From Microbacterium pullorum (GTDB taxonomy: Bacteria; Actinomycetota; Actinomycetes; Actinomycetales; Microbacteriaceae): a DNA stretch of 64,000 nt. The position numbers and the translations under genes were made by a program. How positions within the stretch are numbered: position 1 is the first letter of the stretch; the number at the start of each line of letters is the position of its first letter. The DNA is taken from positions 62,001 to 126,000 of the forward strand of contig NZ_JACSQP010000004.1 of assembly GCF_014836535.1 (NCBI RefSeq). The letters are read 5' to 3'. Shown piece by piece: positions 1 to 64,000 of the stretch. A model generated the notes under the pieces. The model searched no databases and was not told the origin of the DNA. It saw only the letters and a program-made list of their open reading frames with translations.

Positions 1-756
1 GATGTCGACGCGACGGTTGGTGGCGAGCGCCTGCTCGCTGTCACCCTGCGCGATGGGACGCGAGGAGCCGTACCCGACCGAGGTGATGCGCTCCGCCCCG
101 ACCGAGCGTGCGTCGACGAGGTACCCGAGCACCCCGGTCGCCCGTGCGGTGGACAGCTGCCAGTTGTCGGCGAACGGGGCGTACGGCGGCCGGTGATCGG
201 CGTGCCCTTCCACCGAGATCTGGTGCTGGTCGGTGGCGAGCACGCCCCCGACGGCGTCGAGCACGGCGCGGGCCTTGTCGGAGAGCTGGTCGCTGTTGGT
301 CGCGAAGAACGTCTCGGCGCTGACCAGGCCGATCGTGAGCCCGCGGTCATCGATGGTGAACGTCGCCGCGTCGCCGAGTCCCTGGGTGTCGAGGGCTCCC
401 TGCAGGCGGGCCCGCAGGTCGTCGAGACCGAAGTACTCCAGCTCCGCCGCCGTCGGCTGCGGGTCGGCCGCCGGCACGGCGATGTCGAGGAAGCCTTCGC
501 CGGCTTCGTCGAGCAGTTCGGGCGGGATGATGACGCCTTCTGAGACATCGATCTCCGCCGAGGCCTCGGCGCCGAACCCCGTCGCGAGCGAGGCGCGCAG
601 GGCTTCGAACTTCTGCTCGTCGACCGAGGACATCGCGAACATGACGATGAACATGCACATGAGCACCGTCACCATGTCGAGGTACGACGCCATCCAGCGT
701 TCGTCGGGGCCCTGGTGGCCGTGGTCGGGGATGCGACGCGCGCGCCGGACGCTCAT
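1..756 (-). CDS. motB: Flagellar motor stator protein MotB (partial at 3' end)
   Basis: Stator subunit that anchors the proton channel to peptidoglycan. The reading frame is open from the ATG at 756 to the window edge (252 codons, no stop), so the C-terminus is missing. One transmembrane helix follows a basic N-terminus, and it contains the SYLDMVTVLM stretch whose Asp27 is in the position of the proton-carrying Asp of MotB. Near the left edge an OmpA-like peptidoglycan-binding domain is visible (VEGHADHRPP, then NWQLSTARA). The start overlaps the motA stop as ATGA, so the two are [15 protein letters not shown] coupled. Last visible gene of the long leftward flagellar operon. Confidence 0.93.
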   Translation of the reverse strand, partial: MSVRRARRIPDHGHQGPDERWMASYLDMVTVLMCMFIVMFAMSSVDEQKFEALRASLATGFGAEASAEIDVSEGVIIPPELLDEAGEGFLDIAVPAADPQPTAAELEYFGLDDLRARLQGALDTQGLGDAATFTIDDRGLTIGLVSAETFFATNSDQLSDKARAVLDAVGGVLATDQHQISVEGHADHRPPYAPFADNWQLSTARATGVLGYLVDARSVGAERITSVGYGSSRPIAQGDSEQALATNRRVDI

Positions 757-1556
757 ATGTGCTCGTCCGCGCCCTGCGGGGACTTCTCCTTGCGCTTGCC
801 GCCCTTCGCGACCGCCTCGGGAGCCAGCGCCCGCAGGCGTTCCTCGACGAGGTGGGGCGGGCTGCCCGACTGCACGGCGAGCATGCCCTCGGTGAGCAGC
901 GTCATCCGGTCGATCTCGATCTCGGCGAGGCGCTGCAGGCGCGCGCCGATGGGGAGCCAGATGAAGTTCGCCGACAGCAGGCCCCACAAGGTCGCGACGA
1001 ACGCCGCCGCGATGAGCGGGCCGAGGGTGTCGGGCTGGTCGAGCTTCTCGAGCACGTGGGTGAGGGAGACGACGGTGCCGACGATGCCGACGGTGGGGGC
1101 GTACCCGCCGAGGGTGCTGTAGAAGCGTGCGGCGGTGCGGCGGTGCGATGCGGTCGTCGCGACCTGGTCTTCCATGAGCACGCGGAGGTCGTCGGCATCC
1201 GTGCCGTCGGCGATGTTCTGCAGCGCCTGCCGGAGGAAGGGGTCCTTCTCGTCGGCGACGGCGCCTTCCAGGGCGAGGAGCCCCTGCATGCGCGCGATCT
1301 CGGCGTAGTGGACGACCTTGTCGATGAGGTCCTTCGTCGACCCGCCGAGCCCGCGGAAGGCGCGGGGGAGGGCGCGCAGCGCACCGGCGGCATCGCTCAG
1401 GGTGCCACCGGCGATGCCGATGGCGATCGTGGCGCCGAACACGAGCACCATGGGTGCCGGCAGCAGGAGGGCGCTGATGTGCGCGCCCTCGAGGGTGATC
1501 ATCGCCAGCAGCCCGCCGAAGGCGAGCAGGATGCCGATGAGCAGTGACGGGTCCAT
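753..1556 (-). CDS. motA: Flagellar motor stator protein MotA
   Basis: Membrane subunit of the proton-driven stator, partner of MotB. At 267 aa it has the usual length. Hydrophobic segments lie at about residues 4-20 and 30-50, then a cytoplasmic loop, then two more near 150-175 (VGIVGTVVSLTHVL) and 185-205. The start ATG overlaps the flbD stop and the stop overlaps the motB start, both as ATGA, so flbD-motA-motB form a coupled block. No sign of damage. Confidence 0.94.
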   Translation of the reverse strand: MDPSLLIGILLAFGGLLAMITLEGAHISALLLPAPMVLVFGATIAIGIAGGTLSDAAGALRALPRAFRGLGGSTKDLIDKVVHYAEIARMQGLLALEGAVADEKDPFLRQALQNIADGTDADDLRVLMEDQVATTASHRRTAARFYSTLGGYAPTVGIVGTVVSLTHVLEKLDQPDTLGPLIAAAFVATLWGLLSANFIWLPIGARLQRLAEIEIDRMTLLTEGMLAVQSGSPPHLVEERLRALAPEAVAKGGKRKEKSPQGADEHI

Positions 1557-1774
1557 CAGTCCTCGCCTTCTGCAACACGCCGGCCCGCCGCCGTGGCGAT
1601 GACCCGGGCGCGGTAGTCCACGATCCTGTCGATGACGGCCTCCATCGTCTCGACCACCACGAAGGTGGCGCCGTCGACCATCACGAGGGTGGTGTCGGGG
1701 GTGACCTGGATGCGCTCGATGAGGTCGGGATTCACAGCGAAGGGGGCACGGTTCAGGCGCGTGAGGACGATCAT
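1556..1774 (-). CDS. flbD: FlbD family flagellar protein
   Basis: Small protein (72 aa) of the FlbD family found in Gram-positive flagellar operons, beginning MIVLTRLNRAPFAVNPDLIE. The open frame extends further upstream, but the ATG at 1774 has a good ribosome-binding site (AGAAGGAAGAG) and matches the family's start. It lies between flgE and motA and overlaps motA by 4 bp. The molecular role of the family is poorly defined. The name rests on sequence type and position. Confidence 0.85.
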   Translation of the reverse strand: MIVLTRLNRAPFAVNPDLIERIQVTPDTTLVMVDGATFVVVETMEAVIDRIVDYRARVIATAAGRRVAEGED

Positions 1775-1853
1775 GCGCTCTCTTCCTTCTGGATCCGACG
1801 GGAGCCCACGCGGACGCGGCACCCGTCGGTCGTGCCTGGCTCTGAGTACGACT

Positions 1854-1899
1854 GTCGGCCGACGGCGCGCATCGGTAAGGGGCGCGCCGTCGGCCGGAC
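1854..1899 (-). terminator. Large inverted repeat between flgE and flbD
   Basis: Two 16-base arms (1855-1870 and 1882-1897) pair at 15 of 16 positions around an 11-base loop. The hairpin starts about 8 nt after the flgE stop codon on the transcribed strand and about 80 nt before flbD. There is no run of T, so it may be a partial terminator, an mRNA-stabilising 3' end for flgE, or an attenuator that sets lower motAB expression. Confidence 0.55.
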
Positions 1900-1904
1900 C
1901 GGCG

Positions 1905-3062
1905 TCAGCGCTTGAGGTTCGTCAGCTCCTGCAGCACCTCGTCGCTCGTGGTGATGATGCGGGCGTTGGCCTGGAAGCCGCGCTGGGCGACGATGAGGTT
2001 GGTGAACTCCTGCGAGAGGTCGACGTTCGACATCTCCAGTGCTCCGCTGACGAGCGAGCCCATGCCGTCGGCGCCGGCGGCGCCCACGGCGGCCTCACCG
2101 GAGTTCGCGCCGGCGCGGTACTGCGACGCGCCGGCCTTCTCGAGCCCTTCGGGGTTGTCGAACGATGCCAGCGCCACCTGGGCGAGCACCTGCGAGGCGC
2201 CGTTGCTGAACGCGCCGATGAGGCTGCCATCGCCCGAGATCGTGTACGACACGAGGCTCCCCGGGGCGCGACCGTTCTGCTCGCCGATCGCGATGGTGCG
2301 CAGGTCCGCGAAGCCGGTGACAGCCGAGAGGTCGACGGTGATGCCGCCCGAGACGAGGGATGCCGCACCGGGCAGCTTGCCGTCGGTGAACGCCAGCGCC
2401 GTCGTGGTGGTGCCGTCGGTGACGTCCCATCCGGCGGTGGTGCGGGTGAAGGTGAGGGCCAGCTGGCTGGCCGTGCCGACCGCGTCGTACACGGTGATGT
2501 CGCGCACGAGGGACTCGCCCACGGCGGCATCCGACGGCAGGTTGCCCTTGACGCTCGCGGCGCTGGTGGCCTGCGCGGGAGCGGTGGCGGCGATGGGCAG
2601 GGAGATGTCGGAGGTGGGACCGCCGGCGGCGATCTGACCGTCGACCGCCGTCCACCCCTGCACGAGGGAGCCGTCGCTGGTGACCATGCGCCCGGCCGCG
2701 TCGAACGAGAACGCGCCGTTGCGGGTGTAGAGGTTCTCGGCGCCGTTGCGCACGACGAAGAACCCGTCACCGGCGATCATGAGGTCGGTGGGCACGCCGG
2801 TGGCCTGCGGGGAGCCGGCGGTGAAGTTGGTGCGGATGCCGGCGACCTGCACGCCCAGACCCACCTGGGCCGGGTTCGTGCCACCGGCACCGTCCTGGGC
2901 GGCGCGGGAGTTCTGCACGATCTGCGACAGGGTGTCCTGGAACTGCACGGAGCCGGCCTTGAAGCCGATCGTGTTGACGTTGGCGATGTTGTTGCCCGTC
3001 ACGTCGAGCATGGTCTGGTGGGAGCGGAGGCCGGAGATGCCGGCATAGAGCGAACGGAGCAT
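1905..3062 (-). CDS. flgE: Flagellar hook protein FlgE
   Basis: Structural subunit of the hook, the universal joint outside the cell. It is 385 aa. The N-terminus MLRSLYAGISGLRSHQ followed by DVTGNNIANVNTIGFK is the flagellar rod/hook signature (PF00460 type). A central Ser/Thr/Ala-rich domain follows, and the C-terminus VDLSQEFTNLIVAQRGFQAN is the matching C-terminal hook/basal-body motif. It directly follows flgD, its capping protein. ATG start at 3062. Confidence 0.95.
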   Translation of the reverse strand: MLRSLYAGISGLRSHQTMLDVTGNNIANVNTIGFKAGSVQFQDTLSQIVQNSRAAQDGAGGTNPAQVGLGVQVAGIRTNFTAGSPQATGVPTDLMIAGDGFFVVRNGAENLYTRNGAFSFDAAGRMVTSDGSLVQGWTAVDGQIAAGGPTSDISLPIAATAPAQATSAASVKGNLPSDAAVGESLVRDITVYDAVGTASQLALTFTRTTAGWDVTDGTTTTALAFTDGKLPGAASLVSGGITVDLSAVTGFADLRTIAIGEQNGRAPGSLVSYTISGDGSLIGAFSNGASQVLAQVALASFDNPEGLEKAGASQYRAGANSGEAAVGAAGADGMGSLVSGALEMSNVDLSQEFTNLIVAQRGFQANARIITTSDEVLQELTNLKR

Positions 3063-3083
3063 GAGAAGCCCTTCTGGTGCGGG

Positions 3084-3506
3084 TCAGGAAGCGGGGGGAG
3101 AGGTGACGCCGGAGATGGCGTCGAGGGCGACGGTCTTGTCGCCGATGGTGACGGTGGGCACGCCCTGTTCGAACGACACCTTCGAGACGAGTCCCGACTG
3201 GGTGGTGCCGTCGACGTCGACGTAGGAGGCGTGCTGGCCGACGAGCGCGGCGGCGGCCTGGCGCATGCTGAGCGCGAAGTTCTCGCTGAACGTGTCGGTG
3301 AGTGCGGTGAGCTGCTCCATCATCGCGAGCTGCGTGGTCTGCGCCATCATGTCGTTGGTGTCCATGGGCGAGCTCGGGTCCTGGTTCTTCATCTGGGCGA
3401 CCAGGAGGCTCAGGAACACCTCGGCATCCATCGTCTGCTTCGGTGGGGACGCGGCGAGGGCCTGCGGCGCGGAGCCGGCGGCCGAGACGGAATCGACGGG
3501 GGGCAT
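3084..3506 (-). CDS. flgD: Hook-capping protein FlgD
   Basis: Scaffold needed to polymerise the hook. The ATG at 3506 is chosen because it has an AAGGAG site and gives 140 aa with the N-terminal FlgD signature (DAEVFLSLLVAQMKNQDPSSP, about residues 26-45, then MAQTTQLAMMEQL). The open frame runs further upstream but is proline-rich shadow sequence of the neighbouring gene. A short C-terminal beta segment follows (TVTIGDKTVALDAISGV). The gene lies 13 bp after the fliK-like gene and just before flgE. Confidence 0.92.
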   Translation of the reverse strand: MPPVDSVSAAGSAPQALAASPPKQTMDAEVFLSLLVAQMKNQDPSSPMDTNDMMAQTTQLAMMEQLTALTDTFSENFALSMRQAAAALVGQHASYVDVDGTTQSGLVSKVSFEQGVPTVTIGDKTVALDAISGVTSPPAS

Positions 3507-3519
3507 GGTGCTCCTTCGG

Positions 3520-5001
3520 TCAGGCGAACAGGTCGATGCCCGAGCCGACGGCGGCGGGGGCGGGTGCGGGGACGGGGGAGGGGGTGTCGGGCGCGGCGTC
3601 GCGGTCGCCGCGGGAGGTGGCGCCGGAGCTCCCCGCACCGGACTGGCCGGACGAGGTGGAGCCGGCGGCCGACCCGAAGCCGCCCGCCCACGCTGCGCCC
3701 GACGGGTTCTGGTTCTGGTGCTGCCCGTTGCCGGTGGCCGACGTGTCGCCGGCGGCGAGCACCACCGACGAGCTCGCGGCGAGTCCGGCGAGGTCGCGGC
3801 GCAGATCCACCAGCAGCGAGCGCAGGGCTTCGCGACCGGTCTCGGTGGGGGCGGCGAGCTCGATGACGATGGATGACCCGGTGATCTGCGCCTTCACCGT
3901 GACCGGGCCGAGGTTGTCCGGCGACACCGTGAGGGTGAGGGTGTGCTCCCCCTCGCCGGCGCCGGCCAGCGACAGCACGGGCGGCGTCACCTGCTGCGCG
4001 AACGGGGTGCGGTTGGCCGGGGCGGCCGCGGCCGGCGGCGGGGCGGCAGCGACCGGCTCGGCGGCCGCGGGCGCCGCCGATGCCACGCTTGCCGCAGCCA
4101 CGGCCGCGGCGGCGTCTGCGGCGCTGCGCTCGGTGCCGGGCGCGGGCATCGCCCGCGCGGCGGAGGACATCAGCGTGGCGCCTGAGGTCGCGGCTGCGGC
4201 TGCGGCGACCAGCGGGGTGGCGACCGGGGTGGCGGACGTGGCGACGGCCGGGTCGGCGGCCGGCGGCGGGCCGGCGGCCGCGGCCAGGCCGGCGGCCGCG
4301 GCAGGGGAGCCCGCGGGGGTCACGGCGGCGAACATCGACGCGACGCGCGCTCCGGCGGACGCGGCGGCGGAGGCGGGCGAGAGGGACGCCATCAGGGGCG
4401 CGGCGGCCGCGGCGAACACGGACGCCGCGTTGACGGCGGGGGTCGCCGCGGCGGCGATCTCGGCACGGGACGGCACGACGCGCCGGATCGTCTGGATGTC
4501 GGCGTCGGTGAGGTAGTTGTTGCGCAGCTCGACGTTCTTGCCCGGGCTGGGGGCGTGGATGATCTTGCCGTCGCCGGCATAGATCACGATGTGCTTCTCG
4601 CCGTTGGTGACCAGCAGATCGCCCGGGCGCGCCTCGGCGAGGGAGCCCACCTCGACGCCGATGTCGGCCTGATCCTGCACGACGCGGGGCGCGTCGATGC
4701 CGAGGTCGGCGAGCACGCGCTGCACGAGGCCCGAGCAGTCCATGCCGCTGGCATCCTCGCCGCCGAAGACGTAGGGGACGCCCAGGTAGTTCTTCGCCCG
4801 CGCGACGACGTCCTCGCCGCTGACCGTGCCGCCCGCCGGCACCGCGGCGCCGATGACGTCCTGCACAGCGGTGGCGAACGCACCGGCGCTCGTGCTCGTG
4901 GTCGCGCCGGCGGCGGCGTTCGCCGTGACCGGCTCGGGCGCGAGCGTGCGGATGCGGCTCTGGATCTCATCCACGCGCGCGAGGACGTTGACGATGCTCA
5001 C
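3520..5001 (-). CDS. fliK: NlpC/P60 peptidase fused to FliK-type hook-length control domain
   Basis: One 493-aa frame joins two activities. Residues about 60-165 form a C40 (NlpC/P60) peptidoglycan endopeptidase: VVARAKNYLGVPYVFGG, then catalytic Cys89 in MDCSGLV, His137 in KHIVIYAG and His149 as a likely third residue. A long Ala/Pro-rich linker (about 170-340) follows. Residues about 350-420 resemble the FliK/Flg_hook C-terminal domain (TLTVSPDNLGPVTVKAQI). The tail is low complexity, as is usual for secreted FliK. No signal peptide is visible, which fits export by the flagellar apparatus. The GTG start at 5001 has GAGGAGG ahead of it and overlaps the fliJ stop as GTGA. FliK sets hook length; the hydrolase could open the wall for the rod. 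The fusion is seen directly, the combined role is inferred. Confidence 0.88.
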   Translation of the reverse strand: MSIVNVLARVDEIQSRIRTLAPEPVTANAAAGATTSTSAGAFATAVQDVIGAAVPAGGTVSGEDVVARAKNYLGVPYVFGGEDASGMDCSGLVQRVLADLGIDAPRVVQDQADIGVEVGSLAEARPGDLLVTNGEKHIVIYAGDGKIIHAPSPGKNVELRNNYLTDADIQTIRRVVPSRAEIAAAATPAVNAASVFAAAAAPLMASLSPASAAASAGARVASMFAAVTPAGSPAAAAGLAAAAGPPPAADPAVATSATPVATPLVAAAAAATSGATLMSSAARAMPAPGTERSAADAAAAVAAASVASAAPAAAEPVAAAPPPAAAAPANRTPFAQQVTPPVLSLAGAGEGEHTLTLTVSPDNLGPVTVKAQITGSSIVIELAAPTETGREALRSLLVDLRRDLAGLAASSSVVLAAGDTSATGNGQHQNQNPSGAAWAGGFGSAAGSTSSGQSGAGSSGATSRGDRDAAPDTPSPVPAPAPAAVGSGIDLFA

Positions 5002-5420
5002 GATGCCTCCTCGGTGCGGGATCTGACCCCGATCTCGTCCAGTTCGATCTGTTCCACGTGGAGCTCGCGTGCGAGTTCCCGGCGGGCGTGGGCCTCGGCG
5101 AGCAGGGCGAGTCCCCGCTCGTCGATGCGGGTGGCGGTGTGCTGCTCGCGCGCCTCCGCCACGGCCGCCTCCTGCATCTCCGCGAGGGTGCGCAGGTCCG
5201 CCAGCATGCTGCGCGAGGCCACGCGGCTGGCCGCGAGGGCCGCGAGCGCGCGCACGTCCACGGCCTCGTCGACCGAGGTCGACAGTGCCGCCCGCAGCTG
5301 CCGCTCGCGGGCCTCGGTGCGCACGTGCTCCATCGAAGCGCGGGACAGATGCTCGGCGGCGGCACGCTCTTGGATGCTGCGCACGCGCAGCAGCCCGGCC
5401 AGGCGGAAGGGGCGGCTCAT
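4998..5420 (-). CDS. fliJ: Flagellar export protein FliJ
   Basis: Cytoplasmic component of the flagellar export apparatus, expected to sit in the FliI ATPase ring. It is 140 aa, almost wholly charged helix (coiled coil), beginning MSRPFRLAGLLRVRSIQE and rich in Ala, Arg and Glu. It overlaps fliI upstream and the NlpC-FliK gene downstream by 4 bp each. Sequence conservation of FliJ is low, so the name rests on the coiled-coil character, length and position after fliI. Confidence 0.85.
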   Translation of the reverse strand: MSRPFRLAGLLRVRSIQERAAAEHLSRASMEHVRTEARERQLRAALSTSVDEAVDVRALAALAASRVASRSMLADLRTLAEMQEAAVAEAREQHTATRIDERGLALLAEAHARRELARELHVEQIELDEIGVRSRTEEAS

Positions 5421-6715
5421 GAGAGGTCTCCGAAGTCCATGACGAGGGCGCGCAGCCGCTGCCACGAACTCTCCGCGGGGGCGTGTTCGTCCAACGACTG
5501 TGTGAGGAACTGCTCGATCGTGCGCTCGTGGGTGAGTGCGGCATCCACGCGCAGGTCGGCGCCGGCCCGATACGCACCGATGCCGATGAGGTCGTGCGCC
5601 CCCTGCCGTGCCGACAGCACCGTGCGCAGCGCCGTGGCGAGCTGCTGCTGCTCGCCGGTGGCGACCTTGCCGGCCAGGCGTGACACCGAGGCGAGCACGT
5701 CGATGGCCGGGTGGTGCCCGGTGAGGGCGAGGGAGCGGTCCAGCACGATGTGGCCGTCGAGGATGGAGCGCACGGTGTCGGCGACGGGCTCGTTGTGGTC
5801 GTCGCCGTCGACGAGCACGGTGTACACCCCGGTGATGGAACCCTGCCGGTCGTTGCCGGCGCGCTCCAGCAGGTTCGCCAGCACGGGGAACGTCGACGGC
5901 GGATACCCGCGTGTGGCCGGCGGCTCGCCCGCCGCCAGCCCGATCTCGCGCTGGGCCATCGCGACGCGGGTCAGGGAGTCCATCATCAGCATCACGTGCC
6001 CGCCGCCGTCGCGGAACGCCTCGGCGATGCGGGTGGCGGTGAAGGCGGCCCGCAGTCGCGCCATCGCCGGTTCGTCCGAGGTGGAGACCACGACGACCGA
6101 GCGCGCGAGACCCTCGGGACCGAGGTCGTCCTCGATGAACTCCCGCACCTCCCTGCCGCGCTCGCCGACGAGGGCGATGACGTTGAGGTCGGCGGCGGAG
6201 CCGCGGGCGATCATCGACAGCAGCGATGACTTGCCGACCCCGGATCCGGCGAACAGACCCATGCGCTGACCGCGGCCGATGGGCGTGAGGGTGTCGATCG
6301 CACGCACCCCCGACGAGAGCGGGACGTCGATGCGGGCGCGTTCCATCACCGGCGGTGTGTCGTGGCCGAGCGACACCCGGGTCGCCTCGATGGGGCCGCG
6401 GTCGTCGATCGGGCGGCCGAGGCCGTCGATGACGCGACCGAGCACCCCCGGGCCCACCGGCACGCTCAGCCCGCCCGAGAGCGGGGTGACACGGTCGCCG
6501 ACACGCAGCCCGGTCGTCGCCGACAGGGGCATGCAGCGCAGCGCGCCGCGCTCGGCGGCGACGACTTCGGCATCCACCCGTCCGCCGATCGTGATGAGGT
6601 CGCCCACGGCCGCGCCGATGCCGCGCACCTCGACACCCAGCCCGAAGATGCGCGACACGCTGCCGGAGCGCTCCGGACGGGCGGCGTCGAGCACGGCGGC
6701 GGGCCAGGCGATCAT
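5417..6715 (-). CDS. fliI: Flagellum-specific ATPase FliI
   Basis: ATPase that energises loading of flagellar export substrates. At 432 aa it is of normal length for the F1-beta-like family. The Walker A motif is at about residues 157-164 (GSGVGKSS), followed by GERGREVREF, MLMMDSLTR (Walker B) and GEPPATRGYPPSTF, all hallmark stretches. It overlaps fliH upstream and fliJ downstream as ATGA. FliH and FliJ next door are its regulator and central stalk. Confidence 0.96.
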   Translation of the reverse strand: MIAWPAAVLDAARPERSGSVSRIFGLGVEVRGIGAAVGDLITIGGRVDAEVVAAERGALRCMPLSATTGLRVGDRVTPLSGGLSVPVGPGVLGRVIDGLGRPIDDRGPIEATRVSLGHDTPPVMERARIDVPLSSGVRAIDTLTPIGRGQRMGLFAGSGVGKSSLLSMIARGSAADLNVIALVGERGREVREFIEDDLGPEGLARSVVVVSTSDEPAMARLRAAFTATRIAEAFRDGGGHVMLMMDSLTRVAMAQREIGLAAGEPPATRGYPPSTFPVLANLLERAGNDRQGSITGVYTVLVDGDDHNEPVADTVRSILDGHIVLDRSLALTGHHPAIDVLASVSRLAGKVATGEQQQLATALRTVLSARQGAHDLIGIGAYRAGADLRVDAALTHERTIEQFLTQSLDEHAPAESSWQRLRALVMDFGDLS

Positions 6716-7314
6716 CAGCCCACCTCCGCCAGCGCCGCCCGCGCACGGCGGAGCGCGGCGTCGACCCGCAGGTCGACTTCGCCGTCGGGCACCCGCACCA
6801 CGGCGTCACCGGGGGTCAGCTCGCTCGACGACTCGAACGGGATGGCTCCGGGGCGCTCGCCGAGGCCGTCGAGGGTGGCGAGATCGGGTTCGCTGAGCAC
6901 GATGACGGCGTCGGTGCTGTCGACGGCGCGCTCCGCCCGCGCGTGCGCGGTGAGCGCCGCACGCACCGGGTCGGCCAGGTCGCGCTCGAGGATCGTCTCG
7001 GCGAGCTCGACGGCGAGGGCGAGCACCCGCTCCTCGGCGATCTGCGCCAGCGCCCCGGTGCGTTCGGCCAGCGCCGTCACCGCACGGTCGAGCACATCCA
7101 GCGCAGCCGTCGTCGCGGCGACCGCGTCGGCTGCGGCGATGCGGCGCTGCTGCGCCACCCGCTCGGCCTCGCGCTCGGCCTCTTCGCGGGCGAGCCGCAT
7201 GCCCTCGGCGTACCCCATGGCGTGACCGCGACGCGAGGCGCGCTCGCGCTCGGCATCGTCGGCGGGGCCGGACAGGCGCGGGATCTCGATGCGGGTGAAG
7301 ACGTCAAGAGACAT
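6715..7314 (-). CDS. fliH: Flagellar assembly protein FliH
   Basis: Negative regulator and peripheral stalk of the FliI ATPase. The ATG at 7314 has AGGAGGAG just upstream and lies inside the end of fliG (11-bp overlap), giving 199 aa starting MSLDVFTRIEIPRL. The middle is an Ala/Glu/Arg-rich helical region, and the C-terminal half resembles the FliH/V-ATPase E-type domain (VRVPDGEVDLRVDAALRRARAAL). An in-frame extension upstream is a shadow of fliG. Confidence 0.88.
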   Translation of the reverse strand: MSLDVFTRIEIPRLSGPADDAERERASRRGHAMGYAEGMRLAREEAEREAERVAQQRRIAAADAVAATTAALDVLDRAVTALAERTGALAQIAEERVLALAVELAETILERDLADPVRAALTAHARAERAVDSTDAVIVLSEPDLATLDGLGERPGAIPFESSSELTPGDAVVRVPDGEVDLRVDAALRRARAALAEVG

Positions 7315-8308
7315 ACTCCTCCTCGTCTCCCCGCTGCACGCGGATGTCGCCGACGGCTTCGAGCGCGCGGATGATGCGGACGATCTCGGCCCTGGCTTCC
7401 TCCACCTGGGAGATGCGCACCGCGCCGATGGCCTGCGACTCCTCGTCGAGGGTGTCGCGGTTGCGCTCGGACATGTTGCGGCGGATGACCGACGCCACGG
7501 CGGGCGGCGCGCCCTTGAGAGCGAGTGCCAGGATGCGGATCTCGATGCCGCGCAGCACCCGCTGCGCATCCCGGTCCTCCAGCACCACGAGGTCGGCGAA
7601 CGTGAACATGCGCGAGCGGATGTCTTCGGCCAGCACACTGTCACGCGCCTCGAGGTTCGCCAGCAGCGCCTTCTCGACCGTGGCATCCGAGCGGTTGATG
7701 ATGTCCACCAGCGGCTGCACGCCGCCGAGCGTCTCGGGGGCGTCGCGGGTCGCGAACGCGCCGGAGCGGGCACGCAGGGTCTCGGCGACGATCGCCACGG
7801 CATCCTGCGAGGCCGTCCCCATCGTGGCGATCGCGTGGGCGACGTCGGTGCGCACCGGGTCGGACAGCTCCGCCAGCACCGCCGCGGCGCGTTCGACGGG
7901 CAGGTGCGCCACGACGAGCGCGATGGTCTGCGGCAGCTCGCCGTCGACGACGCTGGCGATCTGGGCGGGCTCGACGGAGAGGAGGAAGTCGAATGACGAT
8001 CCGGTCATCGCCGACGAGACCTTGGTGAGCACGCCCGCGGCCCGCTCGGTGCCGAACGACGCTTCGAGCAGCCCGGCCGCGATGTCACGCCCGCCGCGCG
8101 CCGGGGGCAGGTGGCCCTGCAGGATGCGGTGGAAGTCCGACAGCGCGCGGGTCGTGGTCTCGGCGTCGAGGTGCCGCAGCCGGATGATCTCGGCCGCGAT
8201 CCCTTCGGCGTCCTCTTCACTGAGGTGCTTCATCACCTCGACCGCGAGGGTGCGATCGAGGTTCATCATGACCACCGCGGCGGTCTGCGTGCCGGTGAGG
8301 GTGCTCAT
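7304..8308 (-). CDS. fliG: Flagellar motor switch protein FliG
   Basis: Rotor protein that joins the MS ring to the C ring and meets the stator. The 334-aa length is typical. It begins with the FliG N-terminal FliF-binding region (TGTQTAAVVMMNLDRTLAVEVMKHLSEEDAE), has middle-domain repeats, and a charged C-terminal domain (FTFADLVVLEDRDAQRVLRGIE) that carries the residues facing MotA. It starts within the fliF stop (ATGA). Confidence 0.95.
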   Translation of the reverse strand: MSTLTGTQTAAVVMMNLDRTLAVEVMKHLSEEDAEGIAAEIIRLRHLDAETTTRALSDFHRILQGHLPPARGGRDIAAGLLEASFGTERAAGVLTKVSSAMTGSSFDFLLSVEPAQIASVVDGELPQTIALVVAHLPVERAAAVLAELSDPVRTDVAHAIATMGTASQDAVAIVAETLRARSGAFATRDAPETLGGVQPLVDIINRSDATVEKALLANLEARDSVLAEDIRSRMFTFADLVVLEDRDAQRVLRGIEIRILALALKGAPPAVASVIRRNMSERNRDTLDEESQAIGAVRISQVEEARAEIVRIIRALEAVGDIRVQRGDEEEYVS

Positions 8309-9927
8309 GCGTCCTGGCTCTCCCGGATGAGACCGCGCAGCAGATCAGCGGTGCGGCTGGGATCGCGGCGGGCGAACTCGGCGAGCTCGGCGCGGCGACG
8401 GTCGAGCGTGACCTGGGCCGGTTCCGGCTCGGGGTCGGGCTCGAAGTTCTCCAGCGGCAGCGCGATGGTCGGTGCCTGCCCGAGCTGCGCCGCGGCGCCG
8501 CCCTGCACGAGCGCCGCGAACGGGTCGGCTGCGGCATCCACCTGCACGAGATCCACCGCGGGCGCGGCCGCTGCGGCCGCCGCGCGACGGCGCATGACGA
8601 CGATGCCGGCGACGGTCGCGAGGATCAGCACGAGCGCGACGCCACCGGCCATGAGCGCCGTGCGGAACAGCTCGGCCTGGCGGTCGGCGGCATCGGCCTC
8701 GCGCGCGGCATCCAAGGCGGCCTGGGCCGCGGTGGCACCGGCATCGCTGAAGGTGACCAGCTCGACGGTCACGGCGTCGCCGCGCTGACGGTCGATGCCT
8801 GCGGCCGAGGCGACGAGCGCTTCGAGCTGGTCGACGTCGAGGGCCTCGGCCGCCGTGCGGTCGACGGCGACGGCGATCGCCTGCCGGGACAGGGCGCCGG
8901 CGGGGGTGGAGGTGCTCTCGACGGTCTTGTTGATGACGTTGTTGCGGGTGGTGTCGGTGGACTCGTAGGTGCCGTTGCCGCCGGCCACGCCCGCGTCGAT
9001 CTCGGCGCCGAGCACCCCGGTGCCGGCGCCCGGCCCGGTGTAGGTCTCGGTGCTGGACTGCTCGCTCGTGGTCGACTCGCCCTCGATGGGCGTGTAGGTC
9101 TCGTCGATGCGCTCGCTGGTGGCCTGCTGCATCTCGGCGGCGACGGTGACCGTCGACATGCCCGCACCCACGACGGTGTCGAGCATCTGCTGCACACTGG
9201 CGGCGATGCGCGCCTCGTAGGCACCGGCCTGCTGGTCGACGCCGCCGGTCGATCCGGTGCCGACGGCGGAGAGGGTCTGTCCGGCCTGGTCGACGACCGC
9301 GACGTTCTCGGGCTTCATGCCACTGACGGCGGCCGAGGTCAGGTGGACGATGGCCTCGACCTGCGCGCTGGAGAGGGTGGAGCGGTTGTCGGTCTCGATG
9401 AACACCGACGCGGTGGGCTCCAGCTTCTCGGAGACGAACACGCTCTCCTCGGGGATCGCCAGCTGCACCGATGCCGTCGTGACGCCTTCCAGTGCGCCGA
9501 TGGTGCGGGCGAGTTTGCCCTCGATGGCGCGCTTGTAGGTGACCGACTGCTGGAACTCCGAGCTGGTGACTCCCATGGTGTCCAGCAGCGTGTACCCGTC
9601 GGAGCCGGAGCCGGGGAGCCCCGCGACGGCGGCCGCGAGGCGCTGCTCGTAGACGTCGCCTTCGGGTACGAGCACCGTCGAACCGCCGTCGGTGAGTTCG
9701 TACCCCACCGACGAGGCCTTCAGCTGCTCGACGATGGCGCTGGCGTCCTGCGCGCTCAGCCCGCTGAACAGGGGGGTGAGGGTGGGGCGGGCGAGCCAGG
9801 TCACGATGGCGAACAGGCCCATCACGAGCACGGCGATGCCGATGATCGCGATCGTCCGCTGCGCGAGCGTGAACGACGCCACCGCCCGCTGCAGGCGGGC
9901 GAAGACGGAGGAGACGGCAGCGGGCAT
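8305..9927 (-). CDS. fliF: Flagellar MS-ring protein FliF
   Basis: Forms the membrane MS ring on which the rest of the basal body assembles. It is 540 aa. The first transmembrane helix is at about residues 24-45, followed by the secretin-like ring-building domain (FSGLSAQDASAIVEQL, then VQLAIPEESVF). A second transmembrane helix lies near 425-445, and a cytoplasmic tail ends in the FliG-binding region (RTADLLRGLIRE). It overlaps fliE upstream and fliG downstream by 4 bp or less. Confidence 0.95.
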   Translation of the reverse strand: MPAAVSSVFARLQRAVASFTLAQRTIAIIGIAVLVMGLFAIVTWLARPTLTPLFSGLSAQDASAIVEQLKASSVGYELTDGGSTVLVPEGDVYEQRLAAAVAGLPGSGSDGYTLLDTMGVTSSEFQQSVTYKRAIEGKLARTIGALEGVTTASVQLAIPEESVFVSEKLEPTASVFIETDNRSTLSSAQVEAIVHLTSAAVSGMKPENVAVVDQAGQTLSAVGTGSTGGVDQQAGAYEARIAASVQQMLDTVVGAGMSTVTVAAEMQQATSERIDETYTPIEGESTTSEQSSTETYTGPGAGTGVLGAEIDAGVAGGNGTYESTDTTRNNVINKTVESTSTPAGALSRQAIAVAVDRTAAEALDVDQLEALVASAAGIDRQRGDAVTVELVTFSDAGATAAQAALDAAREADAADRQAELFRTALMAGGVALVLILATVAGIVVMRRRAAAAAAAPAVDLVQVDAAADPFAALVQGGAAAQLGQAPTIALPLENFEPDPEPEPAQVTLDRRRAELAEFARRDPSRTADLLRGLIRESQDA

Positions 9928-10226
9928 CAGGCCTGCATCCGCATGATCTCATTGAACGCGTCCACGCCCTTGTTGCGCACGGCGGCGACGAGTTCGAGCG
10001 TCACCGATGCGCGCGTGGACGCGATCATCGCGGAGTGGATGTCGTCGAGGTCGCCCGTGACGGCGGCGACGGCCAGCTCGTTCGAGGTCGACTGCAGGGA
10101 GCGCAGCTCGTCGACGGCGCCCGTGATGCTCTGCGCGAACGTGGCGTCGTCGCCTGCGGCGCGGGTGGGCGCCGTGGGCATGGTGACCGAGGGCGAGATC
10201 GCGTCGATCGCGGAGATCGGGGGCAT
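9927..10226 (-). CDS. fliE: Hook-basal body complex protein FliE
   Basis: Rod adaptor between the MS ring and the proximal rod. It is 99 aa, with the family's C-terminal motif visible (VTLELVAAVRNKGVDAFNEIMRMQ). The start overlaps the flgC stop (ATGA), and the stop is next to the fliF start. Gene order flgB-flgC-fliE-fliF is the standard one. Confidence 0.92.
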   Translation of the reverse strand: MPPISAIDAISPSVTMPTAPTRAAGDDATFAQSITGAVDELRSLQSTSNELAVAAVTGDLDDIHSAMIASTRASVTLELVAAVRNKGVDAFNEIMRMQA

Positions 10227-10618
10227 CAGTTACGTCCGATCTGGAGGGCCGCCTCGTAGGCGGTCTTGGCGCGGTCGACCACGGCGGCGTTGGCCTGGTA
10301 GCCGCGCTGGGCCATGATCAGATGCCCCATCTGCTCCCCGAGATCGATGTCGGGGTAGCGGACGTAGCCTTCGGCGTCGGCCAGGGGGTGGGTGGGCTCA
10401 TAGACGAGTCGCCCCTCGGGGTCGCCGAACTGCGCGCCGGCCACCCGCACGCCCCCGGCGGCGTCGTCGGACTGCACGGCGACGTAGCGCTGCTGGAACG
10501 CGGCGTCGTCGGTGGAGGTCGCGGTGTTGATGTTGGCGATGTTGTCGCTGAGCGCGTCGAGCCAGGTGCGGTGCGCGGTCAGGCCGGATCCGGCGATGCC
10601 GATGGCGTCGAAGGTCAT
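10226..10618 (-). CDS. flgC: Flagellar basal-body rod protein FlgC
   Basis: Proximal rod subunit, 130 aa. The N-terminal rod motif is IGIAGSGLTAHRTWLDALSDNIANINTA, here noted by its key part DALSDNIANIN. The C-terminal motif is LGEQMGHLIMAQRGYQANAA. It overlaps flgB by 4 bp (ATGA). Normal length and both rod signatures are present, so it should be functional. Confidence 0.93.
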   Translation of the reverse strand: MTFDAIGIAGSGLTAHRTWLDALSDNIANINTATSTDDAAFQQRYVAVQSDDAAGGVRVAGAQFGDPEGRLVYEPTHPLADAEGYVRYPDIDLGEQMGHLIMAQRGYQANAAVVDRAKTAYEAALQIGRN

Positions 10619-10956
10619 GATGTCCTCAGTGCCGTCTGAACGGACTTGAACGACCCGCCGACCGCCTGGGAGGCGAACTGGAAGCGCAGGACCGTGTCGA
10701 TGTTCGACAGCGTCTCGGTGTCGAGGTTGACGTTGTTGCCGTTGAGGCGGGTGGGTGCGAGGGACTCGGTGACGGTGGCGGCGACGGCGCCGTCACCGCG
10801 CTCGACGGAGGCGGCCAGGGCGTCTTCGAACGCGACGACCTTCGCGTGGTAGCCGGACGTGTTGACGTTGGCGATGTTGTCCGCGATGGCGCGCTGACGC
10901 TGGGAGAGTCCGTTGAGCGCGCTGGTGAGCGCAACGGTGGTCACTGATTCGAGCAC
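10615..10956 (-). CDS. flgB: Flagellar basal-body rod protein FlgB
   Basis: Proximal rod subunit, 113 aa, and first gene of the long leftward operon. The rod motif ADNIANVNTSGYHAK is present. The start is taken as GTG at 10956; GTG at 10944 is an alternative, and neither has a strong ribosome-binding site. A sigma-28-type promoter lies about 75 bp upstream, leaving a 5' leader of about 70 nt. Confidence 0.9.
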   Translation of the reverse strand: MLESVTTVALTSALNGLSQRQRAIADNIANVNTSGYHAKVVAFEDALAASVERGDGAVAATVTESLAPTRLNGNNVNLDTETLSNIDTVLRFQFASQAVGGSFKSVQTALRTS

Positions 10957-11031
10957 GAAAGCCGTTCCCGTCGACGGTTGCCGTGGCCGATCCGTGGCCG
11001 AAGGAGATGAGCGATCCGTGCTCAGGGAGAT

Positions 11032-11059
11032 CTATCGGCCGCGGCGCGCGGCGCGTTAG
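11032..11059 (-). promoter_or_regulatory. Sigma-28 (FliA-type) promoter for the flgB operon
   Basis: Read on the minus strand, CTAAC-GCGC is followed by 11 bases and then GCCGATAG, with the same total length (28) as the fliC and fliD promoters here. This fits the known sigma-28 layout TAAAGTTT-N11-GCCGATAA. The TAA of the -35 part is the stop codon of the 91-aa gene upstream. It places the early basal-body operon under FliA. Confidence 0.82.
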
Positions 11060-11331
11060 CCGTCGAGGTCGAGATACGCGGCGGTGTCCGTGCGCCGCGC
11101 GGGCACGAGCCCCACAGCGTCGAGGTGTGCGCGGGTGGCGATCAACTCCACCTGCAGGCGCGCCATGCGCTGCTGCTGGCGCGCCACGATGAGGCGCGCA
11201 CGATCGACCAGGTGCTCCGGCAGGGGGGTGTCGATGATGACCGGCTCCCACGGCTCCGAGGCCTCCGAGGTGCTCTCGAGGTCGCGCTCGAAGCGTTCGA
11301 GCAGGTCGAGCCAGGTGGCCAGGTCGCTCAT
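11056..11331 (-). CDS. Small helical protein in FliT position
   Basis: A 91-aa acidic, mostly helical protein (MSDLATWLDLLERFERDLES at the start) that I cannot place in a family by sequence. It is coupled to fliS by an ATGA overlap, and its TAA stop forms part of the flgB promoter. In many bacteria the gene after fliS encodes FliT, the FliD chaperone, so a chaperone role for FliD or another export substrate is a reasonable inference from position, size and helical character. No signal peptide or membrane segment. Confidence 0.7.
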   Translation of the reverse strand: MSDLATWLDLLERFERDLESTSEASEPWEPVIIDTPLPEHLVDRARLIVARQQQRMARLQVELIATRAHLDAVGLVPARRTDTAAYLDLDG

Positions 11332-11723
11332 GCGCGCCGCGCCGCGGGTGTCGATGCTGCCGATGCCGCTTCGTGCCAGGCGTCGCGCAGCGGCGCGATC
11401 AGCTCACGGCATTCCCGCGTGCGCCCGGCATCGCGCCCGATGTTGGCCCCGACGAGCGTGCGGGTGAGGTAGGAGTACACCGACTGCAGTTCGCCGCTGC
11501 CCGACCAGTCGGGCGACAGCGACCCCGCCAGTGCGGCGATGATGCTCTGGGCGTGCTGCAGCTCGCTGTTCGCCGTCTCCCAGTCGCCGGCCCGCTGGGC
11601 GTTCTCGCCGCGATCGACATCGAGCAGCAGCCGGTCGTAGAGCATGGTGACCAGGCGCTCGGGGCTCGCCGAGAGCACCGCTTCGTCGCGGTAGCGCTGC
11701 TGCGCCCGCATCGCGGCGTTCAC
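11328..11723 (-). CDS. fliS: Flagellar export chaperone FliS
   Basis: Cytoplasmic chaperone that binds the flagellin C-terminus. Family signatures are RYRDEAVLSASPERLVTMLYDRLLLD and later SYLTRTLVGANIGRD, here noted in part. The start is chosen as GTG at 11723 because it overlaps the fliD stop (GTGA), giving 131 aa; an ATG at 11711 would give 127 aa. It overlaps the small downstream gene by 4 bp. Confidence 0.92.
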   Translation of the reverse strand: MNAAMRAQQRYRDEAVLSASPERLVTMLYDRLLLDVDRGENAQRAGDWETANSELQHAQSIIAALAGSLSPDWSGSGELQSVYSYLTRTLVGANIGRDAGRTRECRELIAPLRDAWHEAASAASTPAARRA

Positions 11724-13099
11724 TTCGAACTCGACGGGTTGAGGGCGTTGAGCTGCGAGGTCAGGTAGTCGGATTGCGACTGCAGGCGCGAGAGCATGGT
11801 CTCGAGTGACGCATAGGTGCGCTCGAGGGTGGAGCGCCGCATCTCCAGGCGCACGTCCCAGCGTTCCAGCTGGTCGGCGATGCGGTTCACCTCGCCCTCC
11901 TGGCCGGTGATGCGGGCGGTGACGAGGCCGTCGTACTTGTCGGAGTACTGGTCGGTGGTCTGCTGCACGCGCGCCGCGACCCCGGCGAAGACCGCCTCCA
12001 CCGATGCCTCGTCGGCCTCGAGCGCGGCGGTGAACTTCTTCTCGTCGAAGCTCAGCACTCCGTAGCGGTCGATCGAGATGCCGATCGTCGAGGGCGAGAC
12101 CGCGTCGACGGGGTGCTGCACCGCATTGGTCAGCGCCAGCTGCAGTGCGCGCACGGTGCTGTCGCCGGTGAAGACGCCGAGCGTCGTGCTTCCGCCGGCG
12201 GTGGTGGGCGCGGTGGCTTTCGATCCGTTCGCGATGCCGGTGAGCACGGCCTTGATCTGCGAGACGAACTCTCCCGCGGCCTTGGCGCGCGCCGCCGGGT
12301 CGGCCGACACCGAGACGGTGATCGGTGCGGTGGAGGCCTTCGACACCGTGATGTCCACGCCCGGGAAGAGGTCGGTGAACGTGTTGTCGTCGGAGGTCAC
12401 GGTCATCTCCGCCGGGGTGCCGGCCCACAGCCGCACCTGCGCGTCTTGGCCCTGCGTGATGACGGCGGCGCCCGGCTCGGCGGCGAGATCGGTCGCCGTG
12501 CCGGCGGTGACGGACGCGGCATCGCCGCTGTAGAGGCGGAAGCTGCCCTGGGCGCCGGTCTGCGTCGCGGTGATCTGCAGGCGGAAGAGAGGCTGGCCGT
12601 CCGCATCGGTACCGGCCGACACGGCAGAGGCGACGATGCCGGCGCCCGCGTCGGTGAGGGCACGGGCGACATCTGCCGGTGCCGACGATGACGGGGTCAC
12701 CTCGACGAGTTCGCCTGCCGCGTTCTGGATCGTGAGGACGAGGGGGTCGCCGGTGAAGGCGCCGGTGGTCCGCGTGACGACGGTGTGCGCCGTGGCGGTG
12801 CGGTCGACGACGATGTCGCTCGAGACCGCGGCGGATCCCGCGGCCGCGGTGACGGCGAGGGAGGGGTCGGAGCTGCTCGTGCGCACCTGCGCGACGGCGC
12901 CGACGCCGGTGGCATCCTTGGCCGAGGTGAACAGGCCCTGCAGCGCCGTGTTGAGCGAGCGCAGCTGCGTGATGATCACCTGCCGGTCGTCGGACTTCGC
13001 CTTGAGCAACGTGCGCGGGATCGCCTCGACGTTCATCAGCGCATCGATGATCGCCTTGGTGTCGAGGCCGGAGGCGAGTCCGTCGATTTGGAGACCCAT
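11720..13099 (-). CDS. fliD: Flagellar filament cap protein FliD
   Basis: Cap at the filament tip that folds incoming flagellin. It is 459 aa, with N-terminal FliD domain MGLQIDGLASGLDTKAIIDALM and C-terminal coiled-coil domain (TARITGQEGEVNRIADQLERW...MLSRLQSQSDYLTSQL). The ATG at 13099 has an AGGAAGGG site. The sigma-28 promoter lies 58 bp upstream. First gene of the fliD-fliS-fliT-like operon. Confidence 0.95.
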   Translation of the reverse strand: MGLQIDGLASGLDTKAIIDALMNVEAIPRTLLKAKSDDRQVIITQLRSLNTALQGLFTSAKDATGVGAVAQVRTSSSDPSLAVTAAAGSAAVSSDIVVDRTATAHTVVTRTTGAFTGDPLVLTIQNAAGELVEVTPSSSAPADVARALTDAGAGIVASAVSAGTDADGQPLFRLQITATQTGAQGSFRLYSGDAASVTAGTATDLAAEPGAAVITQGQDAQVRLWAGTPAEMTVTSDDNTFTDLFPGVDITVSKASTAPITVSVSADPAARAKAAGEFVSQIKAVLTGIANGSKATAPTTAGGSTTLGVFTGDSTVRALQLALTNAVQHPVDAVSPSTIGISIDRYGVLSFDEKKFTAALEADEASVEAVFAGVAARVQQTTDQYSDKYDGLVTARITGQEGEVNRIADQLERWDVRLEMRRSTLERTYASLETMLSRLQSQSDYLTSQLNALNPSSSK

Positions 13100-13157
13100 C
13101 TGCGCCCTTCCTGTCGTCGTGCGGCTCGGCGGGAGATCCCGAGGTGTCCGGAATCTT

Positions 13158-13185
13158 CTATCGGCCGATCGGCGCCGGGCGTTAG
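13158..13185 (-). promoter_or_regulatory. Sigma-28 promoter for fliD
   Basis: On the minus strand CTAAC-GCCC, 11 bases, then GCCGATAG: exact spacing of the sigma-28 consensus. The TAA of the -35 element is the stop codon of fliA (13182-13184), so the gene for the sigma factor ends inside a promoter that the sigma factor should read. Confidence 0.85.
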
Positions 13186-13988
13186 CTTGCGGCGGCGGTC
13201 GCGACGAGCGGGACGCCCTGGCGGGGCGGGGTTGCCGCGGCGATGCGGGAGAAGTACGCCTCCCGCGTCGAGTCGGACACTCGCGAAACGGTGGCGGTGC
13301 CGCTGTCGAGGTAGAAGCGCTCGAGTGCGTCGCGCAGCAGGCGCACCGCCTCGGCGCGCTGCTGCGAGACGGCGGAGTGCGAGACGCCGAGCTCTTCGGC
13401 GAGATCCTTCACGGGGCGCTCGTCGATGTAGACCGCCTGAACGATCGCGCGCATCCGCTCGGGGAGGGCGGCCACGGCGCGGGCGAGCACCCCGCGTCGT
13501 TCCTGCAGGGCGGCCGATTCCGCCGGAAGGGCGATGGCGGCCGGCACATCGAGCACGGCGGTGTCATCGAGGCTCGTCACCGTGCGGGCGGCGTCGTTGA
13601 GCGATTCCACGACGGCGTCGCGGGAGAGCCCCAGGGTCGTGGCGATCTCGTCGGCGGTGGCGGTGCGCCCGAGCGCCGCGGTGAGGGTCTCCCGCACCGC
13701 GGTGATCTCCTTGATGCGCTTGCGGATGCCACGGCTCGCCCAGTCCATCGAGCGCATCTCGTCGGCGAACGCGCCGAGGATGCGCCGGCGGGCGTACGCT
13801 CCGAACGGGACGCCGAGTGTCGGATCGAACGCCTCCGCCGCCGTCACGAGGGCGAGGGCACCGGCCGAGGCGAGTTCCTCGCGCGGAACGTGCGTCGCTC
13901 TGGCGTGGACGTCGCGGGCGAGGTAGCCCACGAGCGGCAGGTTCTCCTCGATGAGGCGATTGCGCTCCGCGCGGCCCGGAGTGTGCAA
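13182..13988 (-). CDS. fliA: Sigma-28 RNA polymerase sigma factor (FliA/WhiG type)
   Basis: Alternative sigma factor for motility genes. It has region 2 (LPLVGYLARDVHARATHVPREELASAG...FGAYARRRILGAFADEMRSMDW), region 3 (LGLSRDAVVESL) and region 4 with helix-turn-helix (PVKDLAEELGVSHSAVSQQ), each quoted only in part. The start is uncertain. TTG at 13988 is preferred: it gives 268 aa, near the family length, and follows GAGAAGA. ATGs at 14111 or 14099 would add about 40 atypical residues. Four matching promoters lie in this window. No FlgM-like anti-sigma gene is seen nearby. Confidence 0.9.
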   Translation of the reverse strand: MHTPGRAERNRLIEENLPLVGYLARDVHARATHVPREELASAGALALVTAAEAFDPTLGVPFGAYARRRILGAFADEMRSMDWASRGIRKRIKEITAVRETLTAALGRTATADEIATTLGLSRDAVVESLNDAARTVTSLDDTAVLDVPAAIALPAESAALQERRGVLARAVAALPERMRAIVQAVYIDERPVKDLAEELGVSHSAVSQQRAEAVRLLRDALERFYLDSGTATVSRVSDSTREAYFSRIAAATPPRQGVPLVATAAAS

Positions 13989-14110
13989 GGTAGGTCTTCT
14001 CTCTCGATCTGTGCGGCCGTTCGGTGTTCGCAACGGGCGAGGTGCCGCCGAGGCGGGGAATCTCTGAACCACACGGTATGAATATGAGAAACCTCTCATG
14101 GAATCGGTCA

Positions 14111-14137
14111 TAACGCTATGTGCAATTCGGCCGATAG
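14111..14137 (+). promoter_or_regulatory. Sigma-28 promoter for flgN-flgK-flgL-fliW
   Basis: TAAC-GCTA (14111-14118), 11 bases, GCCGATAG (14130-14137): the same -35, spacing and -10 as the three leftward promoters. It points at flgN, whose start is 84 bp downstream. Confidence 0.85.
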
Positions 14138-14221
14138 AAGAGAGCAGCGGCTGCGGGACGGGTCGCTACTGGGGAAAATCGCCGAAACGGCGCGACATCA
14201 TCGATCTGGGGAGACAAGAAA

Positions 14222-14704
14222 ATGGGAGCCAACGAGTTATCCATGCAACTGTGGCGAGAGCGCGAACTTCTGGAGTTCCTGCTCTTCAAGCTCGAGGAGC
14301 AGCGTCTGCTCCTCGGCGCCGGCAGCATGCGATGGATCCACTACGCAACGCGCGAGGTCGAGCAGGTGCTCGAGCAGCTGCGCACGTCGGGACTGGGGCG
14401 CGACGTCGAGGTGGCCGCCGTGGCGGCGGACTGGGGCGTGCCCGAGGCGACGACGCTGTCGCAGCTCATCGCCGCCGCACCGACCGATGCCTGGCGCGAG
14501 GTCTTCGCCGAGCACCGCACCGCGTTGACCACCCGCATGTCGGAGGTGGCGCAGCTGAAGGATTCCAGCGAGGCGTACCTGCGCGCTGCGGTGCGCACGG
14601 TGGAGGAGACCCTCGCCGGCCTCGCCGCCAGCACGGGCGAGTACACCACGCAGGGTGAGCGGGCACGGGAAGACACCGCCCGTCTCATCGATACGGAGAT
14701 GTGA
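14222..14704 (+). CDS. flgN: FlgN-type flagellar chaperone
   Basis: A 160-aa, mainly helical cytoplasmic protein. Its N-terminal part (LWRERELLEFLLFKLEEQRLLL) and position immediately before flgK and flgL are those of FlgN, the chaperone for these two hook-junction proteins. The family is variable in sequence, so the call depends on context. The upstream site (GGGGAGACAAG) is modest. First gene after the rightward sigma-28 promoter. Confidence 0.78.
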   Translation: MGANELSMQLWRERELLEFLLFKLEEQRLLLGAGSMRWIHYATREVEQVLEQLRTSGLGRDVEVAAVAADWGVPEATTLSQLIAAAPTDAWREVFAEHRTALTTRMSEVAQLKDSSEAYLRAAVRTVEETLAGLAASTGEYTTQGERAREDTARLIDTEM

Positions 14705-14716
14705 GAAAAGGACACG

Positions 14717-16120
14717 ATGTCGACATTCAGCGGATTGGGCGCAGCCTCCAGCGCGCTCGCGGCCGCCCGCCGCGGCATGGATCTCGTGGGGCAGAACATC
14801 GCCAACCAGACGACCCAGGGCTACACGCGTCAGCGGCTCGAGACCTCCGCCGTCGGTGCGGTCGCTGCGATGGGTCGATTCAGCGTGGGCGCACAGCCCG
14901 GCCAGGGCGTGTCGGTCGACGGGATCTCGCGCCTGGGCGATGCCGTGCTCGACGCGCGCGTGCGCGACACGCTGGCCTCGAGCGGGTACTGGTCGACCAA
15001 GGCGAGTGCCGCCGTGGCCGCGGAGGCGGCCCTGGCGGAGCCGACCAAGAACGGCCTCGCCGACCGGCTCTCGGGCTTCTGGTCCGCCTGGCAGGACGTG
15101 TCGAACACCCCTGACTCCACCGCGGCGGCGGCGGTGGTGCTCACCGGCGCCGCCACGCTGGTCGCCCAGATCGCCGACGGGTACCGCTCGGTCGCGTCGC
15201 AGTGGTCCAGCGCCCGATCCTCGGCCGACAGCATGGTGACGCAGCTCAACTCCGCCGCCGATCAGATCGCCGAGCTCAACGGCGCGATCCGCGTCGCGAC
15301 GGCATCGGGCGGGGTTCCCAACGACCTGATCGACCGGCGCAACCTGCTCGCGCAGACCGTCTCGCGGCTCTCGGGCGCTGCAGGCACCCTCGAGGCGGAC
15401 GGCACGATGACGCTGCGCATCGACGGCAACGCCCTCGTCTCGGGTGCGACAGCCCGACACGTCACCATCGCCGGTCCCGCGTCGATCGAAGCCGGCGCGG
15501 CGACCACGCTCGCGTGGCAGGGCGGGCCGGCCGTGGCGATGGCCAGCGGCGAGCTCGGCGGTGTGCTGTCGGTGCTCGCACCCGCCGGCGAAGGGGGCGT
15601 GCTCGCCGGTCTCGCCGAGTCGCACAACGCCCTGGCATCGGCCCTGGCCGCAGCGGTCAACGCCCAGCACCGTGCCGGTGTCACCGCCTCGGGCGCCGCC
15701 GGCGGCGACTTCTTCGCGATCGCGGCCGGCGGTCCCGCCGCGCTGTCGCTCAGTGTCGTCCCGACCGGCCGCGACGGCCTCGCGCTGGCCGCACCCGCCG
15801 CCGGTGCCCTCGACAGCAGCAACGCCGACGCCCTCGCCGGCATCGGCGACCGCGCCGACGGTCCCGACGCCCTGTGGGCCGACGTCGTCTCCCGGTTCGC
15901 CGTCGCGACGGCGGCCGACATCGGCCGGGCCACCCGGGCCGAGTCCGGCGCGGTGTCGGCCGTGGCCGCGCAGCAGTCGGTCGCCGGCGTCGACAACGAT
16001 GAGGAGACGCTCAACCTCCTCACCTACCAGACGGCCTACCAGGCGGCCGCTCGTGTGATCACCGCCGTCGACGAAGCGCTCGACATCCTCATCAACCGCA
16101 CCGGCGTCGTCGGTCGCTGA
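14717..16120 (+). CDS. flgK: Hook-filament junction protein FlgK (HAP1)
   Basis: Joins hook to filament. It is 467 aa with the flagellin/HAP N-terminal motif (AARRGMDLVGQNIANQTTQGYTRQ, in part) and C-terminal motif (DNDEETLNLLTYQTAYQAAARVI, in part). The start 12 bp after flgN has an AAAGGA site. Shorter than the E. coli protein because the central variable domain is small. Confidence 0.95.
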   Translation: MSTFSGLGAASSALAAARRGMDLVGQNIANQTTQGYTRQRLETSAVGAVAAMGRFSVGAQPGQGVSVDGISRLGDAVLDARVRDTLASSGYWSTKASAAVAAEAALAEPTKNGLADRLSGFWSAWQDVSNTPDSTAAAAVVLTGAATLVAQIADGYRSVASQWSSARSSADSMVTQLNSAADQIAELNGAIRVATASGGVPNDLIDRRNLLAQTVSRLSGAAGTLEADGTMTLRIDGNALVSGATARHVTIAGPASIEAGAATTLAWQGGPAVAMASGELGGVLSVLAPAGEGGVLAGLAESHNALASALAAAVNAQHRAGVTASGAAGGDFFAIAAGGPAALSLSVVPTGRDGLALAAPAAGALDSSNADALAGIGDRADGPDALWADVVSRFAVATAADIGRATRAESGAVSAVAAQQSVAGVDNDEETLNLLTYQTAYQAAARVITAVDEALDILINRTGVVGR

Positions 16121-16134
16121 CACTCAGGAGCAGC

Positions 16135-17016
16135 ATGATCTCTCGTGTGACGTCGCAGTCGTTGACGCAGACGGCTCTGCACAACCTGCAGACCGGCCTC
16201 ACCGACCTCGCGCGCCTGCAGGCGCAGGCCACTTCGCAACGTGCGTTCGCCGCTCCCTCCGACGACCCGGCCGCGGCGTCCGCCGCCGCCGATCTGCACG
16301 CCGCGCAGGCGCGCACGACGCAGTACGGACGCAACATCACCGACGGCCTGGCATGGGTGACGACGGTCGACAGCGCGATCTCGGCCTCGACGTCGCTCCT
16401 CGGTCGGGTGCGCGACCTGACCCTGCAGGGCGCGAACTCGGGGGCGATGGATGCCACATCGCGCGAAGCCATCGCCGTCGAGCTCGAAGGGCTCGCCAAG
16501 GAGCTGCTCGCGCAGGCCAACACGACTCTGCTCGGTCGCTCCGTCTTCGCCGGCACCTCCGACACCGCCGCGTTCGCGGCGGACTACTCGTTCAGCGGCT
16601 CGCCCGGCGCCGAGGTGCACCGTCGGCTCTCCGAGGGGCAGACCGTGCGGGTCGATGCCGACGGCGCCGCCGTCTTCGGCGTCGGCGCCGGCTCGGTGTT
16701 CGCCGCCGTCGACTCGATCGTGGCCGACCTACGCGCCGGTGTGAACGTCGGTGCGCGCGTCGGTGAGATCGACACCCACCTGAACAACATGCTCGGCGTG
16801 CAGGGCTCGGTGGGCGCCCGCCAGGCCACGATCGAGCGGGCGAGGGAGGCCACGCTCGATGCGACGGTCTCGCTCGAAGCCCGCCGCGCCGCCGTCGAGG
16901 ACGTCGACTCGGTGGAAGTGCTCGTCAAGCTCCGCGCCCAAGAGCTGGTGTACCAGTCCGCACTCGCGGTGACCGGCCGTGTGCTGCAGCCGACCCTGAT
17001 GGAGTTCCTCTCATGA
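16135..17016 (+). CDS. flgL: Hook-filament junction protein FlgL (HAP3)
   Basis: Second junction protein, 293 aa, with flagellin-like N-terminal helix (MISRVTSQSLTQTALHNLQT) and C-terminal helix (VKLRAQELVYQSALAVTGRV). The ATG at 16135 follows AGGAGCAGC. Its stop overlaps the fliW start as ATGA. Confidence 0.94.
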   Translation: MISRVTSQSLTQTALHNLQTGLTDLARLQAQATSQRAFAAPSDDPAAASAAADLHAAQARTTQYGRNITDGLAWVTTVDSAISASTSLLGRVRDLTLQGANSGAMDATSREAIAVELEGLAKELLAQANTTLLGRSVFAGTSDTAAFAADYSFSGSPGAEVHRRLSEGQTVRVDADGAAVFGVGAGSVFAAVDSIVADLRAGVNVGARVGEIDTHLNNMLGVQGSVGARQATIERAREATLDATVSLEARRAAVEDVDSVEVLVKLRAQELVYQSALAVTGRVLQPTLMEFLS

Positions 17017-17384
17017 GTGCTGCCCTGCAGTTCGTCTCGCCGCCCCCCGGGCTCGACCCGCACACGTCGTTCACGCTCGAGCCGGTCTCGGGCTCGGACG
17101 GTCTGTTCTCGCTCCGCGCCGTCGAGGACGCCGAGGTGCGACTGTTCCTCGTCGATCCGGGTGGGCTCGTGCCCGATTACGAGCCGGTGCTCTCCGACGT
17201 GCAGGCCGCCGAGCTGGGGCTGGAGTCGCCCGACGAGGCGCAGCTGTTCGTCGTCGCGCGGGTGACGGACCACGGCGTCGGGGTCAATCTGCTGGCCCCT
17301 GTCGTGATGAATCGGCGCACCGGCGGCGCCGCCCAGGTGATCCTCGAGGGCCAGGACCTGCCGGTGCGGGCGATCCTCGGCTGA
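17013..17384 (+). CDS. fliW: Flagellar assembly factor FliW
   Basis: In Gram-positive bacteria FliW binds flagellin in the cytoplasm and controls the [13 protein letters not shown] regulator CsrA. The 123-aa protein shows family features (GLFSLRAVEDAEVRLFLVDP, LFVVARVTDHGVGVNLLAPVV in part). It overlaps flgL by 4 bp. No csrA gene is visible in the window; it may lie in the flagellar genes beyond the left edge or be absent. The gene converges on the ATP-grasp gene with a 42-bp gap that holds only a weak CCCG/CGGG hairpin. Confidence 0.9.
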   Translation: MSAALQFVSPPPGLDPHTSFTLEPVSGSDGLFSLRAVEDAEVRLFLVDPGGLVPDYEPVLSDVQAAELGLESPDEAQLFVVARVTDHGVGVNLLAPVVMNRRTGGAAQVILEGQDLPVRAILG

Positions 17385-17426
17385 GGCCACACGCTCGCAG
17401 TCGATGCGCCCCGCACCGGGGTCTGG

Positions 17427-18491
17427 CTACGCGGCGATCAGCTCGGGCCGGCGCTCCTCCGCGATCGGGCTCACCGATCCCATCGCGGAGACGTAGCGCG
17501 ACAGGTGGCCGGTGCGGATGCCGGTGGCGGTGGGCTTGTTCTCGTAGACCCCGGCCGCCCAGTTGCCTTCGACGAGCACGGGCCCGTCCGGGCCCACGGC
17601 GATGTCCCACCCGACGTACCGCACCTGCGGGACGACGCGGGCGAGACGGTCGACGAAGGCGATGACCTCGTCGAACAGGGGCAGCTGGAAGTCGGCGATG
17701 CGGATGCCGCTCTCGGGGTGCGTCTCGTACACCACGCCGCGCGAGTCGTAGCCCGATCCGGTGGCGCGCCCGGCGTCGTCGAGCATCACGTAGAACCCGC
17801 CGAACGCGTTCTGGTCGCTCACCGCGCCGCGGCCGAACTTCTGCGCCATCGTGAGGATGTGAGTGGTCTCGCCGTCGAAGAACGCCGTCACGCGGGTCGT
17901 GTGCACGGTGCCGGCGCAGAGGGCCGCCAGGTCGTCGTGCTGGCGGATGACCTCTTCGACGAGGATCTCGCCGCGTTCGAGTAGACCGCGGTGGAACGCC
18001 GCCCAGTCGCCGATGTCGGCGGCGTGGTAGCGGTGCACGCCCCGGCCCTGGTGGCTGAGCGGCTCTTTGGTGACGATGGTGCCGTGGCTCTGCGTGAAGA
18101 TGCGCAGGCTCTCGGCGTTGTCGGCGTCGACCACCATCCAGCTGCGGTGCAGGTGCTCGGCGAACGTGTGGTTGAACGCCACCTTGTCGTGGAAGACGTG
18201 ACGGAAGGCCGGGTCGTCGAAGATGAGCGAGAACTGCGTCGCCACCGGGTTGGTGATGTAGGTGGCGCGTTCGGCCCGGGTGAGGATCGCGAAGTCGTAG
18301 TCGATGTAGTCCTGGAAGCCCACGCCGCGAAAGCCCGCCTGCCACAGCATGTCGGCGACGACCGCGGGCGCCCAGCGACCGTGCCGGGCGGCGGCGGCAC
18401 GCGCGCGCCGCAGCAGCGAGAAGACGTCGACGCGCCGCACCCGCCCCGCGACGTAGCGCAGGCGAGGGGTGAGGTGGGTGAGGGACGACAT
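17427..18491 (-). CDS. ATP-grasp protein (sugar-transfer-associated type) beside flagellin
   Basis: A 354-aa cytoplasmic enzyme. The C-terminal two thirds match the ATP-grasp_ST family (PF14397 type): GTIVTKEPLSHQGRGV, EILVEEVIRQH, VHTTRVTAFFDG, GGFYVMLDD, YETHPESGIRI, and VGWDIAVGPDGPVLVEGNW with the metal-binding acidic/Asn residues at the end. The ATG at 18491 has AGGAGCAC ahead; an upstream in-frame ATG lies in the fliC terminator region. ATP-grasp enzymes join a carboxylate to an amine or thiol using ATP. Substrate unknown. Its place between fliW and fliC suggests, but does not prove, a role in flagellin or surface-polymer modification. Confidence 0.82.
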   Translation of the reverse strand: MSSLTHLTPRLRYVAGRVRRVDVFSLLRRARAAAARHGRWAPAVVADMLWQAGFRGVGFQDYIDYDFAILTRAERATYITNPVATQFSLIFDDPAFRHVFHDKVAFNHTFAEHLHRSWMVVDADNAESLRIFTQSHGTIVTKEPLSHQGRGVHRYHAADIGDWAAFHRGLLERGEILVEEVIRQHDDLAALCAGTVHTTRVTAFFDGETTHILTMAQKFGRGAVSDQNAFGGFYVMLDDAGRATGSGYDSRGVVYETHPESGIRIADFQLPLFDEVIAFVDRLARVVPQVRYVGWDIAVGPDGPVLVEGNWAAGVYENKPTATGIRTGHLSRYVSAMGSVSPIAEERRPELIAA

Positions 18492-18530
18492 GTGTGCTCC
18501 TGGTGGTGATGTATCGGCGTCCCCCCGGAC

Positions 18531-18568
18531 GAGGAGAAGCCCCGAGCCACTCGGCACGGGGCTCCTCC
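18531..18568 (-). terminator. fliC terminator hairpin
   Basis: On the minus strand a stem GAGGAGCCCCG pairs with CGGGGCTTCTCCTC around a 12-base loop, beginning 14 nt after the fliC stop. It separates fliC from the co-directional ATP-grasp gene. Confidence 0.7.
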
Positions 18569-18581
18569 CTGTCGAGTGGGA

Positions 18582-19415
18582 TCAGCGCAGCAGCTGCAGC
18601 ACGCCCTGCGTCGACTGGTTCGCCTGCGCGAGCATGGCGGTACCGGCCTGCGACAGGATGTTCGCGGCGGTGTACTTGACCATCTCCGACGCCATGTCGG
18701 TGTCGGTGATGCGGCTCTTCGCGGCCGACAGGTTCTCGGCCGAGACGGCGAGGCTGTTGATCGTCGACTCGAAGCGGTTCTGCGCCGCACCGTAGCCGGC
18801 ACGGGCCGTCGAAACTGCCTTGATCTCGGTGTCGACGGCCGTGATGGTCGCCGCGGCGTTGGTGGCGTTGTCGACAGTCAGCGCGCCGATGGTCGCACCC
18901 AGGCCCGAGAAGTCGGTCAGGGTGACCGAGATCTGGTCCTCGGTGGCTGACGCGCCGGCGCCGACCTGGAACGTCAGGGCGGTGGGGTTGCCCGCGCCGC
19001 CCATCAGCTTGATGCCGTTGAAGTTCGTGCTGGCCGCGACACGCGTCAGCTCGCTGGCGAGGTCATTGATCTCGGTCTTGATGGCCGCGCGCGAGTCCGC
19101 GTTGTTCGAGTCGTTACCGGCCTGCACCGCGAGGTCACGCACACGCTGGAGCAGGGAGTGCACCTCGGTCAGGGCGCCTTCTGCGGTCTGGATGACCGAG
19201 ATGCCGTCCTGGGCGTTGCGCTGGGCGACGTTGAGGCCGTTGACCTGGGACTTCAGTCCCTCCGAGATCGCGAGGCCTGCGGCGTCGTCCGCCGCACGGT
19301 TGATGCGCATGCCGCTCGAGAGCTTCTCCAGCGACTTGGACAGGTCGTTCTGCGTGGCCGACAGGTTGCGGTACGCGTTCAGTGCCGACACGTTGGTGGC
19401 GATCTGCATTCCCAT
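18582..19415 (-). CDS. fliC: Flagellin
   Basis: Filament subunit, 277 aa. The conserved D0/D1 N-terminus (MGMQIATNVSALNAYRNL, then SSGMRINRAADDAAGLAISE) and C-terminus (SRITDTDMASEMVKYTAANIL) are intact. Only about 100 residues separate them, so the exposed D2/D3 domains are essentially missing. The ATG at 19415 has GGAGGAA. A sigma-28 promoter lies about 78 bp upstream, leaving a leader of about 70 nt. It diverges from znuA. Confidence 0.96.
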   Translation of the reverse strand: MGMQIATNVSALNAYRNLSATQNDLSKSLEKLSSGMRINRAADDAAGLAISEGLKSQVNGLNVAQRNAQDGISVIQTAEGALTEVHSLLQRVRDLAVQAGNDSNNADSRAAIKTEINDLASELTRVAASTNFNGIKLMGGAGNPTALTFQVGAGASATEDQISVTLTDFSGLGATIGALTVDNATNAAATITAVDTEIKAVSTARAGYGAAQNRFESTINSLAVSAENLSAAKSRITDTDMASEMVKYTAANILSQAGTAMLAQANQSTQGVLQLLR

Positions 19416-19492
19416 GATGTTCCTCCGTGAGTTGGGATGAAGCTGGAGCCCGTCCTGGGCTCCGAAGTCCGTCCGTGGACTTCTGAATGCTG

Positions 19493-19520
19493 CTATCGGC
19501 CGGCCCCGCGGGGGCGTTAG
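19493..19520 (-). promoter_or_regulatory. Sigma-28 promoter for fliC
   Basis: On the minus strand CTAAC-GCCC, 11 bases, then GCCGATAG, an exact layout match to the sigma-28 consensus and to the promoters of fliD, flgB and flgN in this window. Confidence 0.88.
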
Positions 19521-19535
19521 GCGGATGCCACCAAG

Positions 19536-19552
19536 ATGAGAACGGTTATCAT
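19536..19552. promoter_or_regulatory. Zur-type operator upstream of znuA
   Basis: ATGAGAAC-G-GTTATCAT is a 17-bp near-perfect palindrome (one mismatched pair), of the TGA-AA..TT-TCA kind used by Zur in actinobacteria. It overlaps where the -35 of the znuA promoter should be (TACAGT at 19560-19565 is the likely -10), so Zn-loaded Zur would block transcription. A zur gene follows in the same cluster. Confidence 0.75.
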
Positions 19553-19571
19553 TAGCTGGTACAGTGGAGTC

Positions 19572-20558
19572 ATGACCCGCACCACGCTCTCCGCCGCCGC
19601 GCTCGCCGCGGCATCCGTGTTCGTCCTGGCCGGCTGCTCCGCCACGACGCCCGAAAACGCCGCAGCCGCCGACGGCGCCGTGCAGGTGGTCGCCTCGACG
19701 AGCGTCTACGGGCAGATCGCCGAGGAGATCGGCGGCGATGCCGTGTCGGTCACCTCGATCGTCTCGTCGCTCTCGCAGGACCCGCACTCCTACGAGGCGA
19801 GCGCCCGCGACCAGCTGACGGTGCAGCGCGCCGACCTCATCATCGAGAACGGCGGCGGGTACGACGCCTTCCTCGACGGGCTGATCGAGGCGAGCGGGTC
19901 GGCGGCGCCGGTGATCACGGCCGCCTCGTTCTCGCACGACTGGCCCGACAACGCCGGGCACGACCACGCCGACGAGACCGAAGAGACCGCAGCGGCGGAC
20001 GACCACGACCACGCCGACCACGAGCACGTCGAGGGGTTCAACGAGCACGTCTGGTACGACCCCCACACCATGGTCCACCTCGCCGAGGCCATCGCAGCCG
20101 ACCTGACCGAGCTGCGACCCGACGACGCTGCGCAGTTCGAGGCGAACCTCGCCGACTTCGCCGCCGGCATCGCCGGGCTCGAGTCCGAGCTGACCGCCGT
20201 CTCCGACGCGCACGCCGGCGAGGGTGCCTTCGCGACCGAGCCGGTGCCGGTGTACCTCATCGCCGCTGCGGGCCTGGTCGATCGCACGCCGGCCGCCTTC
20301 AGCGAAGCCGTGGAAGAGGGGCAGGACGTGGCCCCCGCGACCCTGCTGGAGGCGCTGTCGATCATCGACTCCGGCGAGGTCGCGGTGCTCATCACCAACG
20401 CCCAGACCGGCGGGGCCGAGACGACCCAGGCCATCGATGCCGCCGAAGCCGCCGGCGTGCCGGTGGTGGAGTTCACCGAGACGCTGCCCGACGACACGAC
20501 GTACATTGAGTGGATGCAAGAGAACATCCAGGCGCTCGCCGCGGCGCTGGACTCGTGA
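19572..20558 (+). CDS. znuA: Zinc ABC transporter substrate-binding lipoprotein
   Basis: Captures zinc outside the membrane and hands it to ZnuB. The 328-aa protein has a lipoprotein signal with lipobox VLAGC (Cys22). It has cluster A-1 ligands: His72 in DPHSYE, a His/Asp-rich loop at about 130-152 typical of zinc rather than manganese binders, and His159 in NEHVWYDPH. The ATG at 19572 lies 6 nt after TACAGT, which suggests a leaderless mRNA. It overlaps znuC as GTGA. Confidence 0.93.
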   Translation: MTRTTLSAAALAAASVFVLAGCSATTPENAAAADGAVQVVASTSVYGQIAEEIGGDAVSVTSIVSSLSQDPHSYEASARDQLTVQRADLIIENGGGYDAFLDGLIEASGSAAPVITAASFSHDWPDNAGHDHADETEETAAADDHDHADHEHVEGFNEHVWYDPHTMVHLAEAIAADLTELRPDDAAQFEANLADFAAGIAGLESELTAVSDAHAGEGAFATEPVPVYLIAAAGLVDRTPAAFSEAVEEGQDVAPATLLEALSIIDSGEVAVLITNAQTGGAETTQAIDAAEAAGVPVVEFTETLPDDTTYIEWMQENIQALAAALDS

Positions 20559-21376
20559 GCACCCCCGCAGTCGGCGCCCCACCGCTGCGCATCACCGGTG
20601 CGGCCCTGCGCCGTGACGACCGGGAGTTGTGGGCGGGGCTCGACCTCGAGGTGCAGCCCGGCGAGCTGCTGGCCGTGCTCGGCCCCAGCGGGTCGGGCAA
20701 GACCACGCTGCTGCGCGCGATCCTCGGCCTCGAGTCGCTGAGCGCCGGCCGCATCGAGGCGCTCGGCCGGCCCGTGCACGGCCGCGGCAACCGCGCGATC
20801 GGCTACATCCCGCAGCAGCGCCCGCTGCCGCGCGAGACGGCGCTGCGCGGTCGCGACCTCGTCGCCCTCGGCATCGACGGGCACCGGTTCGGCTTCCCGA
20901 TCCCGCGCCGCGGCGACCGCGCCCGCACGGAAGCCCTCGTCGACGCGGTCGGCGCCCGTGGATTCGCCGACCGCCCGGTGGGCCTGCTCTCCGGCGGCGA
21001 GCAGCAGCGCCTGCGCATCGGCCAGGCACTCGCCGACGACCCGCGGCTGCTGCTGTGCGACGAACCGCTCACGAGCCTCGACCTCGCCAACCAGCAAGAC
21101 GTCGTCGCCCTCATCGACGGGCACCGCAGGCGCACCGATGCCGCGGTGCTGCTGGTCACCCACGACATCAACCCGGTGCTCGGAGCCGTCGACCGCATCC
21201 TCTACATCGCGGGGGGCCGCTTCACCCTCGGCACCCCCGAGGAGGTGCTGACCTCCGCCGTGCTCTCGGGCCTCTACGGCGCCCCCGTCTCGGTGCTGCG
21301 GGCGGGCGGGCGACTGGTCGTGGTCGGCGCCCCCGACGCCGAAGAATCCCACCACCACCACGAGGCATCCGCATGA
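20555..21376 (+). CDS. znuC: Zinc ABC transporter ATP-binding protein
   Basis: ATPase of the zinc importer, 273 aa. It has Walker A GPSGSGKTT, Q-loop region YIPQQRPLP, signature LSGGEQQR, Walker B LLLCDEPLTSLD and switch His in LLVTHD. The GTG at 20555 overlaps the znuA stop. The C-terminus carries a His tail (ESHHHHEASA), which could bind metal. Confidence 0.93.
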   Translation: MSTPAVGAPPLRITGAALRRDDRELWAGLDLEVQPGELLAVLGPSGSGKTTLLRAILGLESLSAGRIEALGRPVHGRGNRAIGYIPQQRPLPRETALRGRDLVALGIDGHRFGFPIPRRGDRARTEALVDAVGARGFADRPVGLLSGGEQQRLRIGQALADDPRLLLCDEPLTSLDLANQQDVVALIDGHRRRTDAAVLLVTHDINPVLGAVDRILYIAGGRFTLGTPEEVLTSAVLSGLYGAPVSVLRAGGRLVVVGAPDAEESHHHHEASA

Positions 21377-22242
21377 ACTGGTCCGACATCGGCGACGCGC
21401 TGTTCGGCGGGGTCGCCGACTACGGGGCGATCCTCGCCCTGGTGCAGAACTCCGTCTGGGCGGGCGCGGTGCTCGGCCTCGTCGGCGGCCTGATCGGCGT
21501 GTTCGTCATGCAGCGTGACATGGCCTTCGCCGTGCACGGCATCAGCGAGCTGTCGTTCGCCGGGGCCGCCGCGGCGCTGCTGATCGGCGTCGACGTGGTC
21601 ACCGGCTCCATCGTCGGTTCGCTCGTCGCCGCGGCGATCATCGGCGGGCTCGGCGCCCGCGCCCGCGACCGCAACTCGATCATCGGCGTGCTCATGCCGT
21701 TCGGGCTGGGCCTCGGCATCTTGTTCCTCTCCCTCTACGACGGGCGCAGCGCCAACCGCTTCAGCCTGCTCACCGGCCAGATCGTCTCGGTGCAGTCCGG
21801 CCAGCTGGGGTGGCTCATCGCCATCGGCGCGTTCGTGATGCTGGGGCTGCTGTTCATCTGGCGCCCGCTGCGGTTCGATTCGCTCGACCCGCAGTCCGCC
21901 GCCGCGCGCGGCGTGCCCACGACGGCCGTCTCGCTCGCGTTCATGCTGCTGCTGGGTCTCATCGTCGCCGTCGCGGTGCACATCATCGGTGCGCTGCTGG
22001 TGATGGCGCTGCTGGTGACCCCGGCCGCCGCGGCCATGAAGGTCGCGTCGGGCCCGGTGTCGGTTCCGCTGCTGGCCGCGGTGTTCGGGTTGACCTCCGC
22101 CGTCGGCGGCATTCTGCTGGCGGTGATGGGCACCCTGCCGGTGAGCCCTTACATCACGACGATCTCGTTCGTCATCTACGTCGTCTGCCGCGTCGTCGGC
22201 AGCCGTCGCGGCCGGGTGGTGCGCGCGGCGACAGCCCGATGA
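21373..22242 (+). CDS. znuB: Zinc ABC transporter permease
   Basis: Membrane channel of the importer, 289 aa, with about eight or nine hydrophobic segments and the ABC-3 family pattern (GLVGGLIGVFVMQRDMAFAVHGISELSFAGAA in part, and later VHIIGALLVMALLVTPAAAA). It overlaps znuC by 4 bp. A 57-bp gap separates it from zur. Confidence 0.93.
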   Translation: MNWSDIGDALFGGVADYGAILALVQNSVWAGAVLGLVGGLIGVFVMQRDMAFAVHGISELSFAGAAAALLIGVDVVTGSIVGSLVAAAIIGGLGARARDRNSIIGVLMPFGLGLGILFLSLYDGRSANRFSLLTGQIVSVQSGQLGWLIAIGAFVMLGLLFIWRPLRFDSLDPQSAAARGVPTTAVSLAFMLLLGLIVAVAVHIIGALLVMALLVTPAAAAMKVASGPVSVPLLAAVFGLTSAVGGILLAVMGTLPVSPYITTISFVIYVVCRVVGSRRGRVVRAATAR

Positions 22243-22299
22243 GCGTGCGAATCCCTGCTCCCAGCAGGCTCTGCACGGCGCCCACCTAGAATCGGAGCC

Positions 22300-22731
22300 A
22301 TGGTCCAGCGAAACACGTGGCAGCGCGAGCGGGTGCGCGACGCTCTCGCCGACGCCTCCGGCTTCGTGAGCGCGCAGACCCTCCACGCCACGCTCCGCGA
22401 CGAGAACACGGGCATCGGCCTGGCCACCGTGTACCGCGCGCTCGCGGGCCTGGCCGCCGCCGGCGACGCCGACCAGCTGCAGAGCCCCGAGGGCGAGGCG
22501 CTGTACCGCGCGTGCACGAGCGGCGGGCACCATCACCACCTCATCTGCCGCAACTGCGGACGCACGGTGGAGATCGCCGCGACCGACGTGGAGCAGTGGG
22601 CGCACCGCACCGCGGCGCAGCACGGCTTCACGCAGGCCGAGCACATCGTCGACATCTTCGGTGTGTGCGCGGCCTGCACCGCGCTGCAGGCCGAGACGCC
22701 GGGTGCCGTCGCGAAGGAACCGCTCGCGTGA
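22300..22731 (+). CDS. zur: Zinc uptake regulator, Fur family
   Basis: Zinc-sensing repressor, 143 aa. It has a winged-helix N-terminal domain (SAQTLHATL...GLATVYRALAGL), a His-rich loop at residues 77-80 (HHHH), the first structural pair at Cys83/Cys86 (CRNC) and the second at Cys123/Cys126 (CAAC). Called Zur rather than Fur because of the adjoining zinc transporter and operator. TAGAAT lies 7 nt before the ATG; a short GGAG also precedes it. The stop overlaps the next gene (GTGA). Confidence 0.88.
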   Translation: MVQRNTWQRERVRDALADASGFVSAQTLHATLRDENTGIGLATVYRALAGLAAAGDADQLQSPEGEALYRACTSGGHHHHLICRNCGRTVEIAATDVEQWAHRTAAQHGFTQAEHIVDIFGVCAACTALQAETPGAVAKEPLA

Positions 22732-23747
22732 CGAGTGCCCAGCCGCGCACCGCGCGCCCGGCGCCGGCACGCAGCACACGCCTGCTGATCGCCCTCGGCC
22801 TCGGCACCCTCGTGGTCGCGGCCCTCCTCGTCGTCGCAGCCCTCAACCCCGCCGGGGCCCCGCTCCCGGCGCGCGCGCAGGACGGGCTGACCCTCGCCAT
22901 CAGCGTGCTGATCGAATCGCTGCCGTTCGTGGTGCTGGGTGTGGTGCTGTCGATCGTCATCCAGGTGTGGCTGCCCCCCGGCGTCATCGAACGGTGGATG
23001 CCGCGACGCGCGTGGGCCCGGCGGGCGGTGCTGTCGCTGCTCGGCATGCTCGTGCCGGTCTGCGAGTGCGGCAACGTGCCGTTCGCCCGCGGGCTGATGA
23101 TGCGCGGGTTCACCGTGCCCGAGACGCTCACGTTCCTCATCGCAGCCCCCATCGTCAACCCGATCGTCATCATCACGACGCACCAGGCGTTCGGGTTCGA
23201 CGACGGCATCCTCATCGCCCGCCTCGTCGGCGGCTATGTCGTGGCCAACCTCATCGGCTGGCTGTACAGCCTGCACCCCGACCCCGACGGCCTCGTCACC
23301 GACCGGTTCCGCGACACGTGCGAACTGGTGGCGCTGGACACCCACGGCCGCGGTCGCCGCAGCCTCGCGCAGTTCGTCGTCGAGCTGCGCGCCGTCATGC
23401 CCGCCCTCGTCATCGGCTCGGCGCTGGCCGGCGCCGTGCACGTGCTCGTGCCCCGCGAGGCGCTCGTGGCGATCGGCTCGAACCCGGCGCTGTCGATCGC
23501 CGTCATGATCGCCCTCGCCATGATCGTGTCGATCTGTTCCAACGTCGACGCATTCTTCGCACTGTCGTTCGCCTCGACCTTCACTCCCGGCTCGATCGTG
23601 GCGTTCCTCGTGGTCGGCCCCATCGTCGACGTCAAGATGCTGGCCCTGCTGCGCACCACCTTCCGCACCCCGGTGCTGGTGGGTATGACGGTCGTGGTGG
23701 TGCTGTTCGCCTTCGCCCTCGGAACGGCGGTGAACCTCTTTGTCTGA
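22728..23747 (+). CDS. UPF0718 (DUF318) family permease
   Basis: A 339-aa membrane protein with about eight hydrophobic segments and the family's hallmark VCECGNVPFARG (Cys112 and Cys114), then APIVNPIVI and later ICSNVDAFFALSF. Members are often next to a TIGR03943 partner, as here, and near zinc or other metal genes. Transported substrate unknown. GTG start overlaps the zur stop, so it should be made together with Zur. Confidence 0.85.
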   Translation: MTSAQPRTARPAPARSTRLLIALGLGTLVVAALLVVAALNPAGAPLPARAQDGLTLAISVLIESLPFVVLGVVLSIVIQVWLPPGVIERWMPRRAWARRAVLSLLGMLVPVCECGNVPFARGLMMRGFTVPETLTFLIAAPIVNPIVIITTHQAFGFDDGILIARLVGGYVVANLIGWLYSLHPDPDGLVTDRFRDTCELVALDTHGRGRRSLAQFVVELRAVMPALVIGSALAGAVHVLVPREALVAIGSNPALSIAVMIALAMIVSICSNVDAFFALSFASTFTPGSIVAFLVVGPIVDVKMLALLRTTFRTPVLVGMTVVVVLFAFALGTAVNLFV

Positions 23748-24663
23748 CGCCACCCTCACCCGGGAGCACCTCCCGCCCGCGTCCCACACCGACCACCTGA
23801 CCCGCGGTCAGGCGCTCGCGACCCGCTGGCTGGGCGTGGGACTGACCTCAGCCGTCGCGGCGGTGACCCTCGTGCTGTGCCTCACCGGCCGCATCGGGCT
23901 CTACATCAACCCCGACACGGCCTGGTTCGCCGCGTCGTTCGCGGTGGTCGCGCTCGTCGGGGCGATCGCCAGCTTCGCGCTGCCGCTGGGTGCCGAAGCC
24001 GATCACGGCCACGACCACGGCGACGCGCACGCGGCCGCCTCGATGACGGTGACGGATGCCGCCGGCACCCGCCACCGCACCCGCGGCGACCGCCGCCGCC
24101 AAGACGTGCGTGCCGAGCACGACGCCACCGTCGACCACGACGCGGTCGTCGCCGCCGGATTCAGCCGCTCCACCGCCACCGCGGCGACCGTCATCGGCGG
24201 GGTGCTGGCGACCGGCGTCGTGGGCGCGATGCTGGTGCTGCCGCCCGCCTCGCTCTCGGCGGAGCTGGCGATGTCGCGCGACTCGGGCACGCCGCCGCTG
24301 TTCCAGGGGGCCGATGCCGTCGCGCTTGCCACCACCGGCGAGACCGAGAGCTTCGGCGTGGGGGAGTGGGCGGCGGTGTTCGCCACCGCCACCAACCCCG
24401 ACGCGTTCGAGGGCGACCCCGTCACCCTCACCGGCTTCGTGACCCCGGGCGATGAGGGCTTCGACCTCACCCGGCTGGTCATCACCCACTGCGTCATCGA
24501 CGCCCAGCCGGCCGGCGTGCCGGTGCAGGTGGGCGACGTCCCCGAGACGGGCCAGTGGGTCACCGTCAGCGGCGCGGTGCGCATGGCCGACGACGGATCG
24601 CTCGTGGTCGCCGCCACCGAAGTGACCCCCATCGACGAGCCCCAAGACCCGTATGAGTACTGA
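23740..24663 (+). CDS. TIGR03943-type putative permease subunit
   Basis: A 307-aa protein with two or three N-terminal transmembrane helices (about 30-50, 60-85 and 145-170), a His/Asp-rich cytoplasmic loop between them, and a C-terminal DUF1980/OB-like domain (VTLTGFVTPGDEGFDLTRLVITHCVIDAQP in part). These occur as partners of UPF0718 permeases. The TTG at 23740 overlaps the permease by 8 bp. The His-rich loop (DHGHDHGDAH) suggests metal contact. Confidence 0.78.
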   Translation: MSDATLTREHLPPASHTDHLTRGQALATRWLGVGLTSAVAAVTLVLCLTGRIGLYINPDTAWFAASFAVVALVGAIASFALPLGAEADHGHDHGDAHAAASMTVTDAAGTRHRTRGDRRRQDVRAEHDATVDHDAVVAAGFSRSTATAATVIGGVLATGVVGAMLVLPPASLSAELAMSRDSGTPPLFQGADAVALATTGETESFGVGEWAAVFATATNPDAFEGDPVTLTGFVTPGDEGFDLTRLVITHCVIDAQPAGVPVQVGDVPETGQWVTVSGAVRMADDGSLVVAATEVTPIDEPQDPYEY

Positions 24664-26074
24664 CGTCACACGCCGCGGCACGCGTCGGGGCGGCGGTCGC
24701 CGCGGTGCCCGACGGCGTCGCGTGTTCGCCACGACGTTCGCCGTCGTCGTCGGCATGCTGCTGGTCGTCGGCCTCGGCGGTGCCGGCATCGCGAGCCTGC
24801 AGGGACCCCGCGTCACCGAGGTGCAGTTCGACCCCGAGGCGGCGATCTCGGCATCGGGATCGCGGCTGATCCTCACCACGACCCGTGCGCTGCAGGAGGT
24901 CGAGCCCGAGCAGGTCACCGTCACCCCGGCGACGCCGTTCACGGTGGACACATCGGGTCGCAGCGTGGGGGTGCGATTCACGCTGCCGCTGTACGACGAC
25001 ACCGAGTACACGGTGCGCGTCGAGGGGCTGCAGGCTGTGGGCGGAGGGCCCGAGGCCGACGTCGTCGAGACCCTGCAGACGCCGCCGCTGGAGCTGTTCA
25101 TCCTGCGCCGCTCCGACACCGGTGACACCATCTTCCGCACCGACCTGACCGGTGAGAGCGCCGTGCCCGTGTACGAGCATCCGCACATCGAGGACTTCCG
25201 CGCCACCTCGAGCCGCCTCGTCGTGTCGGTGCTCGATGAAGACGACGAGACCGCCCTCATCGTGACCGACCTCGACGGCGCCGGTGCCACCGAGCTCACG
25301 CTCCCCGGCGACGGGCGCGTGACCAATCTGCAGAGCGCCGACCGGGGCGACCTGATCGGGTACGTCTACACGGCCGACGACGTCGGCATCGGCGGTGGTG
25401 CCGAAAGCGTGCTGTACACCGCGTCGCTGCGCGATCCCGATGCCGAGCCCGTCGCCGTGGCGATCGCCGGCGATGAGCAGCGCGTCGCCGACTGGCGCTT
25501 CGTCCCCGACACCGACGCGCTGCTGGTGCTCACCTTCGACAGTCGTCTGCTGCTGTCGGCGTCGACCGGGGCCGATGCCGTCGAACTCGGCACCGCGATC
25601 GCGATCGACGGCATCGCGCGGGGGACACCGGTCGCCGCGGTCGAACGCGTCGACGGGCTGGTGCTGGTGAACCTCGTCGACGGCACCGAGGCCGCGCTGC
25701 CGCTCGCGACGGCCGACATGCGGCCGAGCCTCGTGCTGCCGTTGCCGGACGACGCCGGCACGCTGCAGACCGTCGCCCGGTTCGACGGGCTCACCCCCGT
25801 GAGCACGTCGGTGGAGGTCGTGTCCGCCGACGGCACGAGCCGGTCGGTGTTCGAGACCGGCGGCGCCGACGCCGTGCTGCAGACGTGCGTCTCGCCCAGC
25901 GGCCGGTACGCGGCCGTGCTCGTGGCGCCGGACGTCGTGTCGAACCCCTACGACATGTACGGCGTCCCGCTGCCGCAGACCCTCGAAACCCACATCGTCG
26001 CCCTCGCCGACGGTGAGCTGGTGGTGCCCCTCACCGGCTTCGACGTGTCGTGGTGCCAGGTTCCCCCGCAATGA
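24653..26074 (+). CDS. Membrane-anchored beta-rich protein, propeller-like, unknown function
   Basis: A 473-aa protein with a very basic N-terminus (TRRGGGRRGARRRRVF), one transmembrane anchor at about 24-48, then an Ig-like segment (about 55-140) and a long repetitive region with TolB/YVTN-propeller character (repeats such as YEHPHIEDFRATSSRLVVSV and VADWRFVPDTDALLVLTFDS). No catalytic motif seen. It lies inside the zur-permease operon (11-bp overlap upstream, 4-bp overlap downstream), but nothing in it points to metal handling. Confidence 0.72.
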   Translation: MSTDVTRRGTRRGGGRRGARRRRVFATTFAVVVGMLLVVGLGGAGIASLQGPRVTEVQFDPEAAISASGSRLILTTTRALQEVEPEQVTVTPATPFTVDTSGRSVGVRFTLPLYDDTEYTVRVEGLQAVGGGPEADVVETLQTPPLELFILRRSDTGDTIFRTDLTGESAVPVYEHPHIEDFRATSSRLVVSVLDEDDETALIVTDLDGAGATELTLPGDGRVTNLQSADRGDLIGYVYTADDVGIGGGAESVLYTASLRDPDAEPVAVAIAGDEQRVADWRFVPDTDALLVLTFDSRLLLSASTGADAVELGTAIAIDGIARGTPVAAVERVDGLVLVNLVDGTEAALPLATADMRPSLVLPLPDDAGTLQTVARFDGLTPVSTSVEVVSADGTSRSVFETGGADAVLQTCVSPSGRYAAVLVAPDVVSNPYDMYGVPLPQTLETHIVALADGELVVPLTGFDVSWCQVPPQ

Positions 26075-26778
26075 GCGCGCTGCGCCCTGCGACCCGCGAC
26101 GACCTCGCCGCGTTACCGCTCGACGTCGCGCCGCGCCTGCTCGGCGGCGTGCTGCGGGTGACGGCTGCGGGCGAGACGGTCGCGGTGCGGGTGACCGAGG
26201 TCGAGGCCTACCACGGACGAGGCACGGGCGATGTGCCCGACCCCGGCTCGCACGCGCGGATGGGCCGCACCTCCCGCAACGCCACGATGTGGGGCGAACC
26301 CGGCCACCTGTACGTGTACCTGAGTCACGGCATCCACTCGTGCATCAACGTCGTCTGCGGACCCGACGGGGTGGCCGGTGGTGTGCTGCTGCGCGCCGGC
26401 GAGGTGATCGAAGGGCTCGATGCCGCGCGCCGCCGCCGACCCGCAGCGCGCGTGGACCGCGACCTCGCCCGGGGCCCCGGGCGCCTGGGCGACGCGATCG
26501 GGCTGCGGCATCCGCTGCATGACGGCATCGACGCCATCACCGGGGCGCCGTGGCACGGTGCCGTAGCTCACCTGCTGCTGCCGGTCGACCCGTTGCCGGA
26601 GCCGGCGACCGGCCCGCGAGTCGGCGTGGCGGGCGAAGCGGGGACGGCTGCGTTCCCGTGGCGGTTCTTCATCTCCGGCGACCCGACCGTCTCGGCGTTC
26701 CGCTGGGGGCGGGGCGCGGGACCCGGGGCCGAGGAGGCACCCGCCGGCAAGGAGACACGCCTTCCCGTGCTAGACTGA
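26071..26778 (+). CDS. DNA-3-methyladenine glycosylase (AAG/MPG family)
   Basis: Base-excision enzyme that removes alkylated purines. It is 235 aa with family motifs [11 protein letters not shown] (catalytic Glu region), [43 protein letters not shown], and [11 protein letters not shown], here quoted in pieces. The ATG at 26071 overlaps the upstream stop (ATGA); a longer in-frame start inside the upstream gene is unlikely. Last gene of the zur operon. Its 3' end appears to hold the rpmB -10 box. Confidence 0.9.
26771..26776 (+). promoter_or_regulatory. Probable -10 box for rpmB-rpmG-rpsN
   Basis: TAGACT overlaps the last codons of the glycosylase gene, 124 bp before rpmB. No clear -35 is seen. 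It would leave a leader of about 115 nt that includes the hairpin at 26861-26880. Confidence 0.45.
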
Positions 26779-26860
26779 CTCTTCGTCTGCGCGCACTCCA
26801 GCACGCAGTTCGCGCCCTGCCGCCGATTCTGGTGAACGGGGTGCAGACAAGGGATCTTGG

Positions 26861-26880
26861 GTGGCACCGTCCGGTGCCAC
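26861..26880 (+). promoter_or_regulatory. Hairpin in the rpmB leader
   Basis: GTGGCACCG-TC-CGGTGCCAC is a perfect 9-bp stem with a 2-nt gap, 7 nt before the AAGGAG site of rpmB. There is no T run, so it may be a leader structure for ribosomal-protein autoregulation or simply a 3' end for the gene upstream. Confidence 0.5.
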
Positions 26881-26899
26881 GGTACTAAGGAGACATCAC

Positions 26900-27136
26900 A
26901 TGGCAGCAGTGTGCCAGGTGACTGGAGCTGTTCCCGGCTTCGGTCACAACATCTCGCACTCGCACCGCCGGACGAAGCGCCGCTTCGACCCGAACGTGCA
27001 GAAGAAGACCTACTTCGTGCCCTCGCTCGGCCGCAAGATCACCCTGAACGTGTCCGCTAAGGGCATGAAGGTGATCGACGCTCGTGGCATCGAGTCGGTT
27101 GTGAAGGACATGATCGCGAAGGGTGTGAAGCTCTGA
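26900..27136 (+). CDS. rpmB: 50S ribosomal protein L28
   Basis: 78 aa, beginning [20 protein letters not shown]. The ATG at 26900 has AAGGAG ahead. It has one cysteine only and lacks the paired CxxC zinc-binding motifs of the zinc form, so it is the zinc-independent type. The stop shares a base with the rpmG start (TGATG). Confidence 0.95.
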
Positions 27137-27306
27137 TGGCCAAGAAGGCTCAGGACGTCCGTCCGATCATCAAGCTGCGTTCGACGGCCGGCACGGGGTA
27201 CACCTACGTGACGCGCAAGAACCGCCGCAACAACCCCGACCGCATCGTGCTGAAGAAGTACGACCCGGTGATCCGCAAGCACGTCGAATTCCGAGAGGAG
27301 CGTTGA
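27136..27306 (+). CDS. rpmG: 50S ribosomal protein L33 (zinc-independent form)
   Basis: 56 aa: [20 protein letters not shown], then [20 protein letters not shown] and [16 protein letters not shown]. No cysteines, so it is the C-minus form. The ATG at 27136 overlaps the rpmB stop by one base, and rpsN follows 3 bp after the stop. Confidence 0.95.
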
Positions 27307-27309
27307 TCC

Positions 27310-27615
27310 ATGGCTAAGAAGAGCAAGATCGCGCGCAACGAGCAGCGCAAGGTGGTCGTCGACCGCTACGCCGCGAAGCGCGCCGAGCTGAAGAAGGCCC
27401 TGGTCGACCCGACCTCGACCGACGAGCAGCGCGAAGCCGCCCGTGTCGGCCTGCAGAAGCTCCCCCGCAACGCGTCGCCCGTGCGTCTGCGTTCGCGCGA
27501 CGTCATCGATGGCCGCCCCCGCGGTGTCCTCACGAAGTTCGGCATCTCGCGTGTGCGCTTCCGTGACATGGCGCACCGGGGCGAGCTGCCCGGCGTGACC
27601 AAGTCGTCCTGGTGA
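27310..27615 (+). CDS. rpsN: 30S ribosomal protein S14 (zinc-independent form)
   Basis: 101 aa, the long cysteine-free form of S14 ([14 protein letters not shown]... ending [19 protein letters not shown]). The short zinc form has CxxC motifs that are absent here. The upstream GAGAGGAGCG within the rpmG end serves as ribosome-binding site. Followed by a strong terminator. Confidence 0.95.
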
Positions 27616-27638
27616 CACTCGGTCGCTGATCGTTCTCG

Positions 27639-27672
27639 AAGGGCCCGGTACTGATCGCAGTGCCGGGCCCTT
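27639..27672 (+). terminator. Terminator after rpsN
   Basis: Arms AAGGGCCCGGTACT and AGTGCCGGGCCCTT pair with a single G-T wobble around a 6-base loop, 24 nt after the rpsN stop. It closes the ribosomal-protein operon. Confidence 0.8.
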
Positions 27673-27693
27673 CGGCGTGCTCTGAGACGGCCA

Positions 27694-27722
27694 TTGCGCC
27701 GGCGGAACGCCGAGGGTATGGT
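27694..27722 (+). promoter_or_regulatory. Promoter of the VOC-family gene
   Basis: TTGCGC (27694-27699), a 17-bp spacer and TATGGT (27717-27722), about 44 bp before the start at 27766. Resembles a vegetative promoter. Confidence 0.5.
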
Positions 27723-27765
27723 CTCCTCTTCCGTGCGCACGGCACGGCGGGATGAAAGGACCGGC

Positions 27766-28143
27766 ATGGCCATCACCGCCTCCGCGATCTCTCTCAACGT
27801 GGAAGACGTCGACGCCTCGGCGCGCTTCTTGCAGGACAACCTCGGCTTCGCCGTCGAGATGTCCCAGGACGGATTCGTCTCGCTGACGCGAGAAGACGTC
27901 GGGTTCAACGTCATCTTCCTTCGCACGGGTCTGGCGACCTTCAAACCCGCCTCCCACGCGGGCGCGGCAGGGCAGGGTCTGCTGCTGGTGCTCGTGGTCG
28001 ACGACATCGACGATCAGTGGCACCGGCTGTCGGCGGCAGATGTGCCGGTCGCGACGCCCATCGAAACGGAGCCTTGGGGGGAGCGCTACTTCCAGGTACT
28101 CGACCCCAACGGCATCGTGATCCAGCTCGTGCAGTGGGTGTGA
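27766..28143 (+). CDS. VOC family (glyoxalase/bleomycin-resistance fold) protein
   Basis: 125 aa, one vicinal-oxygen-chelate domain: SISLNVEDVDASARFLQDNLGF type start, then VDDIDDQWHRLSAADV and GERYFQVLDPNGIVIQLVQW at the end. The ATG at 27766 has GAAAGGA; the open frame extends upstream across the promoter. Substrate cannot be told; many such proteins are of unknown function. Single gene. Confidence 0.8.
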   Translation: MAITASAISLNVEDVDASARFLQDNLGFAVEMSQDGFVSLTREDVGFNVIFLRTGLATFKPASHAGAAGQGLLLVLVVDDIDDQWHRLSAADVPVATPIETEPWGERYFQVLDPNGIVIQLVQWV

Positions 28144-28250
28144 TGACCGGTCGGCGTGGACGCAGCAGGGTACCGGCAGGCGCCTCAGCAGTCACATCCG
28201 TCACCAATAGCCTGCGACACGCCGGTGAATGTGGCCCCGGACGGGCTCAA

Positions 28251-28282
28251 ATCCGCGTGATTCCGCGGATCGTGGGTATATT
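28251..28282 (+). promoter_or_regulatory. hup promoter with inverted repeat
   Basis: ATCCGCG-TGATTC-CGCGGAT (28251-28270) is a perfect 7-bp inverted repeat just upstream of TATATT (28277-28282), a good -10 box. The repeat covers the -35 area and could be an operator. Nothing else is recognised in the 228-bp gap between 28144 and 28371. Confidence 0.5.
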
Positions 28283-28371
28283 CGGGCTCGGTCGAACTGA
28301 CCAGCCCGGGGGCAGCCGCCTCCGGTCCGAAGTACAAGAAGGCGGCACTCACCGCCTTGGAGGACAACCCC

Positions 28372-28659
28372 ATGGCTGACAAGTCCATCACCAAGACCGA
28401 GCTCGTCGCGAGCATCGCCAGCGCCACCGGTCAGAGCCAGGCCGCCGTCTCCGGCGTGCTCGACGCCCTCTTCTCGACCGTCGCCGACGCCGTCGCCAAG
28501 GGCAGCAAGGTCTCGATCCCGGGCTGGATCGCCTTCGAGCAGGTCGCGACCTCCGCTCGCACCGGCCGCAACCCCCAGACCGGCGAAGAGATCAAGATCG
28601 CCGCGGGCAAGCGCGTCAAGGTCACCGCCGGCTCGAAGCTCAAGGCAGCCGTCAAGTAA
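28372..28659 (+). CDS. hup: HU family DNA-binding protein
   Basis: Nucleoid protein that bends DNA, 95 aa: MADKSITKTELVASIASATG, then VSIPGWIAFEQV and RTGRNPQTGEEIKIAAGKRV, the HU signature. The ATG at 28372 is 8 nt after GGAGG; an ATG five codons upstream lies inside that site and is rejected. Lacks the long Lys/Ala tail found on many actinobacterial HU proteins. Confidence 0.93.
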   Translation: MADKSITKTELVASIASATGQSQAAVSGVLDALFSTVADAVAKGSKVSIPGWIAFEQVATSARTGRNPQTGEEIKIAAGKRVKVTAGSKLKAAVK

Positions 28660-28672
28660 CCACTGCGTGACG

Positions 28673-28703
28673 AAGGGGGATGCCACTGCCGGCATCCCCC
28701 TTT
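28673..28703 (+). terminator. Terminator after hup
   Basis: GGGGGATGCC-ACTGCC-GGCATCCCCC followed by TTT, 15 nt after the hup stop. Confidence 0.85.
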
Positions 28704-28755
28704 CGCATGCCCGGGCGCGGCGTCTGCGTGCAGCGCGCCGCCGTAGGCTTGTGTG

Positions 28756-30738
28756 GTGAACTCCCGAGCTCTGCGCCTTGCCGGTCCGGCGATCCTCGTG
28801 GTCGCCGCGGTCGTGGCGTTGCTGTGGGCTCTGGCCGCCGCCGGCGGGGCGGCGCCGCTGCGCCTGGGCGACCCCGGGCCTGTGGTGCGCTGGGGGCTGC
28901 CGGTGGCCAAGCTCACCGTCAACCTCGCCGCAGCCGTGATGGTCGGCTCGCTCGTGCTGGCCCTGTACGCCCTGCGCGCCGGCTCTCGCGCCTTCGACGT
29001 GGCGCTCGACGCCGCCTCGGTCGGCGCGGCCGTGTTCACCGTGTCGGCGGGTGTCACCGGGTTCTTCACGGTGCTCAACGCCCTCGGCTCCACTCCCAGT
29101 GCCGACGCTCAGTTCGGCCAGCAGCTGGGACGCTTCCTCATCCAGCAGGAACTGGGCCGGGCGTGGCTGATCACGACCATCGCCGGCGCGGTGCTGACGG
29201 TGCTGATCTTCGCCGTGCGCTCGTGGACCCCGACCCTGATGGTCGCGATCCTCGCCATCGCCGCGCTCGTGCCGATGGCCACGCAGGGCCACTCCGGCGA
29301 CGATGCCAACCACAGTGCCGCCGTCATGGCGCTCGTGCTCCACGTCGTCGCCGCCGCGGTGTGGCTCGGCGGCCTCGTGCTGCTCGTGCTCGTGCGTCCC
29401 GTGCTCACCCGCACCGAGATGACCGGTGTGCTGCGCCGCTACTCGTCGCTCGCGCTCGTCTCCTTCGTCGTCGTCGCGATCTCGGGCACCGCCCGGGCGC
29501 TCGCCGGGGGCATCACGCTCGAACTGCTCACCTCGCCCTACGGCATCGTGCTGCTGATCAAGATCGCCGCCCTCCTCGCGCTCGGCATGCTCGGCGCCTG
29601 GTACCGGGTGCGGCTCATCGAGCGCATCGCCGACGATGCGGCATCCCGCCGCTTCTGGGGGCTCATCTCCATCGAGCTCGCCTTCATGGGCATCGCCAGC
29701 GGCGCGGCGGCGGCCCTCGCCCGCACGCCCCCGCCGGTGGACACCTCACTGTCGGGGCTGACGCCCGCGCAGATCCTCACCGGGGCGCCGCTGCCGCCGG
29801 AGTTCACCCTCGTGCGCTGGTTCACCGCCTGGGAGATCGACCTGCTGTGGGCCTTCGCGGTCGGCTTCGGTGCGTTCTTCTACCTCGCCGGTGTCATCCG
29901 CCTGCACCGTCGCGGTGACACCTGGCCCATCTACCGCACGGTGTTGTGGCTCGTGGGCCTCGCGCTGCTGCTGTGGGTCACCGGGGGGCCCATCAACGTG
30001 TACCAGGACTATCTGTTCAGCGTGCACATGGTCGGGCACATGCTGCTGGCGATGGCCATACCGCTGTGCCTGGTCGCCGGTGCGCCGGTGACGCTCGCCG
30101 CGCGCGCGATCCGCAAGCGCGACGACGGTACCCGGGGCGGCCGCGAGTGGATCCTGTGGGCGGTGCACACCCCGTTCTCGAAGGTGGTGACGCATCCGCT
30201 GTTCGCGGCGGCGATGTTCATCGGGTCGCTGTGGGTGTTCTACTACACCGACCTGTTCCGCTGGTCGCTGTACGACCACATCGGGCACGAGTGGATGGTC
30301 GCCCACTTCCTCATCTCGGGGTACCTCTTCGCGCTGTCGCTCGTGGGCATCGACCCGGTGCCCTACCGCTTCCCGTATCCGTTCCGGCTCGTGACGCTCA
30401 TCGCGGTCATGGCGATGCACGCGTTCTTCGGCATCGCGATCATGATGCAATCCGGCCTCATGGTGGCGGAGTGGTTCGGCGCCATGGGGCGCACGTGGGG
30501 CCCGACACCGCTGGAGGACCAGTACGTCGGCGGTGGCGTCGCCTGGTCGGTGGGCGAGATCCCCACCCTCATCCTCGCGCTCGTCGTCGCCATCCAGTGG
30601 AGTCGCAGCGACGAGCGCACGCAACGTCGCCGCGACCGGCAGGCAGACCGCACCGGCGACGCCGAGCTCAACGAGTACAACGAGCGGCTCGCGCAGCTGG
30701 CTGAGCGCGACGCGCGGCGCGAGCGCGCCGGGCGCTGA
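28756..30738 (+). CDS. CopD-CtaG fusion membrane protein
   Basis: A 660-aa polytopic protein. The N-terminal half resembles CopD copper-import domain proteins (helices from residue 10; HVVAAAVWLGGLVLLVLVRP; MLGAWYRVRLIERI). The C-terminal half is a caa3-oxidase assembly (CtaG) domain (FSVHMVGHMLLAMAIPLCLV, IGHEWMVAHFLISGYLF, AMHAFFGIAIMMQSG), with several His likely to bind copper. It ends in a charged tail. The fused form occurs in actinobacteria and is thought to supply copper to cytochrome oxidase. GTG at 28756 is chosen because TAGGCT lies 6 nt upstream; GTG at 28753 is also in frame. Confidence 0.85.
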   Translation: MNSRALRLAGPAILVVAAVVALLWALAAAGGAAPLRLGDPGPVVRWGLPVAKLTVNLAAAVMVGSLVLALYALRAGSRAFDVALDAASVGAAVFTVSAGVTGFFTVLNALGSTPSADAQFGQQLGRFLIQQELGRAWLITTIAGAVLTVLIFAVRSWTPTLMVAILAIAALVPMATQGHSGDDANHSAAVMALVLHVVAAAVWLGGLVLLVLVRPVLTRTEMTGVLRRYSSLALVSFVVVAISGTARALAGGITLELLTSPYGIVLLIKIAALLALGMLGAWYRVRLIERIADDAASRRFWGLISIELAFMGIASGAAAALARTPPPVDTSLSGLTPAQILTGAPLPPEFTLVRWFTAWEIDLLWAFAVGFGAFFYLAGVIRLHRRGDTWPIYRTVLWLVGLALLLWVTGGPINVYQDYLFSVHMVGHMLLAMAIPLCLVAGAPVTLAARAIRKRDDGTRGGREWILWAVHTPFSKVVTHPLFAAAMFIGSLWVFYYTDLFRWSLYDHIGHEWMVAHFLISGYLFALSLVGIDPVPYRFPYPFRLVTLIAVMAMHAFFGIAIMMQSGLMVAEWFGAMGRTWGPTPLEDQYVGGGVAWSVGEIPTLILALVVAIQWSRSDERTQRRRDRQADRTGDAELNEYNERLAQLAERDARRERAGR

Positions 30739-30770
30739 CGCCGCGGCATCCCCTCATCCGCCGGCGGCGG

Positions 30771-31895
30771 TCACTGCTCGCCCGAGACCACGATCGATGC
30801 GGTGCCGTCGGGCAGCACCGTGATGCTGCCGGTGAACCGGAACGGCACGTCCTCGGACACGGGGTACACCGTGCCGTCGAAGAGCGACTTGATGTCGACG
30901 TCGATATGGGCGACCGCCTCGGTCACGGGGATCCTCCAGCCGGCGCCGTCGGGCTCCACCGTGACGACCGGGCTCTGCGCGATCGACCACACCGGCAGCT
31001 GATCGAGGCGGTTGCGCACCGTGTAGCCGAAGGGGCAGCCGGCGGGCTGGAGCACCTGCTGGGTGGCGCACTCGGCCAGGAACTGATCGACACGCTCCTG
31101 TACGACCCCGACGAACTCTTCGGTGGGCTGCGCCTGCAATTCGATCGGGATGCCGGCCTGCGGCGAGTCCGACAGCACTGCGACCCCGGGGGTCGCAGAC
31201 ATCGCCGTGTCGACCGAGACCGAATACACGCCGGGGGAGAACACCAGCATCGGCACGGCGGCTGCAGGGTCGGCCTCGGCTCCGGCGGCGGACACCTGCC
31301 GCTTGTCCAGCTCGAACCCGTTGACCGTGAACTGCATGGAGCCGTGCACCGTGAGGTCGATCACGGCCAGCGGCGACTGCGCGAAGCGCCAGGCCGGCGC
31401 CACACCGATCCAGCCGTTGCGCTCCACGCGGAACGTCGTGGTGCCGGGGTACGCGCCCGCCCGGTACGACACCGTGACCTTCGCCACGCCGTCCTGCATC
31501 TCTTCGGAGACGACGGCGACCTCGGTGAGTCCGGCCAGCGCGGCGGGGCGCAGCAGCGCGTCGGATGCCGTCGCGGGCAGCCCCGCATCCTCGAGGTCGA
31601 CCGAACTCACCATGACGCCCGGGACGTCGAGGGCGTCGGCCGCGCGCCCCTCGCCGAGCATCGCGAGATACCGGCCGACGAACGCACTCGGACTGTAGAA
31701 CTGCGCGTACAGCGCGCCCGCGGTCGCCGCGAGGGCGCCCATCAGCAGCACGCCGACGATGGTGAGCAGAGTGATGTCCAGGGCGAGGCGCTGACGGGTG
31801 CGGCGGCGCCGCTCGGCGCGCGCGGGCGGGCGGGTGCCGGCGGGCGCGTCGGCGCGCGTGCGCTCGCCGACCGTGCCGGCCACCCCCTGCTCCAT
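30771..31895 (-). CDS. Membrane-anchored protein of unknown function
   Basis: 374 aa. A basic cytoplasmic N-terminus (about 1-38, rich in Arg) precedes one transmembrane helix (about 39-65, LLTIVGVLLMGALAATAGAL). A long exported beta-rich domain follows with two cysteines (ECATQQVLQPAGCPFGY). No recognised motif. ATG start 6 nt after TAGACT, a probable leaderless promoter. Transcribed toward the CopD-CtaG gene. Confidence 0.72.
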   Translation of the reverse strand: MEQGVAGTVGERTRADAPAGTRPPARAERRRRTRQRLALDITLLTIVGVLLMGALAATAGALYAQFYSPSAFVGRYLAMLGEGRAADALDVPGVMVSSVDLEDAGLPATASDALLRPAALAGLTEVAVVSEEMQDGVAKVTVSYRAGAYPGTTTFRVERNGWIGVAPAWRFAQSPLAVIDLTVHGSMQFTVNGFELDKRQVSAAGAEADPAAAVPMLVFSPGVYSVSVDTAMSATPGVAVLSDSPQAGIPIELQAQPTEEFVGVVQERVDQFLAECATQQVLQPAGCPFGYTVRNRLDQLPVWSIAQSPVVTVEPDGAGWRIPVTEAVAHIDVDIKSLFDGTVYPVSEDVPFRFTGSITVLPDGTASIVVSGEQ

Positions 31896-32006
31896 GCCCT
31901 CAGTCTAGGAACTCCCGGGCGCGTCGGCTCGGGGCGTCTTCCCAGGTGACGGCCCACATCCCGCCGCGCGCGGCGCGGGCGCCCGCGGGTGTGCGAGCAT
32001 GAATCG

Positions 32007-33362
32007 GTGAGCACGCCGCCCCTCTCCGACGAACAGGAAGAGGTGTTCCGTCTCATCGAGGACACGAACGAACACGTGTTCGTCACCGGCAGGGCCGGCA
32101 CCGGCAAGTCCACGCTGCTTCGCCACCTCGCCTGGAACACCGACAAGCAGATCGCCGTGTGCGCACCCACGGGGGTGGCGGCGCTCAACGTCGAAGGACA
32201 GACGATCCACTCGCTGTTCCGCCTGCCGATCGGGCTCATCGCCGGCAGCGACCTCGACCAGCCCGACCAGACCCGTCGCATCCTCAACGCCCTCGACACC
32301 CTCGTCATCGATGAGGTGTCGATGGTCAACGCCGACCTCATGGATGCCATGGACCGCTCGCTGCGGCAGGCACGCGGTCGTCGCAGCGAACCCTTCGGCG
32401 GTGCGCAGGTCGTCATGTTCGGCGACCCGTACCAGCTGGCCCCGGTGCCGCCGCGCGGCGACGAGATGCGCTACGTCCGCGACCACTACCGGTCGTTCTG
32501 GTTCTTCGACGCGCACGTGTGGGCGGGGGAGTCGGATGAGAGCGCCGACGGCGGCCTCATCGACCTCGGGCGCCACGGCGCGAAGCTCAACATCCGAGAG
32601 CTCCGCGACATCCACCGGCAGTCCGACCCGACGTTCAAGATCCTGCTCAACGCCGTGCGCCACGGTGTCGTGACCGCCGACATGGCCGAGGTGCTCAACA
32701 CCGCCGGTGCCCGGCGCCCGCCGGAGCCCAGCGGCGACGAGCCTCCCATCATCACGCTGGCCACCCGCAACGACATCGTCAATCGCATCAACCAGCGGCA
32801 CCTCGACGCGCTGCCGGGCTCCGTGCAGAAGGCGCGCGCCGAGGTGAGCGGCGACTTCGGCCGGGGCGACGCCGCGCTCCCCGCCGAGCGCGAACTGCAG
32901 CTCAAGGTGGGCGCGCAGGTGATGTTCCTGCGCAACGACGTGGGAGGGTTCGGCGAGCCGCCGCGCTGGGTCAACGGCACCATCGGCACCGTCACCCGCA
33001 TCGCCGGGTCGACGGTGCGGGTCGACGTGGACGGCGAGGAGCACGACGTCGAGCCCACCGTGTGGGAGAGGTTCCGGTACGCCTACGACGCGGCATCCAA
33101 GTCGCTCTCGCGCGACATCGTGGCGGAGTTCACGCAGTTCCCGCTGCGGCTCGCGTGGGCGGTGACCATCCACAAGTCCCAGGGCAAGACGTACGAGCGC
33201 GCGATCGTCGACCTCGGCTCGGGCGCGTTCGCGCCGGGACAGACCTATGTCGCGCTGTCGCGGCTGACGAGCCTCGACGGGCTCTACCTCACACGGCCGC
33301 TGCGCCCCAGCGACATCCGCGTCGACCCGGACGTGCGCCGCTTCATGCGGCCGCGCGCGTGA
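32007..33362 (+). CDS. Pif1/RecD-like ATP-dependent DNA helicase
   Basis: 451 aa, superfamily 1B helicase. It has Walker A GRAGTGKST at about residues 27-35, motif Ia CAPTGVAALNVEGQTIHSLF, Walker B LVIDEVSM, GDPYQLAPV, and the C-terminal motifs WAVTIHKSQGKTYERAIVD and YVALSRLTSLDGLYL (quoted in part). The GTG at 32007 is preferred over an upstream ATG. Role likely in DNA recombination or replication-fork processing; the exact function is unknown. Stand-alone gene. Confidence 0.87.
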   Translation: MSTPPLSDEQEEVFRLIEDTNEHVFVTGRAGTGKSTLLRHLAWNTDKQIAVCAPTGVAALNVEGQTIHSLFRLPIGLIAGSDLDQPDQTRRILNALDTLVIDEVSMVNADLMDAMDRSLRQARGRRSEPFGGAQVVMFGDPYQLAPVPPRGDEMRYVRDHYRSFWFFDAHVWAGESDESADGGLIDLGRHGAKLNIRELRDIHRQSDPTFKILLNAVRHGVVTADMAEVLNTAGARRPPEPSGDEPPIITLATRNDIVNRINQRHLDALPGSVQKARAEVSGDFGRGDAALPAERELQLKVGAQVMFLRNDVGGFGEPPRWVNGTIGTVTRIAGSTVRVDVDGEEHDVEPTVWERFRYAYDAASKSLSRDIVAEFTQFPLRLAWAVTIHKSQGKTYERAIVDLGSGAFAPGQTYVALSRLTSLDGLYLTRPLRPSDIRVDPDVRRFMRPRA

Positions 33363-33374
33363 CGGGGTCGCGGC

Positions 33375-34031
33375 TCAGGCGACGCGCACGTCGGACTTCG
33401 CGCGGGCGAGGTCTTCGAACAGCTCGGTGTTGAACCGGTACGCCAGCAGCACCTCGTCGATGACCCGCTCCTTCTCGGCGTCGTCCCAGGGGGCGGCGTC
33501 GAGCTGCTCGCGGTAGACGTCCTTGAACGCCTTCGGATCGGCGATGTCACCGAACAGGTAGAAGCCGATGCCGTTGGTCTCGAACCCGAAGCGGCGGGAC
33601 ATGAGCCGGCCGATGAACAGGCCACCTGACAGGTCGCCGAGGTAGCGGGTGTAGTGGTGGGCGACGAAGCCGCCGGCCCACGTCGCGCCGACGGCGTTGA
33701 TGCGGTCGACGTAGCGGCGGGTGGTGGGGAGCGGGGTGACGGTGTCGCGCCAGTCGGGGCCGATCAAGAACTCGAGGTCCGATTCGAGGGCCGGCAGGCG
33801 CGTGAGCCGGTCGGTGATGAACACCGATGCCACCGGGTCGCTCTTCATGCGCTCGGCGGCCTGCTCCAGCGCCTTGTAGATGAACCAGTGCTGCACGACG
33901 AGGGCGATGTAGTCGTCGCGCGTGCCGTCGCCCTTGATGAGGTCGGCCATGAAACCGGCGCTCTCGCTGCCGGAGTGGGCGCTCGTGGAGCGCTGGCGCA
34001 GGGCGGCGGAGAAGGGGATGAGATCGGGCAT
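33375..34031 (-). CDS. hmuO: Haem oxygenase (biliverdin-producing)
   Basis: Opens haem to release iron. The 218-aa protein is of HmuO type: proximal His19 in RSTSAHSGSE, and the distal-helix motif YTRYLGDLSGG (GDLSGG at 132-137). ATG start 6 nt after TAGCAT, with a DtxR-like box over the -35, so iron-repressed expression is expected. The DUF2470 gene lies 72 bp upstream in the same direction. Confidence 0.93.
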   Translation of the reverse strand: MPDLIPFSAALRQRSTSAHSGSESAGFMADLIKGDGTRDDYIALVVQHWFIYKALEQAAERMKSDPVASVFITDRLTRLPALESDLEFLIGPDWRDTVTPLPTTRRYVDRINAVGATWAGGFVAHHYTRYLGDLSGGLFIGRLMSRRFGFETNGIGFYLFGDIADPKAFKDVYREQLDAAPWDDAEKERVIDEVLLAYRFNTELFEDLARAKSDVRVA

Positions 34032-34049
34032 GCCGTCATGCTAGCGCAA

Positions 34050-34068
34050 TGAGGCTCAGCTAACCTGA
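34050..34068 (-). promoter_or_regulatory. DtxR/IdeR-type iron box upstream of hmuO
   Basis: On the minus strand TCAGGTTAGCTGAGCCTCA matches the DtxR/IdeR consensus TTAGGTTAGCCTAACCTAA at 14 of 19 positions and covers the predicted -35 of hmuO. Confidence 0.75.
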
Positions 34069-34103
34069 AGCTTTTCGCGGCCGTGGCTCCGGTCCCGAGC
34101 GGG

Positions 34104-34412
34104 TCAGTCGTGCGGGCGGGCGTCGACGCCGAGCGCGACGCAGGCGGCGTCGTAGAGGGCCACGATCTCGCGCCGTACGTCCCGCCGCTCGGTGATGGAT
34201 CCGCCCGGCCACGGCACCCGCACCGTCTCGCGCGACCCGTCGCCGCGCACTGCGATCCACTCGCCGCCGTCGCCGTCGAACCCCGTCATCACGGCATCCG
34301 TGGCATCGGCCGCGCCGAACGCGCGCGCGATCAGCAGGTTGTCGGCGGTGTGGTCGTCGTTCATGTGACCCAGCACGCCGGACACGGCGTCGTCATCGAA
34401 GGTGTGCGGCAT
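34104..34412 (-). CDS. DUF2470 domain protein (HugZ C-terminal-like)
   Basis: 102 aa. It begins with the DUF2470 signature LGHMNDDHTADNLLIARAFG, the domain found at the C-terminus of HugZ-type haem-degrading proteins, where its His contacts haem. Likely to bind haem or assist the neighbouring haem oxygenase. TAACCT 6 nt before the ATG is the -10; the overlapping AGGTTAG half-site resembles half of a DtxR box. Confidence 0.8.
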   Translation of the reverse strand: MPHTFDDDAVSGVLGHMNDDHTADNLLIARAFGAADATDAVMTGFDGDGGEWIAVRGDGSRETVRVPWPGGSITERRDVRREIVALYDAACVALGVDARPHD

Positions 34413-34488
34413 GAGCCCAGGTTAGGTGAGGCGTGCGGGGCAGGCCTCCCGGGTGTGTTTGAATCGATGGAGGATTTCGGGGGTGGAG

Positions 34489-35775
34489 ATGCCGCAGGAC
34501 AACCGCGCACGGCGCACCGCATCGGTGATCGCCGGCGCTGTCGGCATCGCGCTTGCGCTCGCCGCGTGCTCGACAGGCGAGGTGACGGCCGTTCCCGACG
34601 TGCCCGAGCAGGTCGACTCCGCGCTCCCCGGTGAGACCCAGCAGCAGCTGCAGGCCGCTGTCGAGCGCGCGATGGCGGCCACCGGCGCCACCGGAGCGAT
34701 CGTGGGCGTCTGGGCGCCGTGGAGCGGCACCTGGGTGGCCGGGCTCGGCACGACCGCGGTCGGCGGCGAGGCTGTGAGCACCGACATGCGCTTCCGCATC
34801 GGCAACGTGACGCGGGCGATGACCTGCGACGTGCTCGACGGCGCCGCGGAGCGCGGCCTCGTCTCGCACGACGACTCGCTGACCGAGTGGACCACGGGCA
34901 TGCCCGGATACGAAGACGTCACGCTCGGCCAGCTCTGCGACTCGACGAGCGGGATCGCCTCGTTCGGCGGTGTCGTGAGCTCGCGACTGCGGGTGACGCC
35001 CGAGCGGGTGTGGAGCCCCAAGGAGCTCGCCTCCTACGGCATGGGCGCCGGACGCACCGGTGCGCCGGGCACCGCATACTCCGACTCCGACACCGGTTAC
35101 GTGCTGCTCGGTCTGGCGCTGGAGCGCGCGACGGGCATGGATGCCGCGGAGATGTACGAGACCTACGTCACCGAGCCGCTGGGCCTGGACCACACCCTGC
35201 TTCCTGCGCCGACCACCGACCTCGCCGAGGCAGCCGCGCCCATGCTCCCCGGCTACTACTCGGCGCCGACGCCGGAGGGTCCGCTCAACTGCGCCGAGCC
35301 CACCGACATCACCTCGCTCTCGTCGAGCGCCGGCTTCACGGCATCGGGTGTCGTGTCCGACATCGACGACCTGGGTGTGTACCTGCAGGCCCTCGCGACC
35401 GGCGCCCTCCCCGGCACGAGCGACGAACGCTTCGCGGCCCCGCTGCCGGTCGCCGCCGATCAGCCCGCGTGGTTCACCGCCGACGGCGGCGCGTACCAGG
35501 CCGGGTCGCTCATCGGCCAGTTCGGCTCGGTCCCCGGCTACCTCACCGCCGGCTTCGCCGACCCCGAGACCGGCATGACGGTCGCGGTCGTGCTGAACAA
35601 CTCCAGCGCGACCGCGAACATGGCGTCGTACCTCGCGTGGGAGCTCGCCGCCATCACTTCCAAGGCGCCCGCCGCATCAGGCCAGACCGCGCCGAGCGCG
35701 GGACTGCCGTGGACCGCCGAGCAGTACGCCGAGGCGGTCACCGCAAACGCCGTCTGCCCGCTGCCCGAGGGCTGA
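34489..35775 (+). CDS. Beta-lactamase-fold lipoprotein lacking catalytic residues
   Basis: 428 aa. A lipoprotein signal with ALAACS (Cys27) leads a class C beta-lactamase/D-alanyl carboxypeptidase fold (PF00144 type): MRFRIGNVTRAM, LCDSTSGIASF, AYSDSDTGYVLLGLALERATGM, GSVPGYLTAGF. The SxxK active site is NVTR here (Asn106 for Ser, Arg109 for Lys), the YxN motif is YSD (197-199), and the third motif has QFG in place of HxG or KTG. It should not hydrolyse beta-lactams; a binding role in the cell envelope is inferred. The ATG at 34489 follows GGTGGAG. Confidence 0.85.
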   Translation: MPQDNRARRTASVIAGAVGIALALAACSTGEVTAVPDVPEQVDSALPGETQQQLQAAVERAMAATGATGAIVGVWAPWSGTWVAGLGTTAVGGEAVSTDMRFRIGNVTRAMTCDVLDGAAERGLVSHDDSLTEWTTGMPGYEDVTLGQLCDSTSGIASFGGVVSSRLRVTPERVWSPKELASYGMGAGRTGAPGTAYSDSDTGYVLLGLALERATGMDAAEMYETYVTEPLGLDHTLLPAPTTDLAEAAAPMLPGYYSAPTPEGPLNCAEPTDITSLSSSAGFTASGVVSDIDDLGVYLQALATGALPGTSDERFAAPLPVAADQPAWFTADGGAYQAGSLIGQFGSVPGYLTAGFADPETGMTVAVVLNNSSATANMASYLAWELAAITSKAPAASGQTAPSAGLPWTAEQYAEAVTANAVCPLPEG

Positions 35776-35777
35776 TC

Positions 35778-35807
35778 CCGCCCGACGGTTCACCGGGCGG
35801 CTGTTTT
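35778..35807 (+). terminator. Terminator after the beta-lactamase-fold gene
   Basis: CCGCCCG-N9-CGGGCGG followed by CTGTTTT, beginning 3 nt after the stop codon. Confidence 0.75.
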
Positions 35808-35890
35808 CGCCATCCGGCGAGGGGTGTCAACCCCTTTTCGCCTTTTGCGCGCCTCCCGCAGGGTGGAAGGACGCCCACGGAAGGAGAACC

Positions 35891-36769
35891 ATGACCACGC
35901 AGGATCCCCGAGACAAGCACCACGACGGCGAGTTCCCCGCGCAGCACCAGCAACAGCCGGGGCTCACGACCGAGACGCTGCCCACCCCCGACCACGGGGA
36001 GCAGTCGTACCGCGGCAGCGGCCGGCTCGAGGGGCGCCGCGCGCTCATCACCGGCGGTGACTCCGGCATCGGCCGCGCCGTCGCGATCGCCTTCGCCCGC
36101 GAGGGCGCCGACGTCGCCATCGCCCACCTGCCCGAGGAGCAGGCGGACGCCGAGGCCACGGTCGCGCTGATCGAGGACGCCGGACGCCGCGCGGTGGCGC
36201 TGCCCGGCGACATCCGCGACGAAGAGTTCGCCACCGGCATCGTCGCCGACACCGTGTCGCAGCTGGGCGGCCTCGACCTCGTCGTGCTCAACGCGGCCTA
36301 TCAGAAGGACCGCGACGGCATCGAGAACCTCCCCACCGACGGGTTCGACCGCGTCTTCCGCACCAACCTGTACGGCATGCTCTGGACCGCCCGCGCCGCC
36401 GTGCCGCACCTGCAGCCGGGGGCGTCGATCATCGTCACCTCGTCGGTGCAGGCCTTCAACCCGTCGCCCGGCCTCATCGACTACGCCATGACGAAGGCCG
36501 CACAGGTGGCGTTCGTGCGGGCGTTGGCCGAAGAACTCGGGCCCCGCGGCATCCGCGTCAACGCCGTCGCCCCCGGGCCCGTCTGGACCCCGCTCATCCC
36601 CGCGACCGGCTGGGATTCCGACCATCTCGCCGAGTTCGGCCAGGACACCCCGCTCGGCCGTGCCGGTCAGCCCGCCGAGCTGGCGGGTGCGTACGTCTAC
36701 CTCGCCTCCGAGGCAGGGTCGTACACGTCGGGTGCGGTGCTGCCGGTCACCGGCGGCAAGCACCTGTAG
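35891..36769 (+). CDS. SDR family oxidoreductase, general-stress type
   Basis: 292 aa. A hydrophilic N-terminal extension of about 45 residues (DKHHDGEFPAQHQQQPG) precedes the Rossmann fold: GGDSGIGRA (cofactor loop, about 55-63), NAAYQ, SSVQAF, catalytic Tyr in DYAMTKAA with Lys four residues on, and PGPVWTPLIP. This architecture is that of the stress-protein 39 type dehydrogenases. GGAAGGAG site. A GTTT-N15-GGGTGT motif upstream (35803-35827) loosely resembles a stress-sigma promoter but overlaps a terminator, so it is tentative. Confidence 0.85.
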   Translation: MTTQDPRDKHHDGEFPAQHQQQPGLTTETLPTPDHGEQSYRGSGRLEGRRALITGGDSGIGRAVAIAFAREGADVAIAHLPEEQADAEATVALIEDAGRRAVALPGDIRDEEFATGIVADTVSQLGGLDLVVLNAAYQKDRDGIENLPTDGFDRVFRTNLYGMLWTARAAVPHLQPGASIIVTSSVQAFNPSPGLIDYAMTKAAQVAFVRALAEELGPRGIRVNAVAPGPVWTPLIPATGWDSDHLAEFGQDTPLGRAGQPAELAGAYVYLASEAGSYTSGAVLPVTGGKHL

Positions 36770-36881
36770 GTCGCGGGGACGCGTGGTCGCCGTGTCGCGG
36801 GGTCGGGTGGTCGCGGGGCCGCGGGGCCGGGTGGTACCGGGGTCGCGGGGCCGGGTGGTCGCGGGGTCGCCGGGCTCCGTG
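36770..36881. repeat. 24-bp minisatellite after the SDR gene
   Basis: Four consecutive 24-bp units start at 36786, 36810, 36834 and 36858, each ending near CGGGTG or CCGTG, after a partial unit at 36770. The first begins directly after the SDR stop codon. GC content is extreme. Not coding as far as I can see. Confidence 0.8.
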
Positions 36882-36914
36882 GCTCCCGCGGCGCCGCGGC
36901 ATCCGCCCCGGCCC

Positions 36915-37002
36915 GTCGCCACGTCTTCGGTGATCGACGGTGCTTCGGATGCCACCGGCGTTTCGGCTCCGCAGAACGGTAGATCTCCGGAGTTGTGGCG
37001 AC
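36915..37002. repeat. 88-bp inverted-repeat-ended element, copy 1
   Basis: Starts GTCGCCAC and ends GTGGCGAC, a perfect 8-bp terminal inverted repeat. The core contains CTTCGGATGCCACCGGCG and GAACGGTAGATCTCCGGAG. An inner pair, CGGTGATC with GATCTCCG, extends the possible hairpin. Confidence 0.85.
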
Positions 37003-37086
37003 GGCGCGGCGCGGCGGGGCTCCACGGCCGGACCGGGGCGCGCGAGCCGGCTCAGCCCAGCCCAGCCTGGCTCCCGCCCCCGGCCC

Positions 37087-37174
37087 GTCGCCACTTCTAC
37101 GGTGATCGACGGTATTTCGGATGCCACCCGCGTTTCGGCTCCGAAGAACGGTAGATCTCCGGAGTTATGGCACC
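37087..37174. repeat. 88-bp element, copy 2 (diverged end)
   Basis: Same length and core as copy 1. Left end GTCGCCAC is intact, right end is changed to ATGGCACC. About 85 bp of GC-rich sequence with a CCCAG run separates it from copy 1. Confidence 0.8.
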
Positions 37175-37202
37175 GGCCATGCGCGGCATCCGCCCCGGCC
37201 CC

Positions 37203-37290
37203 GTCGCCACTTCCTCGGTGATCGACGGTGCTTCGGATGCCACCGGCGTTTCGGCTCCGTAGAACGGTAGATCTCCGGGGCTGTGGCGAG
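37203..37290. repeat. 88-bp element, copy 3
   Basis: Left end GTCGCCAC, right end GTGGCGAG (one change). The flank after it repeats the flank after copy 1, so part of the array arose by a larger duplication. Confidence 0.83.
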
Positions 37291-37341
37291 GGCGGGGCGC
37301 GGCGGCGCTCCACGGCCGGGGCCGGGGCGCGCGAGCCGGCT

Positions 37342-37407
37342 CAGCCCAGCCGAGCCCACCCCAGCCCGGCCCAGCCCAGCCCAGCCCAGCCCAGCCCAGC
37401 CCAGCTC
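37342..37407. repeat. CCCAG pentanucleotide repeat
   Basis: A run of AGCCC/CCCAG units lies between copies 3 and 4 of the 88-bp element; a shorter run lies between copies 1 and 2. Likely to vary in length by slippage. Confidence 0.8.
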
Positions 37408-37434
37408 GCCCCGGCCTGGCTCCGCCCCGGCCCC

Positions 37435-37522
37435 GTCGCCACTTCCTCGGTGATCGACGGTGCTTCGGATGCCACCGGCGTTTCGGCTCCGCAGAACGGT
37501 AGATCTCCGGAGCTGTGGCGAC
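37435..37522. repeat. 88-bp element, copy 4
   Basis: Perfect GTCGCCAC and GTGGCGAC ends, 88 bp exactly. It ends 22 bp before the stop codon of the ThuA-like gene. The gap 36770-37544 holds no gene I can support. Confidence 0.85.
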
Positions 37523-37544
37523 GGCGCGGCGGGCGCGAGCCGGC

Positions 37545-38213
37545 TCAGGCCGGGTCGGCCGCAGCCCAGCGGGCGAGGGCCGCGATGAGGTCACGATGTC
37601 CTGCCGACTCATACGACCGCTCGTCGTGGCCGAGGGTGTCCACCGCCACGCGGGCCCGCCCGTGGGTGCGCACCCAGGCCGCCGGCATCCGCTCGCCGTC
37701 GGTCTCGTGGGTCGCCACGACCGTGCGCTGCCCGAACTGCTGCAGCCGGCAGTACCGTTCGTCGAACACGGTGAACCCGGGGGCATGCGTGCCGTCGGGG
37801 AGCGGTGCGGTGGCGATGTCCACGTCGCCGATCTCGGGATGCCACGACGCCTGCGGCACCCACATGCCGCCGATCGCCGGGGCCCACGACGGGTAGTCCC
37901 GCAGCGACGCGACGGCGCAGTGCACCGCGAGCAGCCCCATCCCGCGCTCGAGTGCGTGGTCGAACCCCGCGACGGATGCCGCGGGAGCCGTGGCCGTACG
38001 ATCGTCGCCCCACGGGTCGCCGGCATTGACCACGAGCAGGTCGACGCCGTCGAGCCGGGTCATCGCGGCATCCACGTCACCGTCGATCGCCGTGTCGAAT
38101 CCGGCCCGCACCAGCACCTGGGCCAGCAGCGGGCTCGTGCGGTCGAACGGATGCCACGGGTCGGCGTAACGGCCGGACCCGCTGAGGACGAGGGCGGTGG
38201 GGGAGCTGGGCAT
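37545..38213 (-). CDS. ThuA-like domain protein
   Basis: 222 aa with the ThuA/class I glutamine amidotransferase-like fold: ALVLSGSGRYADPWHPF, DLLVVNAGDPW, GLLAVHCAVASLRDYPSW, IGGMWVPQASWHPEIG. ThuA proteins are linked to sugar (trehalose-type) metabolism but this one's substrate is unknown. The ATG at 38213 (MPSSPTALV) is chosen over longer starts. Divergent from the aminopeptidase gene with a 55-bp shared promoter region. Confidence 0.75.
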   Translation of the reverse strand: MPSSPTALVLSGSGRYADPWHPFDRTSPLLAQVLVRAGFDTAIDGDVDAAMTRLDGVDLLVVNAGDPWGDDRTATAPAASVAGFDHALERGMGLLAVHCAVASLRDYPSWAPAIGGMWVPQASWHPEIGDVDIATAPLPDGTHAPGFTVFDERYCRLQQFGQRTVVATHETDGERMPAAWVRTHGRARVAVDTLGHDERSYESAGHRDLIAALARWAAADPA

Positions 38214-38268
38214 GATGCTCACCACGGTAGCGCTGCCGGTCGGCACCCCGCGGTCGTAGGGTGTCGTC

Positions 38269-39405
38269 GTGAGCACCACGCCGACGATTTCGCGGTTCCC
38301 CTCCGATGTCTATGCCGATCGTCTCGCGCGCGCCGCCCGCGCCACGCAGGCCGCCGGACTGGATGGCCTCGTGATCACTCCGGGCCCCGACCTGCAGTAC
38401 CTCTTGGGTGCGACGGCGTCGTCGCTCGAGCGGCTGACCGCGCTCGTGGTGCCGGCCGACGGGTCGGATGCGGTCGTCATCGTGCCGCGGCTCGAGCTCG
38501 CCTCGCTCGGACCCTCCGCCGTCGCCGAGCTCGGGATGCCCGTGCGCGACTGGACCGACGGCGACGATCCGTACCGCCTCGTCGCGGCGGCGGTCGGCGT
38601 CGGCTCCGGCCGCATCGCCGTGGCCGACGCCATGCCGGCGCTCCACGTCATCCCGCTCGCCGACAGGTTCGGGCGGATGCCGATTCTTGCGACCGCGGTG
38701 CTGCGGGAGCTGCGCATGGTCAAGGACCCCGCCGAGGTCGCGGCGCTGCGCCGGGCGGGCGACGCCATCGACCGCGTGCACGCGCGCATGGCGGAGTTGC
38801 TGCAGGTCGGCCGCACCGAGCGGGACGTCGCCGCGCTCATCGCCGCGGCGATCGTCGCGGAGGGTCACGAGGCGGCCGACTTCGTCATCGTCGGATCGGG
38901 GCCGAACGGCGCCGACCCCCACCACGAGGTATCCGACCGCGTCGTCGAGGCCGGCGACATCGTGGTGATCGACATCGGCGGCGCGGTGACCCCCGGCTAC
39001 TACTCCGACTCCACCCGCACCTACGCGATGGGCGATCCCGCTCCCGACATCGCGGACACGATCGCAGTGCTCGAGCGCGCCCAGCAGGCGGCCCGCGACG
39101 CGGTGCGCCCCGGCGTCACCGCCGCGGCCGTCGACGCGGCGGCGCGCGACGTGCTCGTGGCCGCGGGGCTCGGCGACGCGTTCGTGCACCGCACCGGCCA
39201 CGGCATCGGGCTGTCGGTGCACGAGGAGCCCTACGTCGTCGCAGGAAACGACACGCCACTCGTGCCGGGCATGGCATTCAGCATCGAGCCGGGCGTCTAC
39301 TTCCCCGGCCGGTGGGGTGCGCGCATCGAAGACATCGTCGTGGTGACCGATGACGGCGCCGACGCGCTCAACCGCCGTCCGCGCGGTCTCACCGTGCTCG
39401 GCTGA
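38269..39405 (+). CDS. M24 family Xaa-Pro peptidase
   Basis: 378 aa, two-metal pita-bread aminopeptidase. An N-terminal creatinase-like domain (1-140) precedes the catalytic domain with the five ligands in VVIDIGG, YSDSTRTY, HRTGHGIGLSVHE, FSIEPGVYF and GARIED. Releases N-terminal residues before proline. The GTG at 38269 lies 6 nt after TAGGGT, a probable leaderless start. Confidence 0.92.
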   Translation: MSTTPTISRFPSDVYADRLARAARATQAAGLDGLVITPGPDLQYLLGATASSLERLTALVVPADGSDAVVIVPRLELASLGPSAVAELGMPVRDWTDGDDPYRLVAAAVGVGSGRIAVADAMPALHVIPLADRFGRMPILATAVLRELRMVKDPAEVAALRRAGDAIDRVHARMAELLQVGRTERDVAALIAAAIVAEGHEAADFVIVGSGPNGADPHHEVSDRVVEAGDIVVIDIGGAVTPGYYSDSTRTYAMGDPAPDIADTIAVLERAQQAARDAVRPGVTAAAVDAAARDVLVAAGLGDAFVHRTGHGIGLSVHEEPYVVAGNDTPLVPGMAFSIEPGVYFPGRWGARIEDIVVVTDDGADALNRRPRGLTVLG

Positions 39406-39437
39406 CGGCCGCGATCGCCGCTCCGTTTGCCGCACCT

Positions 39438-39522
39438 CGCGCCACGATCGCGGGGATCGGCCGGACTTCGGATGCCACCGGCATCCTGGCTCCGAATCAC
39501 TGACGTTCTCCGAGGTGGCGGC
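39438..39522. repeat. Degenerate copy of the 88-bp element
   Basis: Keeps CTTCGGATGCCACCGGC, GGCTCCG and a GTGGCGGC end but has many changes and a 3-bp deletion overall. It fills most of the 149-bp gap between the convergent peptidase and endonuclease genes, 2 kb from the main array. Confidence 0.7.
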
Positions 39523-39554
39523 GATGGCCGGCGCGGGAGTTGCCGGTGTCTGCG

Positions 39555-40334
39555 TCAGAGGACGATGTCCTGCGGGTCCTCGAGCGGACGGGCAGCCGTG
39601 ACTCCCTGGGAGCCGAGCACATCCGCGTCGGTGAGGGTTCCGACGTCGAGTCCTGTCACCTCGGCGATGCGCTGGACCGGCACCTGGAATGTGCGGAACC
39701 CACCGAGCGGCGGGGGCGTCACGGCGCCGGTGCGGGTGTCGATGAGGTCGCTCTGGTCGAGGATGAAGCCGGCGGCGGCGAGGCCCGCGGGCGAGAGCCA
39801 CGCCGCGATCTTCCAGAACCGCAGCGGGATGCGGATGCCGCGGTAGGGCGGGTCGTCGTCGGCCAGCACCGGTGCGGTGAACACCGACAGGCGCTGGTCG
39901 GTGGCGTCTGCGTACTCCAGCACGTGGTCTTCGAGGCCGAGCCAGAGCTCCTTCGATTGGTTGAATCCGGATGCCTGCGGCGCGGCGTTCGGGTAGCGGA
40001 ACGTGGCCTCGGTGGCGATGCGCGCGGTGACGGGGTCGCCCCAGCCGGGGTCGCGGCGGCGGACGAGGTGCCCGCGGTCGAGGTCGTTACGGGCGTAGAT
40101 CTCGGGGCCGGCTTGCTGCGCGGTGGGTACCCGCGCGTCGAACTCCCAGTCGCCCGTGCGCGGGAGATCACGCAGCGTCGCGCCGTCGATGTTCACGGCG
40201 GTGACCGCGGCCAGCCGGCGGTCGGGATCGAGCGCGACGGTGAAGCGTGGGTAGGCCAGGCGCACCGTGCCGGCGGCCCCGGCCGGCAGTGGCGCCGCAG
40301 CGCCGAGGAAGAGGGGGTCGTAGCCGGCATCCAT
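39555..40334 (-). CDS. DNA/RNA non-specific endonuclease (NUC1 family)
   Basis: 259 aa, beta-beta-alpha-metal nuclease. It has the catalytic DRGH at residues 86-89 (NDLDRGHLVRRRDPGWG) and the metal-binding Asn in APQASGFNQSKELW, then LEDHVLEYA. No signal peptide or membrane segment is seen, unusual for this mostly secreted family. The ATG at 40334 has AAAGGA. Its role (nutrient, defence or effector) is unclear. Confidence 0.85.
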   Translation of the reverse strand: MDAGYDPLFLGAAAPLPAGAAGTVRLAYPRFTVALDPDRRLAAVTAVNIDGATLRDLPRTGDWEFDARVPTAQQAGPEIYARNDLDRGHLVRRRDPGWGDPVTARIATEATFRYPNAAPQASGFNQSKELWLGLEDHVLEYADATDQRLSVFTAPVLADDDPPYRGIRIPLRFWKIAAWLSPAGLAAAGFILDQSDLIDTRTGAVTPPPLGGFRTFQVPVQRIAEVTGLDVGTLTDADVLGSQGVTAARPLEDPQDIVL

Positions 40335-40387
40335 GACGACATCCTTTCGGGCTGACGCGTGCCGTGTGAAGACGAGGTCGTCGTCGA

Positions 40388-41407
40388 TCAGCGAGGATCG
40401 TGCCCCTTTGTGATCTCCTCGGAGACCGCGTCGGTCTGGCGTAGCCGGTCGCCGCGGGTCTTGAGCAGGCTCGCCACGGTGGCCACGACGACGGTTGCGG
40501 CGATGAAGAGCAGTGACAGCCAGATCGGGATCTCGGGGATCACGGTGAACGGCTCTCCGCCGTTGATGAACGGCAGTTCGTTCTTGTGCAGCGCGTGGAT
40601 GAGCAGCTTCACGCCGATGAAGGCGAGGATGACGGCGAGCCCCTGCGCGAGGTAGACCAACCGTTGCAGCAGGCCGCCGATCAGGAAGTAGAGCTGGCGC
40701 AGGCCCATCAGCGCGAACGCGTTGGCGGTGAAGACGATGTACGCCTCGTCTGTGAGGCCGTAGATCGCCGGAATCGAGTCGACCGCGAAGATCAGATCGA
40801 CGAAGCCGATCGCGACGATCACGAGCAGCATCGGGGTGACGAACCGTCGTCCGTCCATCACCACGGTGAGCTTGTCCCCGTTGTACTCGTCGCTCACCGG
40901 CAAGTGGCGGCGTACGAAGCGCATGAACTTGCCGTCCGCGGGGTTCGAGTCGCCGTGCGCGAACGCCTGACGGTAGGCGAGGTAGAGCAGCAGGGCGCCG
41001 AACGCGTAGAACACCCACGCGAAATTCTCGATCAGTGCCGCACCGACCGCGATGAAGATGCCGCGCATGATGAGCGCGATCACGATCCCGATCATCAGCA
41101 CCTTCTGCTGATAGATCCTCGGCACGGCGAAGCTCGTCATCACGATCAGGAAGACGAAGAGGTTGTCGATCGACAGCGCCTTCTCGGTCAGGTAGCCGGC
41201 GAAATACTCACCTCCGTATGTCCACCCCGACACGATGCCGATGCCGACGCCGAACAGCAGCGCGAGACCTATGTAGAACGCCGACCAGCGCGCCGACTCT
41301 CCGATGCTGGGCTCATGCGGCTTGCGCACGTGCGCGTAGAACTCGTAGACGAAGAACGCGATGGTGACCGCGATCGTGATGATCCAGACGAGCGGAGTGA
41401 TGTTCAT
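40388..41407 (-). CDS. TerC family integral membrane protein (probable manganese exporter)
   Basis: 339 aa, about eight or nine transmembrane helices. Family motifs are EKALSIDNLFVFLIVMTSF and FVDLIFAVDSIPAIYGLT, with acidic residues in the membrane that bind metal. TerC/Alx proteins export manganese. The ATG at 41407 lacks a clear ribosome-binding site. A manganese riboswitch precedes it, which supports the function. Confidence 0.9.
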   Translation of the reverse strand: MNITPLVWIITIAVTIAFFVYEFYAHVRKPHEPSIGESARWSAFYIGLALLFGVGIGIVSGWTYGGEYFAGYLTEKALSIDNLFVFLIVMTSFAVPRIYQQKVLMIGIVIALIMRGIFIAVGAALIENFAWVFYAFGALLLYLAYRQAFAHGDSNPADGKFMRFVRRHLPVSDEYNGDKLTVVMDGRRFVTPMLLVIVAIGFVDLIFAVDSIPAIYGLTDEAYIVFTANAFALMGLRQLYFLIGGLLQRLVYLAQGLAVILAFIGVKLLIHALHKNELPFINGGEPFTVIPEIPIWLSLLFIAATVVVATVASLLKTRGDRLRQTDAVSEEITKGHDPR

Positions 41408-41439
41408 GAGGGAGTCCAGTCTTGGCGTGAGCAGATCAG

Positions 41440-41536
41440 CGTCAAGGTCTTCCCCATCCCTCTGATGAGGAACCGGTGGCCCGGGATGCGGTGCATCCGT
41501 AATGACGAGCCGACCGTGTCGGAGTACTCCCCTTGG
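41440..41536 (-). ncRNA. yybP-ykoY manganese riboswitch
   Basis: On the minus strand the conserved landmarks of the class appear in order: CAAGGGGAGTA at the 5' end, GTCGGCTCGTCA with ACGGAT, CCCGGGCCACCGG, and GGGGAAGACCTTGACG closing the P1 stem. It lies 33 nt before the terC start, with TAGTAT upstream (41545-41550) as a likely -10. Mn2+ binding would be expected to raise TerC expression. Confidence 0.85.
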
Positions 41537-41821
41537 AGGGAAACATACTAGGGGCACACGTCGCGTTCTTCCTGAACGGTCACCGCGCATCTCTGGCCCG
41601 ATTTGTGTGCTGAGCCAGGGCAACGCGTTCGAGCCCCGTTACTCACCCGATCAGCTGACCGGTGGAGACCGCCGGGTTGGTCCGATACGTGAACCAGCAT
41701 CAAGGGCAGATGACGCCGCCTTCCCAAGGCTGCCCAGTGTCGCAGTCGTGAAGGCTTGACTGGCCTCCGTGCGGGACGCGACCACTGGTGTTATCGTAAT
41801 AGAGAACAGAAGGGGTGTGTC

Positions 41822-42400
41822 GTGCCGTTCGCAGAAACGATCCGACAAACGCGCCTGCGCCGCGGCAAGAGCCTGCGCGCAGTTGCCGCGGCGGCTGGTG
41901 TTGGCGCCAGCAACCTCTCTGCCATCGAGAACGGCCGCCGGGAGCCTACGACCGCCACCGTGGAGAAGCTCGCCAAAGCGCTTGGTGTGCGCTTCGTCGC
42001 TGTGCCCGCAGGTCGTTCCACGGCGGCGGAGACTGCCGGTTTTATTTGCCGCGCGGAGGCCGACGGGCGTCCCGACGAGGCCTACCGGGCGTTCATCCAG
42101 CTGGCCGACGATCTTGCCGCCTCCCGCCCTTTCGACCGTGTAAAGCTCGTCGCTGATGACCCGGCACCAGGGTGCAGTCGCTGGCTTGACGCGCTGGCCG
42201 GCCTGGTCGAGCTGCGGTTGAAGGAAGCAAACCTGCCGGCCCCGGATTGGGCGTGCGAATACCGCGGTGACCCCAGCAAGCCGTGGGAGCCACAGCGCTC
42301 CCGTCGCCCGCTGCCCGTACACGCGGACGTCGACCTCGCCCCCGAGCCGCTGCGCCGTCGAGGCGTGGCGATTGAGGCTGGCGAGCTCGAGAGCGTCTGA
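41822..42400 (+). CDS. XRE-type HTH protein, probable antitoxin of a nucleotidyltransferase pair
   Basis: 192 aa. The N-terminal 65 residues form an XRE helix-turn-helix (ETIRQTRLRRGKSLRAVAAAAGVGASNLSAIENGRREPT, in part). The rest is a charged domain with a Trp-containing tail (ADWACEYRG-like: PAPDWACEYRGDPSKPWEP). The GTG at 41822 follows GAAGGGG. The palindrome-like GTTATC-N6-GAGAAC at 41790-41807 over the -10 area could be its own operator. The stop shares a base with the next gene (TGATG). Gene order and overlap suggest an antitoxin or regulator; this is inference. Confidence 0.75.
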   Translation: MPFAETIRQTRLRRGKSLRAVAAAAGVGASNLSAIENGRREPTTATVEKLAKALGVRFVAVPAGRSTAAETAGFICRAEADGRPDEAYRAFIQLADDLAASRPFDRVKLVADDPAPGCSRWLDALAGLVELRLKEANLPAPDWACEYRGDPSKPWEPQRSRRPLPVHADVDLAPEPLRRRGVAIEAGELESV

Positions 42401-42978
42401 TGGCGTTGATGACGAGGGATGACATCATCGGCGGGCTACGCGATGTCATCGAGCACCTCCGTGCCGCTGGCAAGCCGGCGACCATTCAGATCGTCGGCGG
42501 AGCAGCCATTGCACTTACCATCGACGCAACACGTTCGGCGACCAGCGACGTCGATGGGCCGTTGACCCCCGAGAACGAACTCGCAGAAGTGGCCGCGAAG
42601 GTTGCCTCTGCCCGGGGATGGCCGGCGGACTGGCTGAATAGCAAAGCAGCATTCTTCCTGCCGTCAGGCTTCGGCCCTCGCGGAGCCGAATGGGAAACCA
42701 TCTATGACCAGGACAGTGTGCTCGTCCAGGTTGGCAGCCCGCGAATGCTGCTGGCCATGAAGCTGAGAGCCGCCGAACGCAGGCTGCAACGGGACGCCCC
42801 CGACATCGCTGCCCTGCTCGCTGCCACAGCGACGCGCTCTGTCGAGGCGGCGGAGGTGCTGCTGAGCGACTACTTTCCCGGAGACGAGATGTCAGAACGG
42901 GTCTACAAGCTGGTGGAGGCGCTGTGCGCTTTGGGGGAGGAGCCTCCCTCTCCCCCTGAGCCGCCCGTGCTGGCTTAG
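42400..42978 (+). CDS. DUF6036/AbiEii-like nucleotidyltransferase, probable toxin
   Basis: 192 aa. It has the nucleotidyltransferase pattern GGAAIAL (residues about 30-36), then SDVD as the DxD metal site (about 48-52), and the later LLAMKLRAAERRLQRDAPDIAALL segment typical of AbiEii/DUF6036 enzymes. Such enzymes can inactivate tRNA or other targets by adding nucleotides. One-base overlap with the HTH gene. Followed by a strong terminator, so the two genes form a self-contained module. Toxin function not shown. Confidence 0.78.
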   Translation: MALMTRDDIIGGLRDVIEHLRAAGKPATIQIVGGAAIALTIDATRSATSDVDGPLTPENELAEVAAKVASARGWPADWLNSKAAFFLPSGFGPRGAEWETIYDQDSVLVQVGSPRMLLAMKLRAAERRLQRDAPDIAALLAATATRSVEAAEVLLSDYFPGDEMSERVYKLVEALCALGEEPPSPPEPPVLA

Positions 42979-42985
42979 CCGGGCT

Positions 42986-43009
42986 GCCCAGTGCTGTCGG
43001 GCACTGGGC
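42986..43009 (+). terminator. Terminator after the nucleotidyltransferase gene
   Basis: GCCCAGTGC-TGTCGG-GCACTGGGC is a perfect 9-bp stem 8 nt after the stop codon. Confidence 0.75.
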
Positions 43010-43052
43010 GGTATACGGCGTCCGGGGTACGTCGCTGACCCTGCTTGGGCGC

Positions 43053-43187
43053 GATAGCGGCGGAATCTCCAGTCCGGTTACCTGCCCCACGGTTGACCGC
43101 GGCTGAGTCAACGCGAACTCGTGGGATTGTCGGAACTGGCTCTCGAGGCGGGCAGGAAGTGACGGTTGCCGGGGCTGACGGGAATCG
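43053..43187. repeat. Left direct repeat of the restriction island (attL-like)
   Basis: Contains CGGAATCTCC.GTCCGG..ACCT (43060-43083), GGAAGTGAC (43155-43163) and the exact 17-base GGGGCTGACGGGAATCG (43171-43187). All three recur in the same order and orientation at 49512-49590. The 17-mer is the complement of the 3' end of tRNA-Gly. Confidence 0.8.
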
Positions 43188-43212
43188 GCCACTGCGACTC
43201 CACACGCCACCG

Positions 43213-46200
43213 TCAGCCAGCCCGATGCGCGTTCGATTGCAGTTGCTGGGCCACCTGCGAGGCGAAGCCGGGATCTGCGAGGATACGTCGCACTACGTCG
43301 TCGGCGATGCGGCGAACGTCTACCTCGTTGCCGTATTCGACCACGGTGTTTGGCCTGTGGGCATCGACGCGCATTGTGTACGCGCTGTCGCCACTGTCGC
43401 CATAGGCCGAGAGTACGTGGTCGTAAACGAGTTGAACCTTGGTCTGGAAGACGTCGACGGTGTACGTATCCGGGAGTCCGGCGTCGAGCACGGACCGGAT
43501 GGTGCTGTTCACATCGCTCATCACGTCAACTTTGTGGCGCCAGTCCTGGACGAGTTTGTCATGAAGGTGCTCAAGCAGCATCTTCGCGCTGGCCTTGACC
43601 CGCTGCCGCTCCTCGTCGGTGAGGACGGGATCGGGCTGAGTGAGTAGGTCGAAGATCGCCAGTTCCTCGTCGGTCATGCCTTCCCGAACGGCGCGTTCTT
43701 CTTCGTGGGTGAGAGTCTTAGACATCTCTACGAGGCGTCTGAGGTACTCGTCGGTGTTGACGCTGCTTGCGTTGTAGTCGGCGATGAGTTGCTCGATCCG
43801 TTCGACTAGCTCGTACCGGGTGGCGTTGCGCGTTGCCGCGCCGACCGCGCGCGCGAGGAGGAGCTGCGCTAGACGGTCTGTTTCGGCACGCTTGCGTCCC
43901 GCAAGTTTGCGGGCAAGCCCTTCGAAGTCGATCTGTGACAGGTCGAGGAGAGGGTCAGGCTGCACGCCCTCGGCTACGGCGCGGATGACATACTCCTCGG
44001 CCCCGACCGAGCGGTCCAAGAGAGCCTCGACAGCGTCGACTACGCCGCTGATTTCGGGCTCTGGCGGCTTGATGACAGAGGTGATTCGCTCTGCGAGTAC
44101 CCGGATCGTAGCGACGGTACGCTGCTGGGCTGTGGCCTTCGGATTGGGCAGAAGCGCCTTGAAAAGTCTCCGAATAAGCCGCGCCCGCATGAGGAAGTCG
44201 TTCCAGGTAGCTTCGTCGATCAAAAGCGCCTCGACGGCGGCGTCGCGCTTGGCGATGTGGTCGAAGCCCGTGGCGTCTCGCGTCCCGATGAGGTCGACGC
44301 CGATGTCGGTGCAAAAGGTGATCAGTTCGGCCACCGCCGCGTCGAGTTCACTTGCCAGTGAGTCGATGATCTCAATAGGCGACTCGCCGGCGTTGGCGGC
44401 CCCGTAGATCGCCAGGGCCTTCTCCAAGTTCCTGAAGACACCGACGTAGTCGACGATGAGGCCATTCTCCTTCTCCGGGAAGACGCGGTTGGCGCGGGCA
44501 ATGGTCTGCATCAGGGTGTGGTTACGCATCGGGCGGTCCAGGTAGACGGTCGAGACACTGGGGGCGTCGAATCCGGTCATCCACATGGCGCAGACGAACA
44601 CCAACCGCAGCGGGTCGTCCGGGTCCTTGAACTTCTCGGCGAGATCCTCCCGGTTCATCCGCTCGCGGTGCGGGCGGATGTCCAGACCGAGGTCGTCGAG
44701 CATCTTCAGTTCGTTCTGACTCTGCGAGACCACCACCGCCATGTCGGTGGTCTCCATCAGCTCGATCCGCGACGCCAGCCAGGGCCGCTCCAGTTCCGGC
44801 AGTGCATCGTGCTCGGCCCTCAACTCGGCCAAGTGTTCGGCCCACGCATCCCGGACAAGGTTGTACATCCGCACAGCTGCTGCCTTATCGAGCCCGACGT
44901 ACATCGCCTTGCCGCTGAATCCGCGGCCGACGAAGTGAGCGACGAGGTCCTTGGCGATGGCCTTCAGACGCTCAGGACGGTTCAGCAACGTGTACTGCGT
45001 GCCGAAGGCACGTGCTAGCTGGCCCTCGGCGTCTTCGTCGAGCTCGGCCTCCTCGAGGAGGGCGTTGAGCTCGTCGGAGAAGTTCTCGTTGACCAGCTGT
45101 AGCTCAGGGATCCGGTTCTCGTAGTAGAGAGGGACCGTTGCCCCGTCCTCTATGGCGTCTCGGAAGTTGTAGACGCTGACGTAGTCGCCAAACTGCTCGC
45201 GGGTCGCCTGCTCCTCACCGGCGATCAGCGGCGTTCCGGTGAAGCCCATCATCGAGGCGTTCGGCAGGGCCGCGCGCATGTTGAGCGCGAGCGTGTCGTA
45301 CTGGCTTCGGTGTGCCTCATCGGTGATGACGATGATGTCAGAGCGGTCCGACAGCACCGGTATCTGCCGCTCGCCCAACGCCTTGGAGGGCTGGAACTTC
45401 TGAATCAGGGTGAACACGTACCGGTGATCGGCGGCCAGCAGCTCGCGCAGATGTGCGACGGACTGCGCATGCACCCGGGCCTCGGGAGAGATCGCACCAG
45501 CGTCGGCGAACTCCCCGTGGAGCTGAGTGTCGAGTTCGGTGCGGTCGGTGACCATGACGAAGGTCCAGTTGCCAGGCACCTGCCGCAACACTTTCTGCGT
45601 GAACCACAGCATTGATAACGACTTACCCGAGCCCTGCGTGTGCCAGAAGACGCCGAGGCGCTTGTTCTGGGCACCCCGTGCCCGGTGCAGGTTGTCGATT
45701 GCTGCGTTGACGCCGAGGTACTGGTGCGACCGCGCCAGTACCTTGATGAGGCCTCCAGGGCGCTCCATGTATGCGACGAAGTTCTCCAGCAGGTCCAGCA
45801 GCACGGCAGGGTCGCAGGTGCCGCGCAGGGCCGTTTCCAGCGCGACCGCACCCCGGGTGCCGTGGGCATCGATGACCAACCAGTCGTTGAAGAACTCCCA
45901 CGGCGAGTACGTGGACCCGACCTTGGCCTGGCTGCCGTTCGAAAGCAAAACGAAGCAGTTCGGAATGAAGAGCTGCGGAATGGTGTCGCGATAGTCGGTC
46001 AGGTTGTTGTCGTACGCCGACTTCACCGACTCATTCGGCTCCTTGAACTCCATCACCACCAACGGAACGCCATTGACGAACAGCGCGACATCGAGACGCC
46101 GGCTGTGCAGATTGCCCTTCACCCACATCTGCTGCACAGCTAACAGGTCGTTGTTTGCGGGGGCGCCTAAGTCCAGGAACCTGAGGGTCTCGATCTGCTT

Positions 46201-46539
46201 CTCGCCGTTGTCGTCGGTCCATTCGGCCTGATAGCCGTTACGGAGGAGTTCGTGCACCTCTCGGTTGGCACGCACCCGATCCATGACCGTGCGGTCCTTC
46301 GTCAGTGCCTCGATGGCCTCGTTGATCGCCGCGTCGGGGACGTGCTCGGAGTTGAGCTTGCGCATCGCGGACCGCAGCCGATGAGTGAGTACGACGTCGT
46401 GCTGGGAATCACGACCGAGCGTTCCCTCCGGCCCGAGCACCTCGTGGAACCCGTCAACAGGCGTCCAACCGAGATGCTCCAGCAACTCCATGCTCGGTTT
46501 CTCCACGTACAGGTACTCCGCCCCCGTCGGCACCATCAC
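43213..46539 (-). CDS. hsdR: Type I restriction enzyme, R subunit
   Basis: 1108 aa: cuts and translocates DNA in complex with HsdM and HsdS. The nuclease domain has Asp150 and MEFK (Glu164, Lys166). Motor motifs are Walker A TQGSGKS (302-308), DEAH (407-410), FTGTP, and later AMWMTGFDAPSVSTVYLDRP and QTIARANRV. A helical C-terminal domain follows for complex assembly. The GTG at 46539 overlaps the hsdS stop. Full length and apparently intact. Confidence 0.95.
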   Translation of the reverse strand: MMVPTGAEYLYVEKPSMELLEHLGWTPVDGFHEVLGPEGTLGRDSQHDVVLTHRLRSAMRKLNSEHVPDAAINEAIEALTKDRTVMDRVRANREVHELLRNGYQAEWTDDNGEKQIETLRFLDLGAPANNDLLAVQQMWVKGNLHSRRLDVALFVNGVPLVVMEFKEPNESVKSAYDNNLTDYRDTIPQLFIPNCFVLLSNGSQAKVGSTYSPWEFFNDWLVIDAHGTRGAVALETALRGTCDPAVLLDLLENFVAYMERPGGLIKVLARSHQYLGVNAAIDNLHRARGAQNKRLGVFWHTQGSGKSLSMLWFTQKVLRQVPGNWTFVMVTDRTELDTQLHGEFADAGAISPEARVHAQSVAHLRELLAADHRYVFTLIQKFQPSKALGERQIPVLSDRSDIIVITDEAHRSQYDTLALNMRAALPNASMMGFTGTPLIAGEEQATREQFGDYVSVYNFRDAIEDGATVPLYYENRIPELQLVNENFSDELNALLEEAELDEDAEGQLARAFGTQYTLLNRPERLKAIAKDLVAHFVGRGFSGKAMYVGLDKAAAVRMYNLVRDAWAEHLAELRAEHDALPELERPWLASRIELMETTDMAVVVSQSQNELKMLDDLGLDIRPHRERMNREDLAEKFKDPDDPLRLVFVCAMWMTGFDAPSVSTVYLDRPMRNHTLMQTIARANRVFPEKENGLIVDYVGVFRNLEKALAIYGAANAGESPIEIIDSLASELDAAVAELITFCTDIGVDLIGTRDATGFDHIAKRDAAVEALLIDEATWNDFLMRARLIRRLFKALLPNPKATAQQRTVATIRVLAERITSVIKPPEPEISGVVDAVEALLDRSVGAEEYVIRAVAEGVQPDPLLDLSQIDFEGLARKLAGRKRAETDRLAQLLLARAVGAATRNATRYELVERIEQLIADYNASSVNTDEYLRRLVEMSKTLTHEEERAVREGMTDEELAIFDLLTQPDPVLTDEERQRVKASAKMLLEHLHDKLVQDWRHKVDVMSDVNSTIRSVLDAGLPDTYTVDVFQTKVQLVYDHVLSAYGDSGDSAYTMRVDAHRPNTVVEYGNEVDVRRIADDVVRRILADPGFASQVAQQLQSNAHRAG

Positions 46540-47645
46540 GTCACCGCACCCTCAACCAGCGCCCCGAGGTCGAGCGCCGACACGTCGATCTGCCCAGTCA
46601 CCAGTCTTGGAAGCAGCAGATCACGCAGCGCGGCCAGGCTGCCAGTCTGCCGCCCCAGAGCTGTCGCCTGTGCGCCGAGTGGGTCAACCGCCGTTTGGAA
46701 TGCCTCCAGCACATCTAGGGGCGGGACGAGGAACGGTCTCGCGTAGGCCGCCTCGCGGCTGAGTCCTGGAACAGCGGCGTGCGTGTTCGTGAACCTGGTA
46801 CGTCGCAACTGCTCGGCGACGAACCTTAGGGGCAGTCCCGTGTCAACGTAGTAGGCCGTGTCAATCGGCCAACATGGGCCGTCGACCCAGTGGATGCTGC
46901 CGACGTTGCCCTTGCGCCCGACAACAATCGTCGGGCCAGAGACGAACGACTCATCGTGCCACCCCACAATGCCTGCGGAGCTGACAACAGCAACGGCCCC
47001 GCCCCGCCGGGCGGATGCTTTCAGTGCCTTGCCGTACTTGAGTTCGAGCACTTCACCGATCGTGCCCGCCCGCCAGCCTTGAGGGATCGGGCCGAGAGCG
47101 GAGTCGACCAGGGGCACGTCGCCGTGGCCGGGGTAGCGGAACTTCACGAACCACTCGCGGTAGATGGACCGTGCCATCTTCTCGAGCAGCTCGAGCCGCC
47201 GGCGGTTGTTCTCGATCAAGTCATCGAGAGCCTGAGCCACCTGCGCGATGGATGCTTGGACCGAAAGCTCCGGCACCCGGACCGAAAGGGTGTGCAGATG
47301 ATTCCGGTTGAGACCCGGTACGGCAGCTGCTCCGTCGTACTTCGCCAAGTCCATGGACCGAAGCAAGACTGCCACGAAGCGAGGGTCGTTCCCCTTGAAA
47401 TCGCGCACGTAGAGCGAGGTATTCAGTGGCCAGAAGTCTTCAGTCACATAGAAAACTTGGCCGAGCGTACCGTATCGGCCAGTGACGACGCCTGGAGCCT
47501 TTACCTTTGCCTCGTCATGCCAGCCGGTTGGCCCTGACGAAGAGATAACCGGAACTGAGCCGACTGCTCGCGAGCCGCGCGGAAGGTCGTATCCACGCTT
47601 GAGCTCACACACCTCCCCTAGAGTGACGTCGCGCCATTCCGTCAT
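46536..47645 (-). CDS. hsdS: Type I restriction-modification specificity subunit
   Basis: 369 aa. Two target-recognition domains (about 5-125 and 190-310) are separated and followed by conserved helical spacers (LDDLIENNRRRLELLEKMAR; final SLAALRDLLLPRLVTGQI). The two domains resemble each other (both have a GWHDE segment followed by GR.G..G and a W-P aromatic strand), so the two half-sites may be related. 4-bp overlaps with hsdM and hsdR. Confidence 0.93.
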   Translation of the reverse strand: MTEWRDVTLGEVCELKRGYDLPRGSRAVGSVPVISSSGPTGWHDEAKVKAPGVVTGRYGTLGQVFYVTEDFWPLNTSLYVRDFKGNDPRFVAVLLRSMDLAKYDGAAAVPGLNRNHLHTLSVRVPELSVQASIAQVAQALDDLIENNRRRLELLEKMARSIYREWFVKFRYPGHGDVPLVDSALGPIPQGWRAGTIGEVLELKYGKALKASARRGGAVAVVSSAGIVGWHDESFVSGPTIVVGRKGNVGSIHWVDGPCWPIDTAYYVDTGLPLRFVAEQLRRTRFTNTHAAVPGLSREAAYARPFLVPPLDVLEAFQTAVDPLGAQATALGRQTGSLAALRDLLLPRLVTGQIDVSALDLGALVEGAVT

Positions 47646-49192
47646 GCGTCGAGAACCCCTCGAACGGCAGTATCGACCTTGGCACGTAGCGCCTCGGCTT
47701 GGTCGCTCAGCATCGTGAACTCCTCGTAGAGCTTTTCGAGGTCACCCATGAAGTCGACGTCGCTCTCATCGACCGTTGCCGTGCCGGTGTAGCGGCCGGG
47801 GTTGAGGCTCCAGCCCTGCGCCTCGATCTCTGCACGTGTCGCGACCTTGCAGAGGCCGCCGACGTCGACGTATTTACCGTCGGGGAAGCTCTCCTTCAGC
47901 AAGACTTCGCTGCCATCGGTCGTCTCGATGTCCTCGCCGCGGTAAAGCCGCACGATGTTGGCCAGGAACTCGATCTGGTCGGCCGTGAAGTCGCGGTGGG
48001 CACGGTCGATCTGACGGAAGATGTGGCGAGCGTCGAGGAACAGGACGGTGTCCTCCCGCGGCGTACCGACCTTGGCCTTGTCGAGGAACCACAGCGTCAC
48101 CGGCAGGGTGACGGTGTAGAAGAAATTCGAGCTGATCGCGACCATCACGTCGACTGTGCCGGACTCGATCAGCTGCTTGCGGATCTCTCTCTCGGAGTGG
48201 CCCGCGTCTCCAGCGGAGTTGGCCATGACGAAGCCGGCGCGACCCTTCGGGGCGAGCGCTGCGTAGAACTGTTGGATCCACAGGTAGTTGCCGTTGTCGG
48301 CCTTTGGCAGGCCGAACGGGAACCGCTTGTCGCCCGCCAGTTGGTCCTTCTTGATCTTGTCGACGTTGAAGGGCGGATTCGCCATCACAAAGTCGAAGGC
48401 ACCGACCGCACTGTGCGGATCTTCGTAATAGCTGTTGGCCTGACGAATCTCACCGGAAAGCCCGTGCATGGCGAGGTTCATCTTTGCCAGAGGCACGGTG
48501 TCATCCGTCTTCTCCGCGCCATAGATCGACAGCTTGCGGCTAGCGGACGCGTGGTGGCGCTCGATGAACTTCGCGCACTGAACGAACATGCCGCCTGACC
48601 CGCATGCGGGGTCGAGCACGCGGCCGTGGAACGGTTCGAGGATCTCGACGATGAGGCGGACGATCGAGTACGGGGTGAAGTACTCCCCTCCGCCCTTGCC
48701 TTCCTGGGCTGCGAAGTTAGAGAGGAAGTCCTCGTAGATGAACCCGAATGCGTCACCCGATAGCTGGGTAGGCAGCGGGGCGAATAGCCGCAGCAATTCG
48801 ATGAGAGTCGTGCGCTCCAGTTTTTGGTAGCCGCGAGGCAGGATGTCCTTTAGCTCGGGGTTCGCCGCCTCGATCGCCTTGATCGCTTCATCGACTGCCT
48901 TCCCGATGTCCTCACCCTCGGGCAGTTCCACGATGCGGGTGAGCCGCGACTCTTCGGGGACGTAGAGAACGGACTTCGCCTTGTAATCGGCGGGCTGGGC
49001 GGGGTTCCGTGTGCTGCGGTTCGCTTCCACCTCGCCGCGCACCTCTTCGAAGCGGTTCTCCGCATAGGCGAGGAACACTAGCCCCAGCACGGGGTCGCGG
49101 TACTGCCCTGGTGTCAGCTTCGAGTTCGCGCGCAGTTCGTCGGCCGCCGTCCAGAGGGTAGCGCGCACCTTCGTCAAGTCAGTCGTTCTCAC
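47642..49192 (-). CDS. hsdM: Type I restriction-modification methyltransferase subunit
   Basis: 516 aa, N6-adenine methyltransferase. SAM-binding motif I DPACGSGG (194-201), catalytic NPPF (272-275) and an N-terminal helical domain of HsdM_N type. GTG start 6 nt after TAGCCT, a probable leaderless promoter, so methylase comes first in the operon, the usual safe order. Confidence 0.94.
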   Translation of the reverse strand: MRTTDLTKVRATLWTAADELRANSKLTPGQYRDPVLGLVFLAYAENRFEEVRGEVEANRSTRNPAQPADYKAKSVLYVPEESRLTRIVELPEGEDIGKAVDEAIKAIEAANPELKDILPRGYQKLERTTLIELLRLFAPLPTQLSGDAFGFIYEDFLSNFAAQEGKGGGEYFTPYSIVRLIVEILEPFHGRVLDPACGSGGMFVQCAKFIERHHASASRKLSIYGAEKTDDTVPLAKMNLAMHGLSGEIRQANSYYEDPHSAVGAFDFVMANPPFNVDKIKKDQLAGDKRFPFGLPKADNGNYLWIQQFYAALAPKGRAGFVMANSAGDAGHSEREIRKQLIESGTVDVMVAISSNFFYTVTLPVTLWFLDKAKVGTPREDTVLFLDARHIFRQIDRAHRDFTADQIEFLANIVRLYRGEDIETTDGSEVLLKESFPDGKYVDVGGLCKVATRAEIEAQGWSLNPGRYTGTATVDESDVDFMGDLEKLYEEFTMLSDQAEALRAKVDTAVRGVLDA

Positions 49193-49365
49193 CCTCGCAG
49201 GCTACCCCGGCACCCTGACGACGAACGCTCGACGTAGTCGATGAGACAGTGTGCTTGTGAGCCCACTACTGAGTGTCGTGACTGGAGCGTGACCCGCTTT
49301 CCCGGACACCCTGGTCATGACCACCCGAGTTGAGGCGACGATCGTCTCAGAGAGGAGTCCGTGAG

Positions 49366-49505
49366 ATGCCTGCTTCCCACCCGCCGGAGTTCCGGCGCCG
49401 AGCCCCGGATCTCGTCGCCCGGGGAAACCGGGTCGGCCAGAGCGCCCGTGATCCTGGGATCAGTGAGTCATGCATTCGGAACTGGATGAACCGCGACGCG
49501 GTCGA
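49366..49505 (+). pseudogene. IS3-family transposase OrfA remnant
   Basis: The first about 46 codons match OrfA of IS3-type elements (PPEFRRRAPDLVARGNRVGQ, then GISESCIRNWMN with the helix-turn-helix). The match stops at about 49504, where the right direct repeat begins. It has its own GAGAGGAG site. No orfB. The 173 bp between 49193 and 49365 hold the hsdM promoter and a possible IS end near 49289. Confidence 0.75.
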
Positions 49506-49590
49506 TAGTGGAGGAATCTCCGGTCCGGACTACCTCTGGAATATCCGAGATAGCTCTGGAAGTGACAAGTGGAGGGGCTGACGGGAATCG
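49502..49590. repeat. Right direct repeat of the restriction island (attR-like)
   Basis: GGAATCTCCGGTCCGG, then GGAAGTGAC (49558-49566) and GGGGCTGACGGGAATCG (49574-49590), matching the left copy at 43053-43187 in order. It runs into the 3' end of tRNA-Gly and is about 45 bp shorter than the left copy. Confidence 0.78.
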
Positions 49591-49643
49591 AACCCGCGCT
49601 ATCTGCTTGGGAAGCAGAAGTTCTGCCATTGAACTACAGCCCC
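49570..49643 (-). tRNA. tRNA-Gly (anticodon CCC)
   Basis: On the minus strand a full cloverleaf: acceptor GGGGCTG/CAGCCCC, anticodon stem TCTGC/GCAGA with loop TTCCCAA (anticodon CCC), T arm GCGGG-TTCGATT-CCCGT, discriminator T and an encoded CCA. Its 3' end is the attachment site of the restriction island. Confidence 0.93.
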
Positions 49644-49715
49644 GTGCGTCACCGAGGCGACGCGGGCCCCAGCTTAGCAAAGGCCGTCGCGGCCGCGCGC
49701 CGCTAGGCTGACGTC

Positions 49716-50321
49716 GTGCTGCTCAGCGACCGTGATATCCGACTCGAAATCGACGGCGGCCGCATCGGCCTCGACCCGTGGCAGCCCGAGATGGTGCAGC
49801 CGTCGAGCGTCGATGTGCGCCTCGACCGCTACTTCCGGCTGTTCGACAACCACAAGTACCCCTTCATCGATCCGGCCGTGGATCAGCCGGATCTGACGCG
49901 CCTCATCGAAGTCGACCCCGACGAGCCGTTCATCCTGCATCCGGGGGAGTTCGCCCTCGGCGCGACATTCGAGCAGGTGACGCTGCCCGACGACGTCGCT
50001 GCGCGTCTGGAGGGCAAGTCGTCGCTCGGCCGCCTCGGTCTGCTCACCCACTCGACGGCCGGCTTCATCGACCCCGGGTTCACCGGCCACGTCACCCTCG
50101 AGCTCTCCAACGTCGCGACACTGCCGATCAAGCTGTGGCCGGGGATGAAGATCGGCCAGCTCTGCTTCTTCCGGCTCTCGTCGGCCGCCGAGAACCCGTA
50201 CGGGTCCGGCCCGTACGGCAACCGGTACCAGGGTCAGCGGGGCCCGACGGCATCCCGTTCGTCGCACAACTTCCACCGCACCGACGTCGGCACGAGCGAC
50301 CTGGGTTCGCGCGGCGCCTGA
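49716..50321 (+). CDS. dcd: dCTP deaminase
   Basis: 201 aa: deaminates dCTP on the way to dUMP/dTTP. It has family motifs [22 protein letters not shown], and the catalytic Glu region [20 protein letters not shown]. Actinobacterial forms are often bifunctional and release dUMP directly; whether this one does cannot be told from motifs alone. GTG start 6 nt after TAGGCT. Confidence 0.94.
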
Positions 50322-50412
50322 GCTTCGGCCCCGGCCAGGGTCCTGCGCCAGCACACCAGGATGCCGCGCGCAACCGAGCGCGCGCCCGCGCCTGCGGGGT
50401 TAACGTGGGTGC

Positions 50413-52119
50413 GTGAGCAACTCGAACCTGCCGGGCGAGCCTGCCTCCCCGCCGAGAGCGCGAACCACGGGCGACGCCCGTCGCTTCCGCCCCAGCCCTT
50501 GGGTCATCGTGCCCGCAGCGGTCGTGACGCTGGTGTTCAGCGCCTTCGCGATCATCTTCCCCACGCAGGCGGAGACGTTCTTCGGCACGATCCAAGGCGC
50601 CATCGTCAACGGCTTCAGCTGGTACTACGTCGCGATCACCGCCTTCTTCGTCGCGTTCTGCCTCTTTCTCGGCTTCAGCCGGTTCGGCGACATCCGCCTC
50701 GGCCGTGACGACGACCGGCCCGAGTTCTCCGCCGGCGCCTGGTTCTCGCTGCTGTTCGCCGCCGGCATGGGCATCGGCCTCGTCTTCTACGGTGTGAGCG
50801 AGCCGCTCAGCCACTTCGTGACTCCCAAGCCCGGCGTCGAGGGCACGCCCGCGCAGCTCGCGCAGTCCGCCCTGACCCAGACTTACCTGCACTGGGGCGT
50901 GCAGGCGTGGGCGATCTACGTCGTCGTGGGCCTCGCCCTGGCCTACGCCGTGCACCGCCGCCGCCGCCCGTTGACGATCCGTTGGGCTCTCGAACCGGTC
51001 ATGGGCCGCCGGGTGCGTGGCGGCTGGGGCAACGCCATCGACTCCATCGCCCTCGTCGGCACCCTGTTCGGTGTCGCAACCAGTCTGGGGCTCGGCGTGC
51101 TGCAGATCAGCTCAGGGCTGTCGGCCGCCGGCCTCATCGAAAAAACCGGCATCGTCGACCAGATCATCATCATCACCGTGATCACCGCCGCCGTGCTGTT
51201 CTCGGTGCTCTCGGGTGTGAGTCGCGGCATGAAGTGGCTCTCGACGACGAACCTGGTCCTGGCGGCCGCCCTGCTGCTGTTCGTGCTGTTCGCCGGCGAC
51301 ACCCTGTACCTGCTGCGCGAATGGGTGCAGTCCATCGGTGCCTACCTGCAGAACTACATCGGACTGAGCTTCAGCGTCAGCGCCTTCCAAGGCGCGGCGG
51401 GCCAGGAGTGGCAGGCCTCGTGGACCGCGTTCTACTGGGGCTGGTGGATCTCGTGGGCGCCGTTCGTCGGCGTCTTCATCGCCCGCGTGAGCAAAGGCCG
51501 CACGGTACGCGAGTTCGTCATGGGCGTGCTCCTCGTTCCCACCATGCTCGGCATCCTCTGGTACGCCGTCCTCGGCGGCTCCGCCCTCAAGATCGAGGCC
51601 CAGAACCCGGGCGCGATGACCACCGCCGATGGCACGGTGAACATCGAAGGCGCGCTGTTCCAGATGTTCGAGTACCTGCCGGGCACACTCGTGCTCACGA
51701 TCGGCGCCCTCATCCTCATCGGGATCTTCTTCGTCACGTCCGCCGACTCCGGCGCGCTCGTGATGGGGATGCTGGCCACGGGCGGCAACCCCGAGCCCAG
51801 CAAATCGGTGCGCGTGCTGTTCACGCTCATCACCTCGGTGCTTGCGGTGGCTCTGCTCATCGCGGGAGGTCTCGTGGCGCTGCAGACGGCGGCGGTCATC
51901 ATCGCTTTGCCGTTCAGCGTGGTCATGCTGCTCATCTGCTGGGCACTGGTGGTGGCGTTCCGCCGCGAGCGCACCGCGTACGAGCGCGCGGCGCGCGAGC
52001 AGTTCGTCGAGCGCATCGGTGAGCATTACGGCCTCGAGGTCGAGTTGCCCAACGAGGAGGGGGTGGCGGCGCCGAAGTGGACGCGCCGGTTGACCCGTCG
52101 CCGCGACGACGACAGCTGA
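50413..52119 (+). CDS. BCCT family betaine/choline/carnitine transporter
   Basis: 568 aa, 12 transmembrane helices. The hallmark is the aromatic helix with WTAFYWGWWISWAPFVGVFI followed by ARVSKGRTVREF. Takes up glycine betaine or a related osmolyte with Na+ or H+. The charged N- and C-terminal tails may sense osmolarity. GTG start 6 nt after TAACGT. Confidence 0.92.
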   Translation: MSNSNLPGEPASPPRARTTGDARRFRPSPWVIVPAAVVTLVFSAFAIIFPTQAETFFGTIQGAIVNGFSWYYVAITAFFVAFCLFLGFSRFGDIRLGRDDDRPEFSAGAWFSLLFAAGMGIGLVFYGVSEPLSHFVTPKPGVEGTPAQLAQSALTQTYLHWGVQAWAIYVVVGLALAYAVHRRRRPLTIRWALEPVMGRRVRGGWGNAIDSIALVGTLFGVATSLGLGVLQISSGLSAAGLIEKTGIVDQIIIITVITAAVLFSVLSGVSRGMKWLSTTNLVLAAALLLFVLFAGDTLYLLREWVQSIGAYLQNYIGLSFSVSAFQGAAGQEWQASWTAFYWGWWISWAPFVGVFIARVSKGRTVREFVMGVLLVPTMLGILWYAVLGGSALKIEAQNPGAMTTADGTVNIEGALFQMFEYLPGTLVLTIGALILIGIFFVTSADSGALVMGMLATGGNPEPSKSVRVLFTLITSVLAVALLIAGGLVALQTAAVIIALPFSVVMLLICWALVVAFRRERTAYERAAREQFVERIGEHYGLEVELPNEEGVAAPKWTRRLTRRRDDDS

Positions 52120-52139
52120 GGCGGGTCACCCCGCGGTGC

Positions 52140-55605
<3,466 letters not shown>

Positions 55606-55616
55606 AGAATCGAAAC

Positions 55617-56240
55617 ATGACCGACAAGGACTTCGAAGAACCGATCGACGAGGTCCCCGGTGACTCGGGGTCGGGGGCTCAGGCCTCCGACCCCGAGTCG
55701 CAGGGAGACGCCGCGGCATCCGCCGCGGGTGCCGACGGTGAAGCCGAACTGACCATCGAGGACATCCTCGCCGCTGCACAGTCCGACGACGCGGCCGCCG
55801 CTGACGCTCCCGCCGACGCGGGGGCCGATGCCGACCTGCTCATCGACCTCAAGCGGCTGCAGGCGGAGTACGCCAACTACCGGCGCCGCACCGAGGAGCA
55901 GCGCGAGGTGGAGATCGAACGCGCACGCGGGTCGATCGCCAAGGCGCTGCTGCCGGTGCTCGACGACTTCGACCGTGCCGAGAAGCACGGCGACCTCGTC
56001 GAGGGCGCGCCGCTGGCGGCGATGGCCGAGAAGCTGCGCGGCATCGTGAGCCGTATGGGCGTCGAGCGCTACGGCGAGGCGGGCGAGGCCTTCGACCCGC
56101 AGCAGCACGAAGCGATCTTCCAGGCGCCGACCCCCGGCACCACGACGCCGACGATCCTCGAAGTCGTCGAGATCGGCTACCGGCTGGGCTCGGTCGAGCT
56201 GCGACCGGCGAAGGTCGTCGTCGCGGTTCCGGTCGAGTAG
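55617..56240 (+). CDS. grpE: Nucleotide exchange factor GrpE
   Basis: 207 aa. An acidic, Ala-rich disordered N-terminus (about 1-75) leads a long helix ([22 protein letters not shown], in part) and the C-terminal beta domain ([21 protein letters not shown]). Releases ADP from DnaK. 11 bp after dnaK. Confidence 0.94.
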
Positions 56241-56253
56241 AACGGAGGCATCG

Positions 56254-57252
56254 ATGGCGAGTCAAGACTGGTTCGACAAGGACTTCTATGCCGTCCTGGG
56301 TGTGAGCAAGGACGTCAGCGATGCCGACCTGAAGAAGACGTACCGCAAGCTCGCGCGCAAGTACCACCCCGACTCCAATCAGGGTGATGCCGCGGCCGAG
56401 GCCAAGTTCAAGGAGATCAGCGAGGCCTATGCCGTGCTGAGCGACGCCGAACAACGTGCCGAGTACGACCAGATCCGCGCCATGGGCACAGGCGCCCGCT
56501 TCACGGCGGGCGGCCAGGGTGCCGGCGGGTTCGAAGACGTCTTCAGCATGTTCGGCCAGGGCCGCGGCGGCGGCGCGAGGTATCAGTCCGCCGAGGACTT
56601 CGACGACATCTTCTCGATGTTCAACCAGCAGCAGGGCGGACGGTTCGGCTCCGGCCGATTCGGTCAGACCTCGGGCGGATTCCGTGGCTTCGGCGGCCCC
56701 ACCAAGGGTGCCGACATCGCGGCGCGCACGACGATCGACTTCCTCACGGCGACCAAAGGCGAGACCATCACCCTGCAGGGGGAAGACGGCAAGCCGTTCA
56801 AGGTCAAGATCCCGGCCGGCGTCAAAGACGGTCAGAAGATCCGGCTGCGCGGCCGGGGGCGCCCGTCGCCCGACGGCGGCGAGAACGGCGACATCGTGGT
56901 GTCGGTGACCGTGCGTCCGCACCCGGTGTTCACCCGCGACGGACTGAACCTGCGGGTGACCGTGCCGGTCACCTTCACCGAGGCGGTGCTGGGCGCGACC
57001 ATCGAGGTGCCGACCCTGGGTGGTGACCCCGTCAAGCTGCGGGTCGCGCCCGGCACTCCCTCGGGGCGCGTGCTGCGCGTCAAGGGTCGCGGTGTCGCCA
57101 CCACGAAGGGCACGGGCGACCTGCTCGCCGAGGTGCAGATCGCGGTACCCGCGCACCTGGAGGGCGAAGCCAGAGAAGCGCTCGAGCGATTCCACGAGCT
57201 GGAGCCCAAGGAGAACCCCCGCGCCGACCTCATGCAGAAGGCGCGAGGCTGA
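56254..57252 (+). CDS. dnaJ: DnaJ-type co-chaperone without zinc finger
   Basis: 332 aa. J domain at about 8-75 with HPD in KYHPDSN (38-40), a Gly/Phe-rich region (about 80-150), then directly the C-terminal substrate domains ([20 protein letters not shown] onward). The four CxxCxGxG zinc motifs of full DnaJ are absent, so it is of the CbpA-like class. It sits in the dnaK operon, so it is the likely main partner of this DnaK. Confidence 0.92.
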
Positions 57253-57350
57253 GAACGACGTGAATGCGGGAGCGGCGGCGCGTGCCGCGTACGGCATCCG
57301 TGCCGGGCGCCGCGCCGCCCCCCGCCTCTCCACCCGAAGGAGGTGACCGG

Positions 57351-57788
57351 ATGAACGACGAGATCGACGAGGACACCCCGATCTTCGCGATCGCGGTCGC
57401 CGCCGACCTTGCGGGCATGCACCCGCAGACGCTGCGGCAGTACGACCGCATCGGGCTGGTCGTGCCCGCCCGCACGCGTGGTGGCTCCCGGCGCTACTCG
57501 CCGCGTGACGTGGCGCAGCTGCGTGAAGTGGCACGCCTGTCGGCCGAGGGCGTGAGTCTGCCGGCGGTGGCGCGCATCATCGAGCTCGAGAACCACGTGC
57601 GGGAACTGCGGCATCAGGTGCGCGACCTCGAGCACCGGGTGCGTACCGAGCTCGAGAACCGCCCCGGCGCGCGGGTGTTCGCCGCCGGCCCCAGCGGTGG
57701 TGTCATCACGCTCCGTCACGGCAAGCGCGTCCCGCGTGCGACCGACATCGTGCTGTGGCGTCCGCGCCCGCAGGAGCCCGAGGACTAG
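57351..57788 (+). CDS. hspR: Heat-shock repressor HspR (MerR family)
   Basis: 145 aa. MerR-type winged helix (FAIAVAADLAGMHPQTLRQYDRIGLV, then SRRYSPRDVAQLREVARLS), followed by a short coiled coil (ELRHQVRDLEHRVRTELE). Binds HAIR sites with DnaK as co-repressor. The start has a near-perfect AAGGAGGTGA site. Fourth gene of the operon it controls. Confidence 0.93.
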   Translation: MNDEIDEDTPIFAIAVAADLAGMHPQTLRQYDRIGLVVPARTRGGSRRYSPRDVAQLREVARLSAEGVSLPAVARIIELENHVRELRHQVRDLEHRVRTELENRPGARVFAAGPSGGVITLRHGKRVPRATDIVLWRPRPQEPED

Positions 57789-57797
57789 ACGCTCGCG

Positions 57798-57855
57798 CTG
57801 CCGAGTGAGTACCCAGGCTGCCGAGTGAGTACTCGTGCCGTCGAGTGAGTATTCG
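57798..57855. repeat. 20-bp-phased repeats, three units
   Basis: CTGCCGAGTGAGTACCCA, CTGCCGAGTGAGTACTCG and CCGTCGAGTGAGTATTCG start at 57798, 57818 and 57838, exactly 20 bp apart, in the gap between the convergent hspR and CNNM genes. Confidence 0.85.
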
Positions 57856-57911
57856 GGATGCCGGGCGGTGGGTGCCCGCCGAAGCGCAGCACCCACCGCC
57901 GTCGGCTGTGG

Positions 57912-58958
57912 TCAGGCGGCGGTGGCCGTGGCGTCCTCGATCTCGCCGACGAGCACCTCGAGCACGTCCTCCAGATACAGCAGGCCGACTGTGCGACCTT
58001 CGGCATCCAGGCTCCGCGCGACGTGCGCGCCGCGGCGGCGCAGCATCGCCATGGCATCCTCGAGCTCCGCTGTGCGGTGCACGGTCGCCAGGCGCCGCAG
58101 CCGCTTCTGGGGAATGGGGGAGTGGAACTGCTCCGGGCTGTCGAGGTCCATCACGTCCTTCATGTGGACGTAGGCCACCGGCTCGCCGTCGGCCCCCGCC
58201 AGCACGTAGCGCGAGAACCCGTGCTCGGCGACGGCCCGCTGCACGTCGGCGGGGGTCGCCTGCGCCGGCAGCAGCACCATGCCGTCCAGCGGTACGTCGA
58301 CGTCGACCACCGTGCGCTCGGTGAACTCGAACGCCCCGGCGAGGGTGCCGGACGTGTCCAGCAGGGTGCCCTCGCGGCGCGACTGCTGCACGATGTTGGC
58401 GACCTCGTCGAGCGTGTATGTGCTCGTCGCCTCATCCTTCGGCTGCACCCGGAACAGGCGCAGGATGCCGTTGGCCGCGGCGTTGAGCGTCCAGATGATC
58501 GGCTTGAACACCTTCGCCACCGCCACGAGGGCCGGAGCGAGGATCAGCGCGGCGCGGTCGGGGACCGAGAACGCCATGTTCTTGGGGATCATCTCGCCGA
58601 ACACGACGTGCAGGAACGTCACGAGCGACAGCGCGATGACGAACGCGATGATGCTGATCAGCTCGGGCGTGAGACCGGTGAGGCCCAGCGCAATCTCCAG
58701 CAGGTGGTGGATCGCCGGCTCGGAGACGTTGAGGATCAGCAGCGAGCACACCGTGATGCCCAGCTGGCTCGTCGCGAGCATGAGCGTGGCGTGCTCCATC
58801 GCCCACAGGGTGGTCTTGGCCGCCTTGCTGCCGCGTGCCGCGAGCGGCTCGATCTGCGACCGGCGGGCGGAGATGACGGCGAACTCGGCGCCGACGAAGA
58901 ACGCGTTGGCGATGAGCAGGATGAACAGCCAGACGATGCCCCAGACGTCGTCACTCAT
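57912..58958 (-). CDS. CNNM/CorC-type membrane protein (DUF21 + CBS)
   Basis: 348 aa. A DUF21 transmembrane domain (1-about 140: NAFFVGAEFAVISARRSQIE, LGITVCSLLILNVSEPAI, HVVFGEMIPKNMAFS) precedes a CBS pair (about 205-330). It lacks the C-terminal CorC_HlyC domain of its upstream neighbour. The family is linked to Mg2+ (or other divalent cation) efflux. Overlaps that neighbour by 8 bp. Confidence 0.88.
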   Translation of the reverse strand: MSDDVWGIVWLFILLIANAFFVGAEFAVISARRSQIEPLAARGSKAAKTTLWAMEHATLMLATSQLGITVCSLLILNVSEPAIHHLLEIALGLTGLTPELISIIAFVIALSLVTFLHVVFGEMIPKNMAFSVPDRAALILAPALVAVAKVFKPIIWTLNAAANGILRLFRVQPKDEATSTYTLDEVANIVQQSRREGTLLDTSGTLAGAFEFTERTVVDVDVPLDGMVLLPAQATPADVQRAVAEHGFSRYVLAGADGEPVAYVHMKDVMDLDSPEQFHSPIPQKRLRRLATVHRTAELEDAMAMLRRRGAHVARSLDAEGRTVGLLYLEDVLEVLVGEIEDATATAA

Positions 58959-60318
58959 GACGGGCCCCCTTCATCAGGCTCTCGCGGGTTCTGTCGTGGT
59001 CGGTCATGAGGCTGGCGTCGGTCTCCGGTTCGTCGGGGGTGTAGCGAAGGCGCACGATGCGGTGCCCGTCGATGCGCTCGACGCGGAGCGTGCCCGCGGG
59101 CAGGCGCACCTCGTCGCCGAGTTCGGGCAGGCGCTCGAGCACGTCGGTGACGTAGCCGCCGGCGGTCTCGTAGTCGCCCTCCTCGGGGATCTCGACGCCG
59201 GTGCGGTCGAGCACTTCGTCGGGGCGCCAGCTGGCGTCGAAGGTGACGGAGCGGCCGGAGCGGAGGATGCCGGTGCGCGTGCGGTCGTGCTCGTCCTCCA
59301 GTTCGCCCACGATCTCCTCGACGAGGTCCTCGAGGGTGACGATGCCGGCGGTGCCGCCGTACTCGTCGCCGACCACGGCGATCTGCAGGCCCTCGGTGCG
59401 CAACAGCGTGAGCAGGTGATCGGCGCCCATCCCCTCGGGGACGGTGCGTACGTCGCTCATGAGCGCGTCGGCCCGGGTGTCGGTGCGCTCCGCCAGCGGC
59501 ACGGCGAACGCGTGCTTGACGTGCACGACGCCCACGACGCGGTCGGGGGTGCCGTCGATGACGGGGAAGCGCGAGAACCCGGTCGCCCGCGACTGCGCGA
59601 TGATCTCCTGCGCCGTGTCGGCGATGTCGACGGTCACCATGCGCACGCGCGGGGTCATGACCTCCGACGCGTCGTGTTCGGCGAACCGCAGCGTGCGACG
59701 CAGCAGCTGGGCGTCGGACGTGTCGAGCAGGCCGGCCGTTGCCGAGTGCCGGATGAGGTACGACAGCTCGTCGGCGCTGCGCGCGCCCGACAGCTCCTCC
59801 TTGGGCTCGATGCCCATCGACCGGATGATCGCGTTCGCGGTGTTGTTGAACAGCAGGATCAGCGGCTTGAACACCGCGGTGAAGGCCCGCTGGAACGGGG
59901 TGACGAGCTTCGCGGTGGCCAGTGGCACGGCGAGGGCGAAGTTCTTCGGCACGAGCTCGCCGATGATCATCGAGAAGAGCGTGGCGATGAGGATGCCGAC
60001 GACGGCGCCGATGGGCGAGACCGCGCCTTCGGGGATGCCGATGTCCAGCAGGGGGCCGCGGAGCAGGCTGCTGATGGCCGGCTCGAACGTGTAGCCCGTG
60101 AGCAGCGTCGTCAGCGTGATGCCGAGCTGCGCGCTGGAGAGGTGCGTCGACGTGATCTTCAGCGCCGAGATGGTGCCGTCGAGGCCGCGCTCACCGCGGG
60201 CGCGTCGGGCTTCCAGCTCGTGCCGGTCGAGGTTCACCAGGGCGAATTCACTGGCGACGAACAGGCCGGTGCCGATCGTCAGGACCAGGCCGATGCCGAG
60301 CATCATCCATTCGTTCAT
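58951..60318 (-). CDS. CNNM/CorC-type membrane protein (DUF21 + CBS + CorC_HlyC)
   Basis: 455 aa. DUF21 domain ([51 protein letters not shown]), CBS pair (about 205-340, with [11 protein letters not shown] and [22 protein letters not shown]) and a C-terminal CorC_HlyC domain ([20 protein letters not shown]). Paralogue of the next gene; the two may work as a pair in divalent-cation transport. The ATG at 60318 has AGGGGGTG, which can pair in a leader hairpin. Confidence 0.9.
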
Positions 60319-60326
60319 GTGTCACA

Positions 60327-60417
60327 CCCCCTGACCGTTGAACGTGCCGCAGAAGCGGCTGGGCAGTCAGAGGGCGCGGGACTATGAGCCGGGGGGGTCA
60401 TCCATGATTCCCCCAGA
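60327..60417 (-). promoter_or_regulatory. Structured leader of the CNNM operon
   Basis: On the minus strand CCCTCTGAC (60374-60366) can pair with GTCAGGGGG (60335-60327), which contains the ribosome-binding site of the CNNM gene. Inside lies GCCGC-TTCT-GCGGC. A second hairpin with GGGGG/CCCCC arms lies upstream (60391-60417). It could control [11 protein letters not shown], perhaps by metal; no known riboswitch class recognised. Confidence 0.45.
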
Positions 60418-60459
60418 TTAGGGACCGCTCATATCTGCAAGCTGAAAAATCGCCCGAGC

Positions 60460-60482
60460 GCCCGCTCGTGCCCCGAGCGGGC
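60460..60482. repeat. Inverted repeat in the CNNM/dehydrogenase gap
   Basis: GCCCGCTCG-TGCCC-CGAGCGGGC, a perfect 9-bp stem with 5-base loop. Part of the 324-bp gap 60319-60642, which also holds the CNNM leader, repeat units and a dehydrogenase promoter (TATGCT at 60601-60606). Confidence 0.6.
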
Positions 60483-60489
60483 ATCCCTG

Positions 60490-60577
60490 CCGTCGAGTGA
60501 GTATTCGTTGCGCCGAGTGAGTGAGTGAGTATTCGGGCCGCCGAGAGAGTATTCGCGAGGGCGAGCGAGTACTTGCG
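60490..60577. repeat. 20-bp-type repeats, second array
   Basis: Units CCGTCGAGTGAGTATTCG (60490), CGCCGAGTGAGTGAGTGAGT with ATTCG (60511), CCGCCGAGAGAGTATTCG (60538) and a weaker GGCGAGCGAGTACTTGCG (60560). One unit carries an 8-bp GTGA-type expansion. Same family as the arrays at 57798 and 63005. Confidence 0.8.
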
Positions 60578-60642
60578 ATGCGCACATACCGCGCAGTCGG
60601 TATGCTGGCCGGACGCGGTGCCCGACGAACGAGGAGGTTCGG

Positions 60643-61752
60643 ATGCAGATCACCGGTGCCGTGCTCGAGGTCTCGGGCGCGCAGCCGCCGTTCGCGGCAT
60701 CCCGCCCGTTCACCGTCGGGCCGCTCACGCTCGAGGGGCCGGCCGCCGGGGAGCTGCTCGTGCGCATCGAGGCCGCGGGCGTCTGCCACTCCGACCTCAG
60801 CGTCGTCGACGGCAACCGCCGCCGGCCGGTGCCGATGCTCCTCGGCCACGAGGCTGCCGGCATCGTGGAGCAGGTCGGCCCGGGTGTCGGCGACCTCCGC
60901 CCGGGGGTGCGCGTGGTCGTGACCTTTCTGCCGCGGTGCGGATCATGCGCCGGCTGCGCGACGGACGGGCGGCTGCCGTGCGAGATCGGCACGGCCGCCA
61001 ACACCGCCGGCACGCTCGTGGGCGGCGGGATGCGACTGCGGCGAGGTGTGGATGCCGGCGAGCCGGTGTTCCACCACCTCGGCGTGAGCGCGTTCGCGAC
61101 CCACGCCGTCGTCAGCCGCACCTCGGTCGTGCCGGTGCCGCCCGATGTGCCCGGCGAGATCGCCGCGCTGCTCGGCTGCGCCGTGCTCACCGGCGGTGGC
61201 GCCGTGCTCAACGCCGCACGCCCGGCATCGGGATCGGCCATCGCCGTCGTCGGGCTCGGCGGGGTCGGCATGGCCGCGCTCCTGGTCGCGGTCGCCCTCG
61301 GGCTCGAGGTGATCGGCGTCGACGCGGTGCCGGACAAACTGCGCATCGCCCGCGAACTCGGCGCGCGCGACGCCCTGTCGCCGGCGGATGCCGTGGCGCG
61401 CGGCATCCGCGTGCCCGCCGTCGTCGAGGCGGCAGGCTCCGCCCGCGCGTTCGAGACCGCGCTGGCGCTCACCGCGCCAGGAGGCGCGACCGTGACGGTC
61501 GGGCTCCCGGGCCCCGACGCACGCGCCGAGGTCTCGCCGCTGCAACTGACCGCCGAAGCGCGCACGGTGATCGGCAGCTACCTGGGCTCCGCGGTGCCGG
61601 CGCGCGACATCCCCCGATACGTCGATCTCTGGCGCGCGGGGAGGCTGCCGCTGGAGCGGCTGGTGACCTCTCGCATCCGTCTGGACGAGATCGACGTCGC
61701 GATGGATCGCCTCGCCGCCGGCGGTGAACTGCGCCAGCTCATCGTCTTCTGA
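60643..61752 (+). CDS. Zinc-dependent alcohol dehydrogenase
   Basis: 369 aa, medium-chain dehydrogenase. It has catalytic zinc ligands in AAGVCHSDLSVVD and LLGHEAAGIVEQVG. Structural zinc is bound by the CGSCAGC...C cluster. The NAD(P) fold is VVGLGGVGMAALLVA. The sequence type is class III-like. Substrate not determined. The ATG at 60643 has GAGGAGG. Followed by SDR and MaoC genes, which suggests an acyl or alcohol breakdown pathway. Confidence 0.9.
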   Translation: MQITGAVLEVSGAQPPFAASRPFTVGPLTLEGPAAGELLVRIEAAGVCHSDLSVVDGNRRRPVPMLLGHEAAGIVEQVGPGVGDLRPGVRVVVTFLPRCGSCAGCATDGRLPCEIGTAANTAGTLVGGGMRLRRGVDAGEPVFHHLGVSAFATHAVVSRTSVVPVPPDVPGEIAALLGCAVLTGGGAVLNAARPASGSAIAVVGLGGVGMAALLVAVALGLEVIGVDAVPDKLRIARELGARDALSPADAVARGIRVPAVVEAAGSARAFETALALTAPGGATVTVGLPGPDARAEVSPLQLTAEARTVIGSYLGSAVPARDIPRYVDLWRAGRLPLERLVTSRIRLDEIDVAMDRLAAGGELRQLIVF

Positions 61753-61806
61753 CCCGCCACCGACCGCACGACCGTTGCACCCGCAGCATTCTCGAAAGGA
61801 CACCGC

Positions 61807-62556
61807 ATGACCCGCACCGCCATCGTCACCGGCGCCGCCCGCGGCATCGGCGCCGCCACGGCCCGCCGCCTCGCCGCCGCCGGCCACGCCGTCGCCGTGC
61901 TCGACCTCGACGCGGCCGCATGCGCCGACACCGTCGCCGCCATCGAAGCCGACGGCCGCGTCGCACGCGCCGTCGGCGCCGACGTCTCCGATGCGGCTGC
62001 CGTGGCATCCGCTGTCGCCGAGATCACCGCCGACCTCGGCGCGCCGACGATTCTGGTCAACAACGCCGGGATCATCCGCGACAACCTGCTGTTCAAGATG
62101 AGCGAGGACGACTGGGATGCGGTGCTGAGGGTGCACCTGCGCGGCGCGTTCCTCATGACCCAAGCGGTGCAGGCGCACATGGTGGATGCCGGGTGGGGCC
62201 GCATCGTGAACCTGTCGTCGACGTCGGCGCTCGGCAACCGCGGGCAGGCGAACTACGCCGCCGCGAAGGCCGGCATGCAGGGCTTCACCAAGACGCTCGC
62301 GATCGAGCTGGGGCGGTACGGGGTGACCGCCAACGCGGTGGCCCCCGGGTTCATCCAGACCGACATGACCCGCGCGACGGCGGAGCGCCTGGGGGTGCCG
62401 TTCGAGGACTTCGTCGCCGCGATGGCGAAGGAGATCCCGGTGGGGCGCGGAGGGACGCCTGACGACGTCGCGGCGGCGGTGGCGTTCTTCGTGGGCGACG
62501 ACGCCGGGTTCATCTCGGGCCAGGTGCTGTACGTCGCGGGAGGGCCGAAGGCATGA
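61807..62556 (+). CDS. SDR oxidoreductase, FabG/3-hydroxyacyl-CoA dehydrogenase-like
   Basis: 249 aa. TGAARGIGAA cofactor loop, NNAGI, catalytic Ser in NLSSTSA, Tyr/Lys in NYAAAKAGM, and PGFIQTDMT. FabG-like, but the MaoC and thiolase genes next door suggest a beta-oxidation-type or polyester pathway rather than fatty-acid synthesis. Overlaps the MaoC gene by 4 bp (ATGA). Confidence 0.88.
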   Translation: MTRTAIVTGAARGIGAATARRLAAAGHAVAVLDLDAAACADTVAAIEADGRVARAVGADVSDAAAVASAVAEITADLGAPTILVNNAGIIRDNLLFKMSEDDWDAVLRVHLRGAFLMTQAVQAHMVDAGWGRIVNLSSTSALGNRGQANYAAAKAGMQGFTKTLAIELGRYGVTANAVAPGFIQTDMTRATAERLGVPFEDFVAAMAKEIPVGRGGTPDDVAAAVAFFVGDDAGFISGQVLYVAGGPKA

Positions 62557-63014
62557 GCATCGCGGTGGAGTCGCCGGCGGGGCTTCCCGCTGTCGTGGGC
62601 GCGTCGGCGACCGGGGACTGGTTCGAGATCACGCAGGAGCGCATCACGGCGTTCGCCGACGCGACCGAGGATCGGCAGTGGATACACCTGGATGCCGAGC
62701 GCGCGGCATCCGGCCCCTTCGGGGGCACGATCGCGCACGGGTACCTGACCCTGTCGCTGCTGCCGCGGCTGACCGAGGGGCTGCTGCAGGTGGGCGGGAC
62801 CGCGATGGCGGTGAACTACGGCCTCGACAAGGTGCGGTTCCTGCAGCCGGTGCGCGCGGGGTCGCGCGTGCGGGCGGTGACGGAGCTCGCATCGGCGGAC
62901 GAGACGCCCCAGGGGGTGCGGGTGGGGATGCGCACGACCGTCGAGATCGACGGCTCCCCCAAGCCCGCGCTGGTCGCCGAGACGCTGGCGCTCGTCGTCC
63001 CCGCTACCGAGTGA
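62553..63014 (+). CDS. MaoC-like (R)-enoyl-CoA hydratase
   Basis: 153 aa hot-dog fold. The hydratase motif is ATEDRQWIHLD with catalytic Asp and His, followed by GPFGGTIAHGYLTLSLLP. It hydrates enoyl-CoA or a similar acyl thioester. The stop codon TGA is part of the first unit of the repeat array at 63005. Confidence 0.9.
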   Translation: MSIAVESPAGLPAVVGASATGDWFEITQERITAFADATEDRQWIHLDAERAASGPFGGTIAHGYLTLSLLPRLTEGLLQVGGTAMAVNYGLDKVRFLQPVRAGSRVRAVTELASADETPQGVRVGMRTTVEIDGSPKPALVAETLALVVPATE

Positions 63015-63100
63015 GTATTCGCATCGCCGAGTGAGTATTCGCATCGCCGAGTGAGTATTCGTCGCGAATGCTCACTCGGCACGACGAATGCTCACTCGCG
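63005..63100. repeat. 20-bp-phased repeats with inverted half, third array
   Basis: Direct units at 63005, 63025 and 63045 (CGCCGAGTGAGTATTCG) and inverted units at 63065 and 63085 (CGAATGCTCACTCG). The 20-bp step is kept through the inversion. The third direct and first inverted unit form a 16-bp stem with a 3-base loop. It lies between convergent genes and includes both their stop codons. Confidence 0.88.
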
Positions 63101-64000
63101 GGCGAGCACGAGGGCCATGCCCTGGCCGCCGCCGACGCACATCGTCTCGAGGCCGTAGCGGCCACCGGTCGCGGCGAGTCCGTTGATCAGCGTCGACGTG
63201 ATGCGCGCGCCCGTCATGCCGAACGGATGCCCGACCGCGATCGCCCCGCCGTGCACGTTCAGCCGCGACTCGTCGATGCCGAGCTCGCGCGCCGAGGGGA
63301 TCACCTGCGCGGCGAACGCCTCGTTGATCTCGACCAGATCCATGTCGTCGATCCCGAGGCCCGCGCGCGCCAGCGCCTGCCGCGACGCCTCCACCGGGCC
63401 GAGCCCCATCACCTCGGGAGACAGCCCACTCACCCCGGTGGAGACGATCCGCGCCAGCGGCTGCAACCCGAGCGCCTCTACGACCCGCTCCGACACGATC
63501 ACGACCGCCGCCGCCCCGTCGTTGAGCGGGCAGCAGTTGCCCGCCGTCACGGTGCCGTCGGGGCGGAACACCGGGTCGAGCCCCGCGAGCCCTGCGGCGG
63601 TCACCCCCGGCCGCGGTCCGTCGTCGGTCTGCACCACCGTCCCGTCGTCGAGGGTCACCGGCGTGATGTCGCGCGCCCAGAATCCCGATGCGATCGCCGC
63701 CTCGGCCCGCTGCTGCGAACGCGCGGCGAAGGCATCCTGCTCCTCTCGCGTCACCCCGTGCAGCTGCGCCACGTTCTCGGCGGTCTGCCCCATCGCGATG
63801 TAGGCGTCGGGCAGCCTGCCGTCGGCCCGCGGGTCGCGCCACACCGGAGCACCCGCCTGCGCCCCCGCGGCCGTGCGCGCCGCGGCATCCGCGAACACCG
63901 GATTCACCGCATCCGGCAGGTCGGCGAACCCGTGCGCGTACTGCGAGACCGACTCCACCCCGGCTGAGACGAACACATCGCCCTCGCCCGCCTTGATCGC
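63092..64000 (-). CDS. Acetyl-CoA acyltransferase (thiolase), partial at 5' end
   Basis: 303 codons visible; the frame continues past the right edge (GEGDVF-V before SAGVESVSQYAHG), so the N-terminal catalytic Cys is outside. The visible part has DIDDMDLVEINEAFAAQ-type motif (VEINEAFA), GGAIAVGHPFGMTGAR with catalytic His, and CVGGGQG with the second Cys. Ends in a stop formed by an inverted repeat unit. Confidence 0.93.
   Translation of the reverse strand, partial: AIKAGEGDVFVSAGVESVSQYAHGFADLPDAVNPVFADAAARTAAGAQAGAPVWRDPRADGRLPDAYIAMGQTAENVAQLHGVTREEQDAFAARSQQRAEAAIASGFWARDITPVTLDDGTVVQTDDGPRPGVTAAGLAGLDPVFRPDGTVTAGNCCPLNDGAAAVVIVSERVVEALGLQPLARIVSTGVSGLSPEVMGLGPVEASRQALARAGLGIDDMDLVEINEAFAAQVIPSARELGIDESRLNVHGGAIAVGHPFGMTGARITSTLINGLAATGGRYGLETMCVGGGQGMALVLARE

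Follow-up and report, generated by a model that had tools for sequence, protein, structure and literature searches.

SltF of Rhodobacter sphaeroides is a separate flagellar wall-cutting enzyme with an SLT domain, and is exported by the Sec route. The NlpC/P60 endopeptidases of the RipA/RipC and SagA types are also Sec-exported wall enzymes. FlgJ is described as a flagellum-dedicated peptidoglycan hydrolase whose presumed task is to make way through the wall for the rod (PMC9307174, PMC12153297). FliK is described as secreted intermittently in rod and hook growth, with several molecules per hook, and hook length as depending on the physical length of FliK (PMC13344023, PMC9307174).

The window analysed here, a stretch of 64,000 nucleotides of Microbacterium pullorum, holds at the fliK position one gene encoding both an NlpC/P60 hydrolase and a FliK C-terminal domain. 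Judged from its sequence, the protein would resemble FlgJ of the Salmonella type in being a flagellar wall-cutter, in using flagellar export and in holding two jobs in one protein. However, FlgJ joins a glycosidase to a rod cap whereas the M. pullorum fusion joins an NlpC/P60 peptidase to a hook ruler, and the rod-binding domain of FlgJ was not detected in the M. pullorum genome. The SLT domain of SltF resembles the second domain of many actinobacterial NlpC homologues, but SltF has neither the NlpC domain nor FliK. RipA/RipC-type and SagA-type endopeptidases share the enzyme family, catalytic residues and fold of the hydrolase half, but the N-terminal export end of the M. pullorum enzyme resembles those of early flagellar substrates. 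Canonical FliK has in common with it the C-terminal switch domain, a gene beside flgD and flgE and a low-complexity middle; in the fusion, however, the export-like end and the enzyme of the neighbouring hydrolase gene stand where the relatives' separate FliK has its own N-terminal end. We regard the gene as probably a fusion of a flagellum-dedicated NlpC/P60 endopeptidase with fliK, the product of which would be exported, cut the wall and retain the ruler function. Full-text searches, judged by titles and the starts of abstracts among the matches listed and covering few subscription papers, found no description of a flagellar NlpC/P60 enzyme or of an NlpC-FliK fusion.

A single frame at the fliK position

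The fused gene (3520-5001, minus strand) runs stop-free from a GTG start at 5001 to a TGA stop at 3520 as a single frame of 493 amino acids, and a Shine-Dalgarno-like GAGGAGG, read from the sequence, lies ahead of the start (5006-5012, minus strand). The gene order, all on the minus strand, is fliI (5417-6715), a fliJ-like gene (4998-5420), the fused gene, flgD for the hook cap (3084-3506, N-terminal family match) and a gene for a flgE-type hook protein (1905-3062), which is a rod/hook operon setting. The fliJ-like gene was named from its position after fliI and a match below the Pfam FliJ cut-off (E 0.0039, 17.8 bits vs 28.4), and its stop codon shares bases with the GTG that starts the fused gene. 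The earlier note on this DNA had assigned the gene to the fliK position, and its place between the fliJ-like gene and flgD bears this out.

The description in that note of one 493-aa frame joining NlpC/P60 to a FliK C-terminal domain also held, both domains exceeding their Pfam cut-offs. NLPC_P60 was matched at residues 74-161 (69.9 bits against a cut-off of 23), inside a domain assigned to residues 61-177 (4471-4821, minus strand) from Pfam, alignment and model. The catalytic residues Cys89, His137 and His149, which had been reported as intact, are indeed so, with codons at 4735-4737, 4591-4593 and 4555-4557, respectively. Cys89 and His137 are invariant in 27 aligned sequences, and His149 is present in at least 90% of them. 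In a pattern search among 75 proteins from the family and genus, 73 matched at the catalytic Cys and 74 at the His; the third catalytic position is occupied by His in 66 proteins, by Gln in four, by Glu in three and by Tyr in two. The fused protein of genome G177 (locus L039) carries Glu at the position of His149, where the other five fused proteins have His; the activity of the G177 enzyme is therefore doubtful. An AlphaFold2 model built from an alignment of relatives reached pLDDT 92-98 from residue 61 onward, over the enzyme block. The best solved matches of the modelled hydrolase half in Foldseek were NlpC/P60 peptidases, and comparison with solved sequences likewise matched the first half to NlpC/P60 enzymes. 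Profile, residues and fold of the hydrolase half are thus those of an NlpC/P60 (C40) peptidase, for which cutting of stem peptides is predicted.

The FliK C-terminal domain was placed at residues 333-417 (3751-4005, minus strand) by Pfam, solved-sequence and model comparison. Pfam Flg_hook barely exceeds its cut-off at residues 348-406 (31.6 bits vs 29.8), and in the fused protein of G152 the FliK half falls just below it (29.3 bits). Among solved sequences the second half weakly matches FliK 2rrl (E 3.4e-4). Two solved structures head the matches of the FliK-C model, 2rrl, which is a FliK C-domain (E 1.6e-3), and PscP (E 0.012), no solved structure matching the model at E 0.001 or better. The N-terminus of the fused protein aligns with NlpC genes, and the N-terminal end of the relatives' separate FliK is missing; the gene is therefore described as having the C-terminal domain of FliK at the fliK position, and is not termed an ordinary FliK. 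The distance from start to FliK-C is 297-332 residues in fused proteins (n=5) and has a median of 314 in unfused proteins of the same genus (range 212-608, n=36), but a similar length is not claimed because of this wide spread and because start codons were chosen partly by the FxxxPhi motif.

Between the two domains lies an Ala-rich, low-complexity linker (residues 178-332; 4006-4470, minus strand). Cleavage within it after synthesis or export, leaving hydrolase and ruler to work apart as in relatives, would suit 155 residues of such weak constraint and the use of two proteins by the relatives. We find this rather unlikely, since the FliK N-terminal end is missing and a cytoplasmic cut would therefore deprive the FliK half of any export signal.

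A frameshift or missed stop between the domains, for which the earlier note had singled out 4400-4500, was looked for as well. Third-position GC is 0.92-0.97 in each of eight 60-codon blocks (codons 1-480, the linker among them), and this uniformity gives no sign of a frame break in that interval. No Shine-Dalgarno sequence is visible in the 20 bases preceding any of the eight in-frame start codons within the linker. A frameshift or missed stop was ruled out by the uniform third-position GC, by the same fusion in five other genomes and by the selection acting on each of the two domains. The fusion is confirmed as real and is not a sequencing artefact.

An export-like N-terminal end

The hydropathy range expected of Sec signals served as the yardstick for a Sec-like N-terminus. 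The first 35 residues of the fused protein contain no Sec-like hydrophobic core (maximum window hydropathy 0.95), and across the 27 aligned sequences the N-terminal maximum has a median of 0.92 and a highest value of 1.26. The model predicts, with modest confidence, two helices in the N-terminal 50 residues (3-20 and 38-51), the first falling in the stretch of residues 1-20, MSIVNVLARVDEIQSRIRTL (4942-5001, minus strand). The recognition motif of the export gate is taken by us to be five residues of the form FxxxPhi, lying roughly 30-60 residues in from the start. Bryant and others describe the gate recognition motif of early flagellar substrates, which comprises residues 36-40 in FlgD, and a hydrophobic N-terminal signal that is also needed for FliK export (PMC8983047). 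Alignment, motif counts and comparison with that work point to F42-A-T-A-V46 (4864-4878, minus strand) as a similar motif. Residues 2-7 of the fused protein, SIVNVL, picked out by eye only, lie at the extreme N-terminus.

F42 does not vary among the 27 aligned sequences, despite its position outside the enzyme domain. FxxxPhi is present in 69 of 70 located N-termini, 65 of the 70 having a single Phe in the linker; the other five of the 75 N-termini were not located, one of them being lost at a contig end. When fixed 50-residue stretches before the domain were taken instead, 66 of 74 contained the motif; 500 shuffles gave 9.0 on average and never more than 19, a control that does not amount to a probability as the sequences are related. 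FlgD (FLSLL, 31-35) and FliE (FAQSI, 30-34) of M. pullorum show the same motif layout. FliK N-termini carried the motif in 115 of 118 cases, a count not used as evidence because the motif had partly guided the choice of start codon. The N-terminus of the fused protein fits flagellar type III export.

Fusion is the minority form in the family and genus

PF02120 was present in 92 of 299 genomes of the family Microbacteriaceae and in 46 of 198 genomes of the genus, M. pullorum and G164 belonging to both sets. Mapping of the fusion in relatives, as the earlier note had proposed, was carried out by classing 136 distinct FliK loci according to whether NlpC and FliK-C share one stop-free frame. Six were fused, 69 had NlpC as a separate gene before fliK on the same strand, 53 had no NlpC and 8 were unclassed (seven with the upstream side lost at a contig end, and G009 with no match to the FliK model). 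Fused genes thus exist among relatives as a minority state, and the suggestion that relatives might always have two separate genes did not hold. The 53 loci scored without NlpC have both fliI and fliK; a flagellum can therefore be encoded without the enzyme, which is not universally needed.

The fused genomes are M. pullorum (G000), G411, G306, G381, G152 (Ruicaihuangia caeni) and G177. The assemblies of G411 and G306 consist of one contig each and that of G381 of two, while G177 is fragmented and the front of its fused protein is lost at a contig end. Within the genus alone, 4 loci were fused, 2 separate, 38 without NlpC and 2 unclassed. The 38 of 46 same-genus genomes with FliK that lack a flagellar NlpC gene at the fliK site are found among loci L153-L192 and L333-L336. 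We also collected 80 named loci similar to the fused proteins, from at least 561 candidates. The two genes were separate in 74 and fused in one (Ruicaihuangia caeni), and five ended before fliK; fliI was on the same strand in 79. Since these loci were picked by NlpC, they cannot show absences. Replacement of NlpC by an SLT domain where NlpC is absent was rejected, no SLT match being found in L032-L123, L153-L192 and L223-L302. The fusion is a rare, minority form and a repeated offshoot of separate genes.

The unfused gene in the class and phylum

The NlpC-half profile was run against 345 class genomes, and PF02120 against 345 sampled likewise. The profile matched 334 of its 345 at E 0.001, generic NlpC/P60 proteins included, and position relative to FliK was therefore used as the criterion. 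Reading the two match tables against each other, we found that 35 of 42 FliK-bearing class genomes have an NlpC match of at least 138 bits that shares contig and strand with FliK and lies no more than about 2 kb upstream of it, and these span 12 family codes. The match lies about 8 kb from FliK in G766, and G512, G569, G636, G700, G718 and G818 were left unscored. The open-frame lengths of the two matches differ in 34 of the 35, so that M. pullorum alone is fused among them.

The 30 best-scoring class loci were fetched, 5 from Microbacteriaceae and 25 from outside the family. All 30 have fliI upstream on the same strand (L221 weakly, E 2e-6). An SLT lytic transglycosylase domain is present in the NlpC frame before fliK in 19 of the 25 loci outside the family (L198, L202-L205, L207, L208 and L210 among them; e.g. 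L207:1132-2079, minus strand), and Pfam confirmed it in all three class loci tested. NlpC and SLT in one protein would provide two kinds of wall cut within a flagellar operon. Elsewhere in the phylum PF02120 was found in 34 more genomes, in two only at E 7e-4, and 13 of these have an NlpC match close upstream of FliK on the same strand, none of the 13 being fused by open-frame length. Ten such loci were examined; SLT stands behind NlpC in four, and in L322 (898-1893, plus strand), from another class of the phylum, SLT comes first and NlpC second, before fliK.

The enzyme could instead be a general wall endopeptidase, Sec- or Tat-secreted, whose place in the operon is due to chance or to co-regulation. 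Of the named NCBI families RipC, a wall hydrolase, matches it best, though at 61.8 bits the match is far below the cut-off of 425, and most class genomes have other NlpC/P60 proteins that match the profile. We consider this very unlikely, given that the N-terminus is not Sec-like and its FxxxPhi motif is near-invariant, and that the gene recurs just upstream of FliK across so many family codes of the class. Whole-genome profile searches of 22 family genomes without NlpC at fliK also argue against it, as 18 had no profile match at E 0.001 and four had only weaker ones (at most 116 bits, best E 3e-33, vs 266-295 for full-length flagellar NlpC).

The earlier note had suggested that the fusion would be a different solution from FlgJ. 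The FlgJ rod-binding domain PF10135 was absent from all 42 FliK-bearing class genomes, M. pullorum included, with three control genomes positive. The domain was found in 8 of 34 FliK-bearing genomes from other classes (6 over the cut-off). Two genomes, G1079 and G1011, have PF10135 together with NlpC at fliK; the enzyme therefore did not arise only as a FlgJ replacement. On our best reading the different solution would be the flagellar NlpC/P60 gene, which usually stands alone before fliK, and not the fusion itself, a rare offshoot of it. The parent would, again as the best reading, be a peptidoglycan hydrolase exported by the flagellum, similar to FlgJ in its working but unrelated to it. The earlier interpretation is in this way partly supported: the fusion is real, as a rare variant of a widespread flagellar hydrolase.

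Origins and selection

M. pullorum groups with G411 and G306 in a clade that has full support (100/100), and the fusion was therefore inherited among them. G381 falls outside this clade, although a single origin of the four genus fusions was not rejected (p-AU 0.0857). A single origin of the five placeable fusions was rejected once G152 was included (p-AU 0.0016, for a group named after the trees had been seen); G177 was left out of the trees as fliI is missing from its contig. The number of origins is at least two and at most four. Descent from a fused ancestor was considered for a clade of 17 genomes without NlpC. The clade is nested among the fused rows by FliI alone, but not clearly so by the joined alignment, and holding 13 of its members with the four fused rows was not rejected (p-AU 0.202).

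Ratios of dN to dS were worked out from dN and dS by a simple counting method for M. pullorum against the fused G411 and G306, respectively. Conservation within the fused gene is highest in the NlpC domain (92% and 84% identity, dN/dS about 0.10 and 0.27), followed by FliK-C (70% and 60% identity, dN/dS 0.32 and 0.33), the N-terminal 60 residues (dN/dS 0.45 and 0.47) and the linker (0.63 and 0.77). Both domains are under purifying selection in the fused relatives, which suggests that they are kept for function.

These values bear on whether the hydrolase half has any flagellar work at all. Loss of a stop codon might have been tolerated in a packed operon, with only the FliK half working, and the rarity of the fusion (6/136), the overlap of adjoining genes and the many relatives without the enzyme are in keeping with this. 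An idle hydrolase is nevertheless unlikely, as the NlpC domain is better conserved than any other part, five of the six fused genes keep all three catalytic residues and the fusion arose at least twice.

Proposed working of the fused protein

If the gene is the fusion of a flagellar endopeptidase with fliK that we favour, the type III export end would be that of the hydrolase part (a short helix and the FxxxPhi motif) instead of that of FliK. While rod and hook grow, the polypeptide would pass unfolded through the flagellar channel. Its NlpC domain would emerge first, fold outside and cut the stem peptides of the wall that surrounds the lengthening rod; the FliK C-domain would reach the export gate last and perform the length check and substrate switch. 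Because FliK molecules leave again and again in the course of assembly, one wall cutter would also be delivered with each ruler. More tentatively, and as a possibility that we hold to be short of probable, the flagellum-exported cutter of Actinomycetota (NlpC/P60, often with SLT) may do the job of FlgJ and have been welded to the ruler in some lineages, where the folded enzyme may anchor the tape measure outside and the 155-residue linker may be the real ruler. For the job of opening the thick wall, a hydrolase gene that is retained next to fliK and whose product has an export-like end is a direct candidate. The fusions offer natural experiments, with C89 for wall cutting in the ruler and linker against hook length for what the ruler measures.

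Opposite the flagellar genes of the window, very long open frames occur at 1632-3866 (plus strand, 744 aa) and 12570-14081 (plus strand, 503 aa); these are probably a by-product of high GC.
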